A stretch of DNA of 64,000 bases from Thauera humireducens. GTDB lineage: Bacteria > Pseudomonadota > Gammaproteobacteria > Burkholderiales > Rhodocyclaceae. The notes beneath the pieces were generated by a model that was given only the letters and a program-made list of their open reading frames with translations, was not told the DNA's origin and made no database searches. The position numbers were made by a program, and so were the translations under genes. Numbering within the stretch: position 1 is the stretch's first letter; each line of letters starts with the position of its first letter. Location: assembly GCF_001051995.2 (NCBI RefSeq), contig NZ_CP014646.1:1-64000 (forward strand). Reading direction: 5' to 3'. This document shows, piece by piece, positions 1 through 64,000 of the stretch.

Positions 1-119
1 TCGCGACCGAAGCGGGTGTCGCTCAGGTCGAAGCGGCAGTCGAAGGCGACCCAGTCGGCGTCGTGAAGCCTTTGTACAAGCTCGCCGGCCTCGATCAGGG
101 TCGTGTAGGAGGCATTCAC
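1..119 (-). CDS. Sulfurtransferase (rhodanese family), N-terminal fragment
   Basis: Only the first 39 codons lie in the window; the gene runs off the left edge. The reading frame starts with a GTG at 119 that overlaps the TGA of the preceding gene (GTGA), so the two are translationally coupled. The peptide begins VNASYTTLIEAGEL and contains ADWVAFDCRFDL, which resembles the first rhodanese domain of thiosulfate/3-mercaptopyruvate sulfurtransferases (typically a VLDCRFDL-like stretch). Those enzymes move sulfane sulfur to thiols or cyanide. The active-site loop is outside the window, so the substrate cannot be judged. Confidence 0.6.
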   Translation of the reverse strand, partial: MNASYTTLIEAGELVQRLHDADWVAFDCRFDLSDTRFGR

Positions 120-478
120 TCTACCGTCTCGGCAGCGCTTCCAAGCCAGTCGCGGGCCTCGGTCTCGTCGTCGAAGACCTGTACTTGGGCATCGACGAAC
201 AATTGAGATACCCATGCGCTCCAGGTCAACCACTGGTCGTCGGTGAGCACGGCGATGCGACGGAAGTCGTGGGCATGCTGGCGCGAGAACTTGATCTCCT
301 CCCACGCGACGTCGAGCGTGAAACCCGCCATCTCGCGCAGGTCGAACAGCAGGTCGATCGGGCCGCTGAACTGGATCTTGTAGTTCACCAGTTCCTCGAA
401 CTCCTTGTAGTCGGCCAGTGCGAACTCGCCGAACACGGTAACCGCGACGAGCCTGTCGCGATGCTCGATGTTGATCAT
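116..478 (-). CDS. SpoIIAA-like (STAS-related) protein
   Basis: A 120-residue soluble protein that resembles the SpoIIAA-like/DUF3478 family: an N-terminal beta strand pair (LVAVTVFGEFALADYKEF), a central hydrophobic strand (IDLLFDLREMAGF) and a C-terminal FDDETEARDWL helix typical of the group. Family members have a STAS-like fold; no enzymatic activity is established and no catalytic motif is visible. It precedes the sulfurtransferase with a 4-base overlap and probably forms an operon with it. The ATG at 478 gives the usual family length. Function unknown. Confidence 0.7.
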   Translation of the reverse strand: MINIEHRDRLVAVTVFGEFALADYKEFEELVNYKIQFSGPIDLLFDLREMAGFTLDVAWEEIKFSRQHAHDFRRIAVLTDDQWLTWSAWVSQLFVDAQVQVFDDETEARDWLGSAAETVE

Positions 479-536
479 GCTGCCCTCCGCCTTGCCAGAA
501 AGGATGCCCCTACTATAGCCCTCGACGGGTTCGGGC

Positions 537-1400
537 TCAATCGCTCGGAGCCTGCGCCAGGCGGGGCTTGCGCGCCGGCAATGAAATCAGGATCGCGCTC
601 GCGACGATCAGCGCGACCGCGACCCAGCTCGACCACGGCATGATCTCGTTCCAGAACAGGGCGCCGAACAGGCTGGCGAAGACAACGGTTGCATAGCTCA
701 GGTTTGCGGACACCAGCGTCCGGCCGTAGCGGTAGGAGCGCGTCATCGCCAGTTGCGCAAGCCCGCCGAAGACGCCCACGCCGAGCAGGGTGAGGAACTC
801 GTCGGGGGCGGGTACGTGCGGCCCGGCATGCAGGGCGCCGACCAGACCGAACACGCTGGTGACGAGCGAAAACCAGAACACGGTGCGCACCTCCGGCTCG
901 CCAGCCCGGCCCAGTTCGCGCACGCTGACGTAGGCGATGCTTGCCACCGCGCCCGAGCCGAGCCCGGCCAGGGCTCCGAGCCATTGATCGGCGGACAACG
1001 TGGGGCGCAGCAGCAAGACGACGCCGGCGAAGCCGGTCAGTACGGCGATGAGGGCGGACGGACGCAGGCGCTCGCCGAAGACGGCTGCCAGCAGCAGGGC
1101 GACGAAGATCGGCGAGGTGTAGTTGAGGGTGACTGCGGTTGCCAGCGGCAGGATGCCGATGGCGAAGAAGTAGCAGCTCAGCGCGACCGAGCCGGAGACA
1201 CTGCGCGATACATGCATGCGCCAGTGCGGGGTCCGCAGGGACAGGCCCTGAAGCCGGGCGAGGCCGATCATCATCAGCATGCTGACGAAGCCGCGGTAGA
1301 ACACGATCTCGCCGGTGGAAAACGTTTCCGCCCCAAACTTGACGCACACCCCCATGGCGGCGAACAGCAGGCAGGAAAGAAGCATCCAGAGGGAAGGCAT
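537..1400 (-). CDS. DMT-superfamily transporter (EamA type)
   Basis: An integral membrane protein of about 287 residues with ten predicted hydrophobic segments arranged as two EamA repeats (first half to about residue 130, second from about 140). Motifs include VKFGAETFSTGEIVFYRG near the N terminus and LNYTSPIFVALL in the first repeat, both typical of drug/metabolite exporters. The frame is open to an ATG at 1445, but the ATG at 1400 (MPSLWMLL) begins directly at the first membrane helix and gives the usual EamA length, so it is preferred; neither start has a strong ribosome-binding site. Substrate unknown. Confidence 0.8.
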   Translation of the reverse strand: MPSLWMLLSCLLFAAMGVCVKFGAETFSTGEIVFYRGFVSMLMMIGLARLQGLSLRTPHWRMHVSRSVSGSVALSCYFFAIGILPLATAVTLNYTSPIFVALLLAAVFGERLRPSALIAVLTGFAGVVLLLRPTLSADQWLGALAGLGSGAVASIAYVSVRELGRAGEPEVRTVFWFSLVTSVFGLVGALHAGPHVPAPDEFLTLLGVGVFGGLAQLAMTRSYRYGRTLVSANLSYATVVFASLFGALFWNEIMPWSSWVAVALIVASAILISLPARKPRLAQAPSD

Positions 1401-1473
1401 GGCGGTGACGTTGCAGTGCAGCGATACGGCAGCGCATTGAAGCACACTGCCTGCCGTTGTGGGGTAAAAGCTG

Positions 1474-1513
1474 ACGCTACACGCTACACGCTACACGCTA
1501 CACGCTACACGCT
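1474..1513. repeat. Tandem heptamer repeat ACGCTAC (about 5.7 copies)
   Basis: Five perfect consecutive copies of ACGCTAC start at 1474, 1481, 1488, 1495 and 1502, followed by a partial sixth (ACGCT, 1509-1513). The array lies between the DMT transporter and the histidine kinase and overlaps the last codons and the TAG stop of the kinase (minus strand). A 7-bp unit is not a multiple of three, so copy-number change would shift the kinase C-terminus. Confidence 0.95.
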
Positions 1514-2830
1514 GCCCGTTGGCGTACGGGGGAGGCGAACCGTCGCCACCAGTCCGCCTTCGGGGTGGTTCTGCAGACCGACCTCGCCATGCTGGCGCCG
1601 CAGCAGGTTGCGCGTGATCGCCAGCCCCAGCCCGGTTCCGCCCGTCTCGCGGTTGCGTGAGGTCTCGACGCGGTAGAAAGGCTCGAAGACCTTCTCCAGT
1701 TCGTCCTGGGGCAGGCCCGAGCCATGGTCGCGAATCCGGATCGAGAACGTCTCGCCTTCCGGGGTCACCGTGACCTCGACCGCGTTGCCGAATTTCACGC
1801 CGTTCTCGATCAGGTTCCACAGGGCGCGCCGCACTGCGCCGGGCTGGGCGTGCAGGGGCGCGCCGGCGTGGCCACTCAGGCTGACCTGCCAGCCCATGTC
1901 CTCGGCATCGTCGCGCAAGGCCTCGAGCAGGCGATCCAGGTCGATCGGCTGCGCGGGGGTGGCGTCGTCCAGGCTGCGCGCATAGGCGAGTCCTTCCTTG
2001 ACCAGCGCCTGCATGCTGTCCAGGTCGGCCTGGATGCGGCCGCGCAGGGCGTCGTCGTCGACCAGCTCGGCCCTGAGACGCAGGCGGGTGATCGGCGTCT
2101 GCAGGTCATGCGAGATGGCGGCGAGGATTCGTGTGCGCTCGCCGACATGCTCGCGGATCCGTCGCTGCATCTGGTTGAACGGGTCAGCGGCGCGTACGAC
2201 CTCGATCGGGCCGCGGGTCGGTAGCGGAGGGCTGTCCGGGTCTTCGCCGAGCGCGCGCGCGGCGTCGGCCATGCGCGACAGGGGGCGGGTGGCGAGCCTG
2301 ACTGCCACCCAGGTCAACAGCCCCACGCCGCCGATCAGTGCGGCCAGTGCTGCCAGCAGTCGCCCGGGTTCGGGCGGCCGAATACTGGGCGTGGGCGGGA
2401 TGCCCGGCAGGCGGATCTGCAGCGGCTGGCCGTCGGCCAGCGCAACGGTGACGATCAACGCCGCATGTGGCGCACCGCTGCGGTGATGGAGGTGAATTCT
2501 GGTTTCGCGCTCGGGCATCGCGGCGCGCAGCGCGGACCCGAGCGGGTGCCCGTCCGGCACGGGGCGGAGGTGTTCCGGGATGGGGCGCAGCGACAAACGC
2601 AGCCGGCGGCGGCCGAGTTCGTCGATCCAGCGTTCGCGTTCGGCGGGCGTCAGCCGGTCGAGCACGTCGGCGGTGGCCGCAATCTCCTGCGCCACGCCTT
2701 CGAACAGCGCGGCGCGCCCGACGCGCTCGCGCTCACCGACGAAGAGCGCGAAGCTCACCGCCAGCACGATGGCAATGCCGACGAGCCAGATGAGCATCAG
2801 GCGCGAGAACAGGCTGCGGGGCCATGGCAT
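1505..2830 (-). CDS. Sensor histidine kinase (EnvZ/OmpR-system type)
   Basis: A 441-residue membrane kinase. Transmembrane helices are at about 11-31 and 157-178, enclosing a periplasmic domain of about 125 residues. A HAMP segment follows (about 178-230). The H-box AAISHDLQTPITRLRLRAE puts the phospho-accepting His at 241; the N-box (WNLIENGVKFG, 339-349), the DHGSGLP G1 box (368-374) and the GGTGLGLAI G2 box (397-405) complete the ATPase domain. It is coupled to the response regulator just upstream: a GTG at 2836 overlaps the regulator stop, but the ATG at 2830 is preferred. The divergent Spy-like gene suggests an envelope-stress or metal signal; that is inference. Confidence 0.9.
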   Translation of the reverse strand: MPWPRSLFSRLMLIWLVGIAIVLAVSFALFVGERERVGRAALFEGVAQEIAATADVLDRLTPAERERWIDELGRRRLRLSLRPIPEHLRPVPDGHPLGSALRAAMPERETRIHLHHRSGAPHAALIVTVALADGQPLQIRLPGIPPTPSIRPPEPGRLLAALAALIGGVGLLTWVAVRLATRPLSRMADAARALGEDPDSPPLPTRGPIEVVRAADPFNQMQRRIREHVGERTRILAAISHDLQTPITRLRLRAELVDDDALRGRIQADLDSMQALVKEGLAYARSLDDATPAQPIDLDRLLEALRDDAEDMGWQVSLSGHAGAPLHAQPGAVRRALWNLIENGVKFGNAVEVTVTPEGETFSIRIRDHGSGLPQDELEKVFEPFYRVETSRNRETGGTGLGLAITRNLLRRQHGEVGLQNHPEGGLVATVRLPRTPTGSV

Positions 2831-2832
2831 CC

Positions 2833-3597
2833 TCACTCGGCCTCCGGTCCGCCGGCGGCCGCCGTGCTGACCTCGGCAGCCAGCACGTAGCCTTCGTTGC
2901 GCACGGTCTTGATGATGGCCGGTTCGCGTGCGTTGTCGCCGAGCCGTTGGCGCAGGCGGCTGACCTGAAGATCGATCGAACGATCGAAAACGTCCGCCTC
3001 GCGCCCCTGGGTGAGCTCCATCAACTGGTCGCGGGACAGTACCTTCTGCGGGTGCGAAAGGAAGACCGAGAGCATCCGGTACTCGGCGCCGGACAGGGCG
3101 ACGACCGTGTTGCGGGTGTCGATCAGGTGCCGATTGACGGTGTCGAGGCGCCAGTTGGCGAAATGCAGTTCGCGCGCGTTGGCGGGCGGAGCCGCCTCCA
3201 GGTTGGGCGGCAGGGCGCGGGTACGGCGCAACACCGCGCGGATGCGCGCATAGAGTTCGCGCGGCACGAAGGGTTTGGTCAGGTAGTCGTCGGCGCCCAT
3301 CTCCAGGCCGAGAATGCGGTCCATGTCCTCGCCGCGCGCCGTGAGCATCAGGATGGGTGTGTTCGCCAGCTGCCCGCCCGCCGCGCGCAGGTTGCGGCAC
3401 AGGGTCAGGCCGTCGTCGCCCGGCATCATGATGTCGAGTACGATCAGGTCGATGCGGTGTTGCTCGAGTACGCCCTTCATCTCGCGGCCGTCGGCCGCAG
3501 TGCTGCAGCGCAGGCCCTGCTTCTCGAGGTAGTCCGCAAGCAGGCTGCGGATGTCGCGGTCATCGTCGACGATCAGGATGTGGTCTTGGTGGTTCAT
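2833..3597 (-). CDS. OmpR-family response regulator
   Basis: A 254-residue two-domain regulator. The receiver domain (residues 1-125) has the acidic pair at 11-13, the phosphorylation site Asp55 in LIVLDIMMPGDDG, and the conserved Lys in LTKPF near 109. The C-terminal winged helix carries SLS-type contacts and ends with VRNEGYVLAAE, the usual OmpR/PhoB signature. It is the first gene of a two-gene operon with the histidine kinase and is divergent from the Spy-like gene, which is a likely target. Length is slightly above the family norm (about 235-245) because of a short linker and C-terminal tail. Confidence 0.93.
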   Translation of the reverse strand: MNHQDHILIVDDDRDIRSLLADYLEKQGLRCSTAADGREMKGVLEQHRIDLIVLDIMMPGDDGLTLCRNLRAAGGQLANTPILMLTARGEDMDRILGLEMGADDYLTKPFVPRELYARIRAVLRRTRALPPNLEAAPPANARELHFANWRLDTVNRHLIDTRNTVVALSGAEYRMLSVFLSHPQKVLSRDQLMELTQGREADVFDRSIDLQVSRLRQRLGDNAREPAIIKTVRNEGYVLAAEVSTAAAGGPEAE

Positions 3598-3793
3598 CGC
3601 ACGGTCTCCATGGCGCGCATCTTAAGGCTGGCGGCTGCGGTGTTTGTATCCCACCGTATCAAACCCGTGGTCTGTGACAAGACGCTGCAATACGGCCGGT
3701 GCGGGACAAATCGCGCTTACATCGCGGTGCTGTAATGGGTCCGTCGCCCGAATCGTCGGGTGCCGGAAACAGCAGACCCAAATGGAGAACATC

Positions 3794-4354
3794 ATGAAAA
3801 CCTGGATCAAGTCTTCGATCGCCGCCGCCATCATCGCCACCGGTGCCCTTGGAACGAGCGCTGCGCTTGCGTGGGGCGGCCAGTGCGACGGTGGGGGCGC
3901 GCGTGGTGGCAAGACAGGCTGGTCGAAGATGGCGCCTGAGCAGATGAAGGCGAAGATGGCCGAACGTTCTGAACTGCACATGGCCCGTCTCGAGCTTGCG
4001 CTGGCGCTGAGTCCCGAGCAGAAACCCGCGTTCGAGGCCTTCAAGGCAGACATGAAGGCGCGCGGTGAGCGCATGGCGACGGCAATGGCCGAACGGCGCG
4101 GAACGGTGCAGCCGAAGACGGCGCTCGAGCGCATGGCGGCCATGGAGGAGATGAGCAAGCAGCGTGCGGTCGAGCTGGCCGACGCGCGGGAGTCGGTCGG
4201 ACGTTTCTATGCGACGCTGAGCGATGCGCAGAAGACCGTGTTCGATGCCGAGTTCCAGAGGATGGGGCCGCGCGGCTCGAAGGGCGAGCGCGGCATGCGG
4301 GATGGCATGGGCGACGGCCCGCGCCATGGCGGAATGGGATCGGGACGCGGCTGA
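3794..4354 (+). CDS. Spy/CpxP-like LTXXQ-motif periplasmic protein
   Basis: A 186-residue exported protein. The N terminus MKTWIKSSIAAAIIATGALG is a Sec signal peptide with likely cleavage near residue 26. The mature part is helical and carries two LTXXQ-like motifs (LSPEQKPAFEAFK and LSDAQKTVFDAEF), the mark of Spy/CpxP/CnrX-like proteins that act as periplasmic chaperones or metal/stress sensors. The tail is rich in Gly, Arg and Met (GMRDGMGDGPRHGGMG), possibly metal-binding. The ATG at 3794 is chosen because GGAG at 3784-3787 is well placed; an ATG at 3782 is less likely. Divergent from the two-component operon. Confidence 0.8.
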   Translation: MKTWIKSSIAAAIIATGALGTSAALAWGGQCDGGGARGGKTGWSKMAPEQMKAKMAERSELHMARLELALALSPEQKPAFEAFKADMKARGERMATAMAERRGTVQPKTALERMAAMEEMSKQRAVELADARESVGRFYATLSDAQKTVFDAEFQRMGPRGSKGERGMRDGMGDGPRHGGMGSGRG

Positions 4355-4391
4355 GGGCTTGCGCGGATCCGTTCAGTTCCGGTGAACGAAG

Positions 4392-4417
4392 AGAGGCCAT
4401 CCCGAGGGATGGCCTCT
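4392..4417. terminator. Hairpin between convergent genes
   Basis: Arms AGAGGCCATCCC (4392-4403) and GGGATGGCCTCT (4406-4417) form a strong stem with almost no loop. It lies between the converging Spy-like gene and aceA. The downstream tract is only weakly T-rich, so efficiency is uncertain. Confidence 0.65.
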
Positions 4418-4451
4418 TGTCTCCTCCCCCGTTTATGCGGGGCGCAGTCTC

Positions 4452-5765
4452 TTAGTGGAACTGCTCTTCTTCGGTCGAACCGGTCAGCGCCTTGACCGAG
4501 GACGAACCGCCCTGGATCACGGTGGTCACGTCGTCGAAGTAGCCGGCGCCGACTTCCTGCTGGTGCGACACGAAGGTGTAGCCCATTTCACGTGCGGCGA
4601 ATTCCGGCTCCTGGACCATCTCGACGTAGTGCTTCATGCCTTCGCCGCGGGCATAGGCGTGCGCGAACTTGAAGGTGTTGAACCAATTGACGTGGATGCC
4701 GGCCAGGGTGATGAACTGGTACTTGTAGCCCAGCGCCGACAGCTCGTCCTGGAACTTGGCGATGGTCGCGTCGTCCAGGTTCTTCTTCCAGTTGAAGGAC
4801 GGCGAGCAGTTGTAGGACAGCAGCTTGCCCGGGCAGGCTGCATGGACGGCCTGCGCGAACTCGCGGGCGAAGCCCAGGTCCGGGGTGCCCGTCTCGCACC
4901 ACACCAGGTCGGCGTAGGGCGCGTAGGCGACGCCGCGGCTGATGGCCTGCTCCAGGCCGTTCTTGACGCGGTAGAAGCCTTCCTGAGTGCGCTCGCCGGT
5001 CAGGAAGGGCTTGTCGTTGGCGTCGTGGTCCGAGGTGATCAGGTTGGCGGCTTCAGCGTCGGTACGGGCCAGGATCAGGGTCGGCACGCCCATGACGTCG
5101 GCAGCGAAACGGGCCGAGATCAGCTTCTCGATCGCTTCCTGGGTCGGCACCAGCACCTTGCCACCCATGTGGCCGCACTTCTTCACGGCCGCCAGCTGGT
5201 CTTCGAAGTGCACACCGGCGGCACCGGCGGCGATCATGTTCTTCATCAGCTCGAAGGCGTTCAGCACGCCGCCGAAACCGGCTTCAGCGTCGGCGACGAT
5301 CGGCAGGAAGTAGTCGATGAATTCCTTGTCGCCCGGGTTGATGCCACGCGACCACTGGATCTCGTCGGCGCGCTTGAAGGTGTTGTTGATGCGGCGAACC
5401 ATGGTCGGCACCGAGTCGTAGGCGTACAGCGACTGGTCCGGGTACATGGTCTCGGAGGTGTTGCCGTCGGCAGCGACCTGCCAGCCGGACAGATACACGG
5501 CCTCGAGGCCAGCCTTGGCCTGCTGCATCGCCTGACCGGCGGTGATCGCGCCGAAGGCGTTCACATAACCCTTCTTGGCGCCGCCATTGACACGCTCCCA
5601 CAGCAGCTTCGCGCCGCGCTGGGCCAGGGTGTACTCGGGCTGCAGGCTGCCGCGCAGGCGAACGACGTCGGCGGCGGAGTAGCCGCGCTTGATGCCTTTC
5701 CAACGGGTGTTCTCGGCCCAGTCTTTTTCCAGAGCGGCGATTTGCTGTTCGCGGGTCAGGGTCAT
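4452..5765 (-). CDS. aceA: Isocitrate lyase
   Basis: A 437-residue cytosolic enzyme that cleaves isocitrate to glyoxylate and succinate, the first step of the glyoxylate shunt used for growth on acetate and fatty acids. The catalytic loop KKCGHMGGK (residues 195-203, nucleophile Cys197) is intact, as are the substrate-binding stretches ARTDAEAA and YNCSPSFNWKK. Length matches the short bacterial ICL class. No malate synthase is in the window. The long upstream intergenic region contains a palindrome at 5912-5923 that may be its operator. Confidence 0.97.
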   Translation of the reverse strand: MTLTREQQIAALEKDWAENTRWKGIKRGYSAADVVRLRGSLQPEYTLAQRGAKLLWERVNGGAKKGYVNAFGAITAGQAMQQAKAGLEAVYLSGWQVAADGNTSETMYPDQSLYAYDSVPTMVRRINNTFKRADEIQWSRGINPGDKEFIDYFLPIVADAEAGFGGVLNAFELMKNMIAAGAAGVHFEDQLAAVKKCGHMGGKVLVPTQEAIEKLISARFAADVMGVPTLILARTDAEAANLITSDHDANDKPFLTGERTQEGFYRVKNGLEQAISRGVAYAPYADLVWCETGTPDLGFAREFAQAVHAACPGKLLSYNCSPSFNWKKNLDDATIAKFQDELSALGYKYQFITLAGIHVNWFNTFKFAHAYARGEGMKHYVEMVQEPEFAAREMGYTFVSHQQEVGAGYFDDVTTVIQGGSSSVKALTGSTEEEQFH

Positions 5766-5911
5766 GATGCTTCCTTTTCAGTGCAGAAGGGTGTCAACCA
5801 TCGCGGCCGGTTCAGGCATCCGTCGCGGTGTTCCTGCCGCAACGTTTTCGAGGGAGAAAAGCGTTGCAGATGGGATGCAGTATAGGAGGCATCCTGCGCA
5901 GCAGCAATAGG

Positions 5912-5923
5912 TCTTATATAAGA
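5912..5923. promoter_or_regulatory. Perfect 12-bp palindrome upstream of aceA
   Basis: TCTTATATAAGA is a perfect inverted repeat in an AT-rich patch of a GC-rich intergenic region, about 147 bp before the aceA start. GntR-type regulators of central carbon genes in betaproteobacteria are known to bind sites of this general form, but the binding protein here is not identified. The rest of the 5766-6112 gap holds the rraA terminator and no other gene I can support. Confidence 0.5.
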
Positions 5924-5943
5924 TATAAGAAAAAATCTTGTTC

Positions 5944-5968
5944 AAAAAAAACAGTGCCTTGGGCACTG
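5944..5968 (-). terminator. Intrinsic terminator of rraA
   Basis: Read on the minus strand, CAGTGCC and GGCACTG arms (5962-5968 and 5952-5958) are followed by eight T residues (the A run 5944-5951 on the plus strand). This is a textbook rho-independent terminator lying downstream of rraA. Confidence 0.88.
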
Positions 5969-6112
5969 CGTTTTGCAGTATGAAACGGCAATGAGCTTTG
6001 TGAAACGAATCGGGCGCTGGGGTTTGCTGCGCTGCGGTGCGCCGGCATGGGTGCGTGCTCGACGCCCGGCCGACCGGCTTGGGGCGACCGGGCGGCACCT
6101 TGCCACGGAGAC

Positions 6113-6592
6113 TCAGACGAGCGGATGCTCGGCGACGATGACGCCGTCCTCGTCTGCATACACATAGTGCCCGGGTCGGAAGGTGACGCCGCCGAAAGTG
6201 ACGGGGACATCGACCTCGCCCACGTTGCGCTTGACCGTCTTGCGCGGGTGAGTGCCGAGGGCGAACACGCCGAGGTCCATCTCGCCGATCGCCTTCGAGT
6301 CGCGGATGCAGCCATAAACGACGATCCCGGCCCAGCCGTTCCTGACCGCCAGCTCGGCGAGCTGGTCGCCGACCAGGGCGCAGCGCATCGAAGCCCCGCC
6401 GTCGATCACCAGCACGCGGCCGTTACCGGCGGACTCGACGGCTTTGCGCACGAAGGAGTTGTCCTCGAAGATCTTCAGCGTGCTGATCGGGCCGCCGAAG
6501 CTGCTGCGACCGCCGTAGCTGCCGAACATGGGGCTGACGACGCTGACCTTGTCCTCGTGGGCGTCGCACAGGTCGGCTGTCTGGATGTTCAT
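6113..6592 (-). CDS. rraA: RraA-family protein (RNase E regulator / HMG aldolase-like)
   Basis: A 159-residue protein with the RraA fold. It shows the conserved [10 protein letters not shown] start, FGGPISTLK, and the [20 protein letters not shown] core with the Arg and Asp residues of the family. In E. coli RraA binds RNase E and inhibits it; other members are 4-hydroxy-4-methyl-2-oxoglutarate/oxaloacetate aldolases using G-x20-R-D. The G..RD motif is present, so sequence alone does not separate the two roles. Standalone gene with its own terminator at 5944-5968. Confidence 0.88.
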
Positions 6593-6688
6593 GTCTGTTC
6601 CTCGTCTCGGGATGGGTTGCGGGCCGGCAAGTCCGGTCTGCGGGAATGATAGTCGAGTGATGCGGACTTCGTGGCGGCCGCCAGGCGC

Positions 6689-6715
6689 AAAAAAAGCGCA
6701 CCCCGCAGGGTGCGC
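6689..6715 (-). terminator. Intrinsic terminator of clpSA
   Basis: Arms GCGCACCC (6696-6703) and GGGTGCGC (6708-6715) followed, on the minus strand, by seven T residues (A run 6689-6695). It sits about 20 bp past the clpA stop codon. Confidence 0.9.
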
Positions 6716-6736
6716 TCTCGTGATCCGCCGCGCTGT

Positions 6737-9010
6737 TCAGACAGTTTCGGCGGCGGCTTCCTCGAACACCAGCTTGACCTTGTCGTCTTCGTCCAGGTCG
6801 ATGGTCACCTTGCCGCCATTCACCAGACGCCCGAACAGCAACTCGTCCGCCAGCGCCGATCGGATGGTGTCCTGGATGAGGCGTGCCATGGGGCGGGCGC
6901 CCATCAGCGGATCGAAGCCCTTCTCGGCCAGCCAGGCCTTGAGATCGTCGGTGAAGTGCGCCTCCACCTTCTTCTCGTGCAACTGGGCTTCGAGCTGCAT
7001 CAGGAACTTGTCCACCACGCGCAGTATGACCTCGTTGTCGAGCGCCTTGAAGGAGATCGTCGCATCCAGGCGGTTGCGGAACTCCGGCGTGAACATGCGC
7101 TTGATGTCGGCCATCTCGTCGCCGCTTTCACGCTTGGCGGAGAAGCCCATGACCGACTTCTGCATGGTCTCGGCGCCCGCGTTGGTCGTCATGATGATGA
7201 TCACGTTGCGGAAATCCGCCTGGCGGCCGTTGTTGTCGGTCAGCGTGCCGTGATCCATCACCTGCAGCAGGATGTTGTAGATGTCCGGGTGTGCCTTCTC
7301 GATCTCGTCGAGCAGCAGCACGCAGTGTGGTTTCTTGGTGATCTGCTCGGTCAGCAGGCCGCCCTGGTCGAAGCCGACATAGCCCGGCGGGGCGCCGATC
7401 AGCCGGCTCACCGCGTGACGCTCCATGTACTCGGACATGTCGAAGCGCACCAGCTCGATGCCCAGCGTGTAGGCGAGTTGGCGCGCGACCTCGGTCTTGC
7501 CGACACCGGTCGGCCCCGAGAACAGGAAGGAGCCGATGGGTTTCTGCGGATTGCCGAGACCCGAACGCGACATCTTGATCGCCTTGGCCAGCGCCTCGAT
7601 CGCGGCGTTCTGACCGAACACCACGTTCTTGAGGTCGCGCTCCAGCGTCTTCAGCGCGGCCTTGTCGTCGTTCGACACGGTGCGCGGCGGGATGCGGGCG
7701 ATCTTGGCGACGATCTCCTCGATCTCGTTGCGGCCGATGGTCTTCTTCTGCTTCGACTTCGGCAGGATGCGCTGCGCGGCGCCGGCTTCGTCGATGACGT
7801 CGATCGCCTTGTCCGGCAGGTGGCGGTCGTTGATGTACTTGGCGGACAGCTCGGCTGCGCTCGATAGCGCAGAGCTCGAGTACTTGATGCCGTGATGCTC
7901 CTCGAAACGGCTCTTGAGGCCCTTGAGGATCTCGACCGTCTCGGCCACCGACGGCTCGACCACGTCGATCTTCTGGAAGCGCCGCGACAGCGCGTGGTCC
8001 TTCTCGAAGATCTGGCGGAACTCGTTGTAGGTGGTCGCGCCAATGCACTTCAGCTGGCCCGAGGACAGCGCGGGCTTGAGCAGGTTGGAAGCATCCAGCG
8101 TGCCGCCCGAGGCCGCGCCCGCGCCGATCAAGGTGTGGATCTCGTCGATGAAGAGGATCGCGTTCGGGTTCTCGGTGAGCTGCTTCAGCACCGCCTTCAG
8201 ACGCTGCTCGAAGTCGCCCCGATACTTGGTGCCGGCGAGCAGGGCGCCCATGTCGAGGGCGAAGACCTGCGCGTTCTCGAGAATCTCGGGCACCCGGCCC
8301 TCGACGATACGGCGCGCGAGACCTTCGGCAATTGCGGTCTTGCCGACACCGGCCTCGCCCACGAGCAGGGGATTGTTCTTGCGCCGGCGGCACAGGGTCT
8401 GGATGACCCGCTCGACTTCCTTCTCGCGTCCGATCAGCGGGTCGATCTTGCCGACCAGGGCCTGCTGGTTCAGGTTCTGCGTGTAGCTCTCGAGCGCGCC
8501 GCCGGCCTGCTTCTCGTCGGACTCCTGCTCGCCCTGTTCGGACTCGCTTCGGCTTTGCGAGGCACCACCCTGCGGCGGCGCCTTGGCAATGCCGTGCGAG
8601 ATGAAGTTGACGACGTCGAGGCGGGAAATGTTCTGGCGCTGCAGGTAATAGACCGCGTGCGAGTCCTTCTCGCCAAAGATTGCGACGAGGACGTTGGCGC
8701 CGGTCACTTCCTTCTTGCCCGAGGACTGGACGTGCAGGATCGCGCGCTGGATCACCCGCTGGAAGCCGAGCGTCGGCTGGGTGTCGATCTCGTCGCTGCC
8801 TTCGATGCGCGGTGTGTGTTCGTTGATGAAATTGGTCAGCTCGCGACGCAACTCATCGATCTCGGCGCCGCAGGCGCGCAAGACCTCGGCGGCCGACGGG
8901 TTGTCCAGCAGCGCGAGCAGCAGATGCTCAACGGTGATGAACTCGTGTCGTTTCTGACGTGCCTCCACGAAAGCCATGTGCAGGCTCACTTCAAGCTCTT
9001 GCGCGATCAT
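6737..9010 (-). CDS. clpA: ATP-dependent Clp protease ATP-binding subunit ClpA
   Basis: A 757-residue AAA+ unfoldase that feeds substrates to the ClpP peptidase. The N-domain (1-145) binds the adaptor ClpS. The first ATPase module has Walker A GEAGVGKTA (218-226); the second has GPTGVGKTE. The ClpP-docking loop appears as MGF in KSVMGFSAKRES, matching the tripeptide consensus seen as IGL in E. coli ClpA. The FTPEFRNRLD sensor region is conserved. It begins directly after the clpS stop codon, so the two are co-transcribed. clpP is not in the window. Confidence 0.97.
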   Translation of the reverse strand: MIAQELEVSLHMAFVEARQKRHEFITVEHLLLALLDNPSAAEVLRACGAEIDELRRELTNFINEHTPRIEGSDEIDTQPTLGFQRVIQRAILHVQSSGKKEVTGANVLVAIFGEKDSHAVYYLQRQNISRLDVVNFISHGIAKAPPQGGASQSRSESEQGEQESDEKQAGGALESYTQNLNQQALVGKIDPLIGREKEVERVIQTLCRRRKNNPLLVGEAGVGKTAIAEGLARRIVEGRVPEILENAQVFALDMGALLAGTKYRGDFEQRLKAVLKQLTENPNAILFIDEIHTLIGAGAASGGTLDASNLLKPALSSGQLKCIGATTYNEFRQIFEKDHALSRRFQKIDVVEPSVAETVEILKGLKSRFEEHHGIKYSSSALSSAAELSAKYINDRHLPDKAIDVIDEAGAAQRILPKSKQKKTIGRNEIEEIVAKIARIPPRTVSNDDKAALKTLERDLKNVVFGQNAAIEALAKAIKMSRSGLGNPQKPIGSFLFSGPTGVGKTEVARQLAYTLGIELVRFDMSEYMERHAVSRLIGAPPGYVGFDQGGLLTEQITKKPHCVLLLDEIEKAHPDIYNILLQVMDHGTLTDNNGRQADFRNVIIIMTTNAGAETMQKSVMGFSAKRESGDEMADIKRMFTPEFRNRLDATISFKALDNEVILRVVDKFLMQLEAQLHEKKVEAHFTDDLKAWLAEKGFDPLMGARPMARLIQDTIRSALADELLFGRLVNGGKVTIDLDEDDKVKLVFEEAAAETV

Positions 9011-9328
9011 TCAGTTTTCCTCCATCACGCATGCCAGCGGATGTTGATGCTGACGAGCAAACGAGGCGACCTGCTCTACCTTGGTCGATGCGATGTCCCG
9101 GGGAAAGACACCGCAGATCCCCATGCCCTCTCTGTGAACTTGGAGCATGACTCGCGTGGCACGTTCGCGATCCATGCCGAAATATTTCTGCAGAACCTCG
9201 ACCACGAAATCCATCGGGGTGTAGTCATCGTTCAGCAGAAGCACCTTGTACAGGGGCGGCGGACGGGTGCGCGTCCTTTTCGCCTCGAGGACGAATTCGT
9301 TCTGTTTCCGGGTACCCATGAAATTCAT
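9011..9328 (-). CDS. clpS: ClpS adaptor protein
   Basis: A 105-residue adaptor that delivers N-degron (N-end rule) substrates to ClpA and blocks SsrA substrates. The core [19 protein letters not shown] is the family signature, with the Asp pair that binds the N-terminal residue; the helix with HREGMGICG follows. The N-terminal extension [17 protein letters not shown] is flexible. It is directly followed by clpA. Confidence 0.96.
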
Positions 9329-9516
9329 TCTAATGAAGTCCGAGCCGAGTGCAACACGCTAGAAAGTCACGCTCGTCGTGTAAGTCCCTGCCGCAGGGTG
9401 AGCGCCTCAGGTAAGGATCGAGGTCTGGAGTGCAGTATCGATCGTGCACTGCGGCAAGCAGGGTAAGTGCCCGAGGTGTCTGAAAAATCGCAACATCATG
9501 GGACGAAGTGCTCCGG

Positions 9517-9554
9517 TTTTCGTGTTGCGATGCGAAAAAAATTGCGGATCGCAA
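9517..9554. repeat. Nested inverted repeats between clpS and the cold-shock gene
   Basis: Two dyads lie side by side: TTTTCG (9517-9522) with CGAAAA (9533-9538), and TTGCG-GAT-CGCAA (9542-9554). They occupy the middle of a 380-bp divergent intergenic region, just before the putative cold-shock promoter. They could be operator sites; no regulator is identified. Upstream (9329-9516) I see nothing else I can support. Confidence 0.5.
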
Positions 9555-9558
9555 ACCG

Positions 9559-9587
9559 TTGACGGCTCGGAGCCAACTGCGTAAAAG
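9559..9587 (+). promoter_or_regulatory. Putative promoter of the cold-shock gene
   Basis: TTGACG (9559-9564), a 17-bp spacer and TAAAAG (9582-9587) form a plausible sigma70-type promoter. It would give a leader of roughly 115 nt before the ATG at 9711, in line with the long structured leaders of cold-shock mRNAs. Confidence 0.45.
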
Positions 9588-9710
9588 CTTGGCTGTGCGC
9601 AGTCTTGAGCTTGATCCGGGGGGCCTTGGTGCTTCGTCAAGTCGCTGGCGGCGCCGATGTACCGGCCGGATTTCCGACCGTATCAAGCAACCTTGAAGGA
9701 ACGAAGCAAT

Positions 9711-9914
9711 ATGGCAACTGGCACCGTGAAGTGGTTCAACGATTCCAAGGGTTTTGGTTTCATCACGCCCGATGATGGCAGTGAGGACCTGTTTGCGCAT
9801 TTCTCCGCCATCAACATGAGCGGTTTCAAGAGCCTGAAAGAGGGTGAAAAGGTTTCCTTCGAGGTGACCCAGGGCCCCAAGGGCAAGCAGGCTTCCAACA
9901 TCCAGCGCGCCTGA
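9711..9914 (+). CDS. CspA-family cold-shock protein
   Basis: A 67-residue single cold-shock domain. It has RNP1 (KGFGFITP) and RNP2 (LFAHFSAI) motifs and starts [17 protein letters not shown]. Such proteins bind single-stranded RNA/DNA and melt mRNA secondary structure at low temperature or in stationary phase. The ATG at 9711 gives the exact family length. Monocistronic, with a very strong hairpin after it. Confidence 0.96.
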
Positions 9915-9976
9915 TCCGGATGTCGGAGGGCGACGTGTCCGGCGTGCCCGTTTCAGGAGTACGTAACGCCGAACAC

Positions 9977-10018
9977 AAAAGCAGAAGGGCCATCGATTTC
10001 GATGGCCCTTCTGCTTTC
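9977..10018. terminator. Bidirectional intrinsic terminator
   Basis: A perfect 16-bp stem: arm 9981-9996 pairs with 9999-10014, with AAAA before and TTT after. It lies between the plus-strand cold-shock gene and the minus-strand rpmBG genes and can serve both. Confidence 0.85.
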
Positions 10019-10067
10019 TGGAGTCAGTATGTCCCGTTCGGCTGCCGCTTGAAGCAGCCGCAGGTAC

Positions 10068-10235
10068 TTACTTCAGCTTGACTTCCTTGTACGGCACGTG
10101 CTTGCGGGCGACGGGGTCGTACTTGTTGAACTCAAGCTTTTCCGGGGTGGTGCGCTTGTTCTTCGACGTCGTGTAGAAGTGACCCGTACCGGCGGTCGAC
10201 TCCAGCTTGATCTTTTCGCGGATGCCCTTGGCCAT
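10068..10235 (-). CDS. rpmG: 50S ribosomal protein L33
   Basis: A 55-residue basic protein, [16 protein letters not shown] at the N terminus and ending VPYKEVKLK. It matches the cysteine-free form of L33, including the [16 protein letters not shown] segment. It is a structural protein of the large ribosomal subunit near the E site. It lies 25 bp after rpmB and is co-transcribed with it. The stop is TAA at 10068-10070. Confidence 0.95.
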
Positions 10236-10260
10236 GGCGTTCTCCGTTCAGTTCGGTTGC

Positions 10261-10497
10261 TTACAGCTTCTCGCCGCGGGCGCGAAGCTCGGCAACGACG
10301 ACGTCGATGCCTTTCTTGTCGATGGTGCGCAGACCGGCGTTGGAAACGCGCAGGCTGATCCAGCGGTTCTCGCCTTCGCTCCAGAACCGGCGGTTTTGCA
10401 GGTTCGGCAGGAAACGGCGCTTGGTTTTGTTGTTCGCGTGGGAAACGTTATTTCCCACCATCGGTGCTTTACCGGTCACTTGGCAGACGCGAGCCAT
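10261..10497 (-). CDS. rpmB: 50S ribosomal protein L28
   Basis: A 78-residue ribosomal protein beginning [20 protein letters not shown], with [18 protein letters not shown] typical of L28. The frame is open further upstream to 10620, but the ATG at 10497 gives the exact L28 length and N terminus. First gene of the rpmB-rpmG pair. Confidence 0.96.
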
Positions 10498-10619
10498 ACG
10501 ATGCTCCAGGGAATTCTGATTGCGGAAAACGCACGAGGATAATGCATCCTCGGTCGGGAAGGCAAGTGTTGCGTGCAGATCTTGCTCGTCGGGGGACGGA
10601 TTAAATCGCTTTTTGGGCA

Positions 10620-11297
10620 TTACAGCAAGCCGCGTTCGGCAAATGATACGGGTGTGCCGTGCGATGGGACGACGAAGTGGTCCAGCACCCTCACGTCGAC
10701 CAGGGCCAGCGCATCCTTCAGCGCCCGGGTCAGCATCTCGTCGGCGGTGCTGGGCTCCGCAGCGCCGGATGGGTGGTTGTGGGCGAAGATCACGGCCGCA
10801 GCGTTGTGCGCCAGGGCGAGCTTGACGACCTCGCGCGGGTAGACGCTGGTCTGGGTGAGCGTACCCCGGAACAGGTCAGTGGCCTCGATCAGGCAATGGC
10901 GCGCATCGAGCAGCAGCACGCAGAAGGTCTCGTGTGGCAGGTGGCCCAGGCGCAGGCGAAGCCAGTCGCGCACCACCTGCGGCGAATCGAACAGGGTCTT
11001 TTCCGCCAGGGTTTCACCCAGCGCCCGCCGCGCCAGTTCCATGACCGCCTGCAGTTGGGCATACTTCGCCAGCCCCATGCCCGGCAGCGCGGCGAAATCC
11101 GCGGCGCTGGCCGCACACAAGCGTGTCAGGCTGCCAAAGTGGGCAATCAGATGGCGGGCAAGGTCGACGGCAGTCCGTCCACGAATGCCTACGCGCAGGA
11201 ACACGGCGAGCAGTTCAGCATCGGACAGCGCGGCCACGCCGCGGGCAAGCAGCTTTTCGCGCGGGCGTTCGTCGGCGGGCCAGTCGGTGATTGCCAT
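10620..11297 (-). CDS. radC: RadC-family JAB-domain protein
   Basis: A 225-residue protein with an N-terminal helix-hairpin-helix region ([15 protein letters not shown]) and a C-terminal JAB/MPN domain. The metal site motif is seen as [14 protein letters not shown] with an upstream Glu. The family was named for DNA repair, but its biochemical role is unsettled. The ATG at 11297 ([17 protein letters not shown]) is the usual start. It is divergent from coaBC with about 90 bp between starts, a common arrangement in proteobacteria. Confidence 0.93.
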
Positions 11298-11388
11298 GCG
11301 GGGGCCTATCGATGGGGGGCGGTTCGTGACGGACGGCCCGGTTGGTTGGCGAATGCGGCATCGAGAGTCGCGATTATAGGCGAATGTC

Positions 11389-12585
11389 ATGGTTGATCTG
11401 CAGCACCGCAAGATCGTGATTGGCGTCACGGGCGGCGTGGCCGCATACAAGTCGGCGGAACTGGTGCGTCTGCTGGTCAAGGCAGGGGCTGATGTTCACG
11501 TCGTGCTCACGGAGGCCGGTGCGCGCTTCGTGACCGCGGTGACCTTCCAGGCGCTGTCGGGCAACCCGGTGTGGACCGACCTGTGGGACGCGCGCGTGCC
11601 CAACAACATGGCGCACATCGACCTTGGTCGAGAAGCCGACGCCATCCTGGTCGCGCCGGCCACGGCGGATTTCATTGCGCGTCTTGCGCAGGGGCGTGCT
11701 GACGATCTGCTCACCACGCTGTGCCTGGCGCGGGACGTGCCGCTGATCGTCGCGCCGGCGATGAACCGGCAGATGTGGGAAGCGCCGGCCACGCGGCGCA
11801 ACGTGGCGCAGGTCATCGAGGATGGCGTGACCGTGTTCGGCCCGGCCGCGGGCGAACAGGCCTGCGGCGAGGTCGGCATGGGGCGGATGCTGGAGCCGGA
11901 GGAGCTGTCCGAACGTCTCGAGGGTTTCTTCGTGCCCAAGCGCCTGGCCGGGCGCAAGGTGGTGCTCACCGCGGGGCCCACCTTCGAGGCGATCGACCCG
12001 GTGCGCGGCATTACCAACATCAGCTCGGGCAAGATGGGGTATGAACTGGCGCGGGCCTGCGTTCAGGCGGGCGCCGAGGTGGTGCTGGTCAGCGGTCCGG
12101 TGAGTCTGCCCGTGCCCGCCGGCGTCCACCGCGTGTCGGTCGCCGGTGCGCGCGACATGCGCGAAGCCGTCTTTGCCGCCCTGCCGGGGGCGGACGTCTT
12201 CATCGGGGTCGCGGCAGTGGCCGACTATCGGCCGCTTGAAGTCGCCGAGCACAAGATGAAGAAAAAGGACGGCATCCTCACGCTGGCGCTGACGCAGAAT
12301 CCGGACATTCTGGCCGACGTCGCGGCTTTGCCGGACGCGCCGTTCTGCGTCGGGTTCGCAGCGGAAAGTCAGGACCTTGACGCCTACGCTGAAGGCAAGC
12401 GGCGGAAGAAGGGGCTGCCGATGCTGGTCGGCAATCTCGTGCAGGACGGCATGGGGGCGGATGACAATGTGGTCGTGCTGTATGACGACGCAGGCCGCCA
12501 TCCGCTGCCACGCGCGCCGAAGGCCGAGGTGTCGCACGGCATCGTCGCGCATCTGGCGACGCTGCTTGCGGCGGCGGGGCGCTAA
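11389..12585 (+). CDS. coaBC: Bifunctional phosphopantothenoylcysteine decarboxylase / phosphopantothenate-cysteine ligase
   Basis: A 398-residue cytosolic enzyme for two steps of coenzyme A synthesis. The N-terminal CoaC flavoprotein domain (1-190) has the catalytic His in NNMAHIDLG and the PAMNRQMW motif. The C-terminal CoaB domain starts at about 190 with [20 protein letters not shown] and contains the KMKKKDG loop and a CTP-binding region. It is followed by dut, a conserved neighbourhood. Confidence 0.97.
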
Positions 12586-12658
12586 CGCCCTGCAGTCTTT
12601 AATGGATGAACGAGGCGGCTGCGTGCATGCAGAGCGCCGGCTGAACGTGAGGTGGAAC

Positions 12659-13108
12659 ATGCATCGTATCGACGTGAAACTGCTTGACGAGCGCCTCAAG
12701 GCCCATCCGCCCGGCTATGCAACGGGCGGGGCGGCCGGGCTGGACCTGCGGGCCTGCCTGCCGGGACCGATCACCCTGCATCCGGGGGAGACGACCCTGG
12801 TACCGAGCGGGCTTGCCATCCACCTGTCCGACCCGGGCTTGGCGGCGATGGTGCTGCCGCGCTCGGGGCTGGGGCACAAGCATGGCATCGTGCTGGGCAA
12901 CCTGGTCGGGTTGATCGACTCCGACTACCAGGGCCAGATCTTCGTCTCCGTGTGGAACCGCGGGCGGGCGACCTTCACCATCCAGCCGATGGAACGGATT
13001 GCACAACTCGTCGTGGTGCCGGTGCTGCAGGTGGGCTTCAACGTGGTCGACGAGTTCGATGCGAGCGAGCGGGGGAGTGGCGGATTCGGCAGTACGGGCA
13101 AGCATTGA
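12659..13108 (+). CDS. dut: dUTP diphosphatase
   Basis: A 149-residue trimeric enzyme that hydrolyses dUTP to dUMP, keeping uracil out of DNA. All five dUTPase motifs are visible: [37 protein letters not shown] and the C-terminal [10 protein letters not shown] arm that closes over the substrate. The ATG at 12659 begins [13 protein letters not shown]. The stop overlaps the start of the following Nudix gene (ATGA). Confidence 0.97.
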
Positions 13109-13548
13109 TGCGGCATCCGGGTATCCCGACCGGCGTGCATGTGGTTTGCGAGCGCGACGGGCGGGTCTTGTTGATGCGACGTGCGGGGACGGGTTTCTTC
13201 GACGGGCTGTACAGCCTTCCCGGCGGCCATGTGGAGCCGGGCGAATCGGTCCGTGCCGCGGCGGTGCGCGAGTTGCGCGAGGAGACCGGGCTCGAGTTGG
13301 AGGAGGCCGACCTCGAGTGGCTCGGTGTGGTGCACCGCTTGTCCGACACCAACCGCATCGACTTCTTCTTTCGTGCGCCACGCTGGGCCGGGGAGCCCGC
13401 GATCCGCGAGCCGGCAAAGTGCGATCGCCTCGAGTGGCATGTGCGTGAGCATCTGCCGCGACCGATGGTCGAGTACGTCGAACGGGCACTCGCGCTGAGC
13501 GCATCGCCGTGGATGCTGGAACTGGGCTGGTCCAGATCGAGGGGGTGA
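13108..13548 (+). CDS. Nudix hydrolase
   Basis: A 146-residue protein with a complete Nudix box from GGHVEPGES through the REL-x-EE-x-G core (REETGL), residues about 38-60. Nudix enzymes hydrolyse nucleoside diphosphates linked to other groups. The exact substrate cannot be read; the overlap with dut suggests a role in nucleotide pool cleaning (inference). The ATG at 13108 overlaps the dut stop. Confidence 0.92.
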
Positions 13549-13634
13549 GCGATATATTCAGTGTATTAACTCATTCTGATAATCTTCGCGGCGAACCCGG
13601 CACGAAGTCCGTGGTGGACGAGGAGATGGAGTGA

Positions 13635-14258
13635 ATGATGGGAATCTTGAAGAAATCCGTACTCGCCGCGATGCTCGGCCTGCTCGCGCCGGCCGCGGTG
13701 CAGGCGACCGACCCGCCGGATGTGGACCTGACTCGCGCCGAAGAAATCAGCGCAGGGCGGTGTTCCTTGTGTCACGGGCCGGAGGGTGACAGCGCCTCGG
13801 CGCTGTATCCGCGTCTGGCTGGCCAGCATCACCAGTACATTGCCAAGCAGCTCGCCGACTTCCAGTCGGGCCGGCGCAAGAGTGACACGATGGGCAGCAT
13901 GGCGGCAGACCTGACGCCCGAGGAGATGCTCGCGCTCGGCGTGTTCTTCGAAAAGAAGCCGACCAAGGCTCGCGAGGTGCGCGATACCGAGCTCGTGGGG
14001 GTCGGTCGTTTCATCTTCCATCGCGGCAACGAGTTCTCGGGCGTGGCCGCCTGTTCGTCCTGTCACGGTGAGCGTGGGCTCGGGACCGACCAGCTGCCGC
14101 GACTCGCGGGCCAGGTGCCGAAGTACATCGAGGTGCAGCTGAAGTCCTTCGAGCAGCGCGAGCGGACCAACGACAACGCCATCATGCATTCGATTGCGTC
14201 GAAGCTGACGGAGCTCGAAGTGAAGGCGGTGGCTGCCTATATCAGCACGCTCGATTGA
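13635..14258 (+). CDS. Diheme cytochrome c4-like protein
   Basis: A 207-residue periplasmic electron carrier with a signal peptide (1-24) and two class I heme sites, CSLCH (43-47) and CSSCH (140-144). Each half has the c4 pattern, with conserved YPRLAGQHHQYIAKQL and LPRLAGQVPKYIEVQL segments and axial Met candidates. c4 proteins pass electrons to terminal oxidases, including cbb3. It converges on fccB and may accept electrons from the sulfide dehydrogenase (inference from position). Only AT-rich sequence and no clear operator are seen in 13549-13634. Confidence 0.92.
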   Translation: MMGILKKSVLAAMLGLLAPAAVQATDPPDVDLTRAEEISAGRCSLCHGPEGDSASALYPRLAGQHHQYIAKQLADFQSGRRKSDTMGSMAADLTPEEMLALGVFFEKKPTKAREVRDTELVGVGRFIFHRGNEFSGVAACSSCHGERGLGTDQLPRLAGQVPKYIEVQLKSFEQRERTNDNAIMHSIASKLTELEVKAVAAYISTLD

Positions 14259-14286
14259 GGGTTGAGGCGCAGCGCCTGCTGCGGTA

Positions 14287-14321
14287 AACGCAAACGGGGC
14301 CTTTTCGGCCCCGTTTGCGTT
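14287..14321. terminator. Bidirectional terminator
   Basis: Fifteen-base-pair stem: AACGCAAACGGGGCC (14287-14301) with its complement at 14307-14321, loop TTTTC. It separates the converging cytochrome c4 and fccB genes. Confidence 0.8.
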
Positions 14322-14338
14322 GATGTTGCCCGTAGTGC

Positions 14339-15616
14339 TCAGGCCAGCATGTCGGCCCAGATGTTCTTCGCCCAAGCCAGCGCCGCCTTGCCTTCGAGTT
14401 CGTTGGCGGCCATCGACACGCCACCCGCGCCCTGTACCGGCATCGGCTGCTTCTTCTCGGCGTCGTACTGGTGCACCGACGCCACATGGATGACGTTCTT
14501 GCTGTCGACGAAGCTGTAGCAGGTGTTCATCACCACCGGCGTCGGGTTCGGCGCCAGGCCCTCGAACAGGTTCAGGATGGCCGCGGCCGCCACCTTGCCG
14601 TGCTGGTTGGCCATGTGGCCCGACTTGGGCATCGTCGGTGCCGGGAACAGCGCGTCGCCCAGTACGTGCACGCCTGGCACGCCCTTGGCCTCCAGTGTCA
14701 GCCAGTCGACGTCGACCCAGCGGTCGTTGATCAGCGGCAGGCCTGCCTTCAGCGCGATGTTGCCGGCGCGCATCGGCGGGATCACGTTGAGCACGTCCGC
14801 CTTGATCTTGTCGAACTCCAGCTCGGCGGTGCGCGAGGCGGCATCCACACCGCGCAGTTCGCTGTTGGGCACGTACTCGATCATGCCCTTGTAGCTCTCG
14901 AAGGCCTTGGTGAACAGTGCCTTCTTGGACTGGATCTCGCCGTTGGCGTCGAGCACCAGCACCTTGGACTTCGGCTTCGCCTGACGCAGGTAATTGGCGA
15001 CGACGCAGGCGCGCTCGTAAGGTCCGGGCGGGCAGCGGTAGGGGACTTTCGGAATGTGCAGGGCGAACACTCCGCCGTCGGCCATGTCCTGCAGCTGCTT
15101 GCGCAGCACCACGGTCTGCGGGCCCGCCTTCCACGCGTGGGGAATGCGCTCCTCGTTGCCATCCAGCCCGGCAACGGCATTCGGGATGAAGTCGATGCCC
15201 GGCGACAGCACGAGGCGGTCATAGCCGACGGTGCCGTTCTTCGCCGTGGTCACGGTGCGCTTGGCAGTGTCGACCGCGGTCACTTCGTCCGTGATCAGCT
15301 TGACGCCCCACTTCGACTTCAGGTTGTCGTAGCTGACGGTGATGTCTTCCATCTGCTTGAGGCCGCCGATCACGAGGTTGGAGATCGGGCAGGAGACGAA
15401 GGTGGGGTTGCGTTCGATCAGGGTGACGTCGACGGTGCCATTGCTCCACATGCGCAGGTACTTGGCCGTCGTTGCGCCGCCGTAGCCGCCGCCGACGATG
15501 ACGACGTGGCCGCGGCTCGTGCCGCCGACCGTCGCGCAGGCGGAAAGCCCGGCGAGCGTGGTGCTGCCTGCCGCCGCTACGCCGGCGGTCTTCAGAAAAT
15601 CGCGTCTGGTGAACAT
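14339..15616 (-). CDS. fccB: Flavocytochrome c sulfide dehydrogenase, flavoprotein subunit (FccB/SoxF)
   Basis: A 425-residue periplasmic FAD enzyme that oxidises sulfide to sulfur/polysulfide and passes electrons to its cytochrome subunit. It has a Tat signal (TRRDFLKT, residues 3-10) with a lipobox-like LSAC, the FAD-binding VVIVGGGYGGATTAKYL, the redox-active cysteines in SCPISNLVIGG and in YRCPPGPYERA, and the C-terminal NTCYSFV. The cytochrome gene just upstream completes the complex. Sulfide:quinone reductases are related but lack the Tat signal and paired cytochrome. Confidence 0.93.
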   Translation of the reverse strand: MFTRRDFLKTAGVAAAGSTTLAGLSACATVGGTSRGHVVIVGGGYGGATTAKYLRMWSNGTVDVTLIERNPTFVSCPISNLVIGGLKQMEDITVSYDNLKSKWGVKLITDEVTAVDTAKRTVTTAKNGTVGYDRLVLSPGIDFIPNAVAGLDGNEERIPHAWKAGPQTVVLRKQLQDMADGGVFALHIPKVPYRCPPGPYERACVVANYLRQAKPKSKVLVLDANGEIQSKKALFTKAFESYKGMIEYVPNSELRGVDAASRTAELEFDKIKADVLNVIPPMRAGNIALKAGLPLINDRWVDVDWLTLEAKGVPGVHVLGDALFPAPTMPKSGHMANQHGKVAAAAILNLFEGLAPNPTPVVMNTCYSFVDSKNVIHVASVHQYDAEKKQPMPVQGAGGVSMAANELEGKAALAWAKNIWADMLA

Positions 15617-15631
15617 CGTTCGGTCTCCCCC

Positions 15632-15931
15632 TTATTTCTGCGCCGCGAACCAGGTGGTGATGAGCTTGAGCTGCTCGTCGGAATAGCCCTTGACGATCTG
15701 ATGCATGATCGTTGCCGGCTTGTCGCCCGACTTGAAGTCCATCAGCTTCTGCATCAGTTTTTCTTGGGTTTCACCTGCAAGGGAGTCCATGCCGCCAACA
15801 CTGTGCCCGTTGGTGCCGTGGCAGTTGGCGCAGGTCGCGGCCAGGTTGCGGGCCAGGTTCGGGTCCTGCGCATGCGCGAGCGCGCTGAGCCCGGCGAGGC
15901 CGAGTACGGCCAGGGCGTGCTTGAGATTCAC
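15632..15931 (-). CDS. fccA: Class I cytochrome c, FCSD cytochrome subunit (FccA/SoxE-like)
   Basis: A 99-residue monoheme cytochrome with a short signal peptide (cleavage after ALAHA) and a CANCH heme site near residues 34-38; an axial Met candidate lies in TIMHQIVKGY. The GTG at 15931 is chosen because GGAGG lies just upstream; the longer open frame has no support. It is 15 bp upstream of fccB and is the electron acceptor of that flavoprotein by analogy with known FccAB/SoxEF pairs. Confidence 0.85.
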   Translation of the reverse strand: MNLKHALAVLGLAGLSALAHAQDPNLARNLAATCANCHGTNGHSVGGMDSLAGETQEKLMQKLMDFKSGDKPATIMHQIVKGYSDEQLKLITTWFAAQK

Positions 15932-16120
15932 GTCGTCGTCCCTCCGATTCTTGTATGGATCCGATAAGCGTCGAGGCGGCGAGTGCCGTCCGTCGCGGGC
16001 TCCGGCGCCGATGCGGGCCGGCGGGTCGAAGTATAGCGGCATGGAGGGCGGAGTACGCCAGCGCTTTCTCAAGCGGCCCATGCCGTACTGAGGGATGCTG
16101 CGGCGCAAGAATATTAGTTC

Positions 16121-16149
16121 TTGACTATATGAGTATATGGTTTTAGATT
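16121..16149 (+). promoter_or_regulatory. Promoter of the arsR-type regulator, with internal dyad
   Basis: TTGACT (16121-16126), 17-bp spacer, TAGATT (16144-16149). The spacer holds TATATGAGTATA, a TATA-N4-TATA dyad that could be an ArsR-family operator for autoregulation. On the opposite strand TATAGT (16129-16124) is a candidate -10 for fccA. Confidence 0.6.
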
Positions 16150-16162
16150 TGATGCAGATCAA
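16149..16162. promoter_or_regulatory. Fnr/Anr-type box in the fccA-arsR intergenic region
   Basis: TTGATGCAGATCAA is a perfect match to TTGAT-N4-ATCAA. It begins on the last base of the arsR -10 element, so binding would block arsR transcription. Its centre is 26.5 bp from a minus-strand TATAGT, near a class II activating position for fccAB. Confidence 0.75.
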
Positions 16163-16188
16163 GCAATGCAGCCATAAGCGAGGTTGAT

Positions 16189-16551
16189 GTGGAAGAGCTG
16201 GACAAGGTGTTCGAGAGCGTCGCCGAATACTTCAGCCTGCTGTCCGAACCCTCGCGGCTGAAGATCATGCATTGCCTGTGCAATGGCGAGCGTTCGGTTA
16301 ATGAGGTGGTGGAAGCGACAGGGCTGACGCAGGCGAACGCCTCGCGCCACCTGAGCCTGTTGTATCGGTCCGGCGTGGTCGGGCGCCGCCGCGAGGGCAG
16401 CCAGGTTTTCTACCGGCTCATCGACCCCAACTTCACCGATCTGTGCCGCACGGTATGCATCGGCATCGCATCGCGCGACGAAGTGCAGCACAACCCGTCG
16501 CGGCGTGAATCCCTGCTGCGCCTCGAGCATGACTTGAAGCTCGAGCGCTGA
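16189..16551 (+). CDS. ArsR-family regulator, probably sulfur-responsive
   Basis: A 120-residue winged-helix repressor with the helix-turn-helix TGLTQANASRHLSLLYRSG (about 45-63). Cysteines are at 29, 31, 86 and 90; the pairing of a cysteine in the first helix region with one near residue 86-90 resembles thiol-persulfide switch repressors (SqrR/BigR/SoxR types), rather than metal sites. It uses a GTG start. Position between fccAB and soxCDYZAX suggests it controls one or both units; effector and targets are inferred. Confidence 0.8.
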   Translation: MEELDKVFESVAEYFSLLSEPSRLKIMHCLCNGERSVNEVVEATGLTQANASRHLSLLYRSGVVGRRREGSQVFYRLIDPNFTDLCRTVCIGIASRDEVQHNPSRRESLLRLEHDLKLER

Positions 16552-16607
16552 GTCAGGGATGTCCGTCTCAACTTAAACACACAACCAGAACCGAGGGGAG
16601 TGTACGC

Positions 16608-17945
16608 ATGGCAAACATCGATACCCGGCCTGGCCGGGTCAGGCCTGCGCCGGAGAATTTCCTGACCGACGAGCAGATCGCCGCGGTGAAGGACGGTCGG
16701 CGCGACTTTCTGCGAAGGGCGTTCGTGACGGCGTCGGCTGCGATGGCGGCACCCGCCGTGGCGCGCGCTGCCGGCGAAGGCGATCCCGCCATCCTGAACC
16801 TGCCGCCGTGGAGTACCTCGCTGGGCCAGCCGGTCGCAGCGAATCCCTACGGCATGCCTTCCAAGTTCGAGCGCGGCCTGCAGCGGCGCGAAAGCCCGGG
16901 CCTGACCCGTGTCGGCGGCTCCTCGGTCGCCTTCACGCCGCTGCAAGGGCTGTTCGGCATCATCACGCCGTCGGGCCTGCATTTCGAGCGCCATCACCAG
17001 GGCTGGCACGACGTCGACCCGTCGAAGCACCGTCTGATGATCAACGGCCTGGTCAAGACCAATGCGGTCTTCACGATGGACGACATCATGCGACTGCCTT
17101 CGGTGTCGCGCATCCACTTCATCGAATGCGGTGCCAACACCGGCATGGAGTGGGGCAACGTCGCGGTGCCGACCGTGCAGTACTCGCACGGCATGATCTC
17201 CTGTTCCGAGTTCACTGGCGTGCCCCTGAAGGAAATCCTCGACATGTGCGGGGCCGACTACAAGAAGGGCCGCTTCGTGCTGGCCGAAGGCGCCGACGGC
17301 TCGTCGATGACCCGTACCATCCCGATGGAACTGATCGAGTCGGGCGAGGTGCTGGTGGCCTACGGCATGAACGGCGAGATGCTGCGTCCCGAGAACGGCT
17401 ACCCGCTGCGCCTGGTGGTGCCGGGCGTGCAGGGCGTGAGCTGGGTGAAGTGGCTGCGCCGCATCGAGGTTGGCGACAAGCCGTGGGCGACCAAGGACGA
17501 GGCGGTGCATTACGTCGACCTCATGCCCGATGGCTTGCACCGCCAGTACACCTCGATCCAGGAGTGCAAGTCGGTCATCACCACCCCGTCGGGCGGCCAG
17601 CTGCTGCTCGACAAGGGCTTCTACAATATCTCGGGCATGGCCTGGTCGGGCCGCGGCAAGGTCACCCGCGTCGATGTGTCCACCGACGGCGGCATCAACT
17701 GGCGCCAGGCACGCCTGGAGACGCCGGTGCTGTCGAAGGCGGTCACCCGCTTCAACATCGACTGGGTGTGGGACGGCAAGCCCGCGATCCTGCAGTCGCG
17801 CGCGGTCGACGAAACCGGCTACGTCCAGCCGAGCTATGGCCAGCTGCGCAAGGTGCGCGGCACCAAGTCCATCTATCACAACAACGCCATCCAGTCCTGG
17901 AAGGTGGTCGAATCCGGGGAGGTGAGCAATGTCCAGGTTCTCTAA
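16608..17945 (+). CDS. soxC: Sulfane dehydrogenase subunit SoxC (molybdenum)
   Basis: A 445-residue periplasmic molybdoprotein, part of the Sox(CD) sulfane dehydrogenase that oxidises the SoxY-bound sulfane sulfur with six electrons. The Tat motif GRRDFLRRAF (30-39) targets it to the periplasm. The Moco ligand is Cys174 in HFIECGANTGM, and the dimerisation domain follows from about 300. Presence of SoxCD means thiosulfate can be oxidised fully to sulfate without sulfur globules. It overlaps soxD by 17 bases. Confidence 0.96.
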   Translation: MANIDTRPGRVRPAPENFLTDEQIAAVKDGRRDFLRRAFVTASAAMAAPAVARAAGEGDPAILNLPPWSTSLGQPVAANPYGMPSKFERGLQRRESPGLTRVGGSSVAFTPLQGLFGIITPSGLHFERHHQGWHDVDPSKHRLMINGLVKTNAVFTMDDIMRLPSVSRIHFIECGANTGMEWGNVAVPTVQYSHGMISCSEFTGVPLKEILDMCGADYKKGRFVLAEGADGSSMTRTIPMELIESGEVLVAYGMNGEMLRPENGYPLRLVVPGVQGVSWVKWLRRIEVGDKPWATKDEAVHYVDLMPDGLHRQYTSIQECKSVITTPSGGQLLLDKGFYNISGMAWSGRGKVTRVDVSTDGGINWRQARLETPVLSKAVTRFNIDWVWDGKPAILQSRAVDETGYVQPSYGQLRKVRGTKSIYHNNAIQSWKVVESGEVSNVQVL

Positions 17946-18993
17946 GACGCTGATTGCGCTGCTCGTCGCCGGTGCGGCGACCTCGGCGATGGCTTTCGAC
18001 CGCTATCAAGGCATCGGCCGACCGGCCACCGCGGCCGAGGTGAAGGCCTGGGACATCGACGTGCGACCCGATTTCGTCGGCCTGCCGAAAGGCTCGGGCA
18101 ACGTCGACCGGGGCATGGAGCTGTGGGAAACCCACTGTGCCAGTTGCCACGGCGTGTTCGGCGAGTCCAACGAGGTGTTCACGCCCATCGTCGGCGGCAC
18201 CACCCTGAAGGACATCGAGACCGGCCGTGTCGAGGCATTGATCACCGGCGCGTCGCCGCAGCGCACCACGCTGATGAAGGTGCCGACCGTGTCGACGCTG
18301 TTCGACTACATCCAGCGCGCGATGCCCTGGACGGCGCCGAAGTCGCTGTCGCCCGACGATGTCTACGCGATCCTCGCTTACCTGCTCAACCTGGGCGAAA
18401 TCGTGCCGGCCGACTATGTGCTGAGCGACGAGAACATCCGCGAAGTGCAGGAGCGCATGCCCAACCGCAACGGCATGACGACCGACCACGGCATGTGGCC
18501 GGGTGCGCCGGCCTCGAAGGGTGGCATCGGCAACGGCGGCAAGCCCGACGTCAAGAACGTCGCATGCATGAAGGACTGCAAGAAGGAAGTCGAGATCGTG
18601 TCCGCGCTGCCCGACTACGCGCAGGATGCGCACGGCAACCTCGCCGAGCAGAACCGTCCGGTGGGCCAGACGCGCGGCAAGCAGACGGGCGCGCCGGGCG
18701 AGCCCGCCGGCGATGGCCAGCCGTCGGCCGCCGCAGCGACGCTGGCACTGGCCAACGAGAAGGGCTGCATGGCCTGCCATGGCGTGGCGAACAAGATCGT
18801 CGGCCCCGGGTACAATGAGATTGCTCAAAAGTATCAAGGGCAGGTCGATGCCGAGGAAAAATTGATCGCCAAGGTGAAGAACGGCGGCCAGGGCACCTGG
18901 GGGACCATTCCGATGCCGCCCCAGGGGCATGTCGCGGACGAGGACATCAAGCGACTCGTCGAGTGGATTCTGCAAGGCGCGAAAGCGCAGTAA
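17929..18993 (+). CDS. soxD: Diheme cytochrome SoxD
   Basis: A 354-residue periplasmic cytochrome, the electron-accepting subunit of SoxCD. Signal peptide 1-22; heme sites CASCH (70-74) and CMACH (280-284). The two domains are joined by a linker rich in Gly, Pro and Ala (about 235-265). The start codon lies inside soxC behind a good GGGGAGG site, indicating translational coupling. Confidence 0.95.
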   Translation: MSRFSKTLIALLVAGAATSAMAFDRYQGIGRPATAAEVKAWDIDVRPDFVGLPKGSGNVDRGMELWETHCASCHGVFGESNEVFTPIVGGTTLKDIETGRVEALITGASPQRTTLMKVPTVSTLFDYIQRAMPWTAPKSLSPDDVYAILAYLLNLGEIVPADYVLSDENIREVQERMPNRNGMTTDHGMWPGAPASKGGIGNGGKPDVKNVACMKDCKKEVEIVSALPDYAQDAHGNLAEQNRPVGQTRGKQTGAPGEPAGDGQPSAAAATLALANEKGCMACHGVANKIVGPGYNEIAQKYQGQVDAEEKLIAKVKNGGQGTWGTIPMPPQGHVADEDIKRLVEWILQGAKAQ

Positions 18994-19015
18994 CACCTCT
19001 ACAAGGAGAGACGGG

Positions 19016-19483
19016 ATGAATCATCAACGCAGGGATACCCTGAAAGCGGGTGGCGGTCTGGGCGTGTTCGGGCTGCTGGTCGCGGCCGGCATGATCAAGC
19101 CGGAGCTGGCCCAGGCGGCCTGGAACAAGGAAGCCTTCGAGGCGAAGTCGCTGGACGCTGCCTTCGGCGTGATCGGCGCCGGCAAGCCCGCCGAAAGCGG
19201 CGACGTGGTCATCACCGCGCCCGACATCGCCGAGAACGGTGCGGTCGTGCCGGTCGGGGTGGTCAGCAACATCCCGAAGACCGAGTACATCGCGATCATG
19301 ATCGAGAAGAACCCGAACATGCTCGCCGCCAGCTTCACGATTCCCGATGGCACCGTCGCCGAAGTGCAGACGCGCGTGAAGATGGGCCAGACCTCCGACG
19401 TGTATGCCGTGGTCAAGGCCGACGGCAAGTTCTACATGTCGAAGAAGGAAGTCAAGGTCACCCTCGGCGGCTGCGGCGGCTGA
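19016..19483 (+). CDS. soxY: Sulfur carrier protein SoxY
   Basis: A 155-residue periplasmic carrier. The Tat-like signal QRRDTLKAGGG is near the N terminus. The C-terminal GGCGG motif, whose Cys carries the sulfur intermediates on a swinging arm, is intact and is the last five residues. It forms a heterodimer with SoxZ, encoded 30 bp downstream. The ATG at 19016 follows AAGGAGAGAC, a ribosome-binding site of the same type as those of soxZ and soxA. Confidence 0.97.
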   Translation: MNHQRRDTLKAGGGLGVFGLLVAAGMIKPELAQAAWNKEAFEAKSLDAAFGVIGAGKPAESGDVVITAPDIAENGAVVPVGVVSNIPKTEYIAIMIEKNPNMLAASFTIPDGTVAEVQTRVKMGQTSDVYAVVKADGKFYMSKKEVKVTLGGCGG

Positions 19484-19513
19484 TCAAGCAACAGGTTCAG
19501 GAGAGAAAACGAT

Positions 19514-19825
19514 ATGGCAAGCCCGATGCGTATTCGCGCCGCCGCCAAGGATGGCGTTACTGAAGTTCGCGTGCTGATGTCGCACGTCATGGAAACCGGC
19601 CAGCGCAAGGATTCGTCCGGCGCCGTGATCCCGGCTCACTTCATCACCGAACTGACCGCCAAGCACAACGACAAGGTCGTGCTGAGCGCCGAGTTCGGTC
19701 CCTCGGTGTCCACCAACCCCTACCTCGCGTTCAAGTTCAATGGCGGCGCGAAGGGTGACAAGGTCGCCGTGACCTGGGTCGACAACAAGGGTGAGACCCG
19801 CACCGACGAAGTCCAGATCGCCTGA
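19514..19825 (+). CDS. soxZ: Sulfur carrier partner SoxZ
   Basis: A 103-residue beta-sandwich protein without a signal peptide, exported bound to SoxY. The N terminus MASPMRIRAAAKDGVTEVRV and the HPMETG-like SHVMETGQRKD segment are characteristic. It holds SoxY during the reaction cycle. It lies between soxY and soxA; a hairpin follows at 19835. Confidence 0.96.
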   Translation: MASPMRIRAAAKDGVTEVRVLMSHVMETGQRKDSSGAVIPAHFITELTAKHNDKVVLSAEFGPSVSTNPYLAFKFNGGAKGDKVAVTWVDNKGETRTDEVQIA

Positions 19826-19834
19826 TAGTCTTTG

Positions 19835-19862
19835 CGGCCCGCGATACGACGATCGCGGGCCG
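19835..19862 (+). other. Intra-operon hairpin between soxZ and soxA
   Basis: CGGCCCGCGAT (19835-19845) pairs with ATCGCGGGCCG (19852-19862), loop 6 nt, no T tract. A second smaller hairpin CGGGGT/ACCCCG (19921-19926/19932-19937) lies just before the soxA ribosome-binding site. They may stabilise the soxYZ message or attenuate soxA; this is inference. Confidence 0.6.
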
Positions 19863-19948
19863 GCACCACAGGTGCAGGGAGCAGGGTGCCGGCCGCCGGC
19901 TGGCGCCACATACCTGACAACGGGGTTCCGGACCCCGGAGGAGAGACG

Positions 19949-20746
19949 ATGAAAAAACAACTCAAGGCGATTGCCGTGAGCGTAGGGCTTGCCCTGGCAG
20001 CGCCCGCGTTCGCGCAGGAAGACCTGAATTTCGACGCCTACCGCGAGATGCTGGCGGATGGCAATCCGGCCGAACTCTACGAAATGGAAGGGGAAGAGCT
20101 GTGGCGGACCGCGCGCGGTCCCAAGAACGCCACGCTCGAGCAGTGCGACCTCGGCCTGGGGGCAGGCGTGGTCGAAGGGGCTGCGGCACAACTGCCGCGC
20201 TTCTTCAAGGACACGGGCAAGGTGCAGGATCTCGAGTCCCGCCTGATGTACTGCATGGAAACGCTGCAGGGCATCCCCTCCGCGGAGATCATCAACGGCA
20301 AGTTCCTGCAGGGCGAGCGCGGCAAGGTCGCGGCGCTGGTGGCCTACGTGGTCACGCACTCCAAGGGCGCGAAGCTCGCCGTCGATCTCTCGCATCCCAA
20401 GATGAAGGAGATGTACGCGCTGGGCGAGCGGGCCTTCTACTACCGCACCGGCGCGATGGATTTCTCCTGTGCGTCCTGCCACAGCCAGGACGACAAGCGC
20501 ATCCGCGCCACGCAACTGCCCAACATCACCAAGCCGGAAGGCGCGGCGGCGGGCTGGAGTTCGTGGCCCGCGTATCGCGTCTCGAATTCGCAATTCTGGA
20601 CCATGCAGCATCGGCTGTGGGACTGCTTCCGTCAGCAGCGCACGGCCGAGCCGATCTTCGCCTCGGACGTGACCATCGCGCTGTCGGTGTTCATGGCGGG
20701 CAAGGGCAACGGTGCCGAGGCCCAGTGGCCGGGCGTGAAGCGCTAA
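19949..20746 (+). CDS. soxA: SoxA, thiosulfate-binding cytochrome subunit (monoheme type)
   Basis: A 265-residue periplasmic cytochrome that, with SoxX, joins thiosulfate to SoxY by a disulfide. Signal peptide 1-22. The only CXXCH is CASCH (174-178). The N-terminal heme site of diheme SoxA proteins is replaced by cysteines in EQCDLGLG and MYCMETL, which probably form a disulfide. Cys226 in WDCFRQQR is the conserved persulfide-bearing heme ligand. The ATG at 19949 follows GGAGGAGAGAC. Confidence 0.95.
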   Translation: MKKQLKAIAVSVGLALAAPAFAQEDLNFDAYREMLADGNPAELYEMEGEELWRTARGPKNATLEQCDLGLGAGVVEGAAAQLPRFFKDTGKVQDLESRLMYCMETLQGIPSAEIINGKFLQGERGKVAALVAYVVTHSKGAKLAVDLSHPKMKEMYALGERAFYYRTGAMDFSCASCHSQDDKRIRATQLPNITKPEGAAAGWSSWPAYRVSNSQFWTMQHRLWDCFRQQRTAEPIFASDVTIALSVFMAGKGNGAEAQWPGVKR

Positions 20747-20759
20747 GGGAGCGGACAAC

Positions 20760-21359
20760 ATGAAGAAGCTGTTCATTGCTGCGCCGCTGGCGCTGTGTGC
20801 ATCGGTCGCCATCGCCGACGATCTGCAGGCGAAGGTCGAGGAGATGATGCTGAAGTCGTTCAAGGCCAACGGCATCGCCAGTCTCGATCGCCAGAAGCAG
20901 GACGCCGTGCAGAAGGCCTGCTCGAGCCCGACGCAGCCTGATGCCGAGACCATGAAGCGGCTCGAGGCGGCCGAGATGGCCACGATCCAGTGGCCGAGCG
21001 ACGGCAACTACACGGGAGGCAACTGGAAGGAAGGGCAGAAGATCGCGGCCAGCGGTCGCGGCCTGACCTGGACCGACAAGACGCCCGACAACAATGGTGG
21101 CGGCTGCTACAACTGCCACGCGATGGACCCCAAGGAAGTCTCGGAGGGCACCATCGGACCCAGCCTCGAAGGCTACGCCAAGCTGCGCGGCAACTCGGAA
21201 GAGGTCGTGAAGTACACCTGGGGCAAGCTGTGGAACTCCAAGGCCTACAACGCGTGCAGCGACATGCCGCGCAACGGCTATGGCGGCATCCTCACCGAGG
21301 TCCAGATTCGCCACGTGATGGCCTACCTGTTCGACCCGGCTTCGCCGGTCAATCAGTAA
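20760..21359 (+). CDS. soxX: SoxX, monoheme cytochrome subunit of SoxXA
   Basis: A 199-residue periplasmic cytochrome with signal peptide (1-20) and heme motif CYNCH (116-120). An N-terminal extension of about 95 residues precedes the cytochrome fold, as in the longer SoxX class. It completes the SoxXA enzyme and is encoded 13 bp after soxA. A strong terminator follows, separating it from soxB. Confidence 0.95.
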   Translation: MKKLFIAAPLALCASVAIADDLQAKVEEMMLKSFKANGIASLDRQKQDAVQKACSSPTQPDAETMKRLEAAEMATIQWPSDGNYTGGNWKEGQKIAASGRGLTWTDKTPDNNGGGCYNCHAMDPKEVSEGTIGPSLEGYAKLRGNSEEVVKYTWGKLWNSKAYNACSDMPRNGYGGILTEVQIRHVMAYLFDPASPVNQ

Positions 21360-21384
21360 GCGCCGCTCGCGAGCGCTACGGAGC

Positions 21385-21418
21385 AGGGCCCGCGGCCTCG
21401 GCCCCGGGCCCTTTTTTT
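21385..21418 (+). terminator. Intrinsic terminator between soxX and soxB
   Basis: AGGGCCCG (21385-21392) and CGGGCCCT (21405-21412) with seven T residues immediately after. It ends the soxCDYZAX transcript, so soxB needs read-through or its own promoter; TATAGT at 21462-21467 is a candidate -10 without an obvious -35. Confidence 0.87.
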
Positions 21419-21482
21419 GCCTCAAGCAAGGCGCGCACCAAGGCATGCGCGGCTCGCTCGATATAGTCAAAGGGAATGACCC

Positions 21483-23207
21483 ATGTCGATGAATCGTCGT
21501 GAATTCATGCAGATGCTGGCGGTTGCTGCAGCCGGCGGCATGACGCTGCATTCAAGCTTCGCGCGTGCCGAAAAGGCCGCCGAGGCGCTGTACGACATGC
21601 CGAAGTTCGGCAACGTCAGCCTGTTGCACATGACCGACTGTCATGCGCAGCTGCTGCCGATCTACTTCCGTGAGCCCAACGTCAACCTGGGCGTGGGCGG
21701 CATGGTGGGGAACGCGCCGCACATCGTCGGCGAGCGCTTCCTGAAGCACTTCGGCATCAAGCCGGGCAGCATCGAGGCCCATGCCTTCACCTATCTCGAC
21801 TTCGTCGAGGCGGCGAAGACCTACGGCAAGGTCGGCGGTTTCGCCCACCTGTCCACGCTTGTCAAGAAGATGAAGGCCAGCCGTCCGGGCGCGCTGCTGC
21901 TCGACGGCGGCGATACCTGGCAGGGCTCGGGCACCGCGCTGTGGACCAACGCCCAGGACATGGTCGACGCCTGCAAGCTGCTCGGTGTGGATGTGATGAC
22001 CCTGCACTGGGAGTCGAGCTATGGCGCGGACCGCGTCAAGGAGATCGAGGAAAAGGACTTCGCGGGCCAGATCGACATCGTTGCCCAGAACGTGAAGACC
22101 ACGGACTTCGAGGATCCGGTCTTCAAGCCCTACGTCATCAAGAACATCAACGGTGTGCCGGTGGCCATCGTCGGACAGGCCTTCCCCTATACGCCGATCG
22201 CCAACCCGCGCTGGCAGACGCCGGACTGGAGCTTCGGCATCCAGGAGCAGGGCATGCAGGAGGCGGTGAACGCGGCCCGGGCCGAGGGGGCGCAGGTCGT
22301 GGTCGTGCTGTCGCACAACGGCATGGATGTGGACCTCAAGCTCGCCAGCCGCGTCACCGGCATCGACGCGATCTTCGGCGGCCATACGCACGACGGCATG
22401 CCGGCGCCGACCGTGGTCGAGAACGCCGGCGGCAAGACGCTGGTCACCAATGCCGGTTCCAACGGCAAGTTCCTCGGCGTCATGGACTTCGACGTCAAGA
22501 ACGGAAAGGTGGTCGATTTCCGCTACAAGCTGCTGCCGGTGCTCGCCAACCTGTTGCCGGCCGACCCCGAGATGGCGGCCTTCATCGACAAGACCCGCGC
22601 ACCCTTCCTCGAGAAACTCACCGAGAAGCTCGCCGTCACCGAAGGCCTGCTGTATCGCCGCGGCAACTTCAACGGCTCGTGGGACCAGCTCATCGTCGAT
22701 GCGCTGATCGCCGAGAAGGACGCGGAACTGGCATTCTCGCCCGGCTTCCGCTGGGGCACCTCGTTGCTGCCGGGCGACACGATCACGATGGAGCACCTGC
22801 TCGACCAGACCGCGATCACCTACCCCTGGACCACGCTCACCGAGATGAGCGGCGAGATGATCAAGACCGTGCTCGAGGACGTGGCCGACAACCTGTTCAA
22901 CCCCGACCCCTACTACCAGCAGGGTGGCGACATGGTGCGTGTGGGCGGCCTGCAGTACACCTGCGACCCGACCGCGACGATGGGCAAGCGCATCGACAAC
23001 ATGATGCTCAAGGGCAAGCGCATCGAGCCGGGCAAGACCTACAAGGTTGCCGGCTGGGCGCCGGTGTCGGAGGAGGCGAAGGATTCCGGTCCCGCCGTGT
23101 GGGACGTGGTCGCCAACTACCTGCGCAGCCAGAAGGTGGTGACCCAGCGCGCGCTGAACCTGCCGACCCTCAAGGGCATGGACGGCAACCCGGGTGTCGC
23201 TGTCTGA
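21483..23207 (+). CDS. soxB: Thiosulfohydrolase SoxB
   Basis: A 574-residue periplasmic dimanganese enzyme that releases sulfate from SoxY-bound sulfonate. A Tat signal (NRREFMQML) starts the protein. Metal ligands are seen in LHMTDCHAQ, LLDGGDTWQGS, SHNGMD and GGHTHDGMP, the calcineurin-like metallophosphoesterase pattern; the C-terminal 5'-nucleotidase-like domain follows from about 360. Length is normal for SoxB. Confidence 0.97.
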   Translation: MSMNRREFMQMLAVAAAGGMTLHSSFARAEKAAEALYDMPKFGNVSLLHMTDCHAQLLPIYFREPNVNLGVGGMVGNAPHIVGERFLKHFGIKPGSIEAHAFTYLDFVEAAKTYGKVGGFAHLSTLVKKMKASRPGALLLDGGDTWQGSGTALWTNAQDMVDACKLLGVDVMTLHWESSYGADRVKEIEEKDFAGQIDIVAQNVKTTDFEDPVFKPYVIKNINGVPVAIVGQAFPYTPIANPRWQTPDWSFGIQEQGMQEAVNAARAEGAQVVVVLSHNGMDVDLKLASRVTGIDAIFGGHTHDGMPAPTVVENAGGKTLVTNAGSNGKFLGVMDFDVKNGKVVDFRYKLLPVLANLLPADPEMAAFIDKTRAPFLEKLTEKLAVTEGLLYRRGNFNGSWDQLIVDALIAEKDAELAFSPGFRWGTSLLPGDTITMEHLLDQTAITYPWTTLTEMSGEMIKTVLEDVADNLFNPDPYYQQGGDMVRVGGLQYTCDPTATMGKRIDNMMLKGKRIEPGKTYKVAGWAPVSEEAKDSGPAVWDVVANYLRSQKVVTQRALNLPTLKGMDGNPGVAV

Positions 23208-23235
23208 CGCGGCTCCAACCGTCCGTCAGTGCCCT

Positions 23236-23278
23236 GCCAGCGCCCCGCCAGGCTTCATGCCGGCGGGGCGCTGGCGTT
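23236..23278 (+). terminator. Terminator of soxB
   Basis: Fourteen-base-pair stem GCCAGCGCCCCGCC (23236-23249) with GGCGGGGCGCTGGC (23262-23275), followed by GTTTA. Only 30 bp after the soxB stop. Confidence 0.75.
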
Positions 23279-23337
23279 TACCGCATGGCATTCAGGGAAC
23301 GTTAAGCGTTGTAAGCAATAAGTAAGTTCGATCGACC

Positions 23338-23343
23338 TATAAT
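23338..23343 (+). promoter_or_regulatory. Perfect -10 element upstream of the symporter genes
   Basis: TATAAT about 78 bp before the small-subunit start. No good -35 is found at 16-18 bp, so an activator-dependent promoter is possible. Confidence 0.4.
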
Positions 23344-23421
23344 CCGCGTGCAGTCATAGGAGTCGGCTGCTCCTGGCCGGTTTCGCAGCGAAGCAAGCAA
23401 AACTTTTAAAGAGGAGACGTG

Positions 23422-23676
23422 ATGGAACACAACGGCAAGACGTACTGGGGAACGGTACTAAGCCTGCTGACCAAGATCCTGATCATCTGGTTCCTGGTCT
23501 CGTTCGGCGCAGGCATTCTGTTCGCACCAGCACTCAACAGCATCTCGTTGGGTGGCTACCCGCTCGGTTTCTGGTTCGCTCACCAGGGATCGATCTACAT
23601 CTTCATCGCGCTGATCTTCTACTACGCGAAGAAGATGGGTGACATCGACCGTCAGTTCGACGTTCACGAAGAATAA
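23422..23676 (+). CDS. DUF4212 small subunit of sodium:solute symporter
   Basis: An 84-residue membrane protein with two transmembrane helices (about 12-34 and 50-70) and the family motif LGGYPLGFWFAHQGSIYIF. It matches the small-subunit family always found next to VC_2705-type symporters; its role in transport is not defined. The ATG at 23422 is chosen over the GTG at 23419 because GAGGAG sits at the right distance. The large subunit follows after 13 bp. Confidence 0.88.
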   Translation: MEHNGKTYWGTVLSLLTKILIIWFLVSFGAGILFAPALNSISLGGYPLGFWFAHQGSIYIFIALIFYYAKKMGDIDRQFDVHEE

Positions 23677-23689
23677 TCAGGGGAGACAC

Positions 23690-25546
23690 ATGGATCTTCA
23701 AACAATCACCTACCTGGTGGTCGGCGCGTCCTTCGCGCTGTACATCGGCATCGCCATCTGGGCGCGTGCCGGCAGCACCAGCGAGTTCTATGCCGCGGGC
23801 GGCAGCGTCCACCCGATCACCAACGGCATGGCCACCGCAGCGGACTGGATGTCCGCTGCATCCTTCATCTCCATGGCGGGCCTCATCGCCAACATGGGTT
23901 ACGGCGGCGGCCTGTTCCTGATGGGCTGGACCGGCGGCTACGTTCTGCTGGCGATGCTGCTGGCCCCGTACCTGCGCAAGTTCGGCAAGTTCACCGTGCC
24001 GCAGTTCATCGGCGACCGCTTCTATTCGAAGACGGCCTCCACGGTGGCGGTGGTCTGCCTGCTGACCGCATCGCTGACCTACATCATCGGCCAGATGACC
24101 GGCGTCGGCGTGGCGTTCTCGCGCTTCCTCGGCGTGTCGAGCGACACCGGTATCTACATCGGTATGGCGATCGTGTTCATGTACGCGGTGTTCGGCGGCA
24201 TGAAGGGCATCACCTACACCCAGGTTGCGCAGTACATCGTGCTGATCGCCGCCTACCTGGTGCCGGCCTTCTTCATCTCGCTGCAGCTCACCGGCAACCC
24301 GCTGCCGCAGCTGGGTCTGGGTTCCAACATGATTGGCACCGACGCCTCGCTGCTGAGCAAGCTCGACCTGGTGGTCAAGGACCTGGGCTTCGACCAGTAC
24401 ACCACCTCGCTGCCGGGCAGCACGCTCAACTACTTCGTCTACACCATGTCGTTGATGATCGGTACCGCGGGCCTGCCGCACGTCATCATGCGATTCTTCA
24501 CCGTGCCGACGGTGAAGGATGCGCGTAGCTCGGCGGGTTGGGCACTGGTCTTCATCGCCCTGCTGTACACCACGGCCCCGGCCGTTGGTGCCATGGCCAA
24601 GCTGAATCTGCACGCCACGGTCAACAACGCGGTCGGTCTTGAGACCACAGCTTCTGGCAACCTTGTCGTCAACCCGGAGAAGGTCAAGGCCAACGCTGAC
24701 CTTTACGCACCTGAAGCCAGCCTGACGTACGAGCAGCGCCCGGAGTGGATGAAGCGCTGGGAAAAGACCGGCCTGCTGAAGTTCGAGGACAAGAACGGCG
24801 ACGGCCGCATCCAGTACTACAACGACAAGACCAAGAACGCCGATGCCAAGGCCAAGGCCGACGCGGCAGGCTGGAAGGGCAACGAGCTGACGGTGAACGC
24901 CGACATCATGGTGATGGCGAACCCCGAAATCGCGCTGCTGCCCAACTGGGTGATCGCGCTGGTTGCTGCGGGTGGTCTGGCTGCCGCGCTGTCGACGGCT
25001 GCCGGCCTGCTGATGGCGATCTCGTCGGCGGTGTCGCATGACCTGGTGAAGGGCATCTTCAACCCGAACATCAGCGAGAAGAACGAGCTGATGGCAGGCA
25101 AGGTCTCGATGGCCGTGGCGATCGTAATTGCGGGCTGGCTCGGCCTGAACCCGCCGGGCTTCGCGGCCGGTACGGTTGCGCTCGCCTTCGGTATCGCGGC
25201 CTCCTCGCTGTTCCCGGCGATCATGATGGGCATCTTCTCCAAGAAGATGAACAAGGAAGGCGCGATCGCGGGCATGCTGTCCGGCCTGTTCGTGACCCTG
25301 TTCTACGTGTTCGCACACAAGGGCATCTTCTTCGTGAAGGGCACGGAGTTCGTCGATCTGATCGGCGGTCCGAACAGCTTCTTCGGCATCACGCCGGAGG
25401 CTTTCGGTGCGGTCGGTGCCGTGGTCAACTTCATCATCGCCTTCGTTGTCGACAAGGTCACGAAGGAGCCGCCGGAGCATATCCAGCACATGGTCGAAGC
25501 CGTGCGCATCCCGCGCGGCTCGAAGGCTGTGGAAGGCGCCCACTGA
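23690..25546 (+). CDS. Sodium:solute symporter, VC_2705 subfamily (ActP-like)
   Basis: A 618-residue secondary transporter of the SSS family with about 13 membrane helices. GLIANMGYGGGLFLMGWTGG and FPAIMMGIFSKKMNKEG are family features. Relatives carry acetate or other monocarboxylates; the substrate here is not known. A hydrophilic insertion (about 320-405) between helices contains an EF-hand-like loop DKNGDGRIQYYN (residues 367-378) followed by a Lys/Ala-rich stretch. Forms an operon with the DUF4212 small subunit. Confidence 0.9.
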   Translation: MDLQTITYLVVGASFALYIGIAIWARAGSTSEFYAAGGSVHPITNGMATAADWMSAASFISMAGLIANMGYGGGLFLMGWTGGYVLLAMLLAPYLRKFGKFTVPQFIGDRFYSKTASTVAVVCLLTASLTYIIGQMTGVGVAFSRFLGVSSDTGIYIGMAIVFMYAVFGGMKGITYTQVAQYIVLIAAYLVPAFFISLQLTGNPLPQLGLGSNMIGTDASLLSKLDLVVKDLGFDQYTTSLPGSTLNYFVYTMSLMIGTAGLPHVIMRFFTVPTVKDARSSAGWALVFIALLYTTAPAVGAMAKLNLHATVNNAVGLETTASGNLVVNPEKVKANADLYAPEASLTYEQRPEWMKRWEKTGLLKFEDKNGDGRIQYYNDKTKNADAKAKADAAGWKGNELTVNADIMVMANPEIALLPNWVIALVAAGGLAAALSTAAGLLMAISSAVSHDLVKGIFNPNISEKNELMAGKVSMAVAIVIAGWLGLNPPGFAAGTVALAFGIAASSLFPAIMMGIFSKKMNKEGAIAGMLSGLFVTLFYVFAHKGIFFVKGTEFVDLIGGPNSFFGITPEAFGAVGAVVNFIIAFVVDKVTKEPPEHIQHMVEAVRIPRGSKAVEGAH

Positions 25547-25565
25547 TCCGGGCATGCAGTAAGTG

Positions 25566-25632
25566 CGGTACGGCACCCCCGGGCGCCGTACCGAAGAAGG
25601 ACCCCGCTCGCTTCGCTGGCGGGGTCTTTTGT
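25566..25632 (+). terminator. Tandem hairpins, second one an intrinsic terminator
   Basis: CGGTACGGC/GCCGTACCG (25566-25574/25585-25593) is followed by GACCCCGC/GCGGGGTC (25600-25607/25619-25626) and then TTTTGTTTTG. The second is a normal rho-independent terminator for the symporter operon. Confidence 0.87.
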
Positions 25633-25692
25633 TTTGTGGCACCTTGCGCGCCTGCCGCTCGAGCGGTGTTTTGCGCCCCGATGGAGTAGCTC

Positions 25693-26079
25693 ATGGTTTT
25701 CGATGTCAGCGTTGCCCTCAACTGGATCCTCTTCCTCGCCCTGTTCCCGATCGCGTTCTTCTGGCTCAGAAGGGCATGGCGCATCATGGTCAAGCGCGAC
25801 TTTTCCGAGGTGGCGCTCAAGCGCGGCGAATCGCCCCAGAACCCAGCCCGCTATGCGCCCTTTGCCGCCGCGATCAACCTGATCGGGGGCGGGATCGTCG
25901 TGTTCGTGATCTTCGGCATCCTGACGGCCCGCTTCGATTTCGAGACCTGGAGTGCGATCGCCGGATCGACGATCTGGATGAAGTTCATCTTCGACTTCAT
26001 CCTCAGCCGGCAGGCGCATCCGATGGTGCTGAAGAAGCGCAACAAGCAGGAAAACGCCGCGGGGGATGCGGGCAAGTAG
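25693..26079 (+). CDS. Small membrane protein of unknown function
   Basis: A 128-residue protein with hydrophobic segments at about 8-24 and 55-78 and a third weaker one near 90-105. The loop between the first two is basic, and the C terminus is Lys/Asn-rich and soluble. I do not recognise a family. It follows the symporter operon after a terminator, so it probably has its own promoter. The ATG at 25693 follows GGAG weakly. Confidence 0.65.
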   Translation: MVFDVSVALNWILFLALFPIAFFWLRRAWRIMVKRDFSEVALKRGESPQNPARYAPFAAAINLIGGGIVVFVIFGILTARFDFETWSAIAGSTIWMKFIFDFILSRQAHPMVLKKRNKQENAAGDAGK

Positions 26080-26112
26080 GCGCTGGCGCGAGCGTGGTCG
26101 GCGCGAGGCCGG

Positions 26113-26379
26113 TCAGTGGCGCTCGCCCACGCCGTAGCGTTTGTCCAGGCGGTTCATCGTGATCACGTAGACAATGATGATCACGAGGTACACCACCAGC
26201 GCCCCTTGGGCGAAGATGTAGAAACCGAGCGGGAAGCCCAGAAAGGTGACGGCATTAAGCTCGTCCGCGAAGTAGGCGGCGACGAAGGTGACGCCGAACC
26301 ACACCGAGAGGAGCCCGAGAGTCAGCAGCAGGGTACGGCGCCAGTAGGCGCGTTGTGCAGCGGTCAGTGGTGTCGCCAT
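26113..26379 (-). CDS. Orphan DUF4212-like symporter small subunit
   Basis: An 88-residue membrane protein with two helices (about 17-38 and 50-74). The core FLGFPLGFYIFAQGALVVYL parallels LGGYPLGFWFAHQGSIYIF of the small subunit at 23422, and both end in a charged DKRYGVGE/DRQFDVHE tail. No large-subunit gene lies next to it; upstream on the same strand is the EF-G-like gene. It may pair with the symporter at 23690 or with one elsewhere. Confidence 0.75.
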   Translation of the reverse strand: MATPLTAAQRAYWRRTLLLTLGLLSVWFGVTFVAAYFADELNAVTFLGFPLGFYIFAQGALVVYLVIIIVYVITMNRLDKRYGVGERH

Positions 26380-26423
26380 GTCATGGGTGTCCCGTCGGGC
26401 AAGCCGACGGGACCGTCTGTAGT

Positions 26424-28475
26424 TCAGGACGCGCCGTTGCCGTTTTCCCCGTGGGCTCGCACGAGTTGCGCCTGGGTTTCGGCCGGGGCCGGTTCATAGC
26501 CACCGGCGTTGAGCATGAACTCGCTCTCGCCCGCGCAGATCGCCTTCAGCCTGCTTTCGAATCCATCCAGGCTTGCCATCGGTACGCGTGCCGAGATCAG
26601 AGTCCAGCCCGCGGTCGGGCTGTCGGTGCTGGTGAGGCGGCCGCGACGTCCGGCAAGCTCGGCGCTGACGTCGCCGAACAGGGTGTCGGCGACTTTCACC
26701 TGCACATCGAGCAGGGGCTCGAGCACCTGCGGACGGGCCGCCAGCACGGCTTCGACCAAGGCATGGCGCGCAGCGGTGACGAAGGATACCTCGTTCGAGT
26801 CGACCGCGTGATGCTTGCCGTCGGTGACGACCACGCGCAGGTCCTGCAGCGGGAAGCCGGCGAAGGCGCCTTCAGCTAGTGCCTGGCGCACCCCCTTTTC
26901 CACCGCAGGCATGAAGTTGGTCGGAATTGCCCCGCCCTTGACCTCATCGGCCAGTTCGATGCCCGTGCCGCGCTCGAGCGGCTCGACCCGCAGTGCCACC
27001 TCCCCGAACTGGCCGGCGCCGCCGCTCTGCTTCTTGTGGCGGTAGCGTGCCTCGGCAACGATGGTGATCGTCTCGCGGTAGGGGATGCTTGGCGGCGCGG
27101 TGTCGAGTTGCAGGTTCCATCGCGACGACAACTCGTCGAGCACGATCTTCAGGTGCTGCTCGCCAAGGCCGCGTACCACCGTGCGGCGGTTGCGATGGTC
27201 GAAGGTCACTTCGAGGCAGGGGTCCTCCTCGATCAGCCGTGCCAGGGCTTCGGACAGCTTCTGCTCGTCGGCCGGCTTGCGCGTCATCAGCGCCAGACCG
27301 TACACCGGCTGGGGGTAGGGCGTGGGCGCGAGGTGGAAGAAGTCCTCGTCGTGCGAATCGTGCAGCACGGCGTCGCGCATGAGTTCGTCGATGCGTGCCA
27401 CCGCGCACAGGTCGCCCGGTACGGCCAGCGGCGTCTCGACCGCCGTCTTGCCCTGCATGCGCAGCAGGTGCGCCACCTTGAAGGCCTTGCGGCCGTCGCC
27501 GATGAAGAGCTGCGAGTTCGGGGTGACGCTGCCCTGATGGACGCGGAACAGACCCAGCTTGCCGCGGTAGGGGTCGTTGGCGATCTGGAAGACGTGGGCG
27601 ACGACATGGCGATCGGGTGCAAGCGCGACTGCGACCGCTTCGGCCGCCGCGCCTTCGCCCTTCAGGAACGCAGGTGGGTTGCCTTCGGTGGGGTCGGGCG
27701 CGAGCTTGCCGAGGATGTCGAGCAATTCGCGGATGCCGGCGCCGCTGCGCGCGGAGACGAAGCACACCGGTATGAGATGGCCCTCGCGCAGGGCCTGCTC
27801 GAACGGGGCGTGCAGTTGCTCGGGGTCGAGCGATTCCCCCTGTTCGAGATACTTCGCCATCAGGTCCTCGTCCAGTTCGACGATCTGGTCGACGATGGCG
27901 TCGTGCGCTGCGCCGACGCTGGAGAACGCCGTGGTTGCCTCGTTCTGTGGCGCGAAGAAGCAGTCGATGACGCGGCTGCCGTTGGCTGCAGGGAGGTTGA
28001 TCGGCAGGCATTCGCGGCCGAACTCGGCGACGATGGCGTCCATCAGCGAACCGAAGTCCACCCCGTTGGCGTCGATCTTGTTGACTACGATCATGCGGCA
28101 CTTGGCGCCAGCCGCCTGCATCATGCGGCGCGCCACGCTTTCGACCCCGGCAGCGGCGTTGATGACGACGACTGCGGTATCGACCGCGGGCAGTGCGACC
28201 AGCGCGCGACCTGCGAGGTCGGGGAGACCCGGGGTGTCGAGCAGGTTGATCCAGTGGCCGGCCCATTCCAGATGCACCAGGGCCGCGTGCAGCGAGTGGC
28301 CCATCGCCTTTTCCTGCGGGTCGAAGTCCGACACGGTGTCGCCGCGTTCGACGCTGCCCGCGGCGCCAATCTCGCCCGCAGCCGCGAGCAGGGATTCGAC
28401 GAGGGTGGTCTTGCCGCTGCCGGCATGGCCGAACAGTGCCAGGTTGCGGATGTCGTGAACCGAGCTGGGTGTCAT
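26424..28475 (-). CDS. Elongation factor G-like GTPase (second EF-G type)
   Basis: A 683-residue translational GTPase. G-domain motifs: GHAGSGKTTL (G1), DTPGLPDLAG (G3) and NKIDANG (G4). Domains II to V follow, ending with the EF-G C-terminal fold. It is not beside rpsL, rpsG or tuf, so it is probably an auxiliary EF-G paralogue rather than the housekeeping fusA; such paralogues act in ribosome recycling or stress in some bacteria. The ATG at 28475 follows GGGAGG. Confidence 0.85.
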   Translation of the reverse strand: MTPSSVHDIRNLALFGHAGSGKTTLVESLLAAAGEIGAAGSVERGDTVSDFDPQEKAMGHSLHAALVHLEWAGHWINLLDTPGLPDLAGRALVALPAVDTAVVVINAAAGVESVARRMMQAAGAKCRMIVVNKIDANGVDFGSLMDAIVAEFGRECLPINLPAANGSRVIDCFFAPQNEATTAFSSVGAAHDAIVDQIVELDEDLMAKYLEQGESLDPEQLHAPFEQALREGHLIPVCFVSARSGAGIRELLDILGKLAPDPTEGNPPAFLKGEGAAAEAVAVALAPDRHVVAHVFQIANDPYRGKLGLFRVHQGSVTPNSQLFIGDGRKAFKVAHLLRMQGKTAVETPLAVPGDLCAVARIDELMRDAVLHDSHDEDFFHLAPTPYPQPVYGLALMTRKPADEQKLSEALARLIEEDPCLEVTFDHRNRRTVVRGLGEQHLKIVLDELSSRWNLQLDTAPPSIPYRETITIVAEARYRHKKQSGGAGQFGEVALRVEPLERGTGIELADEVKGGAIPTNFMPAVEKGVRQALAEGAFAGFPLQDLRVVVTDGKHHAVDSNEVSFVTAARHALVEAVLAARPQVLEPLLDVQVKVADTLFGDVSAELAGRRGRLTSTDSPTAGWTLISARVPMASLDGFESRLKAICAGESEFMLNAGGYEPAPAETQAQLVRAHGENGNGAS

Positions 28476-28576
28476 CTTGCGCCTCCCGTCTTGTGGAATG
28501 GGCTCAAGTTTCCGCCTGCTGCGCCCGCATGGCAATGCGGCAGATCAACTCGATCGCGCCTGTGCCGCCGGGGCGC

Positions 28577-30202
28577 TCAGGCGCTGCGCAGGCGGGCGAT
28601 GCGGGTCAGCAGGATCGCAGCCAGCGGGAGCAGCAGGCCGAGCAGGGTCACCGTGAGCAGCAGTGCGCCGAGTTCGCTGTAGTCCGCGGGCGTGGTGATC
28701 GCCCCGGTGGCGGCATCCTTGATCTCGCGCGCGACCGTGTAGAGCTGGTTCAGGTACTTGGTGCCGAGCTGCGAAGCCGACAGCGCGAGGTTGGTGAAGG
28801 ACGCCATCACGGCGAAGAAGGTCGCCTTGAGATGGGGTGGCGCGGAGTTGGCGATCCAGGCCAGCATCGGCACCATCGACACCTGGCCGAGCGGGGATTC
28901 GAGCGCAGTGTTGGCGATGGCGATGAAGCGTGCATCGACCACGCCGCCGGTGTACGCGGCCGTCCATTCGTGCAGGCCGTGGAACATGCCGAGGATGGGC
29001 AGCGACAGCAGCGTCGAGGCGATGGTGAGGAAGATCACGATGTCGGCGATCGACTTCTCGGCCATGAAGCGGCGGAACAGGAACAGGCCGGCCAGCGTCA
29101 GCGTGCTGGTGATGAGATCCAGCCGCGACAGGAAGCTCTGGTCGAAGCCGAGCTCGTCGATCATCCACCAGCTCGCGCCGGCACCCGGACCGGGCAGGGC
29201 GCGGAAGGCGAAGATGATGATGACGGTGCCGAGCAGGGTGCGCGCGGCCTCGGGTGAAAGCTCGCGCAGCAGGCGGCTGATCATGAAGCCGATGATCGCG
29301 AACGAGGCCGCGAAGATGACTTCCTGCCCGTATGTGAAGCCGGACAGGCCGATGCCGATCGTCAGCGCCACGAACACCGCGCTGCCGCCGAGGATCCACC
29401 AGTTGGGCGGCGTCTTCTCGTCCGGTGCGTGCAACAGGCGATCGATTTCGGCGTGGCTGCGCCCGAGGTCGGCGAGCCGCTTTGCCTCCCGCCGCTTGAG
29501 GAAGCCGGCGAGCAGTACGCCGCTGACCGACAGCAGCGGGATGACCAGCGCAAGCTCGTAGATCCGCAGGTAGATCGCAATCTTGTCCGCCTCGGGCAGG
29601 GTCTCGGAGCCCTGGAACATGGCCACGTTGGCCAGCGAAACCAGCACCGTGCCGCCGATGATGGCGACGCGGCCGAGCATTTGCATGGTGGTGTGCATCA
29701 GGCGGATGGCCTCGGGCGGGATCGGTTCGCCGCGCACGTCGAGCCGCGGCACCGCTTCCACCGTCATGGCGTCGGCCACCGCGTCCTGCATGACGTAGCC
29801 GACCGGCGACAGCAGCACCGACAGCACGAACCAGGCTTCGATCGGCATCACCGCGCGCATTGCGTCCGGGCTGCCGATGAGGCCGATCATGATCAGCAGG
29901 CCGGCGGCGATCAGCGAAGCGCCGAGATAGACCAGCCCCGCCTTGTACCGCCACATCAGGTCCACCAGATGGCCGATCGGCATCTTCAGCGCCCACGGAA
30001 TGCCGGCCCAGAAGCCGAGCGCGGCGAGGAAAGCCGCGGACAGGCCGAGGTAGTCCTTGACGAAGAAGGTGCCGACGATGCCGGTCAGCCCCGATACGCC
30101 CGCTGCGCAATACACCATCAGCGGCGGCAGGTAGGACAGCCGCATCTCGCGGCCGAGTTCGAGGATGTTGCGGTCGATCCAGCGGTGAAGGGCAGTCAGC
30201 AC
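28577..30202 (-). CDS. MFS transporter, BT1/folate-biopterin-like
   Basis: A 541-residue membrane protein with about 12 helices. GFWAGIPWALKMPIGHLVDLMWRYK near residues 63-87 resembles the BT1 (folate-biopterin transporter) branch of the MFS, and there is a large loop of about 60 residues between helices 6 and 7. The substrate cannot be read from sequence. The start is GTG at 30202 behind a GAGG. Not obviously linked to either neighbour. Confidence 0.7.
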   Translation of the reverse strand: MLTALHRWIDRNILELGREMRLSYLPPLMVYCAAGVSGLTGIVGTFFVKDYLGLSAAFLAALGFWAGIPWALKMPIGHLVDLMWRYKAGLVYLGASLIAAGLLIMIGLIGSPDAMRAVMPIEAWFVLSVLLSPVGYVMQDAVADAMTVEAVPRLDVRGEPIPPEAIRLMHTTMQMLGRVAIIGGTVLVSLANVAMFQGSETLPEADKIAIYLRIYELALVIPLLSVSGVLLAGFLKRREAKRLADLGRSHAEIDRLLHAPDEKTPPNWWILGGSAVFVALTIGIGLSGFTYGQEVIFAASFAIIGFMISRLLRELSPEAARTLLGTVIIIFAFRALPGPGAGASWWMIDELGFDQSFLSRLDLITSTLTLAGLFLFRRFMAEKSIADIVIFLTIASTLLSLPILGMFHGLHEWTAAYTGGVVDARFIAIANTALESPLGQVSMVPMLAWIANSAPPHLKATFFAVMASFTNLALSASQLGTKYLNQLYTVAREIKDAATGAITTPADYSELGALLLTVTLLGLLLPLAAILLTRIARLRSA

Positions 30203-30263
30203 GCGTGCGTCCTCGGCATCGTTGGGTTGCGGGCCCGGCTGGCCGCTGCGGCCGAGCGGGCGC

Positions 30264-30998
30264 TCAGTGGCCGAACAGGCGCTCGAGCCAGGGCATGATC
30301 CATGGCAGGGACAGCGCGGTGAGCAGTCCGTTCAGCCCCATCGCCAGGGCCGCAAAGGCCCCGGCCTGCTCGCTGACCTGGAAGGCGCGCGCCGTGCCGA
30401 TGCCGTGGGAGGCCAGGCCGATGGCGAAGCCGCGGATGGCATGGTCGCCGATGCGCAGCCAGCGGTACAGGTAGGGCGCACCGATGGCGCCGAGCACGCC
30501 GGTCAGCATCACCAGGGCGGCGGCCAGCGCCGGCAGGCCGCCGAGCGGTTCGGCCACGGCCATTGCGATCGGCATGGTAACGCTCTTGGGCGCGAGCGAC
30601 ATCAGCGACGGATGGCTGGCGCCGAGCAGCGCGCCGATGCCATAGGCCGACAGCGCCGCGGTCAGCGAGCCCACAAGCAGGGCGATCATCAGCGGGCCCG
30701 CCATCGCCTTGAGCTTGGGCCACTGCGCATAGAGCGGGATCGCCAGAGCCACCGTTGCCGGGCCGAGCAGGAAATGCACGAACTGTGCACCATCGAAGTA
30801 GGTGCGATAGTCCATGTCGCCCAGCGCGAGCACGGTTGCCACCATGGCAATGGCCAGCATCACCGGGTTGGCGAGCGGATGGAAGCCGGCGCGCTTGTAC
30901 AGCCAGAACGCCGCCTGGTAGGCCACCAGCGTCAGCGTCAGGCCAAGCAGTGGCGAGGTCGACAGGTAGACCCAGAGCTCCGTCAGGCGTGGGGTCAT
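30264..30998 (-). CDS. lrgB: LrgB/CidB-family membrane protein
   Basis: A 244-residue protein with six or more helices and the LrgB core LAPKSVTMPIAMAVAEPLGG and SHGIGTARAFQ. In Gram-positives LrgAB modulates murein hydrolase activity and pyruvate uptake; in proteobacteria related pairs transport small organic acids such as glycolate or pyruvate. The ATG overlaps the stop of lrgA (ATGA), so the pair is translationally coupled. Confidence 0.9.
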   Translation of the reverse strand: MTPRLTELWVYLSTSPLLGLTLTLVAYQAAFWLYKRAGFHPLANPVMLAIAMVATVLALGDMDYRTYFDGAQFVHFLLGPATVALAIPLYAQWPKLKAMAGPLMIALLVGSLTAALSAYGIGALLGASHPSLMSLAPKSVTMPIAMAVAEPLGGLPALAAALVMLTGVLGAIGAPYLYRWLRIGDHAIRGFAIGLASHGIGTARAFQVSEQAGAFAALAMGLNGLLTALSLPWIMPWLERLFGH

Positions 30999-31357
30999 GA
31001 CCGGGCCTCTTCGCGGGGCCTGCGTCGTTTGACCAGTGCATTGAGCACCAGCGCGGTGACGACGATGGCGAGGAAGGTGCTGCCTAAGAGCGCAGCGGCC
31101 AGTGGCAGCCATTCGGCCGCGATCAGTTCGCCGTACAGCACGATGCCGGTGCCGGCAGGAATGAACAGCAAGGACAGGTGCTGCAGCAGGTTGCCGGCGG
31201 TCTGGCGCAGGTTGTCGCTCGGCCCGCCGCGCAGCAGCAGGGCGAGGAACAGCAGCGCCATGCCGATCACCGGGCCGGGCACCGGCAGGCCAAGCCCGCG
31301 TGCGATGACTTCGCCAGCGAGCTGGAACACGAGCAGCAGGGTCAGGGCAGCGATCAT
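30995..31357 (-). CDS. lrgA: LrgA/CidA-family holin-like protein
   Basis: A 120-residue protein with four predicted helices and the family signature GLPVPGPVIGMALLFLALLL. It resembles phage holins in size and topology and works with LrgB. First gene of the pair. Confidence 0.9.
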   Translation of the reverse strand: MIAALTLLLVFQLAGEVIARGLGLPVPGPVIGMALLFLALLLRGGPSDNLRQTAGNLLQHLSLLFIPAGTGIVLYGELIAAEWLPLAAALLGSTFLAIVVTALVLNALVKRRRPREEARS

Positions 31358-31399
31358 GGCATCAGCGAGGTAACGAGGAGGGGCGCAGCTTAACAGGGC

Positions 31400-32341
31400 T
31401 CAGGCCGGCAGCAGCACATGGCCGGCAGTGCGCAGCGCGATGCCGACGATCGCACCCAGTGCGGCGGGTTTCCACACCGTCGCCACCCGCGGCCCGGCGG
31501 AAATCAGCACGGCCACACCCGCGACATCCAGCGGGTGGATCAGGAAGCCGGCGCTGGCGTTGAGCGTGCTCACGCTGGTGACGCCGGATTTCAGCATCTC
31601 GTCCATCACCCCCATCATCGCGGTGCCGCCCGCGATGCACTTGGTCAGGGTCAGCAGGATCAGTGCGGGATCGATGCCGAGGAAATTCAGCAGCGGCGTC
31701 AGCGCGCCGGTCAGGGCGTCGATGCTGCCGGTTGCGCGCAGCGCCATCACCGCCACGAGCGCGAGCACCAGCATCGGGATCGCGCCGACGGAGATCTTGA
31801 AAGCCTCGGCGCCCGCACGGTTGATCACGTCGAGCACGCCCTTGGGATCTTCGGCGACGCGGTGGTGCAGGGTTTCGTCGAGCCGGGCCTCGGCGGCCGA
31901 CAGGTGCCGACCGAAACCGTGGTAGGTCACCGCCGCCGCAGCGATGCCGCCGACAAGTGACAGCAGCAGCACCGGGCCGAAGGACAGGCCCATTGCCGCC
32001 ATCGGAAAGGTGACGTTGGCCTGCGCCATCGCCATCACCATTGCCAGCGTGGCGGCGAGGTGGCGGTCGGAGGCGCCGCGGCTCTCCATCATCGTCAGCG
32101 TCGCCATTGGCGCGGCGAAGCTGACGAAGTTGATCTGCAGCGCGGCAAAGACGCCCAGTCCGGTCAGGCCTGCCGGGCGCAGCAGCGGGGCGAGGCGGGC
32201 AACGACCCAGTCGAGCACGCCGCGCGCCTCGAGCATGCGCATCAGCGACAGCATGACCACCATGATCGGCAGCAGCACGAATAGCGAGAGCTCCACGGCG
32301 GAGCGGCCGGCCTGGAGAATGATCTGGGTCAGGAGGTCCAT
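31400..32341 (-). CDS. Nucleoside-recognition (Gate) domain membrane protein
   Basis: A 313-residue integral membrane protein with two Gate repeats: GLGVFAALQINFVSFAAP in the first half and AGGTAMMGVMDEMLKSG in the second. The family includes SpmA/SpmB and YjiH-like proteins, mostly uncharacterised transporters. It precedes lrgAB by 42 bp on the same strand and may be in the same transcript. Confidence 0.8.
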   Translation of the reverse strand: MDLLTQIILQAGRSAVELSLFVLLPIMVVMLSLMRMLEARGVLDWVVARLAPLLRPAGLTGLGVFAALQINFVSFAAPMATLTMMESRGASDRHLAATLAMVMAMAQANVTFPMAAMGLSFGPVLLLSLVGGIAAAAVTYHGFGRHLSAAEARLDETLHHRVAEDPKGVLDVINRAGAEAFKISVGAIPMLVLALVAVMALRATGSIDALTGALTPLLNFLGIDPALILLTLTKCIAGGTAMMGVMDEMLKSGVTSVSTLNASAGFLIHPLDVAGVAVLISAGPRVATVWKPAALGAIVGIALRTAGHVLLPA

Positions 32342-32450
32342 GGTGCGGGGGCGGTGTGCGTCGTGCTGCGCTGCAGTATCGGGCGTTCGATGATACGGGC
32401 TGCGTGCGTCATGGTCGACGTGGCGGGTCGAGGCGGTCCGCGCTGAGGGC

Positions 32451-33401
32451 TCAGCCTTCGTTGCCGCGGAACACGCGCACGCCGAAGCTGACCCCGGCCA
32501 CCAGCAGCACGATACCCGCGGCTTCGGCTGGCGTCGGCCAGCGCTGATACCAGATGAAGGCGTAGAGCAGGGCGGCCAGCGTCTCGAACACGATCAACTG
32601 GCCGACCAGCGCGGCGGGCAACAGGTGGCTGGCCGTGTTCCACAGCAGGGTGCCCAGCCAGGACGCCGCGAGGCCGAGCAGCACACACATGCCGACGAAC
32701 AGCAGTGGCTGCGGGCCGAGCGGCCAGGCGAAGGCGCTGCCGGGCGTGATCGCGTCCCAGGCAGCGTAAGCGATGCCCGCGAGCACGGCGACCGGCAGGG
32801 TGGCCAGGCCCTGCGCCGTGGCCCACGCGCGCGACAGGCCGGGGCCGCGCGCGCGCAGCCAGCGGCTGTTGCGAATGGGGTACCAGGTCCAGCAGGCGAG
32901 CGCGAGTACGGCGAACGCCAGCCCCAATGCCTGGTCGCCGGGCTGTGCGGCGCCGGGCTGGTTGCTGCTGTCGCCATGCACGACCAGCAGGCCGGCCAGG
33001 ATCAGCACCAGCGGCAGGGCCAGGCGCGACCAGCGCACCGCGTCCTCGCCGCCGTTGCGACGGTCGATGAGGTTGGCGCAGACGGCGATCACCACCGGCA
33101 GGGTGCCGATGATCAGGGTCGGCAGCGGGGCACCGGCGAGCTGGATCGCGCTGGCCAGCGTGGCGTAATAGAGCAGGTTGCCGATCAGGGCGAGCTTGGC
33201 GGCCTCGATCCAGTCGGCGCGGTCGAGTTGCGCCAGCGCGCGGCGGTCGAACCAGGCGAGGCCGAGCGCGAGCAGGCCGAACGCAAGGTAGCGGCCCACC
33301 GCCAGCATGAAGCCGGGGTAGTCGCCGAGCACCAGTGGGGTGAGGAAGACCAGTCCCCACAGCAGGCCGGCACCGAGCGCCGCGACGAGACCGGCCAGCA
33401 T
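32451..33401 (-). CDS. DMT-superfamily transporter (EamA type)
   Basis: A 316-residue protein with ten hydrophobic helices in two EamA repeats. It starts only 4 bp after the upstream TSUP gene stop, so the two are one operon. Residues GAPLPTLIIGTLPVV in helix 4 and WLGTLLWNTASHLLPAALVGQL late in the second repeat fit this family. Substrate unknown. Confidence 0.82.
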   Translation of the reverse strand: MLAGLVAALGAGLLWGLVFLTPLVLGDYPGFMLAVGRYLAFGLLALGLAWFDRRALAQLDRADWIEAAKLALIGNLLYYATLASAIQLAGAPLPTLIIGTLPVVIAVCANLIDRRNGGEDAVRWSRLALPLVLILAGLLVVHGDSSNQPGAAQPGDQALGLAFAVLALACWTWYPIRNSRWLRARGPGLSRAWATAQGLATLPVAVLAGIAYAAWDAITPGSAFAWPLGPQPLLFVGMCVLLGLAASWLGTLLWNTASHLLPAALVGQLIVFETLAALLYAFIWYQRWPTPAEAAGIVLLVAGVSFGVRVFRGNEG

Positions 33402-33405
33402 GGCC

Positions 33406-34188
33406 TCAGAGCGTCTTGCCGAAGTAGTAGATCGTCAGCACGCCGCCGACGCCGATGATGAAGCGGCGCAGCCAGATCGCCGGCACCTTGCGCGCCACGG
33501 CTGCGCCCCAGTAGCCGCCGATGGTCGCGGTCACGATCATCACCAGGGTGTGCGGCCACGACACCGCGTTGGCGATCACGAAGGTGGCGACCGCGACGCT
33601 GTAGATGACGGCCGACAGCCAGTTCTTCAGCGCGTTGATCTCGTGGACGTCCTTGAAACCCTGGATCGCGAGCGCAGCGATCATCAGGATGCCCATGCCG
33701 GCGCCGAAGAAGCCGCCGTAGATCGAGACCACGAGCTGGAACACGAAACCGCCCGGGCCGATGTGGCGTTCGTCCGCACCCGAGGGGGTGGGCTTCCAGC
33801 GCTTCACCAGCGCGGAGATCTGGGCGCTGAAGGCGAACAGCACGGTGGCGACGAGCAGCAGCCAGGGGATCAGCTTCGAGAACGCGGCGTTCGAGGTTGC
33901 CAGCAGCAGCAGGCCGCCGGCAATGCCGCCGATGAAGGCGACGATCGACAGCATCGGCAGGCTTTTCGAGAAGCGCTTGAGTTCGCGGCGGAACGCCCAC
34001 GCGCCGGCAAGGCTTCCCGGCCACAAGGCGACCGAGTTGCTGGCATTGGCGACGACCGGCGGTACACCGACCGCGAGCAGGGCAGGGAAGGAGAAGAAGG
34101 TGCCACCACCCGCCACCGAATTGACCGCGCCGGCCGCAAATGCAGCGACGCCTATGAGGGCGATGGAAAATAGATCGAGGCCTGCCAT
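33406..34188 (-). CDS. TSUP (TauE/SafE) family anion permease
   Basis: A 260-residue membrane protein with about eight helices. GAVNSVAGGGTFFSFPALLAVG and the second-repeat counterpart SIYGGFFGAGMGILMIAAL are the duplicated TauE/SafE signature. Family members export sulfite or sulfonates or carry other anions; a sulfur role is possible here but the gene is far from sox. The ATG at 34188 begins at the first helix; the longer open frame is Arg/Pro-rich and unlikely. Confidence 0.85.
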   Translation of the reverse strand: MAGLDLFSIALIGVAAFAAGAVNSVAGGGTFFSFPALLAVGVPPVVANASNSVALWPGSLAGAWAFRRELKRFSKSLPMLSIVAFIGGIAGGLLLLATSNAAFSKLIPWLLLVATVLFAFSAQISALVKRWKPTPSGADERHIGPGGFVFQLVVSIYGGFFGAGMGILMIAALAIQGFKDVHEINALKNWLSAVIYSVAVATFVIANAVSWPHTLVMIVTATIGGYWGAAVARKVPAIWLRRFIIGVGGVLTIYYFGKTL

Positions 34189-34490
34189 GAGGGGCGAACG
34201 AGGGAAGCGAGCTGGGAAGTTCGGGGGTGGCCGATGGCGCGCATCGGTACCGCGGTGTGGCGCGGCTGCCGGGGGTGATCCCCCGGCGTCGCGTTCTGAT
34301 TGGAGCCTGTCTCCTCCGCCCCGAATTGGTGCGAAGTGTAGTGCAGCATTCCCAGAAAATGAATATGGATGGAAAAGTTTTTTTGTGATTGGGGGCCGGC
34401 GTGTGCGGGTTCGGTGCACCCGCGAGTCGAGGTGCCGGCAACGGCGGATCGCACGGGCGCCTGCGCGCGCGGAAATGGCGTCGGCAATGG
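34189..34490. other. Intergenic region without a supported gene
   Basis: Divergent gap between the TSUP gene and tRNA-Thr. It has an AT-rich centre (about 34345-34395) with a run of seven T. On the minus strand TTCATT, 17 bp and TACACT make a weak candidate promoter for the TSUP-DMT operon. No ORF or RNA structure that I can support. Confidence 0.4.
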
Positions 34491-34519
34491 TTGAACACCC
34501 AGCGGCGATGGGTTATAGT
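34491..34519 (+). promoter_or_regulatory. Promoter of tRNA-Thr
   Basis: TTGAAC (34491-34496), a 17-bp spacer and TATAGT (34514-34519). Transcription would begin about 5 bases before the mature tRNA. The GC-rich CGCGCCCTC that follows the -10 looks like a stringent-type discriminator. Confidence 0.75.
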
Positions 34520-34530
34520 GCGCGCCCTCA

Positions 34531-34606
34531 GCCGGCATAGCTCAGTTGGTAGAGCAGCGCATTCGTAATGCGAAGGTCGGGGGTTCGACTCCTCTTGCCG
34601 GCACCA
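34531..34606 (+). tRNA. tRNA-Thr (anticodon CGT)
   Basis: A 76-nt cloverleaf with acceptor arms GCCGGCA/TGCCGGC, D-arm GCTCAGTTGGTAGAGC, anticodon loop TTCGTAA (anticodon CGT, reading ACG), T-arm with GGTTCGACTCC, and an encoded CCA end. The anticodon arm is identical to that of E. coli thrW, including its G27-A43 mismatch. Confidence 0.98.
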
Positions 34607-34617
34607 GCTTCAAACAG

Positions 34618-34647
34618 AAAGGTCAGTCCTCAGGGGCTGGCCTTTTT
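34618..34647 (+). terminator. Terminator of tRNA-Thr
   Basis: AAAGGTCAGTCC and GGGGCTGGCCTTT pair (with G-T wobbles) and are followed by TTTTT. It lies 12 bases after the tRNA. Confidence 0.8.
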
Positions 34648-34730
34648 GCTTTACGGGCTGCATGCGTGGTGATCCTCCGCAGGCGTACCATAGGCTTCCA
34701 TTTCCATCTGGCTTCTGGCGAGGAGAGAAC

Positions 34731-35270
34731 ATGAAGACTTCCGTGGTCCTGACCTTGATCGGGCCCGACCGGCCGGGTCTCGTGAGTGCCGTGGCGGCGC
34801 GGGCGAGCGCCGCGGGCGCGAACTGGATGGAAAGCCGTCTGGCGCAACTCGCCGGCAAGTTCGCCGGGGTCGTGCGCCTCGAGGTGGATGCAGGGCGCGC
34901 GGCTGAGCTGGAGAGCTTGCTGCGCAGCCTGGAGACCGAGGGCCTGCGTGTTGCAATCGAGCAGGGGAGCAGCCGTCCGGCGGTCGCCTTTCGTCGTGCC
35001 CGACTCGAACTCGTCGGTCACGATCGTCCGGGCATCGTGCGCGACATCTCGATCGTGCTGGCGCGACACGGCGTCAGCATCGATGCGCTCGAGACCTCGT
35101 GCGAGAGCGCGTCGATGTCCGGTGAGCCGCTGTTCCGCGCGCTGGCCGAACTCGAGTTTCCGCATGGCGTAGCGCTGGATTCGGTGCGCGGCGATCTCGA
35201 GGCGCTGGCCAACGAGCTGATGGTCGATCTCGACCTCCACGACGAGGGCGGCAGCGCGAGTGCAGGTTGA
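34731..35270 (+). CDS. gcvR: GcvR-like tandem ACT-domain regulator
   Basis: A 179-residue cytosolic protein made of two ACT domains: the first begins VVLTLIGPDRPGLVSAVA (residues 5-22) and the second RLELVGHDRPGIVRDIS (about 91-107). In E. coli GcvR binds GcvA and represses the glycine cleavage operon when glycine is low. No gcv genes lie in the window, so the target is inferred from family. AGGAGAG precedes the ATG. Confidence 0.82.
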   Translation: MKTSVVLTLIGPDRPGLVSAVAARASAAGANWMESRLAQLAGKFAGVVRLEVDAGRAAELESLLRSLETEGLRVAIEQGSSRPAVAFRRARLELVGHDRPGIVRDISIVLARHGVSIDALETSCESASMSGEPLFRALAELEFPHGVALDSVRGDLEALANELMVDLDLHDEGGSASAG

Positions 35271-36513
35271 ACAGGGGGCGCCGCGACGGCGCCTGCCCGA
35301 CCCGATCCGGGCGCTGGGGCATCGCAACTTCCGTTATTACTTCACCGGCCAGGTGGTGTCGATCCTCGGCACCTGGATCCAGCAGGTGGCGATGTCGTGG
35401 CTGGTATATCGCCTGACGGGGTCGGTTGCCCTGCTCGGCGTCACCACGTTTGCGGCGCTGGTGCCGATGCTGGTGGTGGGGCCTCTCGCCGGCGCATGGA
35501 TCGACCGCCACGACAAGCGCCGGCTCCTGATCATCGTGCAGGGGCTGCTCGCGCTGCAGGCCTTCACGCTGGCGGCGCTGACAATGCTGGATCTGGTCGG
35601 CCCCGCGCTGCTGGTGGCCATGTCGGTACTGCTCGGCGTGCTCAACGCCTTCGACGCGCCGCTGCGTCAGTCGCAGATCAACAGCTTCGTCGACGACCGT
35701 GCCGATCTGCCGAACGCGCTGGCACTCAATGCCATGGCGTTCAACGCCGGGCGCTTCTTCGGCCCCCCGCTCGCGGGGCTGCTGCTCGGGCTGACGTCCG
35801 AGGCCTTCTGCTTCGTGCTCAACGCACTGTCGTTCTCGGCGCTGGCGTTTGGCGTGTGGCGGATCCGGGTGGCAGCGTCACCCCGCGCCACCGGCAGCAC
35901 CGCGTCGGTGTTTCGCGAGGGGCTTGGTTACGTGTGGACGGAGTATCCGGTCCGGACGCTGATCCTCATTCTGGCGACCGCCAACCTCACGGCGTCGAGC
36001 TACGCGGTGCTGCTGCCGGTGTTTGCGAAGGATGTCTTCGGCGGCGATGCGAGCATGCTCGGCATGCTGTGGGGCGCGGCGGGCGGGGGCGCCTTCCTCG
36101 CGACCGTGTTCCTCGCCACGCGCAAGAACCTGCCCGGCCTGGTCGCCGTGGTCATCAGCGGAGCGGCGATCGGGGCACTGGGCCTGCTGGTGTTCTCCTA
36201 CAACCGCTATCTGCCACTGTCGCTGCTGGCGATGGGGATGGTGGGAATGGGGATCTCGATCGGCAACGTTGCCACCAACATGTTGCTGCAGACGCTGGCA
36301 CCGGACCGCCTGCGCGGGCGTGTCGTGTCCTTCTTCAGTTCGACGCGCTTCGGCTTCGATGCGATCGGCGGCCTGTTGGCCGGTCTGCTGGCGGCGCAGA
36401 TTGGCGTGCAGCGGGCGATGCTGCTCGAAGGTGTCGTGCTGGCGGTCTTCGCGCTTTGGGCGCTGCGCATTCGCGGCCGGCTGCGGGACGAGGTGGTGCG
36501 CAGGCTCCCTTAG
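35260..36513 (+). CDS. MFS transporter (MFS_3/EntS-like)
   Basis: A 417-residue exporter-type MFS protein with 12 helices. FRYYFTGQVVSILGTWIQQVA and the loop IDRHDKRRLL after helix 2 are hallmarks of the MFS_3 group, which includes enterobactin exporter EntS and macrolide efflux proteins. The GTG start overlaps the gcvR stop by 11 bases. Substrate unknown. Confidence 0.8.
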   Translation: MQVEQGAPRRRLPDPIRALGHRNFRYYFTGQVVSILGTWIQQVAMSWLVYRLTGSVALLGVTTFAALVPMLVVGPLAGAWIDRHDKRRLLIIVQGLLALQAFTLAALTMLDLVGPALLVAMSVLLGVLNAFDAPLRQSQINSFVDDRADLPNALALNAMAFNAGRFFGPPLAGLLLGLTSEAFCFVLNALSFSALAFGVWRIRVAASPRATGSTASVFREGLGYVWTEYPVRTLILILATANLTASSYAVLLPVFAKDVFGGDASMLGMLWGAAGGGAFLATVFLATRKNLPGLVAVVISGAAIGALGLLVFSYNRYLPLSLLAMGMVGMGISIGNVATNMLLQTLAPDRLRGRVVSFFSSTRFGFDAIGGLLAGLLAAQIGVQRAMLLEGVVLAVFALWALRIRGRLRDEVVRRLP

Positions 36514-36548
36514 GCGGTTCGCCCGTGTGATCGGTGCGCATACATCTA

Positions 36549-36570
36549 TTGACGTTAACGTTAACGTGAA
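36549..36570. promoter_or_regulatory. 22-bp palindromic operator upstream of the SDR gene
   Basis: A perfect 16-base palindrome ACGTTAACGTTAACGT (36552-36567) is flanked by TTG and GAA, so the symmetry extends to 22 bp with one mismatched pair. It resembles sites of MerR-type LiuR or TetR-type PsrA regulators of branched-chain amino acid and fatty acid degradation. It sits about 50 bp before the SDR start. Confidence 0.75.
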
Positions 36571-36620
36571 CTATTTTCGCGGCCGAGTTTCAATCAATCG
36601 ACAGGACTAGGAGTTTCGCG

Positions 36621-37388
36621 ATGCAGATCGAGAACGGCGTATTCGTGGTAACCGGCGGTGGTTCGGGCCTGGGGGCGGCAACGGCGCGCATGCTGGTCGA
36701 AGCCGGTGGTCGTGTGGTGCTGGCCGACGTCAATCGTGAGGCGGGCGAGGCAGTGGCGGCCGAGCTTGGTGCCGCAGCGGCTTTCGTGATGACGGATGTG
36801 ACCGATGAGGCAAGCGCAAAGGCGGCCATCGATCGCGCCGTGTCCGGCTTCGGCGGACTGAATGGTCTCGTCAGCTGCGCGGGCGTGGCGCCTGCAGAGA
36901 AGGTGGTGGGGCGTGAAGCGCCGCATCGGCTCGAGTCGTTCGCACGCACGGTGTCGATCAACCTGATCGGCACCTTCAACATGATCCGCCTTGCGGCCGA
37001 CGTGATGAGCAAGGCCGCGCCCAATGAGGGCGGCGAGCGTGGCGTGATCGTCAGCACCGCGTCGGTTGCGGCGTTCGACGGCCAGATCGGGCAGGCAGCC
37101 TACGCCTCTTCGAAGGCGGGCGTGGTTGGTCTGACCCTGCCGGTGGCACGCGAACTGTCGCGCTTCGGCATCCGGGTGATGACGATCGCCCCGGGCATCA
37201 TGGAAACGCCGATGCTGATGGGCATGCCGCAGGAAGTGCAGGACTCGCTGGGCAAGATGGTTCCGTTCCCGTCCCGTCTCGGCAAGCCCGCCGAATTCGC
37301 CGGACTGGTGCGCCACATCATCGAGAATGCCTACCTGAACGGCGAGGTGATCCGCCTCGACGGCGCGATCCGCATGGCGGCGAAGTAA
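36621..37388 (+). CDS. SDR dehydrogenase, 3-hydroxyacyl-CoA type (HSD10-like)
   Basis: A 255-residue short-chain dehydrogenase. Cofactor motif TGGGSGLG (11-18), an Asp after the second strand (VLADVN) that favours NAD+, and the catalytic Tyr/Lys in YASSK near 159-163. The whole sequence and the [13 protein letters not shown] tail resemble HSD10/2-methyl-3-hydroxybutyryl-CoA dehydrogenases of isoleucine and fatty acid degradation. The palindrome just upstream agrees with that role. Monocistronic, with a hairpin after it. Confidence 0.85.
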
Positions 37389-37492
37389 CCGCCGTATTCC
37401 CCCTGTCCGGCGTTGCGTCAGCATGCCGCAGCATGTTGCGGCGCAATGGCCGGGGCCGGGGAAATGTGCTAAAAACGGCTCTCCCGATTCGA

Positions 37493-37523
37493 CCGCCCCG
37501 CAAGGACTGTCCTTGCGGGGCGG
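37493..37523 (+). terminator. Strong hairpin between the SDR gene and ccoI
   Basis: A 15-bp perfect stem: CCGCCCCGCAAGGAC (37493-37507) with GTCCTTGCGGGGCGG (37509-37523), followed by CTTTGC. It ends only 16 bp before the ccoI ATG. It may terminate the SDR transcript or act in the ccoI leader. Confidence 0.6.
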
Positions 37524-37539
37524 CTTTGCATTGCTGCCG

Positions 37540-40029
37540 ATGACTGCTGCCGACCTGAGCGCTGCCCCGACCCAAGACGTGGTCGACACCGATTGTTATC
37601 ACTGCGGTCTGCCGATTCCGCCCGAGACGCGCCACTACGTTCGCGTGGATGGACGTGAGCGAAGGATGTGCTGCGTCGGCTGCGAGGCGGTCGCCCAGTC
37701 CATCGTTGATAACGGCCTGGTGGATTATTACCGCCACCGCGACGCAATGCCCGAGACGCGACGCGAAGCCATGCCGGTCGAGCTGCAGGAACTGGGGCTC
37801 TTCGATCATCCCGATTTCCAGAAGAGCTTCGTACGCCCGGTAGGCGAGCACGAGCGCGAGGCCTCGCTGATCCTCGAAGGCATCACCTGTGCGGCCTGCG
37901 TGTGGCTCAACGAGAAGCACGTTGCCCGTCAGGACGGCGTCTCCGCGGTCGAGATCAACTATGCGACGCGCCGTGCCCGCGTGCGCTGGGACGAGCGCAA
38001 GATCAAGCTGTCGGACATCCTCGGTGCCATCCAGGCGATCGGTTACCGCGCCTATCCGTACGACGCCGAGCGCTCCGAACAGATCGCCGACCGCGAACGT
38101 CGCTCGATGCTGTGGCGGGTCTTTGTCGCCGGCTTCGGCATGATGCAGGTCATGATGTACGCCTTCCCCGTCTACGTGGCGAGGGATGGCGACATGACCT
38201 GGGACATCGAGCAGTTGCTGCGCTGGGCCAGCCTGCTGCTGACCCTGCCGGTGGTGCTGTACTCGGCCGCGCCCTTCTTTCAGCGGGCCTGGCGCGATGT
38301 TCGCCTGCGCCGGCTCGGCATGGACGTGCCGGTCGCGGTCGGGGTGGGCAGCGCATTTCTTGCCAGCCTGTGGGCGACACTGACCGATGGGCCCGAGGTG
38401 TATTTCGACTCGGTCACGATGTTCGTCTTCTTCCTGCTCGGCGGCCGCTATCTCGAGATGATCGCGCGCCAGAAGGCGGTGCGCGGCGTCGAAGAACTGG
38501 GCAAGGTGCTGCCATCCTTCGCCGAGCGCCTCGCTGGCTGGCCCGCTCAGACGACGGGTGACCGCGTGCCGACGGCGCAACTCGAGCCTGGGGACATCCT
38601 GCGGGTGCGGCCGGGTGAGGTGATTCCGGCCGATGGCGTGGTCGTGGATGGCGTTGGCGAGGTCAATGAGGCGCTGCTGACTGGCGAGAGCGTGCCCATC
38701 GCCAAGCGCGCGGGGGACAGCCTGACCGGTGGCAGCATCAACGTGTCGTCCCCGCTGCTGTTCCGGGTGGAGCACGTGGGCGACGCCACGCGCCTCGCCG
38801 CGATTTGTCGCCTGATGGAGCGCGCTGCGACCGAGAAGCCTCGTGTCGCGACGCAGTCGGACAGGGTCGCAGCCTGGTTCATCGTCACGCTGCTGGTCCT
38901 TGCGTCCATCACGGGCGTCGCCTGGTACTTCATCGACAGCGAGCGGGCGTTGTGGGTGTTCGTGTCGGTGCTGGTGGTCGCCTGTCCCTGTGCGCTGTCG
39001 CTGGCCACGCCGACCGCGCTGACAGTGGGTACCGACGCGATGGCGCGCATGGGTGTGCTGGTCACCCGCGGCCACGCGATCGAAACCCTGGCCCATGCCA
39101 ATCATTTCGTGTTCGACAAGACGGGCACCCTGACCCATGGCCGGATGCGGCTCGAGGAGGTTCTGCCGCTCGGTGAGCGTGGCGCCGATGAACTGATCGC
39201 GGTCGCGGCAGCGATAGAACAGGGGTCCGAGCATCCGGTTGCTGCGGGCTTGCGCGAGGCCGCGGCCGGATTCGCCTTGCCCGAGGTTGCCGGGCTCCGG
39301 GCAGAAACGGGGCAGGGCATGCAGGGGCTGATCGACGGCAGGCGGGTCTGGATCGGCCGCCCCTTGTATGTGGCGGAGTCGGCCGGACTTTCAATGCCGC
39401 AGGGTCTCGACGCCTTTTCCGCCACTGGCGGCACGGTCGTGGCGCTGGCGGCGGAGGGCGGCTGGCTTGGCGCCTTCCGCCTGGCCGATACCTTGCGCGA
39501 CGAGGCGCCGGTGCTCGCGCAGCGTCTTGCCCGTGAGGGTACGGCGGTGTCGGTGCTGTCCGGTGACTCGCCCGCCGTCGTCGCCTCGGTCGCAGCTTCG
39601 CTCGGCGTTGGCGATGCGCATGGCGGCATGACGCCGCAGGGCAAGCAGGCGTGGATCGCCGAGCGGCAGAAGGACGCCGGGACGGTCGTGGCGATGGTCG
39701 GCGATGGCGTGAACGACGCGCCGGTGCTCGCGCAGGCGCACGTGTCGGTCGCGATGGGTGGCGGTACGGATCTCGCGCGGAACCAGGCCGACATCGTGCT
39801 GCTCAGCGAGAACCTCGCCAGCCTCGGCCGCGCAATCGAGCTTTCACGCAAGACGCTGCGCATCATCCGCCAGAACCTGTGGTGGTCCTTCACCTACAAC
39901 TTCACTTCGGTGCCGCTTGCGATGGCAGGCCTGGTCACGCCCTGGATGGCCGGCATCGGCATGGCGGCCAGTTCGCTGCTGGTGGTGCTCAATGCGATGC
40001 GCCTGCAACGCGTGCCGCGTGGCGAGTGA
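37540..40029 (+). CDS. ccoI: Copper-exporting P1B-ATPase CcoI/FixI for cbb3 assembly
   Basis: An 829-residue membrane ATPase that supplies copper for the binuclear centre of cbb3 oxidase. The N-terminal cysteine-rich region (CYHCGLPIP and CCVGCEAV) is the CcoI-specific metal-binding domain, followed by an HMA domain with ITCAACVW. The ion channel motif is CPC in VACPCALSLATP, the phosphorylation site is DKTGTLT, and the hinge is GDGVNDAP. The frame is open to 37423, but the ATG at 37540 gives the normal length and avoids translating the hairpin. Confidence 0.93.
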   Translation: MTAADLSAAPTQDVVDTDCYHCGLPIPPETRHYVRVDGRERRMCCVGCEAVAQSIVDNGLVDYYRHRDAMPETRREAMPVELQELGLFDHPDFQKSFVRPVGEHEREASLILEGITCAACVWLNEKHVARQDGVSAVEINYATRRARVRWDERKIKLSDILGAIQAIGYRAYPYDAERSEQIADRERRSMLWRVFVAGFGMMQVMMYAFPVYVARDGDMTWDIEQLLRWASLLLTLPVVLYSAAPFFQRAWRDVRLRRLGMDVPVAVGVGSAFLASLWATLTDGPEVYFDSVTMFVFFLLGGRYLEMIARQKAVRGVEELGKVLPSFAERLAGWPAQTTGDRVPTAQLEPGDILRVRPGEVIPADGVVVDGVGEVNEALLTGESVPIAKRAGDSLTGGSINVSSPLLFRVEHVGDATRLAAICRLMERAATEKPRVATQSDRVAAWFIVTLLVLASITGVAWYFIDSERALWVFVSVLVVACPCALSLATPTALTVGTDAMARMGVLVTRGHAIETLAHANHFVFDKTGTLTHGRMRLEEVLPLGERGADELIAVAAAIEQGSEHPVAAGLREAAAGFALPEVAGLRAETGQGMQGLIDGRRVWIGRPLYVAESAGLSMPQGLDAFSATGGTVVALAAEGGWLGAFRLADTLRDEAPVLAQRLAREGTAVSVLSGDSPAVVASVAASLGVGDAHGGMTPQGKQAWIAERQKDAGTVVAMVGDGVNDAPVLAQAHVSVAMGGGTDLARNQADIVLLSENLASLGRAIELSRKTLRIIRQNLWWSFTYNFTSVPLAMAGLVTPWMAGIGMAASSLLVVLNAMRLQRVPRGE

Positions 40030-40050
40030 GTCCCGGATCGCGGAAACGAC

Positions 40051-40266
40051 ATGGAAAGCCTCTACATCCTCATTCCCATCTCGATCGTGCTGGTGTTCAT
40101 CATCGGCGTCCTGTTCTGGTGGTCGCTGCGAAACGGGCAGTACGACGACATGGAAGGGCCTGCCTACAGGATGTTGATGGATGACCGCGACGAGGGGCGG
40201 CCGGCTCCGGATGAGGCATCGACGCCACAGGCGGGACGAGGTGCCGACCCACAGAAGCGGGACTGA
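40051..40266 (+). CDS. ccoS: cbb3 oxidase maturation protein CcoS
   Basis: A 71-residue single-pass membrane protein: MESLYILIPISIVLVFIIGV is the helix and DDMEGPAYRMLMDD is the conserved cytosolic motif. CcoS is needed to insert heme and copper into CcoN. It follows ccoI by 21 bp. Confidence 0.93.
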   Translation: MESLYILIPISIVLVFIIGVLFWWSLRNGQYDDMEGPAYRMLMDDRDEGRPAPDEASTPQAGRGADPQKRD

Positions 40267-40291
40267 CCGCGCCCCAGGTTGCGCGAATCGG

Positions 40292-40332
40292 TTGACCTAG
40301 GTCAACTCTGCGCAGTGAAGAATAGGCATACT
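40292..40332 (+). promoter_or_regulatory. Fnr-type promoter of a candidate small RNA
   Basis: TTGACCTAGGTCAA (40292-40305) is a perfect palindrome of the Fnr form TTGAC-N4-GTCAA. CATACT (40327-40332) lies 28.5 bp from its centre, the same spacing as in the ccoN promoter downstream. This is the geometry of a class II Fnr-activated promoter, with a predicted start near 40339. Confidence 0.72.
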
Positions 40333-40338
40333 GGCGCC

Positions 40339-40436
40339 ATTGGTATTGAGCGTCCCGAAACGGGGGTGTTCGTACCGCTGGGTTTTATGTCTCTCTGTTG
40401 GGGTTGGGGGTGCGTTCATTCGCACCCTTTTTTTTT
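40339..40436 (+). ncRNA. Candidate Fnr-activated small RNA upstream of ccoN
   Basis: Predicted transcript of about 98 nt between the Fnr-type promoter and an intrinsic terminator. The 5' part can fold around CCCGAAACGGG (40354-40364); the middle, including ATGTCTCTCTGTT (40387-40399), is predicted single-stranded; the 3' end is the terminator. No convincing ORF fits inside. GUCUCUC in the open region is complementary to the GAGAGAC of the soxY and soxA ribosome-binding sites, so sox mRNAs are possible targets (speculative). Alternatively this is an attenuated ccoN leader or a terminator serving ccoIS. Confidence 0.55.
40408..40436 (+). terminator. Intrinsic terminator upstream of ccoN
   Basis: GGGTGCG (40408-40414), loop TTCATT, CGCACCC (40421-40427) and nine T residues (40428-40436). 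Textbook form. It would stop transcripts from ccoIS or from the Fnr-type promoter at 40292 before they reach ccoN. Confidence 0.93.
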
Positions 40437-40554
40437 GCGCTTGCGACGTGCAGCAGATCGTGGTGGGAGAGCATTGATTCGAGCGGTGTGCCACACGCGA
40501 TGATCGTGCCCGGAGTTCGATTGCTTCCGCCGGGTGCCGCACTGCAATACAATG

Positions 40555-40595
40555 TTGATCTGTATCAAATTGAGGTTCCGGCCTCCGCGTATTCT
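40555..40595 (+). promoter_or_regulatory. Fnr-activated promoter of ccoNOQP
   Basis: TTGATCTGTATCAA (40555-40568) is a perfect Fnr box; TATTCT (40590-40595) is 28.5 bp from its centre. The predicted leader is about 75 nt to the ccoN ATG. Activation by Fnr/Anr at low oxygen is the known mode for cbb3 operons. Confidence 0.88.
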
Positions 40596-40676
40596 TCGTG
40601 CCGACGTCGCCGGGGAGTCCGTTCGCGGTCGGGTGGCGTTGCTCAAAAAGGGGTTTTCAACTAAGAGGTGACTCAC

Positions 40677-42107
40677 ATGCAATCGCAAGCGACTTATAAC
40701 TATAAAGTCGTGCGCCAGTTCGCCATCATGACGGTGGTATGGGGCATCGTGGGCATGCTGGTCGGTGTCATCGCCGCAGCACAGCTCGTGTGGCCTGAAC
40801 TGAACGTTCACGAATTCCTGCATTTCGGCAGGCTCCGTCCGCTTCACACCAACGCGGTGATCTTCGCGTTTGGCGGTTGCGCGCTGTTCGCCACGTCCTA
40901 CTACGTGGTGCAGCGGACCTGTCATACCCGTCTGTTTGCGCCCGGCCTGGCGGCCTTCACCTTCTGGGGCTGGCAGCTCGTCATCGTATTGGCTGCGATC
41001 ACCCTGCCGCTCGGCTACACGACCTCCAAGGAGTACGCCGAACTCGAGTGGCCGATCGACATCCTGATCGCCATCGTGTGGGTGTCCTACGCGATCGTGT
41101 TCTTTGGCACCATCGCCAAGCGCAAGATCTCGCACATCTACGTCGCCAACTGGTTCTTCGGCGCCTTCATCCTGACCGTCGCGCTGCTGCACATCGTCAA
41201 CAGCGCCGCGATCCCGGTGTCGCTGACCAGCATGAAGTCCTACTCCGCCTACGCGGGCGTGCAGGACGCGATGGTGCAGTGGTGGTACGGCCACAACGCG
41301 GTGGGCTTCTTCCTGACCGCAGGCTTCCTCGGCATGATGTACTACTTCGTGCCGAAGCAGGCCGACCGTCCGGTGTATTCGTATCGCCTGTCCGTCGTCC
41401 ACTTCTGGGCGCTGATCTTCACGTACATGTGGGCGGGTCCGCACCACCTGCACTACACCGCGCTGCCTGACTGGACCCAGTCCGTCGGCATGGTGTTCTC
41501 GCTGATCCTGCTAGCGCCGTCCTGGGGTGGCATGATCAACGGCATCATGACCCTGTCGGGCGCCTGGCATAAGCTGCGTACCGACCCGATCCTGAAGTTC
41601 CTGATCACCTCGCTGTCCTTCTACGGCATGTCGACCTTCGAAGGTCCGATGATGTCGGTGAAGACCGTGAATGCGCTGTCGCACTACACCGACTGGACCG
41701 TCGGCCACGTGCACTCCGGTGCGCTGGGCTGGGTGGCGATGATCTCGATCGGCGCGATCTACTTCCTGCTGCCGCGTCTGTATGGCAAGACCGAGATGTA
41801 CAGCGTCAAGCTGATCAACGCCCACTTCTGGATCGCCACCATCGGTGTCGTGCTCTACATCGCCTCGATGTGGATTGCCGGCGTGATGCAGGGTCTGATG
41901 TGGCGCGCGACCAACCCGGACGGCACGCTGACCTACTCCTTCGTCGAGAGTGTGAAGGCCAGCTATCCGTTCTGGACCATCCGCTTCATCGGCGGCGCGC
42001 TGTTCCTCTTCGGCATGGTGCTCATGTTCTACAACATGGTGAAGACCATCGCCGGCCAAAAGGCCTACGACGCTCCGGTGCTTGCCCCCGCAGCCGCCCA
42101 CGCCTGA
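40677..42107 (+). CDS. ccoN: cbb3-type cytochrome c oxidase subunit I (CcoN)
   Basis: A 476-residue, 12-helix catalytic subunit that reduces O2 to water at high affinity. Heme and CuB histidines are visible in [22 protein letters not shown] and [17 protein letters not shown]. The ATG at 40677 is preferred to the GTG at 40668 because AAGAGG lies 8 bp before it. First gene of ccoNOQP. Confidence 0.98.
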
Positions 42108-42122
42108 TCGGAGACCAAGAAC

Positions 42123-42758
42123 ATGGCTCAATCGAAACACGAAAAAGTTGAACGCAACGTATTCCTCATGATCGTCCTCACGCTGCTCACCGTCAGCGTG
42201 GGCGGCCTCGTGGAAATCGTGCCGCTGTTCTTCCAGCACTCGACGACCTCGCCCATCGGTCCGGGCGGCAAGCAATTGGACGTCAAGCCCTATGACCCCG
42301 TTCGCCTGGTCGGTCGCGACATCTACATCCGCGAAGGCTGCTACAACTGCCACTCGCAGATGATCCGTCCGTTCCGTGCCGAGACCGAGCGTTATGGCCA
42401 CTACTCGGTGGCGGGCGAGTCGATCTACGACCACCCGTTCCAGTGGGGTTCGAAGCGTACCGGTCCCGACCTGGCCCGCGTCGGCGGTCGCTACTCGGAC
42501 GAGTGGCAACGTGTTCACCTGCTGAACCCGCGTGACGTCGTTCCCGAGTCGAACATGCCCGCGTTCCCCTGGCTCGATCGTCCGGTCAAGGCCGACGACA
42601 TCCAGGACAAGATGCGCGCGCTGAACAAAGTCGGCCTGCACAAGTACAGCGACGAGGAGATTGCTGCCGCGCCTGCCGCGCTCGAAGGCAAGACCGAGCT
42701 CGACGCTGTCGTTGCCTACCTGCAAGGGTTGGGCAAGGCTCTGCAGAACGTGAGGTAA
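42123..42758 (+). CDS. ccoO: cbb3 oxidase subunit II, monoheme cytochrome CcoO
   Basis: A 211-residue membrane-anchored cytochrome c. One N-terminal helix (13-33) is followed by the periplasmic heme domain with CYNCH (73-77) and axial Met candidate in [10 protein letters not shown]. It passes electrons to CcoN. Confidence 0.97.
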
Positions 42759-42773
42759 GGAAGGGGACGCGCC

Positions 42774-42962
42774 GTGGATATCAACGATTTCAGAAGTCTG
42801 ATCACCGTACTTGGCCTGCTGTGCTTCCTGGGCATCTGCTACTGGGCATACAGCAAGCACGCCAAGGCGGGTTTCGATGAGGCGGCGCGTCTGCCCCTGA
42901 CCGATGACGACGTGCCAGCCGCCGGCGGCTGGCAAGACAAAGAGGGAAAAGCAAATGGCTGA
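42774..42962 (+). CDS. ccoQ: cbb3 oxidase small subunit CcoQ
   Basis: A 62-residue single-helix protein (helix about 8-26, containing LLCFLGICYWAY) that stabilises the oxidase. It begins with GTG and overlaps ccoP by 8 bases. Confidence 0.9.
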   Translation: MDINDFRSLITVLGLLCFLGICYWAYSKHAKAGFDEAARLPLTDDDVPAAGGWQDKEGKANG

Positions 42963-43845
42963 CTTTATCAGCGGTTTCTGGAACATGTATGTGATGGTCC
43001 TCGTGGCCCTCTCCATCCTGTTCTGTGTGTTCGTGCTGGTGTCGAACATGACCAAGCGCGAGAAGGGGCCGGTCGAGCTGCACGGCCACGTGTGGGACGA
43101 GACGCTCGCCGAGTACAACAACCCGCTGCCGCGCTGGTGGATGTATCTGTTCTGGATCACCATCGTCTTTGGGATCGTGTACCTGGCCATCTACCCCGGC
43201 TTCGGTAACAAGAACGAGCACCGCGGGCAGTGGAGCCAGTACGAAGCCGAGATGAAGGCCGCCGACGAGAAGTACGGCCCGATCTTCGCCAAGTACAAGA
43301 GCATGGACCTGATGGCGGTTGCCGCCGACCCCGAAGCGAACGCGATGGGGCAGCGCATGTTCCTGACCTACTGCGCGCAGTGCCACGGTTCGGCTGCTCA
43401 GGGCGCGAAGAGCTTCCCGAACCTGACCGACGATGAGTGGCTGTGGGGCGGTGAGCCCGAGACCATCAAGACCACCATCATGGGTGGCCGCATGGGCGTG
43501 ATGCCGCCGTTCGGACCGGCCCTGGGTGCGGAAGGCGTGAAGGACGTCGCCAACTACGTGCGTTCGCTGTCGGGTCTGGCACATGACTCGCTGCGTGCGC
43601 AGCGCGGTGCCGATCTGTTCGCGACCAACTGTGTGGCCTGCCACGGTGCGGACGGCAAGGGCAACCCGATGCTGGGCGCGCCGAACCTGACGAACAAGTC
43701 GTGGCTGTATGGCTCGTCCGAGGCCGTGATCATCGAGACGGTGACCAATGGTCGCAACAACCAGATGCCGGCCTTCGGCGAGTTCCTCGGCGAGGACAAG
43801 GTGCATCTGCTGGCTGCCTACGTGCTGAGCATGCACAAGAAGTAA
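42955..43845 (+). CDS. ccoP: cbb3 oxidase subunit III, diheme cytochrome CcoP
   Basis: A 296-residue membrane-bound cytochrome. Two N-terminal helices (about 8-30 and 61-80) precede two cytochrome domains with CAQCH (140-144) and CVACH (226-230). It takes electrons from soluble c-type cytochromes. The ATG at 42955 follows AGAGGGAAAAG and lies inside the end of ccoQ. Confidence 0.97.
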   Translation: MADFISGFWNMYVMVLVALSILFCVFVLVSNMTKREKGPVELHGHVWDETLAEYNNPLPRWWMYLFWITIVFGIVYLAIYPGFGNKNEHRGQWSQYEAEMKAADEKYGPIFAKYKSMDLMAVAADPEANAMGQRMFLTYCAQCHGSAAQGAKSFPNLTDDEWLWGGEPETIKTTIMGGRMGVMPPFGPALGAEGVKDVANYVRSLSGLAHDSLRAQRGADLFATNCVACHGADGKGNPMLGAPNLTNKSWLYGSSEAVIIETVTNGRNNQMPAFGEFLGEDKVHLLAAYVLSMHKK

Positions 43846-43865
43846 TGTAGTACTGCGGTTCCGAC

Positions 43866-43894
43866 CCGGGGGGAGGGGGTCCCCCCGGAGTTTT
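43866..43894 (+). terminator. Terminator between ccoP and ccoG
   Basis: CCGGGGGGA (43866-43874) and TCCCCCCGG (43880-43888) with AGTTTT after. It would separate ccoNOQP from ccoGH, which are preceded by an AT-rich A-run. Confidence 0.78.
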
Positions 43895-43932
43895 CAGTAA
43901 AAATAAAAACAATAAATCATCGGTGAACGACC

Positions 43933-45363
43933 ATGAACAGCTCGACCCCACAGCCGCAGCAAGCGGCTAAACCGACTTCCCCCGAATCTGCCGACACGCT
44001 TTACGAGTCGCGCAAGAAACTCTACGTACGTGCCGTCACTGGCGTGTTCGCCAACTGGCGGTGGGCGCTGGTTTGGATCACCCAGATCATCTTCTACGGC
44101 TTGCCCTGGCTGTCCTGGAACGACCGTCAGGCCTTCCTGCTGCATCTCACCGAGCGCAAGTTCTACATCTTCGGCTGGGTCTTCTGGCCGCAGGATGTGT
44201 TTTTCCTCGCCATCCTGCTGATCATCTCGGCCTACGCGCTGTTCTTCTTCACCGCGATCGCCGGTCGTCTATGGTGTGGCTACGCCTGTCCGCAGACGGT
44301 GTATACCGAGATCTTCATGTGGATCGAGCAGAAGATCGAAGGCGACCACATCAAGCGCCAGAAGCTCGACCAGGCGCCGATGAATGGCGAGAAGCTGCTG
44401 CGCCGAGGCACCAAGTTCGTGGTCTGGGGACTGGTGGCCTTGTGGACCGGATTCACGTTCGTCGCCTACTTCTCGCCGCTCGACGAACTGCTGCGGTCTG
44501 TCACCACCTTCGGCTTCGGGCCGTGGGAGCTGTTCTGGATCCTGTTCTACGGGGCCTTTACCTTCCTGTTCGCTGGCGTCATGCGCGAGCAGGTGTGCAA
44601 GTACATGTGCCCCTACGCCCGCTTCCAGGCGGTGATGTTCGACCCCGATACGCTGGTCATCACTTATGACGAGGAGCGCGGCGAGCCGCGCGGCACGCGC
44701 AAGAAGGGCATCGATCCGCGCACGGTGAGCAAGGGTGACTGCATCGACTGCGGCATCTGCGTGCAGGTTTGTCCCACAGGCATCGACATCCGCAAGGGCT
44801 TGCAGTACGAATGCATCGGCTGTGCCGCGTGCATCGACGCCTGCGACCAGGTGATGGACAAGATGAACTATCCGCGCGGGCTTATCCGTTACACGACCGA
44901 GAACGCGCTCAAGAAGCATTGGGGCAGCAAGGAGATCCTCGCTCACGTGCTGCGTCCGCGCACCCTGATCTACGGCACGATTCTGGTGGCGATCAGCCTG
45001 GCCTTCGTCTGGGGGCTGGCGACCCGTGACCCGCTGCGCGTCGATGTGATCCGCGATCGTGCATCGCTGGCGCGCGAGGTCGAGGACGGCCAGATTGAGA
45101 ACGTGTATCGCCTGCAGGTCATGAACATGACCGAGGCGCCGCGCGCATTCCGCTTCGAGGTGTCCGGCCTGCCGGGCGTGAAGATCGGAGGCGAGCAGCG
45201 TGTGGAGGTCGCGCCGGCGTCCACGCAGGCCGTTACCCTGCAGGTGCTCGTGCCGTACGATGCGGGCAAGCCGGGCTCCAACCCGATCCACTTCCAGGTC
45301 ACGGCCGAGGACGATTCGTCCCTGTCCGTGCGTGAGGAAACTACTTTCTTGTTGCCGCGCTGA
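43933..45363 (+). CDS. ccoG: cbb3 oxidase accessory protein CcoG (RdxA/FixG)
   Basis: A 476-residue membrane iron-sulfur protein with about five helices and a ferredoxin domain holding CIDCGICVQVCPTGID and CIGCAACIDACDQ, two [4Fe-4S] sites. Additional Cys in WCGYACPQTVY and CKYMCPYARFQ are conserved. CcoG reduces Cu(II) for cbb3 assembly. A C-terminal immunoglobulin-like domain faces the periplasm. There is no strong ribosome-binding site before the ATG. Confidence 0.95.
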   Translation: MNSSTPQPQQAAKPTSPESADTLYESRKKLYVRAVTGVFANWRWALVWITQIIFYGLPWLSWNDRQAFLLHLTERKFYIFGWVFWPQDVFFLAILLIISAYALFFFTAIAGRLWCGYACPQTVYTEIFMWIEQKIEGDHIKRQKLDQAPMNGEKLLRRGTKFVVWGLVALWTGFTFVAYFSPLDELLRSVTTFGFGPWELFWILFYGAFTFLFAGVMREQVCKYMCPYARFQAVMFDPDTLVITYDEERGEPRGTRKKGIDPRTVSKGDCIDCGICVQVCPTGIDIRKGLQYECIGCAACIDACDQVMDKMNYPRGLIRYTTENALKKHWGSKEILAHVLRPRTLIYGTILVAISLAFVWGLATRDPLRVDVIRDRASLAREVEDGQIENVYRLQVMNMTEAPRAFRFEVSGLPGVKIGGEQRVEVAPASTQAVTLQVLVPYDAGKPGSNPIHFQVTAEDDSSLSVREETTFLLPR

Positions 45364-45364
45364 C

Positions 45365-45877
45365 GTGAGTACGACATTGACTGAAAAGAAACCCACGCCC
45401 TGGTATCGACAAGGCTGGCCCTGGTTCCTGATCGCGCTGCCGGCAACGGCAGTGGTTGCCGGGATCATTACGCTTGTCATCGCGGCGCGTACCTTCGACG
45501 GCATGGTGGTCGACGACTATTACAAGGAAGGGCGCGCGATCGTGCAAACGCTGGACCGCGTCGAGCGGGCTAGCGCGCTGGGGCTTGTGGCGGACCTCAA
45601 GCTTCGTAGCGAATCGGTGCGAATCGAACTCAGCGCCCTGCACGCGGACGACCTGCCCGCGCGTGCGATCCTGACGGTCATCCACCCGACGCGTGATGGC
45701 CAGGATCAGGAGATCATCATGACCGGCGCAGGCGGCGTGTACGAAGGCAGGCTCGCGCCGCTGAGTACCGGTCGCTGGCTGTTCCAATTAGAAGACGAGT
45801 CCCGCAGCTGGAGAATGAACGGGGCCGCATACCTCCCGACAGAGACGGAAATCCGGATTGACCCATCAAGTTCCTAA
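45365..45877 (+). CDS. ccoH: cbb3 assembly protein CcoH (FixH)
   Basis: A 170-residue single-pass protein: short cytosolic N terminus, helix at about 19-41, and a periplasmic FixH domain with VVDDYYKEGRAI. It is needed for stable cbb3 assembly. It starts with a GTG one base past the ccoG stop. Confidence 0.9.
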   Translation: MSTTLTEKKPTPWYRQGWPWFLIALPATAVVAGIITLVIAARTFDGMVVDDYYKEGRAIVQTLDRVERASALGLVADLKLRSESVRIELSALHADDLPARAILTVIHPTRDGQDQEIIMTGAGGVYEGRLAPLSTGRWLFQLEDESRSWRMNGAAYLPTETEIRIDPSSS

Positions 45878-45905
45878 CCTGTCTGTTTAAACGTGGAGGT
45901 GTACC

Positions 45906-46052
45906 ATGGCCTGGGATCTTCTGATCAGTAGCGATATCGGTCTGCTCAGCTTGTTCACGATCGGCTTCATCCTCGTGATGGCTGTCTATCTCGTGCGATT
46001 CGCCAAGCGGAACATCGCGGAGGACGAGCAGAAGGCGAAGCTGGGGCGGTAA
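45906..46052 (+). CDS. DUF3149-like small membrane protein
   Basis: A 48-residue protein, MAWDLLISSDIGLLSLFTIG at the start, with one helix (about 12-33) and a charged tail ending EQKAKLGR. It resembles the DUF3149 family of tiny membrane proteins. GGAGG lies upstream. The position directly after ccoH suggests a link with oxidase assembly or stability, but no function is known. Confidence 0.75.
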   Translation: MAWDLLISSDIGLLSLFTIGFILVMAVYLVRFAKRNIAEDEQKAKLGR

Positions 46053-46090
46053 GCGTCCTGTCTTGAGGTTCACGGTTTAGGAGAAGCGCG

Positions 46091-46327
46091 ATGCTCAAAT
46101 GGATACAGGTGCTGTGGCCGTCCTTCCTGGTGGCCATGGTGGCAGAGGCGGTCTTCTTCACCGTGATCGACCCGCAGGAGCTTTACTTGTTCGGTCAGCC
46201 GGTGCATTTCGGGCCGCTGGCAACCTATTCGATCGGTTTTCTCGGGTTCTGGCTGGTGTGTGCGGCTTCGAGCCTGAGTACGATCTTTCTTCAGCGCGGT
46301 TCCGCCGAGCTCAATCGGCGGCGTTGA
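46091..46327 (+). CDS. Small two-helix membrane protein, unknown function
   Basis: A 78-residue protein with helices at about 8-25 and 45-65, the second preceded by FGQPVHFGPLATYSIG. AGGAGAAG precedes the ATG. I do not recognise the family by name. It is the last gene before the bidirectional terminator and likely belongs to the ccoGH transcript. Confidence 0.65.
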   Translation: MLKWIQVLWPSFLVAMVAEAVFFTVIDPQELYLFGQPVHFGPLATYSIGFLGFWLVCAASSLSTIFLQRGSAELNRRR

Positions 46328-46335
46328 TGAGTACC

Positions 46336-46369
46336 AAAGCAAAACGGCCCTTGCGGGCCGTTTTGCTTT
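46336..46369. terminator. Bidirectional terminator
   Basis: Fifteen-base-pair stem AAAGCAAAACGGCCC (46336-46350) with GGGCCGTTTTGCTTT (46355-46369). It lies between the end of the cco region and the converging usp gene. Confidence 0.85.
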
Positions 46370-46381
46370 CATGGTGCCAGT

Positions 46382-46825
46382 TCAGCGATAGACCAGCACA
46401 GGGGTCTTGCTGTGGGTCAGCACCTTCTGCGTTTCGCTGCCGAGCAGCAGTCCGGCGATGCCGCGACGGCCGTGCGAAGCCATGAAGATGAGGTCGCAGC
46501 CGTGGCGGTCCGCGGCGTCGATGATCGCTTCGTAAGGGACTTCATTCACGACGGTATCGGTTGCTGCCGAGACGCCCTCCGCATCTGCGACCGCCTTGGC
46601 CTTGGCGAGGATTCCCTGCGCTTCGGCAGCGGCCGACTTGGCGAACTGTTCGGGGGTGGTGGGGTCGATCAGGGCGCCCTCGCCGTAGATCGGCATCGGG
46701 AAATCGGGCTGGGCATAGAAGAAGGTAATGCGCGCTCCGGCTTCGCGTGCGAAGGTGACGGCGCGGGACACCGTGCCTTCCGATAGGCTGGAGCCGTCGG
46801 TCGGAACGAGAATGTGTTTGAACAT
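46382..46825 (-). CDS. Universal stress protein (UspA family)
   Basis: A 147-residue cytosolic protein. ILVPTDGSSLSE at the start and the ATP-binding motif GRRGIAGLLLGSETQKVL (G-2x-G-9x-G(S/T)) near 125-142 place it among ATP-binding Usp proteins. An Fnr box and TATAAT lie upstream on the minus strand, indicating induction at low oxygen, as known for several Usp genes under Anr control. The ATG at 46825 has AGGAG before it. Confidence 0.92.
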   Translation of the reverse strand: MFKHILVPTDGSSLSEGTVSRAVTFAREAGARITFFYAQPDFPMPIYGEGALIDPTTPEQFAKSAAAEAQGILAKAKAVADAEGVSAATDTVVNEVPYEAIIDAADRHGCDLIFMASHGRRGIAGLLLGSETQKVLTHSKTPVLVYR

Positions 46826-46859
46826 GGCGGAAGTTCTCCTGTCGGTTGTTACGGGATTG

Positions 46860-46903
46860 ATTATAGCGACCTGACGGTCCTCATCTGGCTTGATGACGGT
46901 CAA
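46860..46903. promoter_or_regulatory. Fnr-type box between usp and the MBL nuclease gene
   Basis: TTGATGACGGTCAA (46890-46903) matches TTGAT-N4-RTCAA. On the minus strand a perfect TATAAT (46865-46860) lies 31.5 bp from the box centre, so usp is the more likely target. The plus-strand gene starts about 50 bp downstream and may also respond. Confidence 0.7.
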
Positions 46904-46953
46904 ACGTGTGCCTGCTTGCAAGGCGCATTGTTCGAAATAGGGAGGAGAGCACG

Positions 46954-48363
46954 GTGAAACTCAGTTTTTTCGGTGCGGCGGGCGAAGTGACAGGGTCCTG
47001 CCTCCGTGTTGATCATGCCCATGGGACCTTTCTGGTGGACTGTGGGTTGTTCCAGGGGGGACGGCAGGCCGAGCTCAAGAACCGGCAGGCGCTCGACTTC
47101 GATCTGAAACGCGTCGACTTCGTGCTGCTGACGCATGCCCATCTCGATCATAGCGGCCTCATTCCCAGACTCGTCGCGCTCGGCTACAAGGGGCCGGTCT
47201 ATGCGACCCCGGCGACCGTGGACCTGCTCGAGATCATGCTGATGGACGCCGCGCACATTCAGGAGAAGGAGGCCGAATGGGCCTTGCGCCATGCGCGTAA
47301 CCGGCAGGCGCGTCATCGCGTCGAGATGACGCCGCTCTACACGGTCGAGCAGGCTCGCGCCAGCCTGGGCCGGCTGAAGGCCGTGCCCTACGAAACGGAC
47401 TGCCACCCCGGCGCAGGAGTGAGTTTCCGCTTCCGCGAGGCCGGTCACATCCTGGGTTCGGCGATCATCGAGATCGATGTGGGCGAGGGCAGCGGCCTGC
47501 GCCGGCTCGTCGTGTCGGGTGACCTCGGGCAGCCGATGCGCCCGGTGCTGCGTGACCCGGTGCGCGTCGAACGCGCCGACGTGCTGTGCGTGGAGTCCAC
47601 CTACGGCAATCGTGCCCACCGATCCTTCAACGCCACGCTTGACGAACTGGCGGATGCCATCAAGCAGACGCTGGTGGGGCGCGGAGGCAACGTCATCATT
47701 CCCGCGTTCGCGGTCGGTCGTACGCAGGAGATCCTGTTCGTGCTGGCCGACCTGGTTCGCGCCGGACGCATCGGGCCACTGAAGGTCGTCGTCGACTCGC
47801 CGATGGCTTCGGCAGTGACGGCACTGACTGTCCGTCACCGCGAACTGTGGGACGAGGACACGCGTCAGCTCTTCGCGTGGTCGCAGGAAAATGGTGCTCG
47901 ATTCGATGTCCGTTTCGTTCAGGATGTCGAGGAGTCCATGGCCCTCAACAGCGTCAAGGGCGGCCTTGTGATCATTTCCGCGAGCGGCATGTGCGATGCG
48001 GGGCGGGTCCGTCATCATCTGCGCTACAACCTCGGGCGCAGCGAGTGCTCGATCGTCATTGCCGGTTTTCAGGCGGCTGGTACGCTGGGGCGCCGGCTGG
48101 TGGATGGCGCAAGACAGGTCAGCCTGTTCGGTGAACGGGTGCCGGTGCGGGCTCGGATCCATACCATTGGCGGGCTGTCCGCGCATGCCGACCAGCCAGC
48201 GCTGCTCGACTGGCTTGCACATATCAAGCAGCCGCCGCAACGGACCTTCGTCGTGCATGGCGAGCCACTGGGTGCGATGGCGCTTGCCGATGCGATACAT
48301 GCGAGGCTCGGCTGGCCGGCGCCGGTGGTGCCCGAGCCGGGCGTAAACTATCCGATCCCCTGA
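46954..48363 (+). CDS. MBL-fold beta-CASP RNA nuclease (CPSF-like)
   Basis: A 469-residue metallo-beta-lactamase protein. The zinc motif is LLTHAHLDHSG, with further ligands in EAGHILGS and VSGDLG; the beta-CASP insertion and the RMMBL C-terminal domain (RIHTIGGLSAHADQ) follow. Relatives are RNA exo/endonucleases like CPSF73/YsdG-type proteins. The start is GTG at 46954 behind GGAGGAG. It is followed 15 bp later by phaC. RNA turnover under oxygen limitation is a reasonable guess. Confidence 0.88.
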   Translation: MKLSFFGAAGEVTGSCLRVDHAHGTFLVDCGLFQGGRQAELKNRQALDFDLKRVDFVLLTHAHLDHSGLIPRLVALGYKGPVYATPATVDLLEIMLMDAAHIQEKEAEWALRHARNRQARHRVEMTPLYTVEQARASLGRLKAVPYETDCHPGAGVSFRFREAGHILGSAIIEIDVGEGSGLRRLVVSGDLGQPMRPVLRDPVRVERADVLCVESTYGNRAHRSFNATLDELADAIKQTLVGRGGNVIIPAFAVGRTQEILFVLADLVRAGRIGPLKVVVDSPMASAVTALTVRHRELWDEDTRQLFAWSQENGARFDVRFVQDVEESMALNSVKGGLVIISASGMCDAGRVRHHLRYNLGRSECSIVIAGFQAAGTLGRRLVDGARQVSLFGERVPVRARIHTIGGLSAHADQPALLDWLAHIKQPPQRTFVVHGEPLGAMALADAIHARLGWPAPVVPEPGVNYPIP

Positions 48364-48378
48364 TGCGAGGAGAACGAC

Positions 48379-50157
48379 GTGACCAGCGATAACAGTCATC
48401 CACCGTCCGACAGCGGCCGACGAAGCCAGAGTCGGGCTGGAGCGCCCAATGGCCCGGAAATGGTGCGCAACTTCCATCGGCTGCGCGAGAGCGTTGCCGA
48501 CGCAATCGACCCACTCGGTATGTCCGCCCCGATCGTGCATGCCCAGCTGGCCTGGCTGGCGCATCCGCAGGAGCTCGCCGAGCGCGCGGTACGCCTGTCG
48601 AACGATCTGTGGCGCCTGCAGTGGCATACCCTTGACCGGATGCTGGGCGTACCCAGCCAGGATCCCATCGCGCCGAATGCGGACGATGCGCGCTTCGCCG
48701 ATCCGGTATGGACCGAATCGCCGACCTGGGACTTGATCAAGGAGTGGTACCTCGCGTTCACGCATCACACGCAGGACATGCTGTACGACACGCCCGCGCT
48801 TTCCAGCAAGGAGCGGCGCCGGGCTGCCTTCTGGTGGCGAAAGTGGCTCAATGCGGTGGCGCCCACCAACTACCTGCTCACCAACCCGGTGGCGATGCGC
48901 AAGGCCATCGAGACACGGGGCGACAGTCTCGTGCGGGGCTTCCGCAATTTCCTCGACGATCTCCAGGCCGGCAACGTCCGCATGACCGACCCCGAGGACT
49001 TCAAGGTCGGCGAGAATCTCGCCACCACGCCGGGCGCGGTCGTGTTCCGCAACCGGCTGCTCGAAGTCATCCACTACGCGCCGACCCAGCCGCGCGTGCA
49101 TGCCGAACCTGTCGTCATCGTCACGCCGTGGATCAACAAGTTCTACGTGCTTGACCTCGTGCCGAAGAAGAGCATGATCCGCTTCCTGCTCGACCAGGGC
49201 CTGGACGTCTTCATCACGAGCTGGAAGAACCCGGATGCGTCGATGCGGGACGTCGGTTTCGACGACTACCTGCTGGACGGCGTCGACACGATCGTGCGCG
49301 TGGCGCGTGAGTTTGCCGGCGTGGAGCGCGTGCATGCGGTCGGTTACTGCATCGGCGGCACGGCGCTCGCGATGTACATGGCCTGGGCGAACCGCCACTA
49401 TGCCCCGGACGCCATGCCAGTCGCCGACTGGACCCTGTTCACGACGCTGGTGGATTTCCACAAGCCCGGCGACATCGAGGTCTTCATCGACGAGAGCAGT
49501 ATCGACTATCTGTGCGATCGGATGGCACGCAAGGGTTACCTGGATGGCGGGGAGATGGCGGCATCGTTCCGGCTGCTGCGCTCGAACAGCCTGATCTGGC
49601 ACTACGTCGTGCAGGGCTGGCTGTACGGTGATTCGCCGCCTCCGTTCGACGTGCTGTATTGGAACATGGACACCACGCGCATGCCGTACGCGATGCACGC
49701 GTGGTACCTGCGCGAGCTCTACCTGCACAATCGCCTCATCCAGACCAATGCGCTGCAGGTGGCCGGCGAGACGCTCGACCTGTCGGTGATCCGGCAGCCG
49801 CTCTACGCGGTGTCCGCGGAGGACGATCACATCGCGCCGTGGCGCCAGACCTTCGCGGTCAACAACCACGTCGTCGGCAACAAGCGCTTCGTGCTGTCGA
49901 GCTCGGGGCACATCCTCGGCATCGTCAACCCCGTCGTGCATCCGCCGAAGCGGCGCTATTGGGCGGCCGACGCCCAGCGCTCGGACACGACAGACTCGTG
50001 GCGCAGGCGCGCGGAAGAGCATGCCGGCAGCTGGTGGGAGGACTGGATGCGCTGGCTCAAGCCGCGCGCGGGGGACGAGGTGGAGGCGCGTCCGGCCGCC
50101 AGCAAGCGCTTCCCGGCGCTGTGCGCGGCACCGGGCAGCTACGTGCTCGAGAAGTAG
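48379..50157 (+). CDS. phaC: Poly(3-hydroxyalkanoate) synthase, class I
   Basis: A 592-residue enzyme that polymerises 3-hydroxyacyl-CoA into PHA granules. The lipase-like box GYCIGG holds the nucleophile Cys324; the catalytic Asp is in SAEDDHIAPW and the His in SSSGHILGIVNP. The N-terminal PhaC_N domain (about 75-250) is intact. phaA and phaB are not adjacent, unlike the common phaCAB layout. GTG start behind GAGGAG. Confidence 0.94.
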   Translation: MTSDNSHPPSDSGRRSQSRAGAPNGPEMVRNFHRLRESVADAIDPLGMSAPIVHAQLAWLAHPQELAERAVRLSNDLWRLQWHTLDRMLGVPSQDPIAPNADDARFADPVWTESPTWDLIKEWYLAFTHHTQDMLYDTPALSSKERRRAAFWWRKWLNAVAPTNYLLTNPVAMRKAIETRGDSLVRGFRNFLDDLQAGNVRMTDPEDFKVGENLATTPGAVVFRNRLLEVIHYAPTQPRVHAEPVVIVTPWINKFYVLDLVPKKSMIRFLLDQGLDVFITSWKNPDASMRDVGFDDYLLDGVDTIVRVAREFAGVERVHAVGYCIGGTALAMYMAWANRHYAPDAMPVADWTLFTTLVDFHKPGDIEVFIDESSIDYLCDRMARKGYLDGGEMAASFRLLRSNSLIWHYVVQGWLYGDSPPPFDVLYWNMDTTRMPYAMHAWYLRELYLHNRLIQTNALQVAGETLDLSVIRQPLYAVSAEDDHIAPWRQTFAVNNHVVGNKRFVLSSSGHILGIVNPVVHPPKRRYWAADAQRSDTTDSWRRRAEEHAGSWWEDWMRWLKPRAGDEVEARPAASKRFPALCAAPGSYVLEK

Positions 50158-50167
50158 CGGGCAGTCC

Positions 50168-50848
50168 TCAGGCCTGGTAGCGGGCGAGGCGGGTCGGGTC
50201 GTGCAAGGTGATGCGTTTGCCCTGAACGCTGATCAGGCCCGATTCGCTGAGGTCGTGAAAGATGCGCGACAGGGTTTCGGGCGTCAGGTTCAGGCGTGAA
50301 GCGATGACCTGCTTGCTGGTCGGCAGCGCGATCTCGCACGGCGTGTCGCTGTCGGCGACCTGCAGCAGGTAGCCGATCACACGCTGGATGCTCGAGCGCA
50401 GCGAATAGGTCTCCACGTCCTGGATCAGCCCGTGCAGGCGGATGGCCATGCCGGCGAGGAGCTTGTGCGCGAAGGTGGAGTCCTGGTCGATCAGCTCGGT
50501 GACCACGGCCTGGCCGACGTGGATCAGCAGTGTTTCGGTCAGCGCTTCGGCGAACACCGGATAGGGCTTGTTCATGAACATCACGGCCTCTCCGAAGCTC
50601 TGCATCGGGCCGATGATCTCCACGACCTTCTCGGTCCCCTGTGGCGACGAAAAGGCGAGCTTGACCTGACCCGAGACGACGAAGTAAAAGCCATGCGGCT
50701 GGTCGCCGCGCTGGAACAGCACCTCGCCACGCCCGATGTGGCGGTCACGCGTGTAGCGCGCGACAAGCTCGAGATCGGTGTCCGAGAGTTCGCTGAACAG
50801 CGGGATGCGCTTGAGCAGCGCAGGCAGGTCGAGGGCGGCGTGGGTCAT
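50168..50848 (-). CDS. Crp/Fnr-family regulator, Dnr-like
   Basis: A 226-residue regulator with an N-terminal cyclic-nucleotide-like fold and a C-terminal HTH. It has no N-terminal cysteine cluster, unlike Fnr, so it cannot bind a [4Fe-4S] cluster that way. The recognition helix ETLSRIFHDL keeps the E--SR pattern that reads TTGAT half-sites. Dnr/NnrR-type proteins sense NO through heme and drive denitrification genes; this is the best guess. The ATG at 50848 is preferred to the longer frame. Confidence 0.82.
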   Translation of the reverse strand: MTHAALDLPALLKRIPLFSELSDTDLELVARYTRDRHIGRGEVLFQRGDQPHGFYFVVSGQVKLAFSSPQGTEKVVEIIGPMQSFGEAVMFMNKPYPVFAEALTETLLIHVGQAVVTELIDQDSTFAHKLLAGMAIRLHGLIQDVETYSLRSSIQRVIGYLLQVADSDTPCEIALPTSKQVIASRLNLTPETLSRIFHDLSESGLISVQGKRITLHDPTRLARYQA

Positions 50849-50952
50849 GTCCGTGCGTTCCTGGGTGGAAGCGATCTCATTATTGACGGCAATTCTAATC
50901 GACCCCGGGGCGCCGCGCGGCACGCGCGATGCCGGTCCGGGTGGGAGTACGC

Positions 50953-51342
50953 ATGTATTTCGCAATCAAGCACCTTCATGTCACCTGCGTGGTGCTCAGC
51001 GCCATGGGGTTCCTGCTGCGCGGCTTCTGGATGATGACGGGCAGCCCGCGCCTGAACGCCCTGCCGGCACGGGTGCTGCCTCACGTCGTCGACAGCGCCC
51101 TGTTGTTGAGTGCGATCGCGCTGGCGGTCATGATCCAGCAGTATCCCTTCGACGCAGGGTGGGTGACGGCAAAGGTGTTCGGCCTGATCGCCTACATCCT
51201 GCTCGGCACGGTTGCGCTGAAGCGCGGCAGGACGAAGGGGATCCGGCTCGGCGCCTTCGCCGCCGCATTGCTGGTGTATGCGTGGATCGCCTCGGTGGCA
51301 CTGACCAAGAATGTCGCAGGTTACCTGGCGGTTGCCGCCTGA
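50953..51342 (+). CDS. SirB2-family membrane protein
   Basis: A 129-residue protein with four predicted helices, starting MYFAIKHLHVTCVVLSAMGF. It resembles the SirB family, named from Salmonella invasion regulation but without a defined biochemical role. GGGAG precedes the ATG. It sits between the two Crp/Fnr regulators; the intergenic part (50849-50952) shows no Fnr box. Confidence 0.8.
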   Translation: MYFAIKHLHVTCVVLSAMGFLLRGFWMMTGSPRLNALPARVLPHVVDSALLLSAIALAVMIQQYPFDAGWVTAKVFGLIAYILLGTVALKRGRTKGIRLGAFAAALLVYAWIASVALTKNVAGYLAVAA

Positions 51343-51356
51343 TCGCCGGGCGCGCC

Positions 51357-52103
51357 TCAGCGCCCGCTGCCGGCCGTCTGGTGCTGGATGAGCTTGCGCA
51401 GGCCGGCGGTATCCAGCAGGCGGATGTGCTTCTGCTGCACGGCGATCAGGCCTTCTTCCTGGAAGCGCGAGAAGGCGCGTGACACGGTCTCGAGCTTGAG
51501 CCCGAGATAGGAGCCGATTTCCTCGCGCGTCATGCGCAGGTGGAACTCGGCCGCCGAAAAACCGCGTGCGGTGAAGCGCTGCGACATGTTGAGCAGGAAG
51601 GCCGCCAGGCGCTCCTCGGCGCGCATCGAGCCGAGCAGCATCATCACGCCGTGGTCGCGCACGATCTCACGGCTCATGACCTTGTGGAACTGATGCTGCA
51701 GGCCTTCGACCTCGTGAGACAACTGTTCGAGCTTGGCGTAGGGGATCACGCACACCTCGCTGTCTTCCAGCGCGACGGCGTTGCAACTGTGCGTCTCGGT
51801 GCTGATGCCATCCAGACCGAGAATCTCCCCGGTCATCTGGAAGCCGGTCACCTGGTCGCGACCATCTTCGAGCAGCACGTCGGTCTTGAACGAGCCCGCA
51901 CGGATCGCGTAGATCGCCTCGAAGGTGTCTCCCGCGCGGTAGAGGTTCTGCTGGCGCTTCACCTTGCGTCGCGCACCCACCAGTTCATCCAGGCGGCTCA
52001 GTTCGCTGTCGGGCATGCCGAAGGGCAGGCACAGTTCCACAAGATTACACTGCGAACAGGCGGTCTTGAGCCCGCTCACGGTAATTGCCACGCTTGCCCT
52101 CAT
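51357..52103 (-). CDS. fnr: Oxygen-sensing regulator Fnr (Anr/FixK-like, four-cysteine)
   Basis: A 248-residue global regulator of anaerobic and microaerobic genes. N-terminal Cys16, Cys19 and Cys25 (CSQCNLVELC) and Cys107 form the oxygen-labile [4Fe-4S] site. The recognition helix ETVSRAFSRFQ reads TTGAT. The frame is open to a TTG at 52142; the ATG at 52103 gives the normal spacing to the first Cys. Divergent from hemN, a usual Fnr target. It is the obvious candidate for the Fnr boxes in this window. Confidence 0.94.
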   Translation of the reverse strand: MRASVAITVSGLKTACSQCNLVELCLPFGMPDSELSRLDELVGARRKVKRQQNLYRAGDTFEAIYAIRAGSFKTDVLLEDGRDQVTGFQMTGEILGLDGISTETHSCNAVALEDSEVCVIPYAKLEQLSHEVEGLQHQFHKVMSREIVRDHGVMMLLGSMRAEERLAAFLLNMSQRFTARGFSAAEFHLRMTREEIGSYLGLKLETVSRAFSRFQEEGLIAVQQKHIRLLDTAGLRKLIQHQTAGSGR

Positions 52104-52184
52104 CTGCACGATAATCCCGTCATCCCGACTCACAGAGTCCAAAACGCGGTTTAACAGTGTCCCCGGCTGGCATCACCATGGCCG

Positions 52185-52198
52185 TTGATCCACGTCAA
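52185..52198. promoter_or_regulatory. Fnr-type box in the fnr-hemN intergenic region
   Basis: TTGATCCACGTCAA matches TTGAT-N4-RTCAA. Its centre is 29.5 bp before CATTGT (52221-52226), a weak -10 for hemN. It could also serve fnr autoregulation in the other direction. Confidence 0.75.
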
Positions 52199-52252
52199 CC
52201 AAAAATTTGCGCTGGTCTGCCATTGTTAGGCACACACAGTAGCAGCAAGATC

Positions 52253-53644
52253 ATGACCGAACAGAACGAACTCATCTTCGATCCGCAGCTGATCCGTCGA
52301 TTCGACATCAACGGGCCGCGGTATACCTCTTACCCGACCGCGGATCGCTTTGTCGAGGCTTTCAATGCCGACGCGCTCAAGCACTGGCTTGCAAATCGGG
52401 CCATTGGCGGCGTCAGCAAACCGCTCTCATTATACTTCCACATCCCATTTTGTAACACGATCTGTTATTACTGCGCCTGCAACAAGATCATAACCAAGGA
52501 TCATGGGCGTTCAGCCAAGTACCTGAAATACCTTGCTAAAGAGATCGAGATGCAAGCGGCCTGCCTGCAGGGCAGCCGCCAGGTGACGCAGTTGCACCTG
52601 GGGGGCGGCACGCCGACCTTCCTCTCGCATGACGAAATGCGGCAACTGATGGCCTCGGTCCGCGAGCACTTCACCTTGGTGCCCAACGGCGAATATTCGA
52701 TCGAGGTCGATCCGCGCAAGGTCGATTTCGACACCGTCAAGTTGCTGGCCGAGCTTGGTTTCAACCGCATGAGCGTCGGCGTGCAGGACTTCGCCGAAGA
52801 CGTGCAGCAGGCCGTCAACCGCATCCAGAGCTTCGACGAGACCAAGCTCGTCATCGATGCAGCGCGCGCCACTGGCTTCAAGTCGGTCAGCATGGACCTG
52901 ATCTACGGCCTGCCGAAACAGAACGTCATCAGCTTCAACCGCACGCTCGAACAGGTGCTCGAGATCTCGCCCGATCGCATCTCGCTTTACAGCTATGCGC
53001 ATCTGCCCGGCCTGTTCAAGCCGCAGCGTCGCATCTTCATGAGTGACATGCCGACGCCGGATACCAAGCTGCAGTTGCTGCAACTGGGTATCCGCCGCCT
53101 GACCGAGGCGGGCTATGTCTATATCGGCATGGACCATTTCGCCAAGCCCAACGACGAACTCACCGTTGCGCAGCGCCAGGGGCGCCTGCATCGCAACTTC
53201 CAGGGCTACTCGACACAGGCCGAGTGCGATCTGCTCGCCTTCGGCGTGTCGGCCATCGGCAAGATCGGCCCGGTGTATGCGCAGAACGTGAAGACGCTCG
53301 ACGAGTACTACGACGCGCTCGACCGCGATGAGCTGCCGGTGCTGCGTGGCATCGAGCTCACCGCCGACGACCTGCTGCGGCGCGCGATCATCCAGGCGCT
53401 GATGTGCCATTTCGAACTGTCGATGCAGTCGATCGAGATCGCCCACCTGATCAACTTCCGGGAGTACTTCGCCGAGGAACTGACCGAACTTGCGGAGATG
53501 GAGAAGGCGGGGCTGGTCAAGATCGACGGAGACTGGATCAGCGTGCAGCCCGGGGGACGCTTGCTGGTGCGCGGCATCGCGATGGTGTTCGACCGCTATC
53601 TGCGGGCCGACCGCGAGCGCGCGCGCTACTCGCGCGTGATCTGA
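52253..53644 (+). CDS. hemN: Oxygen-independent coproporphyrinogen III oxidase
   Basis: A 463-residue radical-SAM enzyme that makes protoporphyrinogen precursors without O2, supplying heme for cytochromes at low oxygen. The cluster motif is CNTICYYCAC, with the GGGTPTFL and SVGVQDF segments of HemN. Length and the long C-terminal domain mark true HemN rather than HemW. The ATG at 52253 (MTEQNELIF) is chosen over the longer open frame. Confidence 0.97.
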   Translation: MTEQNELIFDPQLIRRFDINGPRYTSYPTADRFVEAFNADALKHWLANRAIGGVSKPLSLYFHIPFCNTICYYCACNKIITKDHGRSAKYLKYLAKEIEMQAACLQGSRQVTQLHLGGGTPTFLSHDEMRQLMASVREHFTLVPNGEYSIEVDPRKVDFDTVKLLAELGFNRMSVGVQDFAEDVQQAVNRIQSFDETKLVIDAARATGFKSVSMDLIYGLPKQNVISFNRTLEQVLEISPDRISLYSYAHLPGLFKPQRRIFMSDMPTPDTKLQLLQLGIRRLTEAGYVYIGMDHFAKPNDELTVAQRQGRLHRNFQGYSTQAECDLLAFGVSAIGKIGPVYAQNVKTLDEYYDALDRDELPVLRGIELTADDLLRRAIIQALMCHFELSMQSIEIAHLINFREYFAEELTELAEMEKAGLVKIDGDWISVQPGGRLLVRGIAMVFDRYLRADRERARYSRVI

Positions 53645-53701
53645 ACCTTGCGGCAACGCAGCGTAGAATGAGGCTTTGCAGCAGCGGGGCCTTTTCTTCT
53701 C

Positions 53702-54412
53702 ATGCCTGAAACCGGTTATTTCGCTGTCTTCCTGATCGGCCTGCTTGGTGGCACGCACTGCGTGTCGATGTGCGGCGGCATTGTCGGCGCGCTCACCGTG
53801 CAGGTGCAGACGCCCGGCAGCAAGCCGCAATGGCCGCTGCATCTGGCCTACAACCTCGGCCGCATCGCCACCTACACCGCACTCGGCGGCCTGGTCGGCG
53901 CGCTCGGCTCGGTGGGCATGCTGTACGACGGCATGCTGCCGGTGCAGATGACGCTTTACGTGCTCGCCAACCTGATGCTGATCGCGCTCGGGCTCTACCT
54001 CACCGGCTTCACCCGCCTGCTGGCACCGGTCGAGCGTGCGGGGCATGTGATCTGGCGCCGCATCCAGCCGGCCACGCGGCGCTTCCTGCCGGCGCGCTCG
54101 GTCAAGCAGGCGCTGCCGCTCGGGCTGCTGTGGGGCTTCATCCCCTGCGGCCTGACCTATTCGATCCTCGCCACGGCGCTCGTCACCGGTTCAGGTGCGC
54201 GCGGCGCCGGGCTGATGCTGGCCTTCGGCCTCGGCACGCTGCCCAACCTGCTGCTGGCGGGCATGCTGTTCAAGCGTTTCCGCGATTTCACCCGCAACCC
54301 GAAGGTGCGCTTCGCCTCCGGCCTGCTGGTGCTGGGCTTCGGCGTATTCGGGCTCTATCACGCGCCCACACTGGGCGGCGACCTGTGGAGTGGCGTGGTC
54401 TGCGTGACCTGA
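53702..54412 (+). CDS. DsbD_2/TauE-like membrane protein linked to cbb3 and copper
   Basis: A 236-residue membrane protein with about six helices and the motif GGTHCVSMCGG near the N terminus, which gives the two cysteines shared by this DsbD-like family. A second conserved motif, WGFIPCGLTYSIL, appears mid-protein. Such genes lie close to ccoI/fixI and copA in many proteobacteria; a role in copper or reductant transfer is inferred. It lies between hemN and the metal regulator. Confidence 0.78.
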   Translation: MPETGYFAVFLIGLLGGTHCVSMCGGIVGALTVQVQTPGSKPQWPLHLAYNLGRIATYTALGGLVGALGSVGMLYDGMLPVQMTLYVLANLMLIALGLYLTGFTRLLAPVERAGHVIWRRIQPATRRFLPARSVKQALPLGLLWGFIPCGLTYSILATALVTGSGARGAGLMLAFGLGTLPNLLLAGMLFKRFRDFTRNPKVRFASGLLVLGFGVFGLYHAPTLGGDLWSGVVCVT

Positions 54413-54417
54413 GTGGC

Positions 54418-54828
54418 TCAGCTGCCTGACAGCGCACGCAGGATGGGGCAGGGCGCACCGGCCTGCGTGTCGTGGCAGCAGCGCACGAGTTCGGCCAGCG
54501 CGCGTCGCATGTCCTGAAGCTGGCGAATGCGGGCGTCGATCAGTGCGATCTTCGCCTGTGCCGTTTCGCGCGCGCGGTCGCGGTCCGTGTCTTCGTTGAG
54601 GGCGAGCAGGCTATCGATCTCCTCCAGCGAGAAACCAAGCTGCTGCGCGCGGCGGATCGCCTTCAGCCGCGCGAGTTCCGCCAGGCCGTACCGCCGGTAG
54701 CTGCCATGGCCCCGTTCCGGCGCGTGCAGCAAGCCGCGGCGCTGGTAGTAGCGGATGGTCTCGATGCCGACCTCGGCCTCGCGCGCCAATGCGCCGATGG
54801 TGAATGTCCGTTCGATTTGCGTGTCCAC
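54418..54828 (-). CDS. MerR-family metal-responsive regulator
   Basis: A 136-residue regulator with a MerR HTH (TIGALAREAEVGIETIRYYQ) and RRYG wing, followed by a dimerisation helix and a C-terminal loop CCHDTQAGAPCPIL. The two Cys nine residues apart match the MerR mercury/lead spacing rather than the CueR spacing of eight. The third Cys of MerR (position 82 in E. coli numbering) is absent. The GTG at 54828 is the most likely start. Divergent from copA. Confidence 0.8.
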   Translation of the reverse strand: MDTQIERTFTIGALAREAEVGIETIRYYQRRGLLHAPERGHGSYRRYGLAELARLKAIRRAQQLGFSLEEIDSLLALNEDTDRDRARETAQAKIALIDARIRQLQDMRRALAELVRCCHDTQAGAPCPILRALSGS

Positions 54829-54831
54829 CGG

Positions 54832-54863
54832 TTGACTCCGTACCTTGGTACGGGGTTTAGACT
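54832..54863 (+). promoter_or_regulatory. MerR-type promoter-operator of copA
   Basis: TTGACT (54832-54837), 20-bp spacer, TAGACT (54858-54863). The overlong spacer contains CCGTACC (54838-54844) and GGTACGG (54847-54853), a dyad. Long spacers with a dyad between -35 and -10 are the hallmark of MerR-activated promoters. Confidence 0.85.
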
Positions 54864-54898
54864 GCCGTTTGTCGAATGTTTGCGCAATACCCGAAACC

Positions 54899-57157
54899 AT
54901 GTCCCACGCAACGCTGAACACGCCGCCCGATGCTTCCCGCACGGCGGCAACCGAATCCCTCGAACTGGCCATCGGCGGCATGACCTGCGCTGCCTGCTCG
55001 ACACGGCTGGAGAAGGTGCTCAACCGCTTGCCTGGCGTGCAGGCGAGCGTCAATCTCGCCACCGAGCGCGCCACGTTGCACTTCGCACCCGGCGCGTTGA
55101 CGCTGGCGCAGGCCACGGCCGCGGTCGAACGCGCGGGTTTCCAGGCCAGCGACGCGCGCCAGCTTGCGCGCGAGGCCGAGCGCGCCCGCCACCGGGCCGA
55201 GTGGCGGGTGGAACTTCGCCACTTCTGGATCGCGGCCGTGCTGAGCCTGCCGCTGGCGGCGCAGATGCCGGCGATGTTCGGCCTGTGGCCCGGCGGCGAG
55301 GTGCATCACGATCTGGTGCCGCGCTGGCTGCAACTGCTGCTGGCGACGCCGGTGCAGTTCTGGATCGGTGCGCGCTTCTATCGCGGCGCCTGGGCCTCGC
55401 TGCGCGGCGGCGGCGCGAACATGGACGTGCTGGTCGCACTCGGCACCTCGATGGCCTACTTCTACAGCCTCGTCGTCACGCTGGCCGACCGCCACGACCT
55501 GCACGTGTACTTCGAGGCTTCGGCGATGATCATCACCCTGGTGCTGCTCGGCAAGCTGATGGAGGCGCGCGCCAAGGCCCGCACCACGGCGGCGCTTGAT
55601 GCCTTGCTGCGCCTGCAGCCGAAGATGGCGCGCATCGAGCGCGACGGCGAACTGCTCGAAGTGCCCGTCGAATCGCTGCAGCCCGGCGACCTGTTCGTGC
55701 TGCGTCCGGGCGATGCGGTGCCGGTCGACGGCGTCGTCGAGCAGGGCGAGTCGGCCGTGAACGAGGCGATGCTGACCGGCGAGAGCCTGCCGATCGACAA
55801 GCAGGCCGGCGACATGGTGTTCGCGGCCACCCTCAACGGCAACGGCCTGCTGCGCTGCCGCGCCACCGGCGTCGGGGCGCAGACGCTGCTTGCGGGCATC
55901 ATCCGTCTGGTCGAGCAGGCGCAGGGCTCGAAGGCGCCGGTGCAGCGCCTCGCCGATCGCATCGCCGCGGTATTCGTACCGGTCGTGGTCGCCATCGCGC
56001 TGCTGACCTTCGCCGGCTGGTGGCTGGCGAGCGGCGACTTCCAGCAGGCGCTGATCAACGCCGTGGCGGTGCTGGTCATCGCCTGCCCGTGCGCGCTCGG
56101 TCTGGCGACGCCGACGGCGATCATGGTCGGCACTGGCCAGGGCGCACGCGCCGGCATGCTGGTGAAGAACGCCGAGGCGCTGGAACTGGCTGAGCGTATC
56201 GGCGTGCTGGCGGTCGACAAGACCGGCACCCTGACGGAAGGCCTGCCGGCCGTCACCGACGTGGTGCCAGCGGCCGGCTGGACCCACGCGCGCCTGCTGG
56301 CGGTGGCCGCGGCGCTCGAACAGGGTAGTGGCCATCCCATTGCCACCGCCATCGTGGCCGCTGCCCGTGCCGAGGCACTCGACCTGCCGGCGACCGAGGC
56401 GGTCAACGCCGTCGGCGGCATGGGCATCGAGGGGCGGATCCGGGGCGAAGTTGGTGTGCAGGCCGTGCTGCTCGGTTCGCCGCGTTTCCTGCTGGAGCGG
56501 GGCATCGGTCTGGCGGAGGCGGTCAGCGATGATCTCGCCGCCGCGGGCAAGACCCTGGTTGCGGTGGCGGTCGATGGCGCGTTCGCCGGACTCATCGGCG
56601 TGGCGGACCGGGTGCGCGATGACTCGGCAGCGGCCGTTGCGCGCCTGCAGGCCAAGGGCGTGCGTGTGGTGATGCTCACCGGCGACCATCCGGCCACGGC
56701 CGAAGCCATTGCCCGCCACACCGGCATCACCGACTGGCGTGCCGGCGTACTGCCGGGCGACAAGGCCGCGGCGGTCGAGGCCTTGCGCCAGGCAGGGAGC
56801 GACACGCCGCTGCGCGTGGGCATGGCGGGCGACGGCATCAACGATGCGCCCGCGCTTGCTGCGGCCGACGTCTCCTTCGCCATCGGCGTCGGTGCCGACG
56901 TTGCGGTGGAAGCCGCCGACATCACGCTGGTGCGCAACAGCCTGCACGGCGTGGCGGACGCGATCGACCTGTCGCGCGCCACACTGTCGAAGATCCGCCA
57001 GAACCTGTTCTTCGCCTTCATCTACAACGTGCTCGGCATCCCGCTCGCGGCGGCGGGCATGCTAAACCCGGTGATCGCCGGTGCGGCGATGGCGATGAGC
57101 TCGGTTTCGGTGGTCAGCAATTCGCTGCTCCTGCGCCGCTGGCGTGCGGGGCGCTAG
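54899..57157 (+). CDS. copA: Copper-translocating P1B-type ATPase CopA
   Basis: A 752-residue heavy-metal ATPase with one N-terminal HMA domain (IGGMTCAACSTRLEKVL), CPC channel motif in IACPCALGLATP, phosphorylation site DKTGTLTEG and hinge GDGINDAP. It exports Cu(I) from the cytosol. It differs from ccoI by the single HMA and lack of the Cys-rich N-terminal domain. The MerR-type promoter at 54832 and the copZ gene downstream support a metal-resistance operon. Confidence 0.93.
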   Translation: MSHATLNTPPDASRTAATESLELAIGGMTCAACSTRLEKVLNRLPGVQASVNLATERATLHFAPGALTLAQATAAVERAGFQASDARQLAREAERARHRAEWRVELRHFWIAAVLSLPLAAQMPAMFGLWPGGEVHHDLVPRWLQLLLATPVQFWIGARFYRGAWASLRGGGANMDVLVALGTSMAYFYSLVVTLADRHDLHVYFEASAMIITLVLLGKLMEARAKARTTAALDALLRLQPKMARIERDGELLEVPVESLQPGDLFVLRPGDAVPVDGVVEQGESAVNEAMLTGESLPIDKQAGDMVFAATLNGNGLLRCRATGVGAQTLLAGIIRLVEQAQGSKAPVQRLADRIAAVFVPVVVAIALLTFAGWWLASGDFQQALINAVAVLVIACPCALGLATPTAIMVGTGQGARAGMLVKNAEALELAERIGVLAVDKTGTLTEGLPAVTDVVPAAGWTHARLLAVAAALEQGSGHPIATAIVAAARAEALDLPATEAVNAVGGMGIEGRIRGEVGVQAVLLGSPRFLLERGIGLAEAVSDDLAAAGKTLVAVAVDGAFAGLIGVADRVRDDSAAAVARLQAKGVRVVMLTGDHPATAEAIARHTGITDWRAGVLPGDKAAAVEALRQAGSDTPLRVGMAGDGINDAPALAAADVSFAIGVGADVAVEAADITLVRNSLHGVADAIDLSRATLSKIRQNLFFAFIYNVLGIPLAAAGMLNPVIAGAAMAMSSVSVVSNSLLLRRWRAGR

Positions 57158-57190
57158 AAAATCCCTTTTTTGCCAAGGAGTGATACGCAA

Positions 57191-57400
57191 ATGAATGAAG
57201 TGACGATCAAGGTCGAAGGCATGAGCTGCGGCGGCTGCGTGAAGAACGTGACCGGCGTGTTGAAGGCATTGCCCGGCGTGACGGACGCGCAGGTGTCTCT
57301 GGCCGACGCGTCCGCGACGGTTCGGTACGACCCGGCCACGGTGTCCGTGGAGGCGCTGCGCGAGGCGGTGGAGAACGCAGGTTTCGACTCGCCCACCTGA
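57191..57400 (+). CDS. copZ: CopZ-like heavy-metal-associated chaperone
   Basis: A 69-residue HMA protein. The metal motif [11 protein letters not shown] has the two Cys that bind Cu(I). It probably delivers copper to CopA, whose gene ends 33 bp upstream. The Gly-Gly between the cysteines is usual for copper chaperones. Confidence 0.92.
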
Positions 57401-57458
57401 CACTGACCGCCGCGGAAAGGGGGGCAATGATGCAGTGCAAGACACTGCGGTTTCCCCC

Positions 57459-57464
57459 TATAAT
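57459..57464 (+). promoter_or_regulatory. -10 element of ppa
   Basis: TATAAT 29 bp before the ppa ATG, with only a weak -35-like GTGCAA upstream. Confidence 0.4.
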
Positions 57465-57492
57465 CCGCGCACATTTTCCACGGGAGGGAACC

Positions 57493-58020
57493 ATGGGTTT
57501 TGATCTGGTCAGCGCCGGCAAGGACGTGCCGAACGACATCAACGTCATCATCGAGATCTCCGCGCAGGGCGATCCGATCAAGTTTGAAGTGGACAAGGAC
57601 AGCGGTGCGGTGTTCGTCGACCGCTTCATGGGCACCTCGATGCGTTACCCGCTCAACTACGGTTACGTGCCGCACACCATCGCCGGCGACGGCGACCCGG
57701 TGGACGTGCTGGTCGTCACCCCCTTCCCGCTCGCCCCGGGTGTCGTCATCCGCTGCCGCCCTGTCGGCGTGCTGAAGATGGAAGATGACGGCGGTGTCGA
57801 CGCCAAGGTTGTGGCCGTGCCGGTGTCCAAGCTGACCCCGCTGTACGACAAGGTCCAGACCACCGACGACCTGCCCGAGCTGTTGATGAAGCAGACCGTG
57901 CACTTCTTCGAGCACTACAAGGATCTCGAGCCGGGCAAGTGGGTCAAGGTCCTGGGCTGGGGCACCGTCGAGGAGGCCAAGGCCGAAATCGTCAACGGCC
58001 TGGCTGCCGCCAAGAAGTAA
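57493..58020 (+). CDS. ppa: Inorganic pyrophosphatase
   Basis: A 175-residue family I enzyme that hydrolyses pyrophosphate, pulling biosynthetic reactions forward. The signature DGDPVDVLV with its three Asp ligands is present (about 66-74), as are the [11 protein letters not shown] and KVLGW segments. The ATG at 57493 follows GGGAGG and gives the normal length. Confidence 0.97.
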
Positions 58021-58077
58021 TCCGGATCGAACGATCCGCCCGTGGCGCCGGCAAGGGCGCCACGGAAGCGAAGAAAC

Positions 58078-58102
58078 CGCGGAACGCTCCGCGTTTTTTT
58101 TT
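58078..58102 (+). terminator. Intrinsic terminator of ppa
   Basis: CGCGGA (58078-58083), loop ACGC, TCCGCG (58088-58093) and nine T residues. A second hairpin, CGTGGCGCC/GGCGCCACG (58041-58049/58056-58064), lies just before it. The stretch 58103-58274 holds nothing I can support. Confidence 0.9.
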
Positions 58103-58274
58103 CGCCCACGCGTGGCGCAGACCTGTTTCTCGGCCTGTTCGAGGTCGCGGCGGCGATGAGTGTGTTCTTCCTTGTGCTGGGCGACGGCGGCTGGCGCACG
58201 AGCGATGGACGTCCGGCCAGCCAGTGCCTTCATCGCACCGGTGCACGGGGGTATGCCGGGTCTGCGGTGCGGCC

Positions 58275-59357
58275 TCAGCGATTCACACGCATGATTGCCT
58301 CAGGAATCCCCTCCAGCGGCACGACGCTGTCGACGGCGCCCAGGCGGATGGCTTCTTTCGGCATGCCGAATACCACGCAGCTTGATTCGTCTTCGGCAAT
58401 GGTCGGCGCACCCGCATCGTGCATTTCCTTCAGCCCGCGCGCGCCGTCGTCCCCCATGCCGGTCATGATGACGCCGACGGCGTTCTTGCCTGCGAACTTT
58501 GCGCAGGAGCGGAAGAGCACATCCACCGACGGCCTGTGGCGGTTGATCAGCGGACCATCGACCACCTCGACCGTGTATTGCGCGCCGCTGCGCGCCAGCA
58601 TCATGTGCTTTCCACCGGGCGCGATCAGCGCTCGGCCCGCCACCACGCGGTCGCCGTGTCGCGCCTCCCGCACCTGGAGCGCACACAGGCTGTCGAGGCG
58701 CTCGGCGAACATCGCGGTGAAGCGCTCGGGCATGTGCTGAACGATGACGATGCCGGGGCAGACTGCCGGCAGTCGCGTAAGCACCGCTTCCAGCGCCTGC
58801 GTACCGCCAGTCGACGTGCCGATCGCGATGATGCGCTCGGTGGTGCGCACCATGTTCGATCCGCTGCCCAGACCGGCTCCGAGGATGGCATCGGCACTCA
58901 GCTTGGGTGCCGGCGCCTGCGGTGTTGCCGCCCGGGCCGCCAGCCGGCCGGCATTGGCGCGGGCGGCTGTCCTGACGGCCTGCACCACGTCGTTGGCACT
59001 GTCTTCGAGAAACTGCTTCACGCCCATCCTGGGCTTCGTGATGATGGCCACCGCGCCGGCCGACAGGGCCTGCATGGTTGCTGCGGCACCGCTTTCGGCG
59101 AGCGAGGAACAGATCACCACCGGCGTCGGGCGTTCGGTCATGATCTTCTTCAGGAAGGTCAGGCCGTCCATGCGCGGCATTTCGATATCGAGCACGATGA
59201 CGTCGGGCCACTGGCGTTGCATGTGGCTCATCGCGAAGACTGGGTCCGATGCTGCGCCGATCACCTCGATGCCGGGCTCGCGTTCCAGCATCTGACGCAC
59301 GGTTTGTCGCACCACGGCCGAGTCGTCAACGATCATGACCTTGATGTTGGCGCTCAT
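58275..59357 (-). CDS. cheB: Chemotaxis protein-glutamate methylesterase CheB
   Basis: A 360-residue enzyme that demethylates chemoreceptors. The receiver domain has the phosphorylation Asp57 in VIVLDIEMP. The methylesterase domain has the catalytic Ser in [10 protein letters not shown], His in VQHMPERF and Asp in [11 protein letters not shown]. Last gene of the minus-strand che operon, overlapping cheR by 4 bases. Confidence 0.96.
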
Positions 59358-60247
59358 CGGCTTTGCCTCTGGGCGCGCGCCGGGCCCGTCTTGCCGTGTG
59401 CGCTCAAGGGTCCAAGCATGTGCGGCCGGCAGTAGTAGGTGGGGCGGATCGTCGCCAGCTGGTCCGTCACGCCGGTGAGTGTTTCGGAATGACCGATGAT
59501 GAAGATGCCGTCCTCACGCAGGTGCGGCACCATGTTGGCAACGACCTTGCGCTTGGTTTCATTGTCGAAATAGATCATTACGTTGCGCAGGAAGATGAGG
59601 TCGAACTGCCCAAGGTCGCGGGTTTCCGGGGCGATCAGGTTGATGTGGCGAAACTCCACACGCTCGCGCAGCTTGGGAACGACCAGGAAGTTGCCGTCCT
59701 GGCTGCGGACCCCTTTGAGGCAGTACTTCTTCAGCAGTTCCGGCGGAATGCCCTTGCCGCGCTCCATCGGGTAGAGCCCGGTCTGCGCCTTCTCGAGGAT
59801 GCTCAGGCTGATGTCGGAGGCGACGACCTCCCAGTCGGCCGCCAGGCCGAGCGTCTCGGCCAGCACCATGGCGATGGTGTAGGGTTCCTCGCCGCTGGAC
59901 GAGGCACCGCTCCAGACCCGGAACGGACGGCCTCGCCGGCTGGCGGCAAAGCTCTGCAGGAAGTCGAAATGCGCGGCTTCGCGGAAGAAATACGTTTCGT
60001 TGGTGGTCAGCAGGTCGACCATCAACTGCAACTCGTCACGGTGCTCGTCGCTGGTCACCAGCTTGTAATAGGCACCGAAACTGTCCAGCTCGAAATGCCG
60101 CAGCCGGCGCGACAGGCGGCCGGCCAGCAGGGGCTTCTTGCTGTCGGCCATGTTGATGCCGGCGAGGCGGTAGATCAGTTTGCGAAACAGGGCGAATTCC
60201 TGGTCGCTGACGCCATGGTTGTCTATGCTTTGGGCGGGGCTCTGCAC
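59354..60247 (-). CDS. cheR: Chemoreceptor methyltransferase CheR
   Basis: A 297-residue SAM-dependent enzyme that methylates receptor glutamates. SAM-binding motif [19 protein letters not shown] is the CheR hallmark; the N-terminal helical domain binds receptors. The cheR start directly follows the cheD stop. The receptor in this operon lacks a C-terminal NWETF-type tether for CheR. Confidence 0.95.
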
Positions 60248-60862
60248 TCAGAACAGCTCGACGTTGGACTTGGGGGGCGGGCGCTTCAGCGACTCCGCAT
60301 AGGCTTGCTCGGCGACCGCCACCTCCTGGGCGGTAGCCATGGTCGTGGTCATGCGCCGGCAGTAGGCGTCGCCGGTGGCGGGCACGAACAGCACCTTGCG
60401 CGAGCAGGCGCCAAGAAAGTCCGAGGACACCAGCTCGATGCCTTCGCGCGCCAGCCATTCCCGGGCGAAATCCACATTGCGTTTGCCGATGCCCGACGCG
60501 GCGATGCCGCTGATGATGGTGCCGCCGCCAAACGCCTTGGCCTTGAGTCGGTGGCGGGCGCCGCCGCGCTGAACGATACCGTTCAGCAGCACTTCCATCG
60601 CATAGTCGCCCGACAGCAGCGAATCGACGTCCACGCCGCCTTCGCGCTTGCGCATGTTGGGCAGCATGAAGTGGTTCATCCCGCCGACACCGACGGCCGG
60701 ATCGAACATGCAGACCGCTACGCAGGAGCCGAGCAGGGTGGCGATCGGCCGCTGCATGTCGACGGCCCATTCGCCGGGCGAGATGTTCTGCGCCCGGCGT
60801 TCAACCTCCTGCGGAGACATGTTGTGCCAGTCGATCATGGTGGCGGTGGCTAAGCCGTTCAT
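60248..60862 (-). CDS. cheD: Chemoreceptor glutamine deamidase CheD
   Basis: A 204-residue protein. The catalytic Cys lies in [11 protein letters not shown] and the His in [10 protein letters not shown]. CheD deamidates receptor glutamines and can modulate CheC-type phosphatases. Its ATG overlaps the stop of the receptor gene (ATGA), so it is made together with its substrate. Confidence 0.94.
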
Positions 60863-63597
60863 GCGTACGTGCGTGCCTGGGACTCGGGCAGCGAGAAGAA
60901 ATCCATCAGCTCCTGCAGCTGCCCGGCCTGTCCGCCGAGCTCTTCGGCGGTGGCGGCGAGCTCCTCGGAGGCGGAGGCGTTCTGCTGGGTGGCCTTGTTG
61001 AGCTGGCCCATGGCGTTGTTGATCTGTCCGACGCCGGCGGTCTGCTCCTGGCTGGCGGAGGCGATCTCCTGCACCAGGTCGGAGGTCTTGTTGATCGAGG
61101 GCACCATCTCGTCGAGCAGCTTGCCCGCGCGCTCGGCCAGATGCACCGAGTTGCCGGCCAGTTCGCCGATCTCCTGCGCGGCGACCTGGCTGCGTTCGGC
61201 GAGCTTGCGCACTTCGGCCGCGACCACCGCGAAGCCCTTGCCGTGTTCGCCGGCACGCGCCGCTTCGATGGCGGCGTTCAAGGCGAGCAGGTTGGTCTGG
61301 TAGGCGATGTCGTCGATGATGCCGATCTTGCCGGCGATGTTCTTCATCGCCTGGACGGTCGACTTGACCGCCTCGCCGCCTTCGCCGGCCTCGGCCGAGG
61401 ACTTGCTGGCCATGGCGTCGGTGATCTTGGCGTTCTCGGAGTTCTGGTTGATCGAGGCGCTCATCTGCTCGATCGAGGCCGAGGTTTCCTCGACGCTGGC
61501 GGCCTGCTCGGAGGAGGACTGGGACAGGCTCTGTGCGGTGGCCGAGACCTGTCCGGCGGCGTTGGTGAGCGCGTCGGCGGCGCCACGGACCTGCTCGATG
61601 ATCTCGGCGAGCTTGTCCATGGAGTCATTGACCGCGTTCTGCAGCACCTGGAAGTCGCCGGCGTAGTTGTCGGTGATCTTCTGGGTCAGGTCGCCGCCGG
61701 AGAGCGCGACCATGACGCGCTTGACCTCGTTGATCGGCGCGATGACGGCATCGAGGGTCGAATTGACGCCTTCGACGATGCGGCGGTAGTCGCCCTGGTG
61801 CTTGGTGGCGTCGGCGCGGGTCTCCAGACGCCCCTCGACGGCCGCCTGGGCGAGCATCACCGCATCGGCGACCAGCTCGTTGACGGCGTCGATACAGGTG
61901 TTGAGGTTGTTCTTGATGGTGTTGAAGTCGCCGTTGTAGCTGTCGGTGATCCGCGCCGGGATGGCGCCGCGGGCGATGCGGTCGACGTAGTCGGCGGCGA
62001 CGTTGAGCGGTCCGATGACGGCGTCGAGCGTGTCATTGACGCCCTGCACGATGCGCGCGTAGTCGCCCTGATGCCTGGCGGCGTCGGCGCGGGTGGCCAG
62101 CTTGCCCTCGACGGCGGCCCGGGAGAGCATGCCGGCGTCGGCCACCAGGGCGTTGATGGCGTCGATGGCGGTGTTGAGGTTGTTCTTGAGGGTGTTGAAG
62201 TCACCGTTGTAGGGGTCGGTGATCCGGGCCGGGATGGCGCCCTTGGCGATGCGGTCGACGTAGTCGGCGGCCACGTTCAGCGGCCCGATGACGGCGTCCA
62301 GCGTGGTGTTCACGCCTTCCACAATGCGCTGGTAATCCCCCAGGTGGCGCGAGGCGTCGGCACGCGTGCTCAGGCGCCCTTCGACGGCGGCCTGCGAAAG
62401 CATGGCTGCGTCGTCGATCATGGCGTGCAGGTTGGACTGCACTTCGGCGAGCGCATGTTCGATTTCGCCGAGTTCGTTCTGATTCTGCACCTCGATCTTC
62501 TCGTCCAGCTGGCCGAGGGCGATGCGGTGCGCGATCGCCGCGTTGCTACGCATGCCCCGCAATACGCCGGTCACCTGCAGACCGAAGAGAATGGCCACGA
62601 TCAGCACCGCGCCCGTCATCGCGAGCGAAATGAAGAACCGGGTCGATGATGCTCCACGCAGGGCGTCGGCCTGATCCATCAAGGTCTTGGCGATGCGATC
62701 TTCCTCGACCTTGAGCAGGTCGATCTTGAGGGTGATGGTGCCGAACCAGTTGGTCGGCTCGACGCCGAAGGTGCCGGTGTCCATGCGTTCGAGCGCGACC
62801 TGGCGCATGGCTGCGGTTGCACGGCCGGGTTCGCTGTCCAGAACGGCCTGCAGCGCATCGTTCCAGGCCTTGGGTGCCATGGAGCGGAAAGTGGACAGGT
62901 AAGTCTCCTGCGTCGTCAGGATGGTGATGATGCGACGGTGCAGGGCAACGTCGGCCGGACTGTTCGCCGCGAACAGTCCGTTGATGGACGCGCGTTCCCG
63001 GCCGGCCTCTTCCTTGGCGCGCACGAACATCAGATAGGCCGTCATGCCACGCGCCAGCCCGACGTCCTCGGCCGCGTTGGCTGCAATCTCCAGACCTTTG
63101 ACAAGCTGCTCGATCGTGCTGGTGTAGAAGGCGAAGGACTCGGGGCCGGCGATCGACAGGCCGCTCACCTTGGCGCGCGTGTCCTGCAGTTCGGACAGGC
63201 GTTTCTGCGCTGCGGATACCGCCTCCATCATGGCGGAACCCAGCACCGCGGGGTCTGCTTCACCCAGCCAGCCGTCCAGGGCAGCGCGTGCCTTGTCGGT
63301 GTCGCCGTGCTGTGTCGCCAGTTCGGAGCGGAAGCGGGCGCCACGCGAGCCGATGAAGCCGGCAGACATCCCGCGCTCCTTCTGCAGCTCGTGCACCACG
63401 CCGTTGATGCGCACCGACAAGGCACTGTAAAGCTGGCCCCGCGTCATCGCCTCGCGTGTCTGCCATTGCGTGCCCACATCCAGCAGGGCGTAGAACAGCA
63501 CTGCCGCGATGACGAATGCAAAAAGCAGGAAAAGGCGCAGGCGAATCGAGCGCCAGCCGTAGGATTTTGTGCTCATGTCGATGTGCTCGTTGTTCAT
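60859..63597 (-). CDS. Methyl-accepting chemotaxis protein with NIT sensor and repeated HAMP-like modules
   Basis: A 912-residue receptor. A first helix (21-40) and a second (321-343) flank a periplasmic NIT domain (about 50-310) with the signature [20 protein letters not shown] domains bind nitrate or nitrite. After a HAMP domain, three tandem 91-residue modules start at residues 399, 490 and 581, then the signalling hairpin with [33 protein letters not shown] near its tip. It is encoded between cheW and cheD. Confidence 0.93.
61585..62403 (-). repeat. Three tandem 273-bp repeats inside the chemoreceptor gene
   Basis: Units at 62131-62403, 61858-62130 and 61585-61857 encode 91-residue modules that begin AAVEGRL-x-TRADA and run to [14 protein letters not shown]. 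The first two are nearly identical along their full length at protein and DNA level; the third diverges after about 40 residues. They are HAMP-like linkers, probably generated by tandem duplication. Confidence 0.9.
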
Positions 63598-63633
63598 GAA
63601 GCGGTGCGCCCCGTCGTGACGGGGCGCAGACCG

Positions 63634-64000
63634 TCACTGGTCTTCGCCAGTCTGTTCGCCGTTGATGCCCGTGAGCATGGCGATCTCTTCGGTCGACAGC
63701 ACTCTGTCGACGTTGAGGATGATCACGAAGGTGCCTGCCACCTTGCCCATGCCCTGGATGAAATCGGCGCGGATCTTGGCGCCGAAACTTGGCGGTGGTT
63801 CGATGTCGGCGCGGGGAATTTCCAGCACCTCGTTCACGGCATCAACGATCACGCCCAGATCCTGCCGGTCGTCGCCACTGCCCAGCTCGACGATCACGAT
63901 GCAGGTGCGGCGCGACACCGTCGATGCCGCCCCGCCGAAGCGGGCCGACAGGTCGATCACGGGCACGACCGCGCCGCGCAGGTTGATCACGCCGCGGATG
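63634..64000 (-). CDS. cheW: Chemotaxis coupling protein CheW, partial
   Basis: The C-terminal 121 residues of a CheW that runs off the right edge; the frame stays open through IRGVINLRGAVVPVIDL to the last base. This stretch is the conserved CheW beta-barrel core, and GMGKVAGTFVIILNVDRVLS near the end is typical. It links receptors to CheA. It lies upstream of the receptor gene in the operon, with 36 bp between them. Confidence 0.93.
   Translation of the reverse strand, partial: IRGVINLRGAVVPVIDLSARFGGAASTVSRRTCIVIVELGSGDDRQDLGVIVDAVNEVLEIPRADIEPPPSFGAKIRADFIQGMGKVAGTFVIILNVDRVLSTEEIAMLTGINGEQTGEDQ

Follow-up and report, generated by a model that had tools for sequence, protein, structure and literature searches.

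Related small RNAs and their likeness to the locus

The functional class of Fnr-activated small RNAs (sRNAs) is exemplified by FnrS of enterobacteria. The sRNA proposed here for Thauera humireducens would have in common with FnrS both its activation by Fnr and a shutdown of oxygen-linked functions, and differs from it in host group, locus and sequence. SorY and SorX of Rhodobacter (RF02651, RF02784) are alphaproteobacterial; they share with the locus the motif CUC-Y-CUGUUGG ahead of a terminator. AniS of Neisseria (RF02274), which is betaproteobacterial, matches the locus weakly over its full length, and is reported to be induced in anoxia (PMC4423775). SicX of Pseudomonas aeruginosa is transcribed under Anr control at low oxygen; it is reported to lack homologues in other species and to activate its target (PMC10247376), whereas the Thauera sRNA is found in many genera and would, on the present proposal, act as a repressor. 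Finally, S17S of Bordetella is reported, in extracts of a further study, to be conserved into Aromatoleum over a 27-nt region (PMC11722255). As far as those extracts go, the family of S17S, the 'toxic sRNA' (RF02278) and the Burkholderia double-hairpin RNAs resembles the Thauera element in being short and in carrying a CU-rich stretch complementary to ribosome-binding sites, followed by a terminator.

The window analysed here is a stretch of 64,000 nucleotides of the T. humireducens genome, in which only a tRNA scored above the Rfam cut-off. Eight Rfam hits up to E = 10 were obtained at the locus, none of them FnrS, and the gathering scores were missed by SorY (29.6 bits against 111), AniS (22.6 against 50) and SorX (16.6 against 46.6). 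Since all lie below their gathering scores, membership in AniS, SorY or SorX was rejected, and the original prediction that the RNA would be dissimilar to known ones agrees with the fact that every Rfam hit at the locus falls short in this way. When ten relatives were searched up to E = 0.5, AniS gave no match in any of them. The sub-threshold match to SorY covers positions 40358-40435 of the window and recurs in four of ten relatives (L047, L038, L002 and L005; best score 38.6); this likeness may stem from shared ancestry or from convergence.

For RF02278 (gathering score 50), no hit up to E = 10 was found in 40270-40460. The genome holds two members of that family elsewhere, at 4164792-4164856 (L059) and 1529333-1529399 (L060), which score 65.9 and 57.9 bits. 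Their seed, GUCUCCUCCACCCUCCUCCUUUGGUG, is unlike the core of the Thauera sRNA, and, read as GUCUCCUCC...CUCCUUUGGUGUGGAUU, sets them apart as a further family of CU-rich sRNAs in this genome. An assignment of the locus to RF02278/S17S was rejected because the genome's own members lie elsewhere with another seed and the primer of the S17S study fits those, a judgement that rests on the text and primer in the extracts (PMC11722255). As a separate observation, one locus (L081 of genome G098) carries GGTCTCCTCCCCCTGTTGGGGTTAGGGCAG ahead of its terminator, in a seemingly repeated arrangement that resembles a mix of the RF02278 seed and the sRNA core.

Searches of the open-access literature turned up no description of an sRNA between ccoS and ccoN. 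Omics work on A. aromaticum includes a discussion of Fnr and, in the available sections, touches on small RNAs only in passing (PMC9765128). The element apparently represents an undescribed RNA family of the Fnr-activated kind.

Organization of the locus

Table 1. Position and support of the features between ccoS and ccoN and of associated features in the window
Feature	Position	Strand	Support
ccoS	40051..40266	+	NCBIfam TIGR00847, 74.5 bits (cut-off 28.35)
Fnr-type box TTGACCTAGGTCAA, perfect palindrome	40292..40305	+	Centre at about -41.5 from predicted start; kept as TTGAY-N4-RTCAA in 49/51 homologous loci
-10 hexamer CATACT	40327..40332	+	21 bp after box; similar hexamer at spacer 21-22 in 44/49
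Predicted small RNA, about 98 nt	40339..40436	+	Both ends predicted
5' hairpin	40341..40377	+	Fold kept, sequence not; in 49 RNAs the 5' part has a mean z of -2.1
Conserved core GTCTCTCTGTTGGGGTTGGGGG, proposed pairing region	40389..40410	+	51-locus alignment; overlaps start of terminator stem
Intrinsic terminator with nine T	40406..40436	+	Read from sequence; near-invariant in alignment
Second box TTGATCTGTATCAA, that of ccoN	40555..40568	+	Read from sequence
ccoN	40677..42107	+	NCBIfam TIGR00780, 788.8 bits (cut-off 583)
fnr, likely activator	51357..52091	-	NCBIfam NF008365, 251.5 bits (cut-off 228)
Candidate pairing site GGAGGAGAGAC, soxA leader	19937..19947	+	soxA starts at 19949; SoxA TIGR04484, 243.3 bits (cut-off 110)

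The perfect box, the CATACT hexamer, the terminator with nine T and an identical spacing at ccoN, on which the original prediction had been built, are all present. The spacer is 21 at both promoters, with the -10 hexamer of ccoN (TATTCT) at 40590-40595. The terminator stem has 9 bp (40406-40429) and the nine T occupy 40428-40436. Downstream, ccoO and ccoP also score above the NCBIfam cut-offs.

Against chance, these elements fare differently. The perfect box occurs once in the window, in which five matches with up to three mismatches were found and 0.82 were expected. The terminator alone is not rarer than chance (1 found, 1.2 expected), so that the case for an sRNA unit rests on comparison with other genomes. 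No sigma-70 -35/-10 pair was called in 39500-41000, and the -35 element at the sRNA promoter may be replaced by the activator. The predicted 98-nt RNA is more stable than 199 of 200 shuffled versions (z -3.3).

Conservation across the family

A blastn search with a 161-base query retrieved the locus from 51 of 101 genomes, comprising all 29 of the genus (that of T. humireducens included), 22 of the 32 other family members and none of the 40 outside the family; the conserved part corresponds to about the last 55 bases, the 3' part. The search yielded 52 loci, of which one (L052), with neither a box nor cco genes, was dropped. In the alignment of the remaining 51, the core GUCUCUCUGUUGGGGUUGGGGG is near-invariant, and the bases UCUCUGUUGGGGUU and most of the terminator stem are invariant. 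A match to CcoS lies upstream in 50 loci, L051 being at a contig end, and CcoN is found within the 1.5-kb downstream stretch in 47.

The loci were chosen by the core and not by the box. Even so, 49 of the 51 have the box, at a distance of 63 to 104 bases upstream of the aligned core (L049 has none), and it is followed by a TATAAT-like hexamer at a spacer of 21 in 32 loci and of 22 in 12. No such hexamer was seen in any of the 49 boxed loci at spacers of 14-20 or 23-24, two were seen at 25 and one at 33. Loss of the box-terminator pair in relatives had been named beforehand as a refutation of the proposal; the pair is kept in the homologous loci. These counts support a separate short RNA with an Fnr-type promoter and a terminator of its own, and the promoter-RNA-terminator unit is, on comparison of sequences, very likely real.

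A covariance model of the core (E ≤ 1e-7) extended this picture, with matches in 155 of the 199 genomes examined from the family, spread over 54 of 68 genera. The other 44 genomes gave no match at that threshold, although ccoN was found in 185 of the 199. Among 399 genomes of the order, core matches above 50 bits came from 13 family genomes and two outside the family (G234 and G253), and both of the latter adjoin ccoS and ccoN and have a box; among the matches listed, the weaker ones often consist of the terminator only. Similarly, a pattern scan of named genomes gave at least 119 stretches, 80 of which were examined, some from the same genomes as the 51-locus set. Three that have no terminator and look like chance occurrences (L102, L104, L157) were left out. 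A box is present in 73 of the 77 others, and at least one of ccoN, ccoS and ccoI lies nearby in all 77. The genera represented include Thauera, Azoarcus, Aromatoleum, Denitromonas, Zoogloea, Uliginosibacterium, Azonexus, Dechloromonas, Accumulibacter, Sulfuritalea and Tepidiphilus.

Conservation of this kind bears on two simpler accounts of the element. It could be merely the terminator of the cco assembly operon next to an unrelated promoter-like box, as its position just after ccoS and a terminator no rarer than chance would allow. However, a terminator needs neither the 14 invariant bases ahead of it nor a fixed box-to-hexamer spacing in 44 of 49 loci, and this account is hardly credible. 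It could also be a cis-acting leader or attenuator of ccoN, which it precedes in most loci. This too is highly improbable: ccoN has its own box and -10 hexamer downstream of the terminator, and the unit persists where ccoN is not adjacent. No ccoN lies in the 4.7 kb downstream of L034/L120, ccoN is some 20 kb from the unit in the genome of L036, and other genes intervene in L117 (one of them OmpW-like, Pfam OmpW) and in L170.

Identity of the activator

The boxed loci also inform on the regulator, which is likely to be Fnr itself. A Dnr/Nnr-type paralogue that responds to nitric oxide or denitrification, and not to oxygen alone, is an unlikely alternative that finds some footing in the boxes, for the commonest half-site is TTGAC instead of TTGAT and 16 of the 49 boxes read TTGACCTAGGTCAA. 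Further, a second Crp/Fnr-family protein is encoded at 50168-50848 (every score below cut-off), and the available text on A. aromaticum names further Fnr/Crp-type regulators in that organism, nnr and dnrD (PMC9765128). Against this stand the presence of fnr itself in the window and the boxes close to TTGAT-N4-ATCAA among the 49. A box of another sequence, TTGATCCACGTCAA, lies at 52185-52198, 94 bp upstream of the fnr reading frame, and suggests fnr autoregulation.

Structure and coding potential of the RNA

The sequence of the 5' part is not conserved, and RNAalifold demonstrated no covariation in it, returning only a small UCUC/GGGG hairpin and the terminator. Covariation was set aside as a proof of structure because the core shows so little variation and the 5' part is hard to align; instead, the fold stability of each 5' part was compared with shuffled sequences. 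All 49 boxed RNAs fold below -5 kcal/mol in this part (median -18.2), and 39 of them have z below -1 against dinucleotide shuffles. The pairing stretch had been predicted to be single-stranded. This holds in part: the seed has a mean unpaired probability of 0.49 in the isolated fold, which makes it about half unpaired on average.

The view that the region has no credible open reading frame stands, as none is common to the 49 RNAs, many of which lack a start codon in frame with the core. The stretch 40339-40436 probably encodes a non-coding, trans-acting sRNA activated by an Fnr-type regulator, whose core would pair with selected mRNA leaders; base-pairing is its probable mode of action.

Candidate targets

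Leaders were ranked by duplex energy with the 22-nt core (1004 leaders) and by short-seed energy (1005 leaders), over 1.264 Mb or about 30% of this genome. The 3.5-3.9 Mb block within the ranked part was chosen with the cysI-like and pobA hits known beforehand, and the LigI-like gene not. Genes were called with a simple predictor that missed the true start of soxA, which was scored separately. The names of soxA, soxY, pobA, ligA, ligB, ligK, fnr and the cco genes rest on scores above the NCBIfam cut-offs.

A general anti-Shine-Dalgarno role was rejected, there being no excess of complementary leaders among the 1004: exact matches of at least 7 nt occur in 24 of them, compared with 694 of 20080 when the cores were shuffled. 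GAGAGA overlaps ordinary ribosome-binding sites. The pattern ACAGAGAGA-N2-11-ATG occurs 46 times in the 29 genomes of the genus and its reversed control 16 times, a control that ignores the purine-rich nature of ribosome-binding sites.

The leader of a LigI-like amidohydrolase gene (3614760) came first of 1004 by core duplex energy, at -38.7, the next being at -34.3, and one of 104 shuffled cores reached its energy. Its site, CCCCCAGCCACAACAGAGAGA, pairs with the core at 20 of 21 positions. In the six Thauera genomes that have the gene, the pairing energy is -32.0 to -41.4 kcal/mol throughout and the pairing persists where the leader has changed, one of the six (L404) having a broken seed. In other genera, 26 readable LigI-like loci gave -14.5 to -32.0, the last value (L451) being equal to that of L404, and none contains ACAGAGA or CAGAGAG; one LigI-like locus that was not readable (L442) was left out, and so were, in the comparisons of leaders between genomes, two unreadable second copies (L416, L417). 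The gene itself is named from reading and from its neighbours, its best NCBIfam score being below cut-off and its Pfam domain Amidohydro_2. Its immediate neighbours are ligK on one side and ligA-ligB on the other, each of them above its cut-off, which places the site ahead of the genes for protocatechuate 4,5-dioxygenase, an oxygen-using enzyme.

Two further candidates were followed across Thauera. The leader of pobA, which encodes an oxygen-using monooxygenase (642.9 bits, cut-off 538.7), has an exact match of at least 8 nt in six of six genomes, and ranks 17 of 1004 by core and 64 of 1005 by short seed. The cysI-like gene, so named by reading, encodes a reductase with a Pfam NIR_SIR domain and no NCBIfam model at cut-off; it ranks 33 by core and 22 by short seed. 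Twelve of the 46 occurrences of ACAGAGAGA-N2-11-ATG precede it, and its leader has an exact match of at least 7 nt in 24 of 27 Thauera primary copies, as against 24 of 1004 genes of this genome. Outside the genus such matches occur in one of three family members with the sRNA, one of four without it and none of 12 outside the family.

Repression of the sulfur-oxidation genes soxY and soxA by pairing with GAGAGAC had also been suggested, and here the two genes part ways. With -19.0 by short seed and -33.4 by core, soxA would be third in both rankings, although its GAGAGAC, kept in 10 of 13 readable leaders, is lost in three (L382, L383 and L385). The pairing with soxY is 7 nt long and lies inside an ordinary ribosome-binding site; the gene ranks 91 of 1005 by short seed and 403 of 1004 by core, and AGGAGAGACGG is present at the gene start in 14 of 14 close orthologues (at least 80% identity) and in none of 13 more distant ones. 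From these ranks and this conservation, soxA is a fair candidate and soxY has an ordinary strong ribosome-binding site. For comparison, soxZ would rank 160, and the window shows no enrichment of GAGAGAC, with 3 found against 9 expected. On sequence evidence, the lig operon, pobA and the cysI-like gene appear to be better or equal candidates than the sox genes. Single targets are hypothetical, the lig operon being placed first, followed by the cysI-like gene, pobA and soxA.

Small RNAs usually show target turnover around a fixed seed. This background matters for a further account, according to which the Fnr-type sRNA is real and has other main partners, the Thauera targets being incidental and a family-wide partner, or a protein target, having been missed. 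For the most part, the targets predicted are limited to the genus, and the core is found in 54 of the 68 sampled genera; further, complementary leaders show no general excess and the ranking covered about 30% of the genome. However, the LigI-like pairing takes up nearly the whole core and is kept through leader changes in six genomes, and turnover of targets around a fixed seed would be the usual course for an sRNA. Such other partners seem somewhat improbable, and pairing with the Thauera leaders is retained as the working proposal.

As a side observation, the best short-seed match of the 1005 leaders (-21.5) is GACAGGAGAGAGACATG, ahead of an uncharacterised protein encoded at 108964-109779 of this genome.

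Proposed mechanism and implications

When oxygen falls, an Fnr-type regulator would bind the box centred near -41.5, and RNA polymerase would produce an RNA of about 98 nt, with its 3' end at the intrinsic terminator. In this RNA, the conserved core would lie between a 5' hairpin that varies and the hairpin of the terminator, and could pair with selected mRNA leaders and lower their translation or stability; Hfq might have a role. The second Fnr-type promoter would meanwhile make the cbb3 oxidase. Likely partners in Thauera would be the protocatechuate 4,5-cleavage operon (LigI-like gene, ligA and ligB), pobA, the cysI-like reductase gene and possibly soxA.

A broader and more tentative proposal is that an old oxygen-responsive sRNA, its core almost unaltered throughout Thauera, Azoarcus, Zoogloea, Dechloromonas and Accumulibacter, might act post-transcriptionally as a brake on oxygen-dependent catabolism. 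While one promoter serves the cbb3 oxidase under an Fnr-type regulator, its neighbour would yield an RNA whose entire 22-nt core could silence aerobic ring cleavage and hydroxylation of aromatics, along with sulfite reduction and thiosulfate oxidation, the targets having been rewired from one genus to the next. Thauera, Azoarcus, Aromatoleum, Dechloromonas and Accumulibacter take leading parts in denitrification, the degradation of aromatics and phosphate accumulation in wastewater and sediments. With a conserved Fnr-type sRNA beside the cbb3 oxidase, their switching between oxygen and nitrate, and between aerobic and anaerobic aromatic breakdown, would gain a further, post-transcriptional level of control. 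The RNA would also illustrate neatly how targets can change fast around a fixed seed and, if the proposal is true, its resemblance to SorY/SorX below threshold would be a hint of a broader superfamily of RNAs found in more than one class.

Variant loci

A few loci depart from the common arrangement. In five genomes of one genus, g191 (G458, G511, G548, G577 and G601), the sRNA lies on one contig and the ccoN match on another, and the pair may be separated there. A second, partial copy of the core, GTGTCTCTCTGTTGGGGCTGGGGG, at 180432-180455 of genome G057 (L052) is also without a terminator. Finally, in genome G056 (L042) the core and terminator directly follow a stop codon, with no box at the usual place; the gene before this core reads by eye like ompW, and the locus is perhaps an mRNA-derived form of the sRNA.
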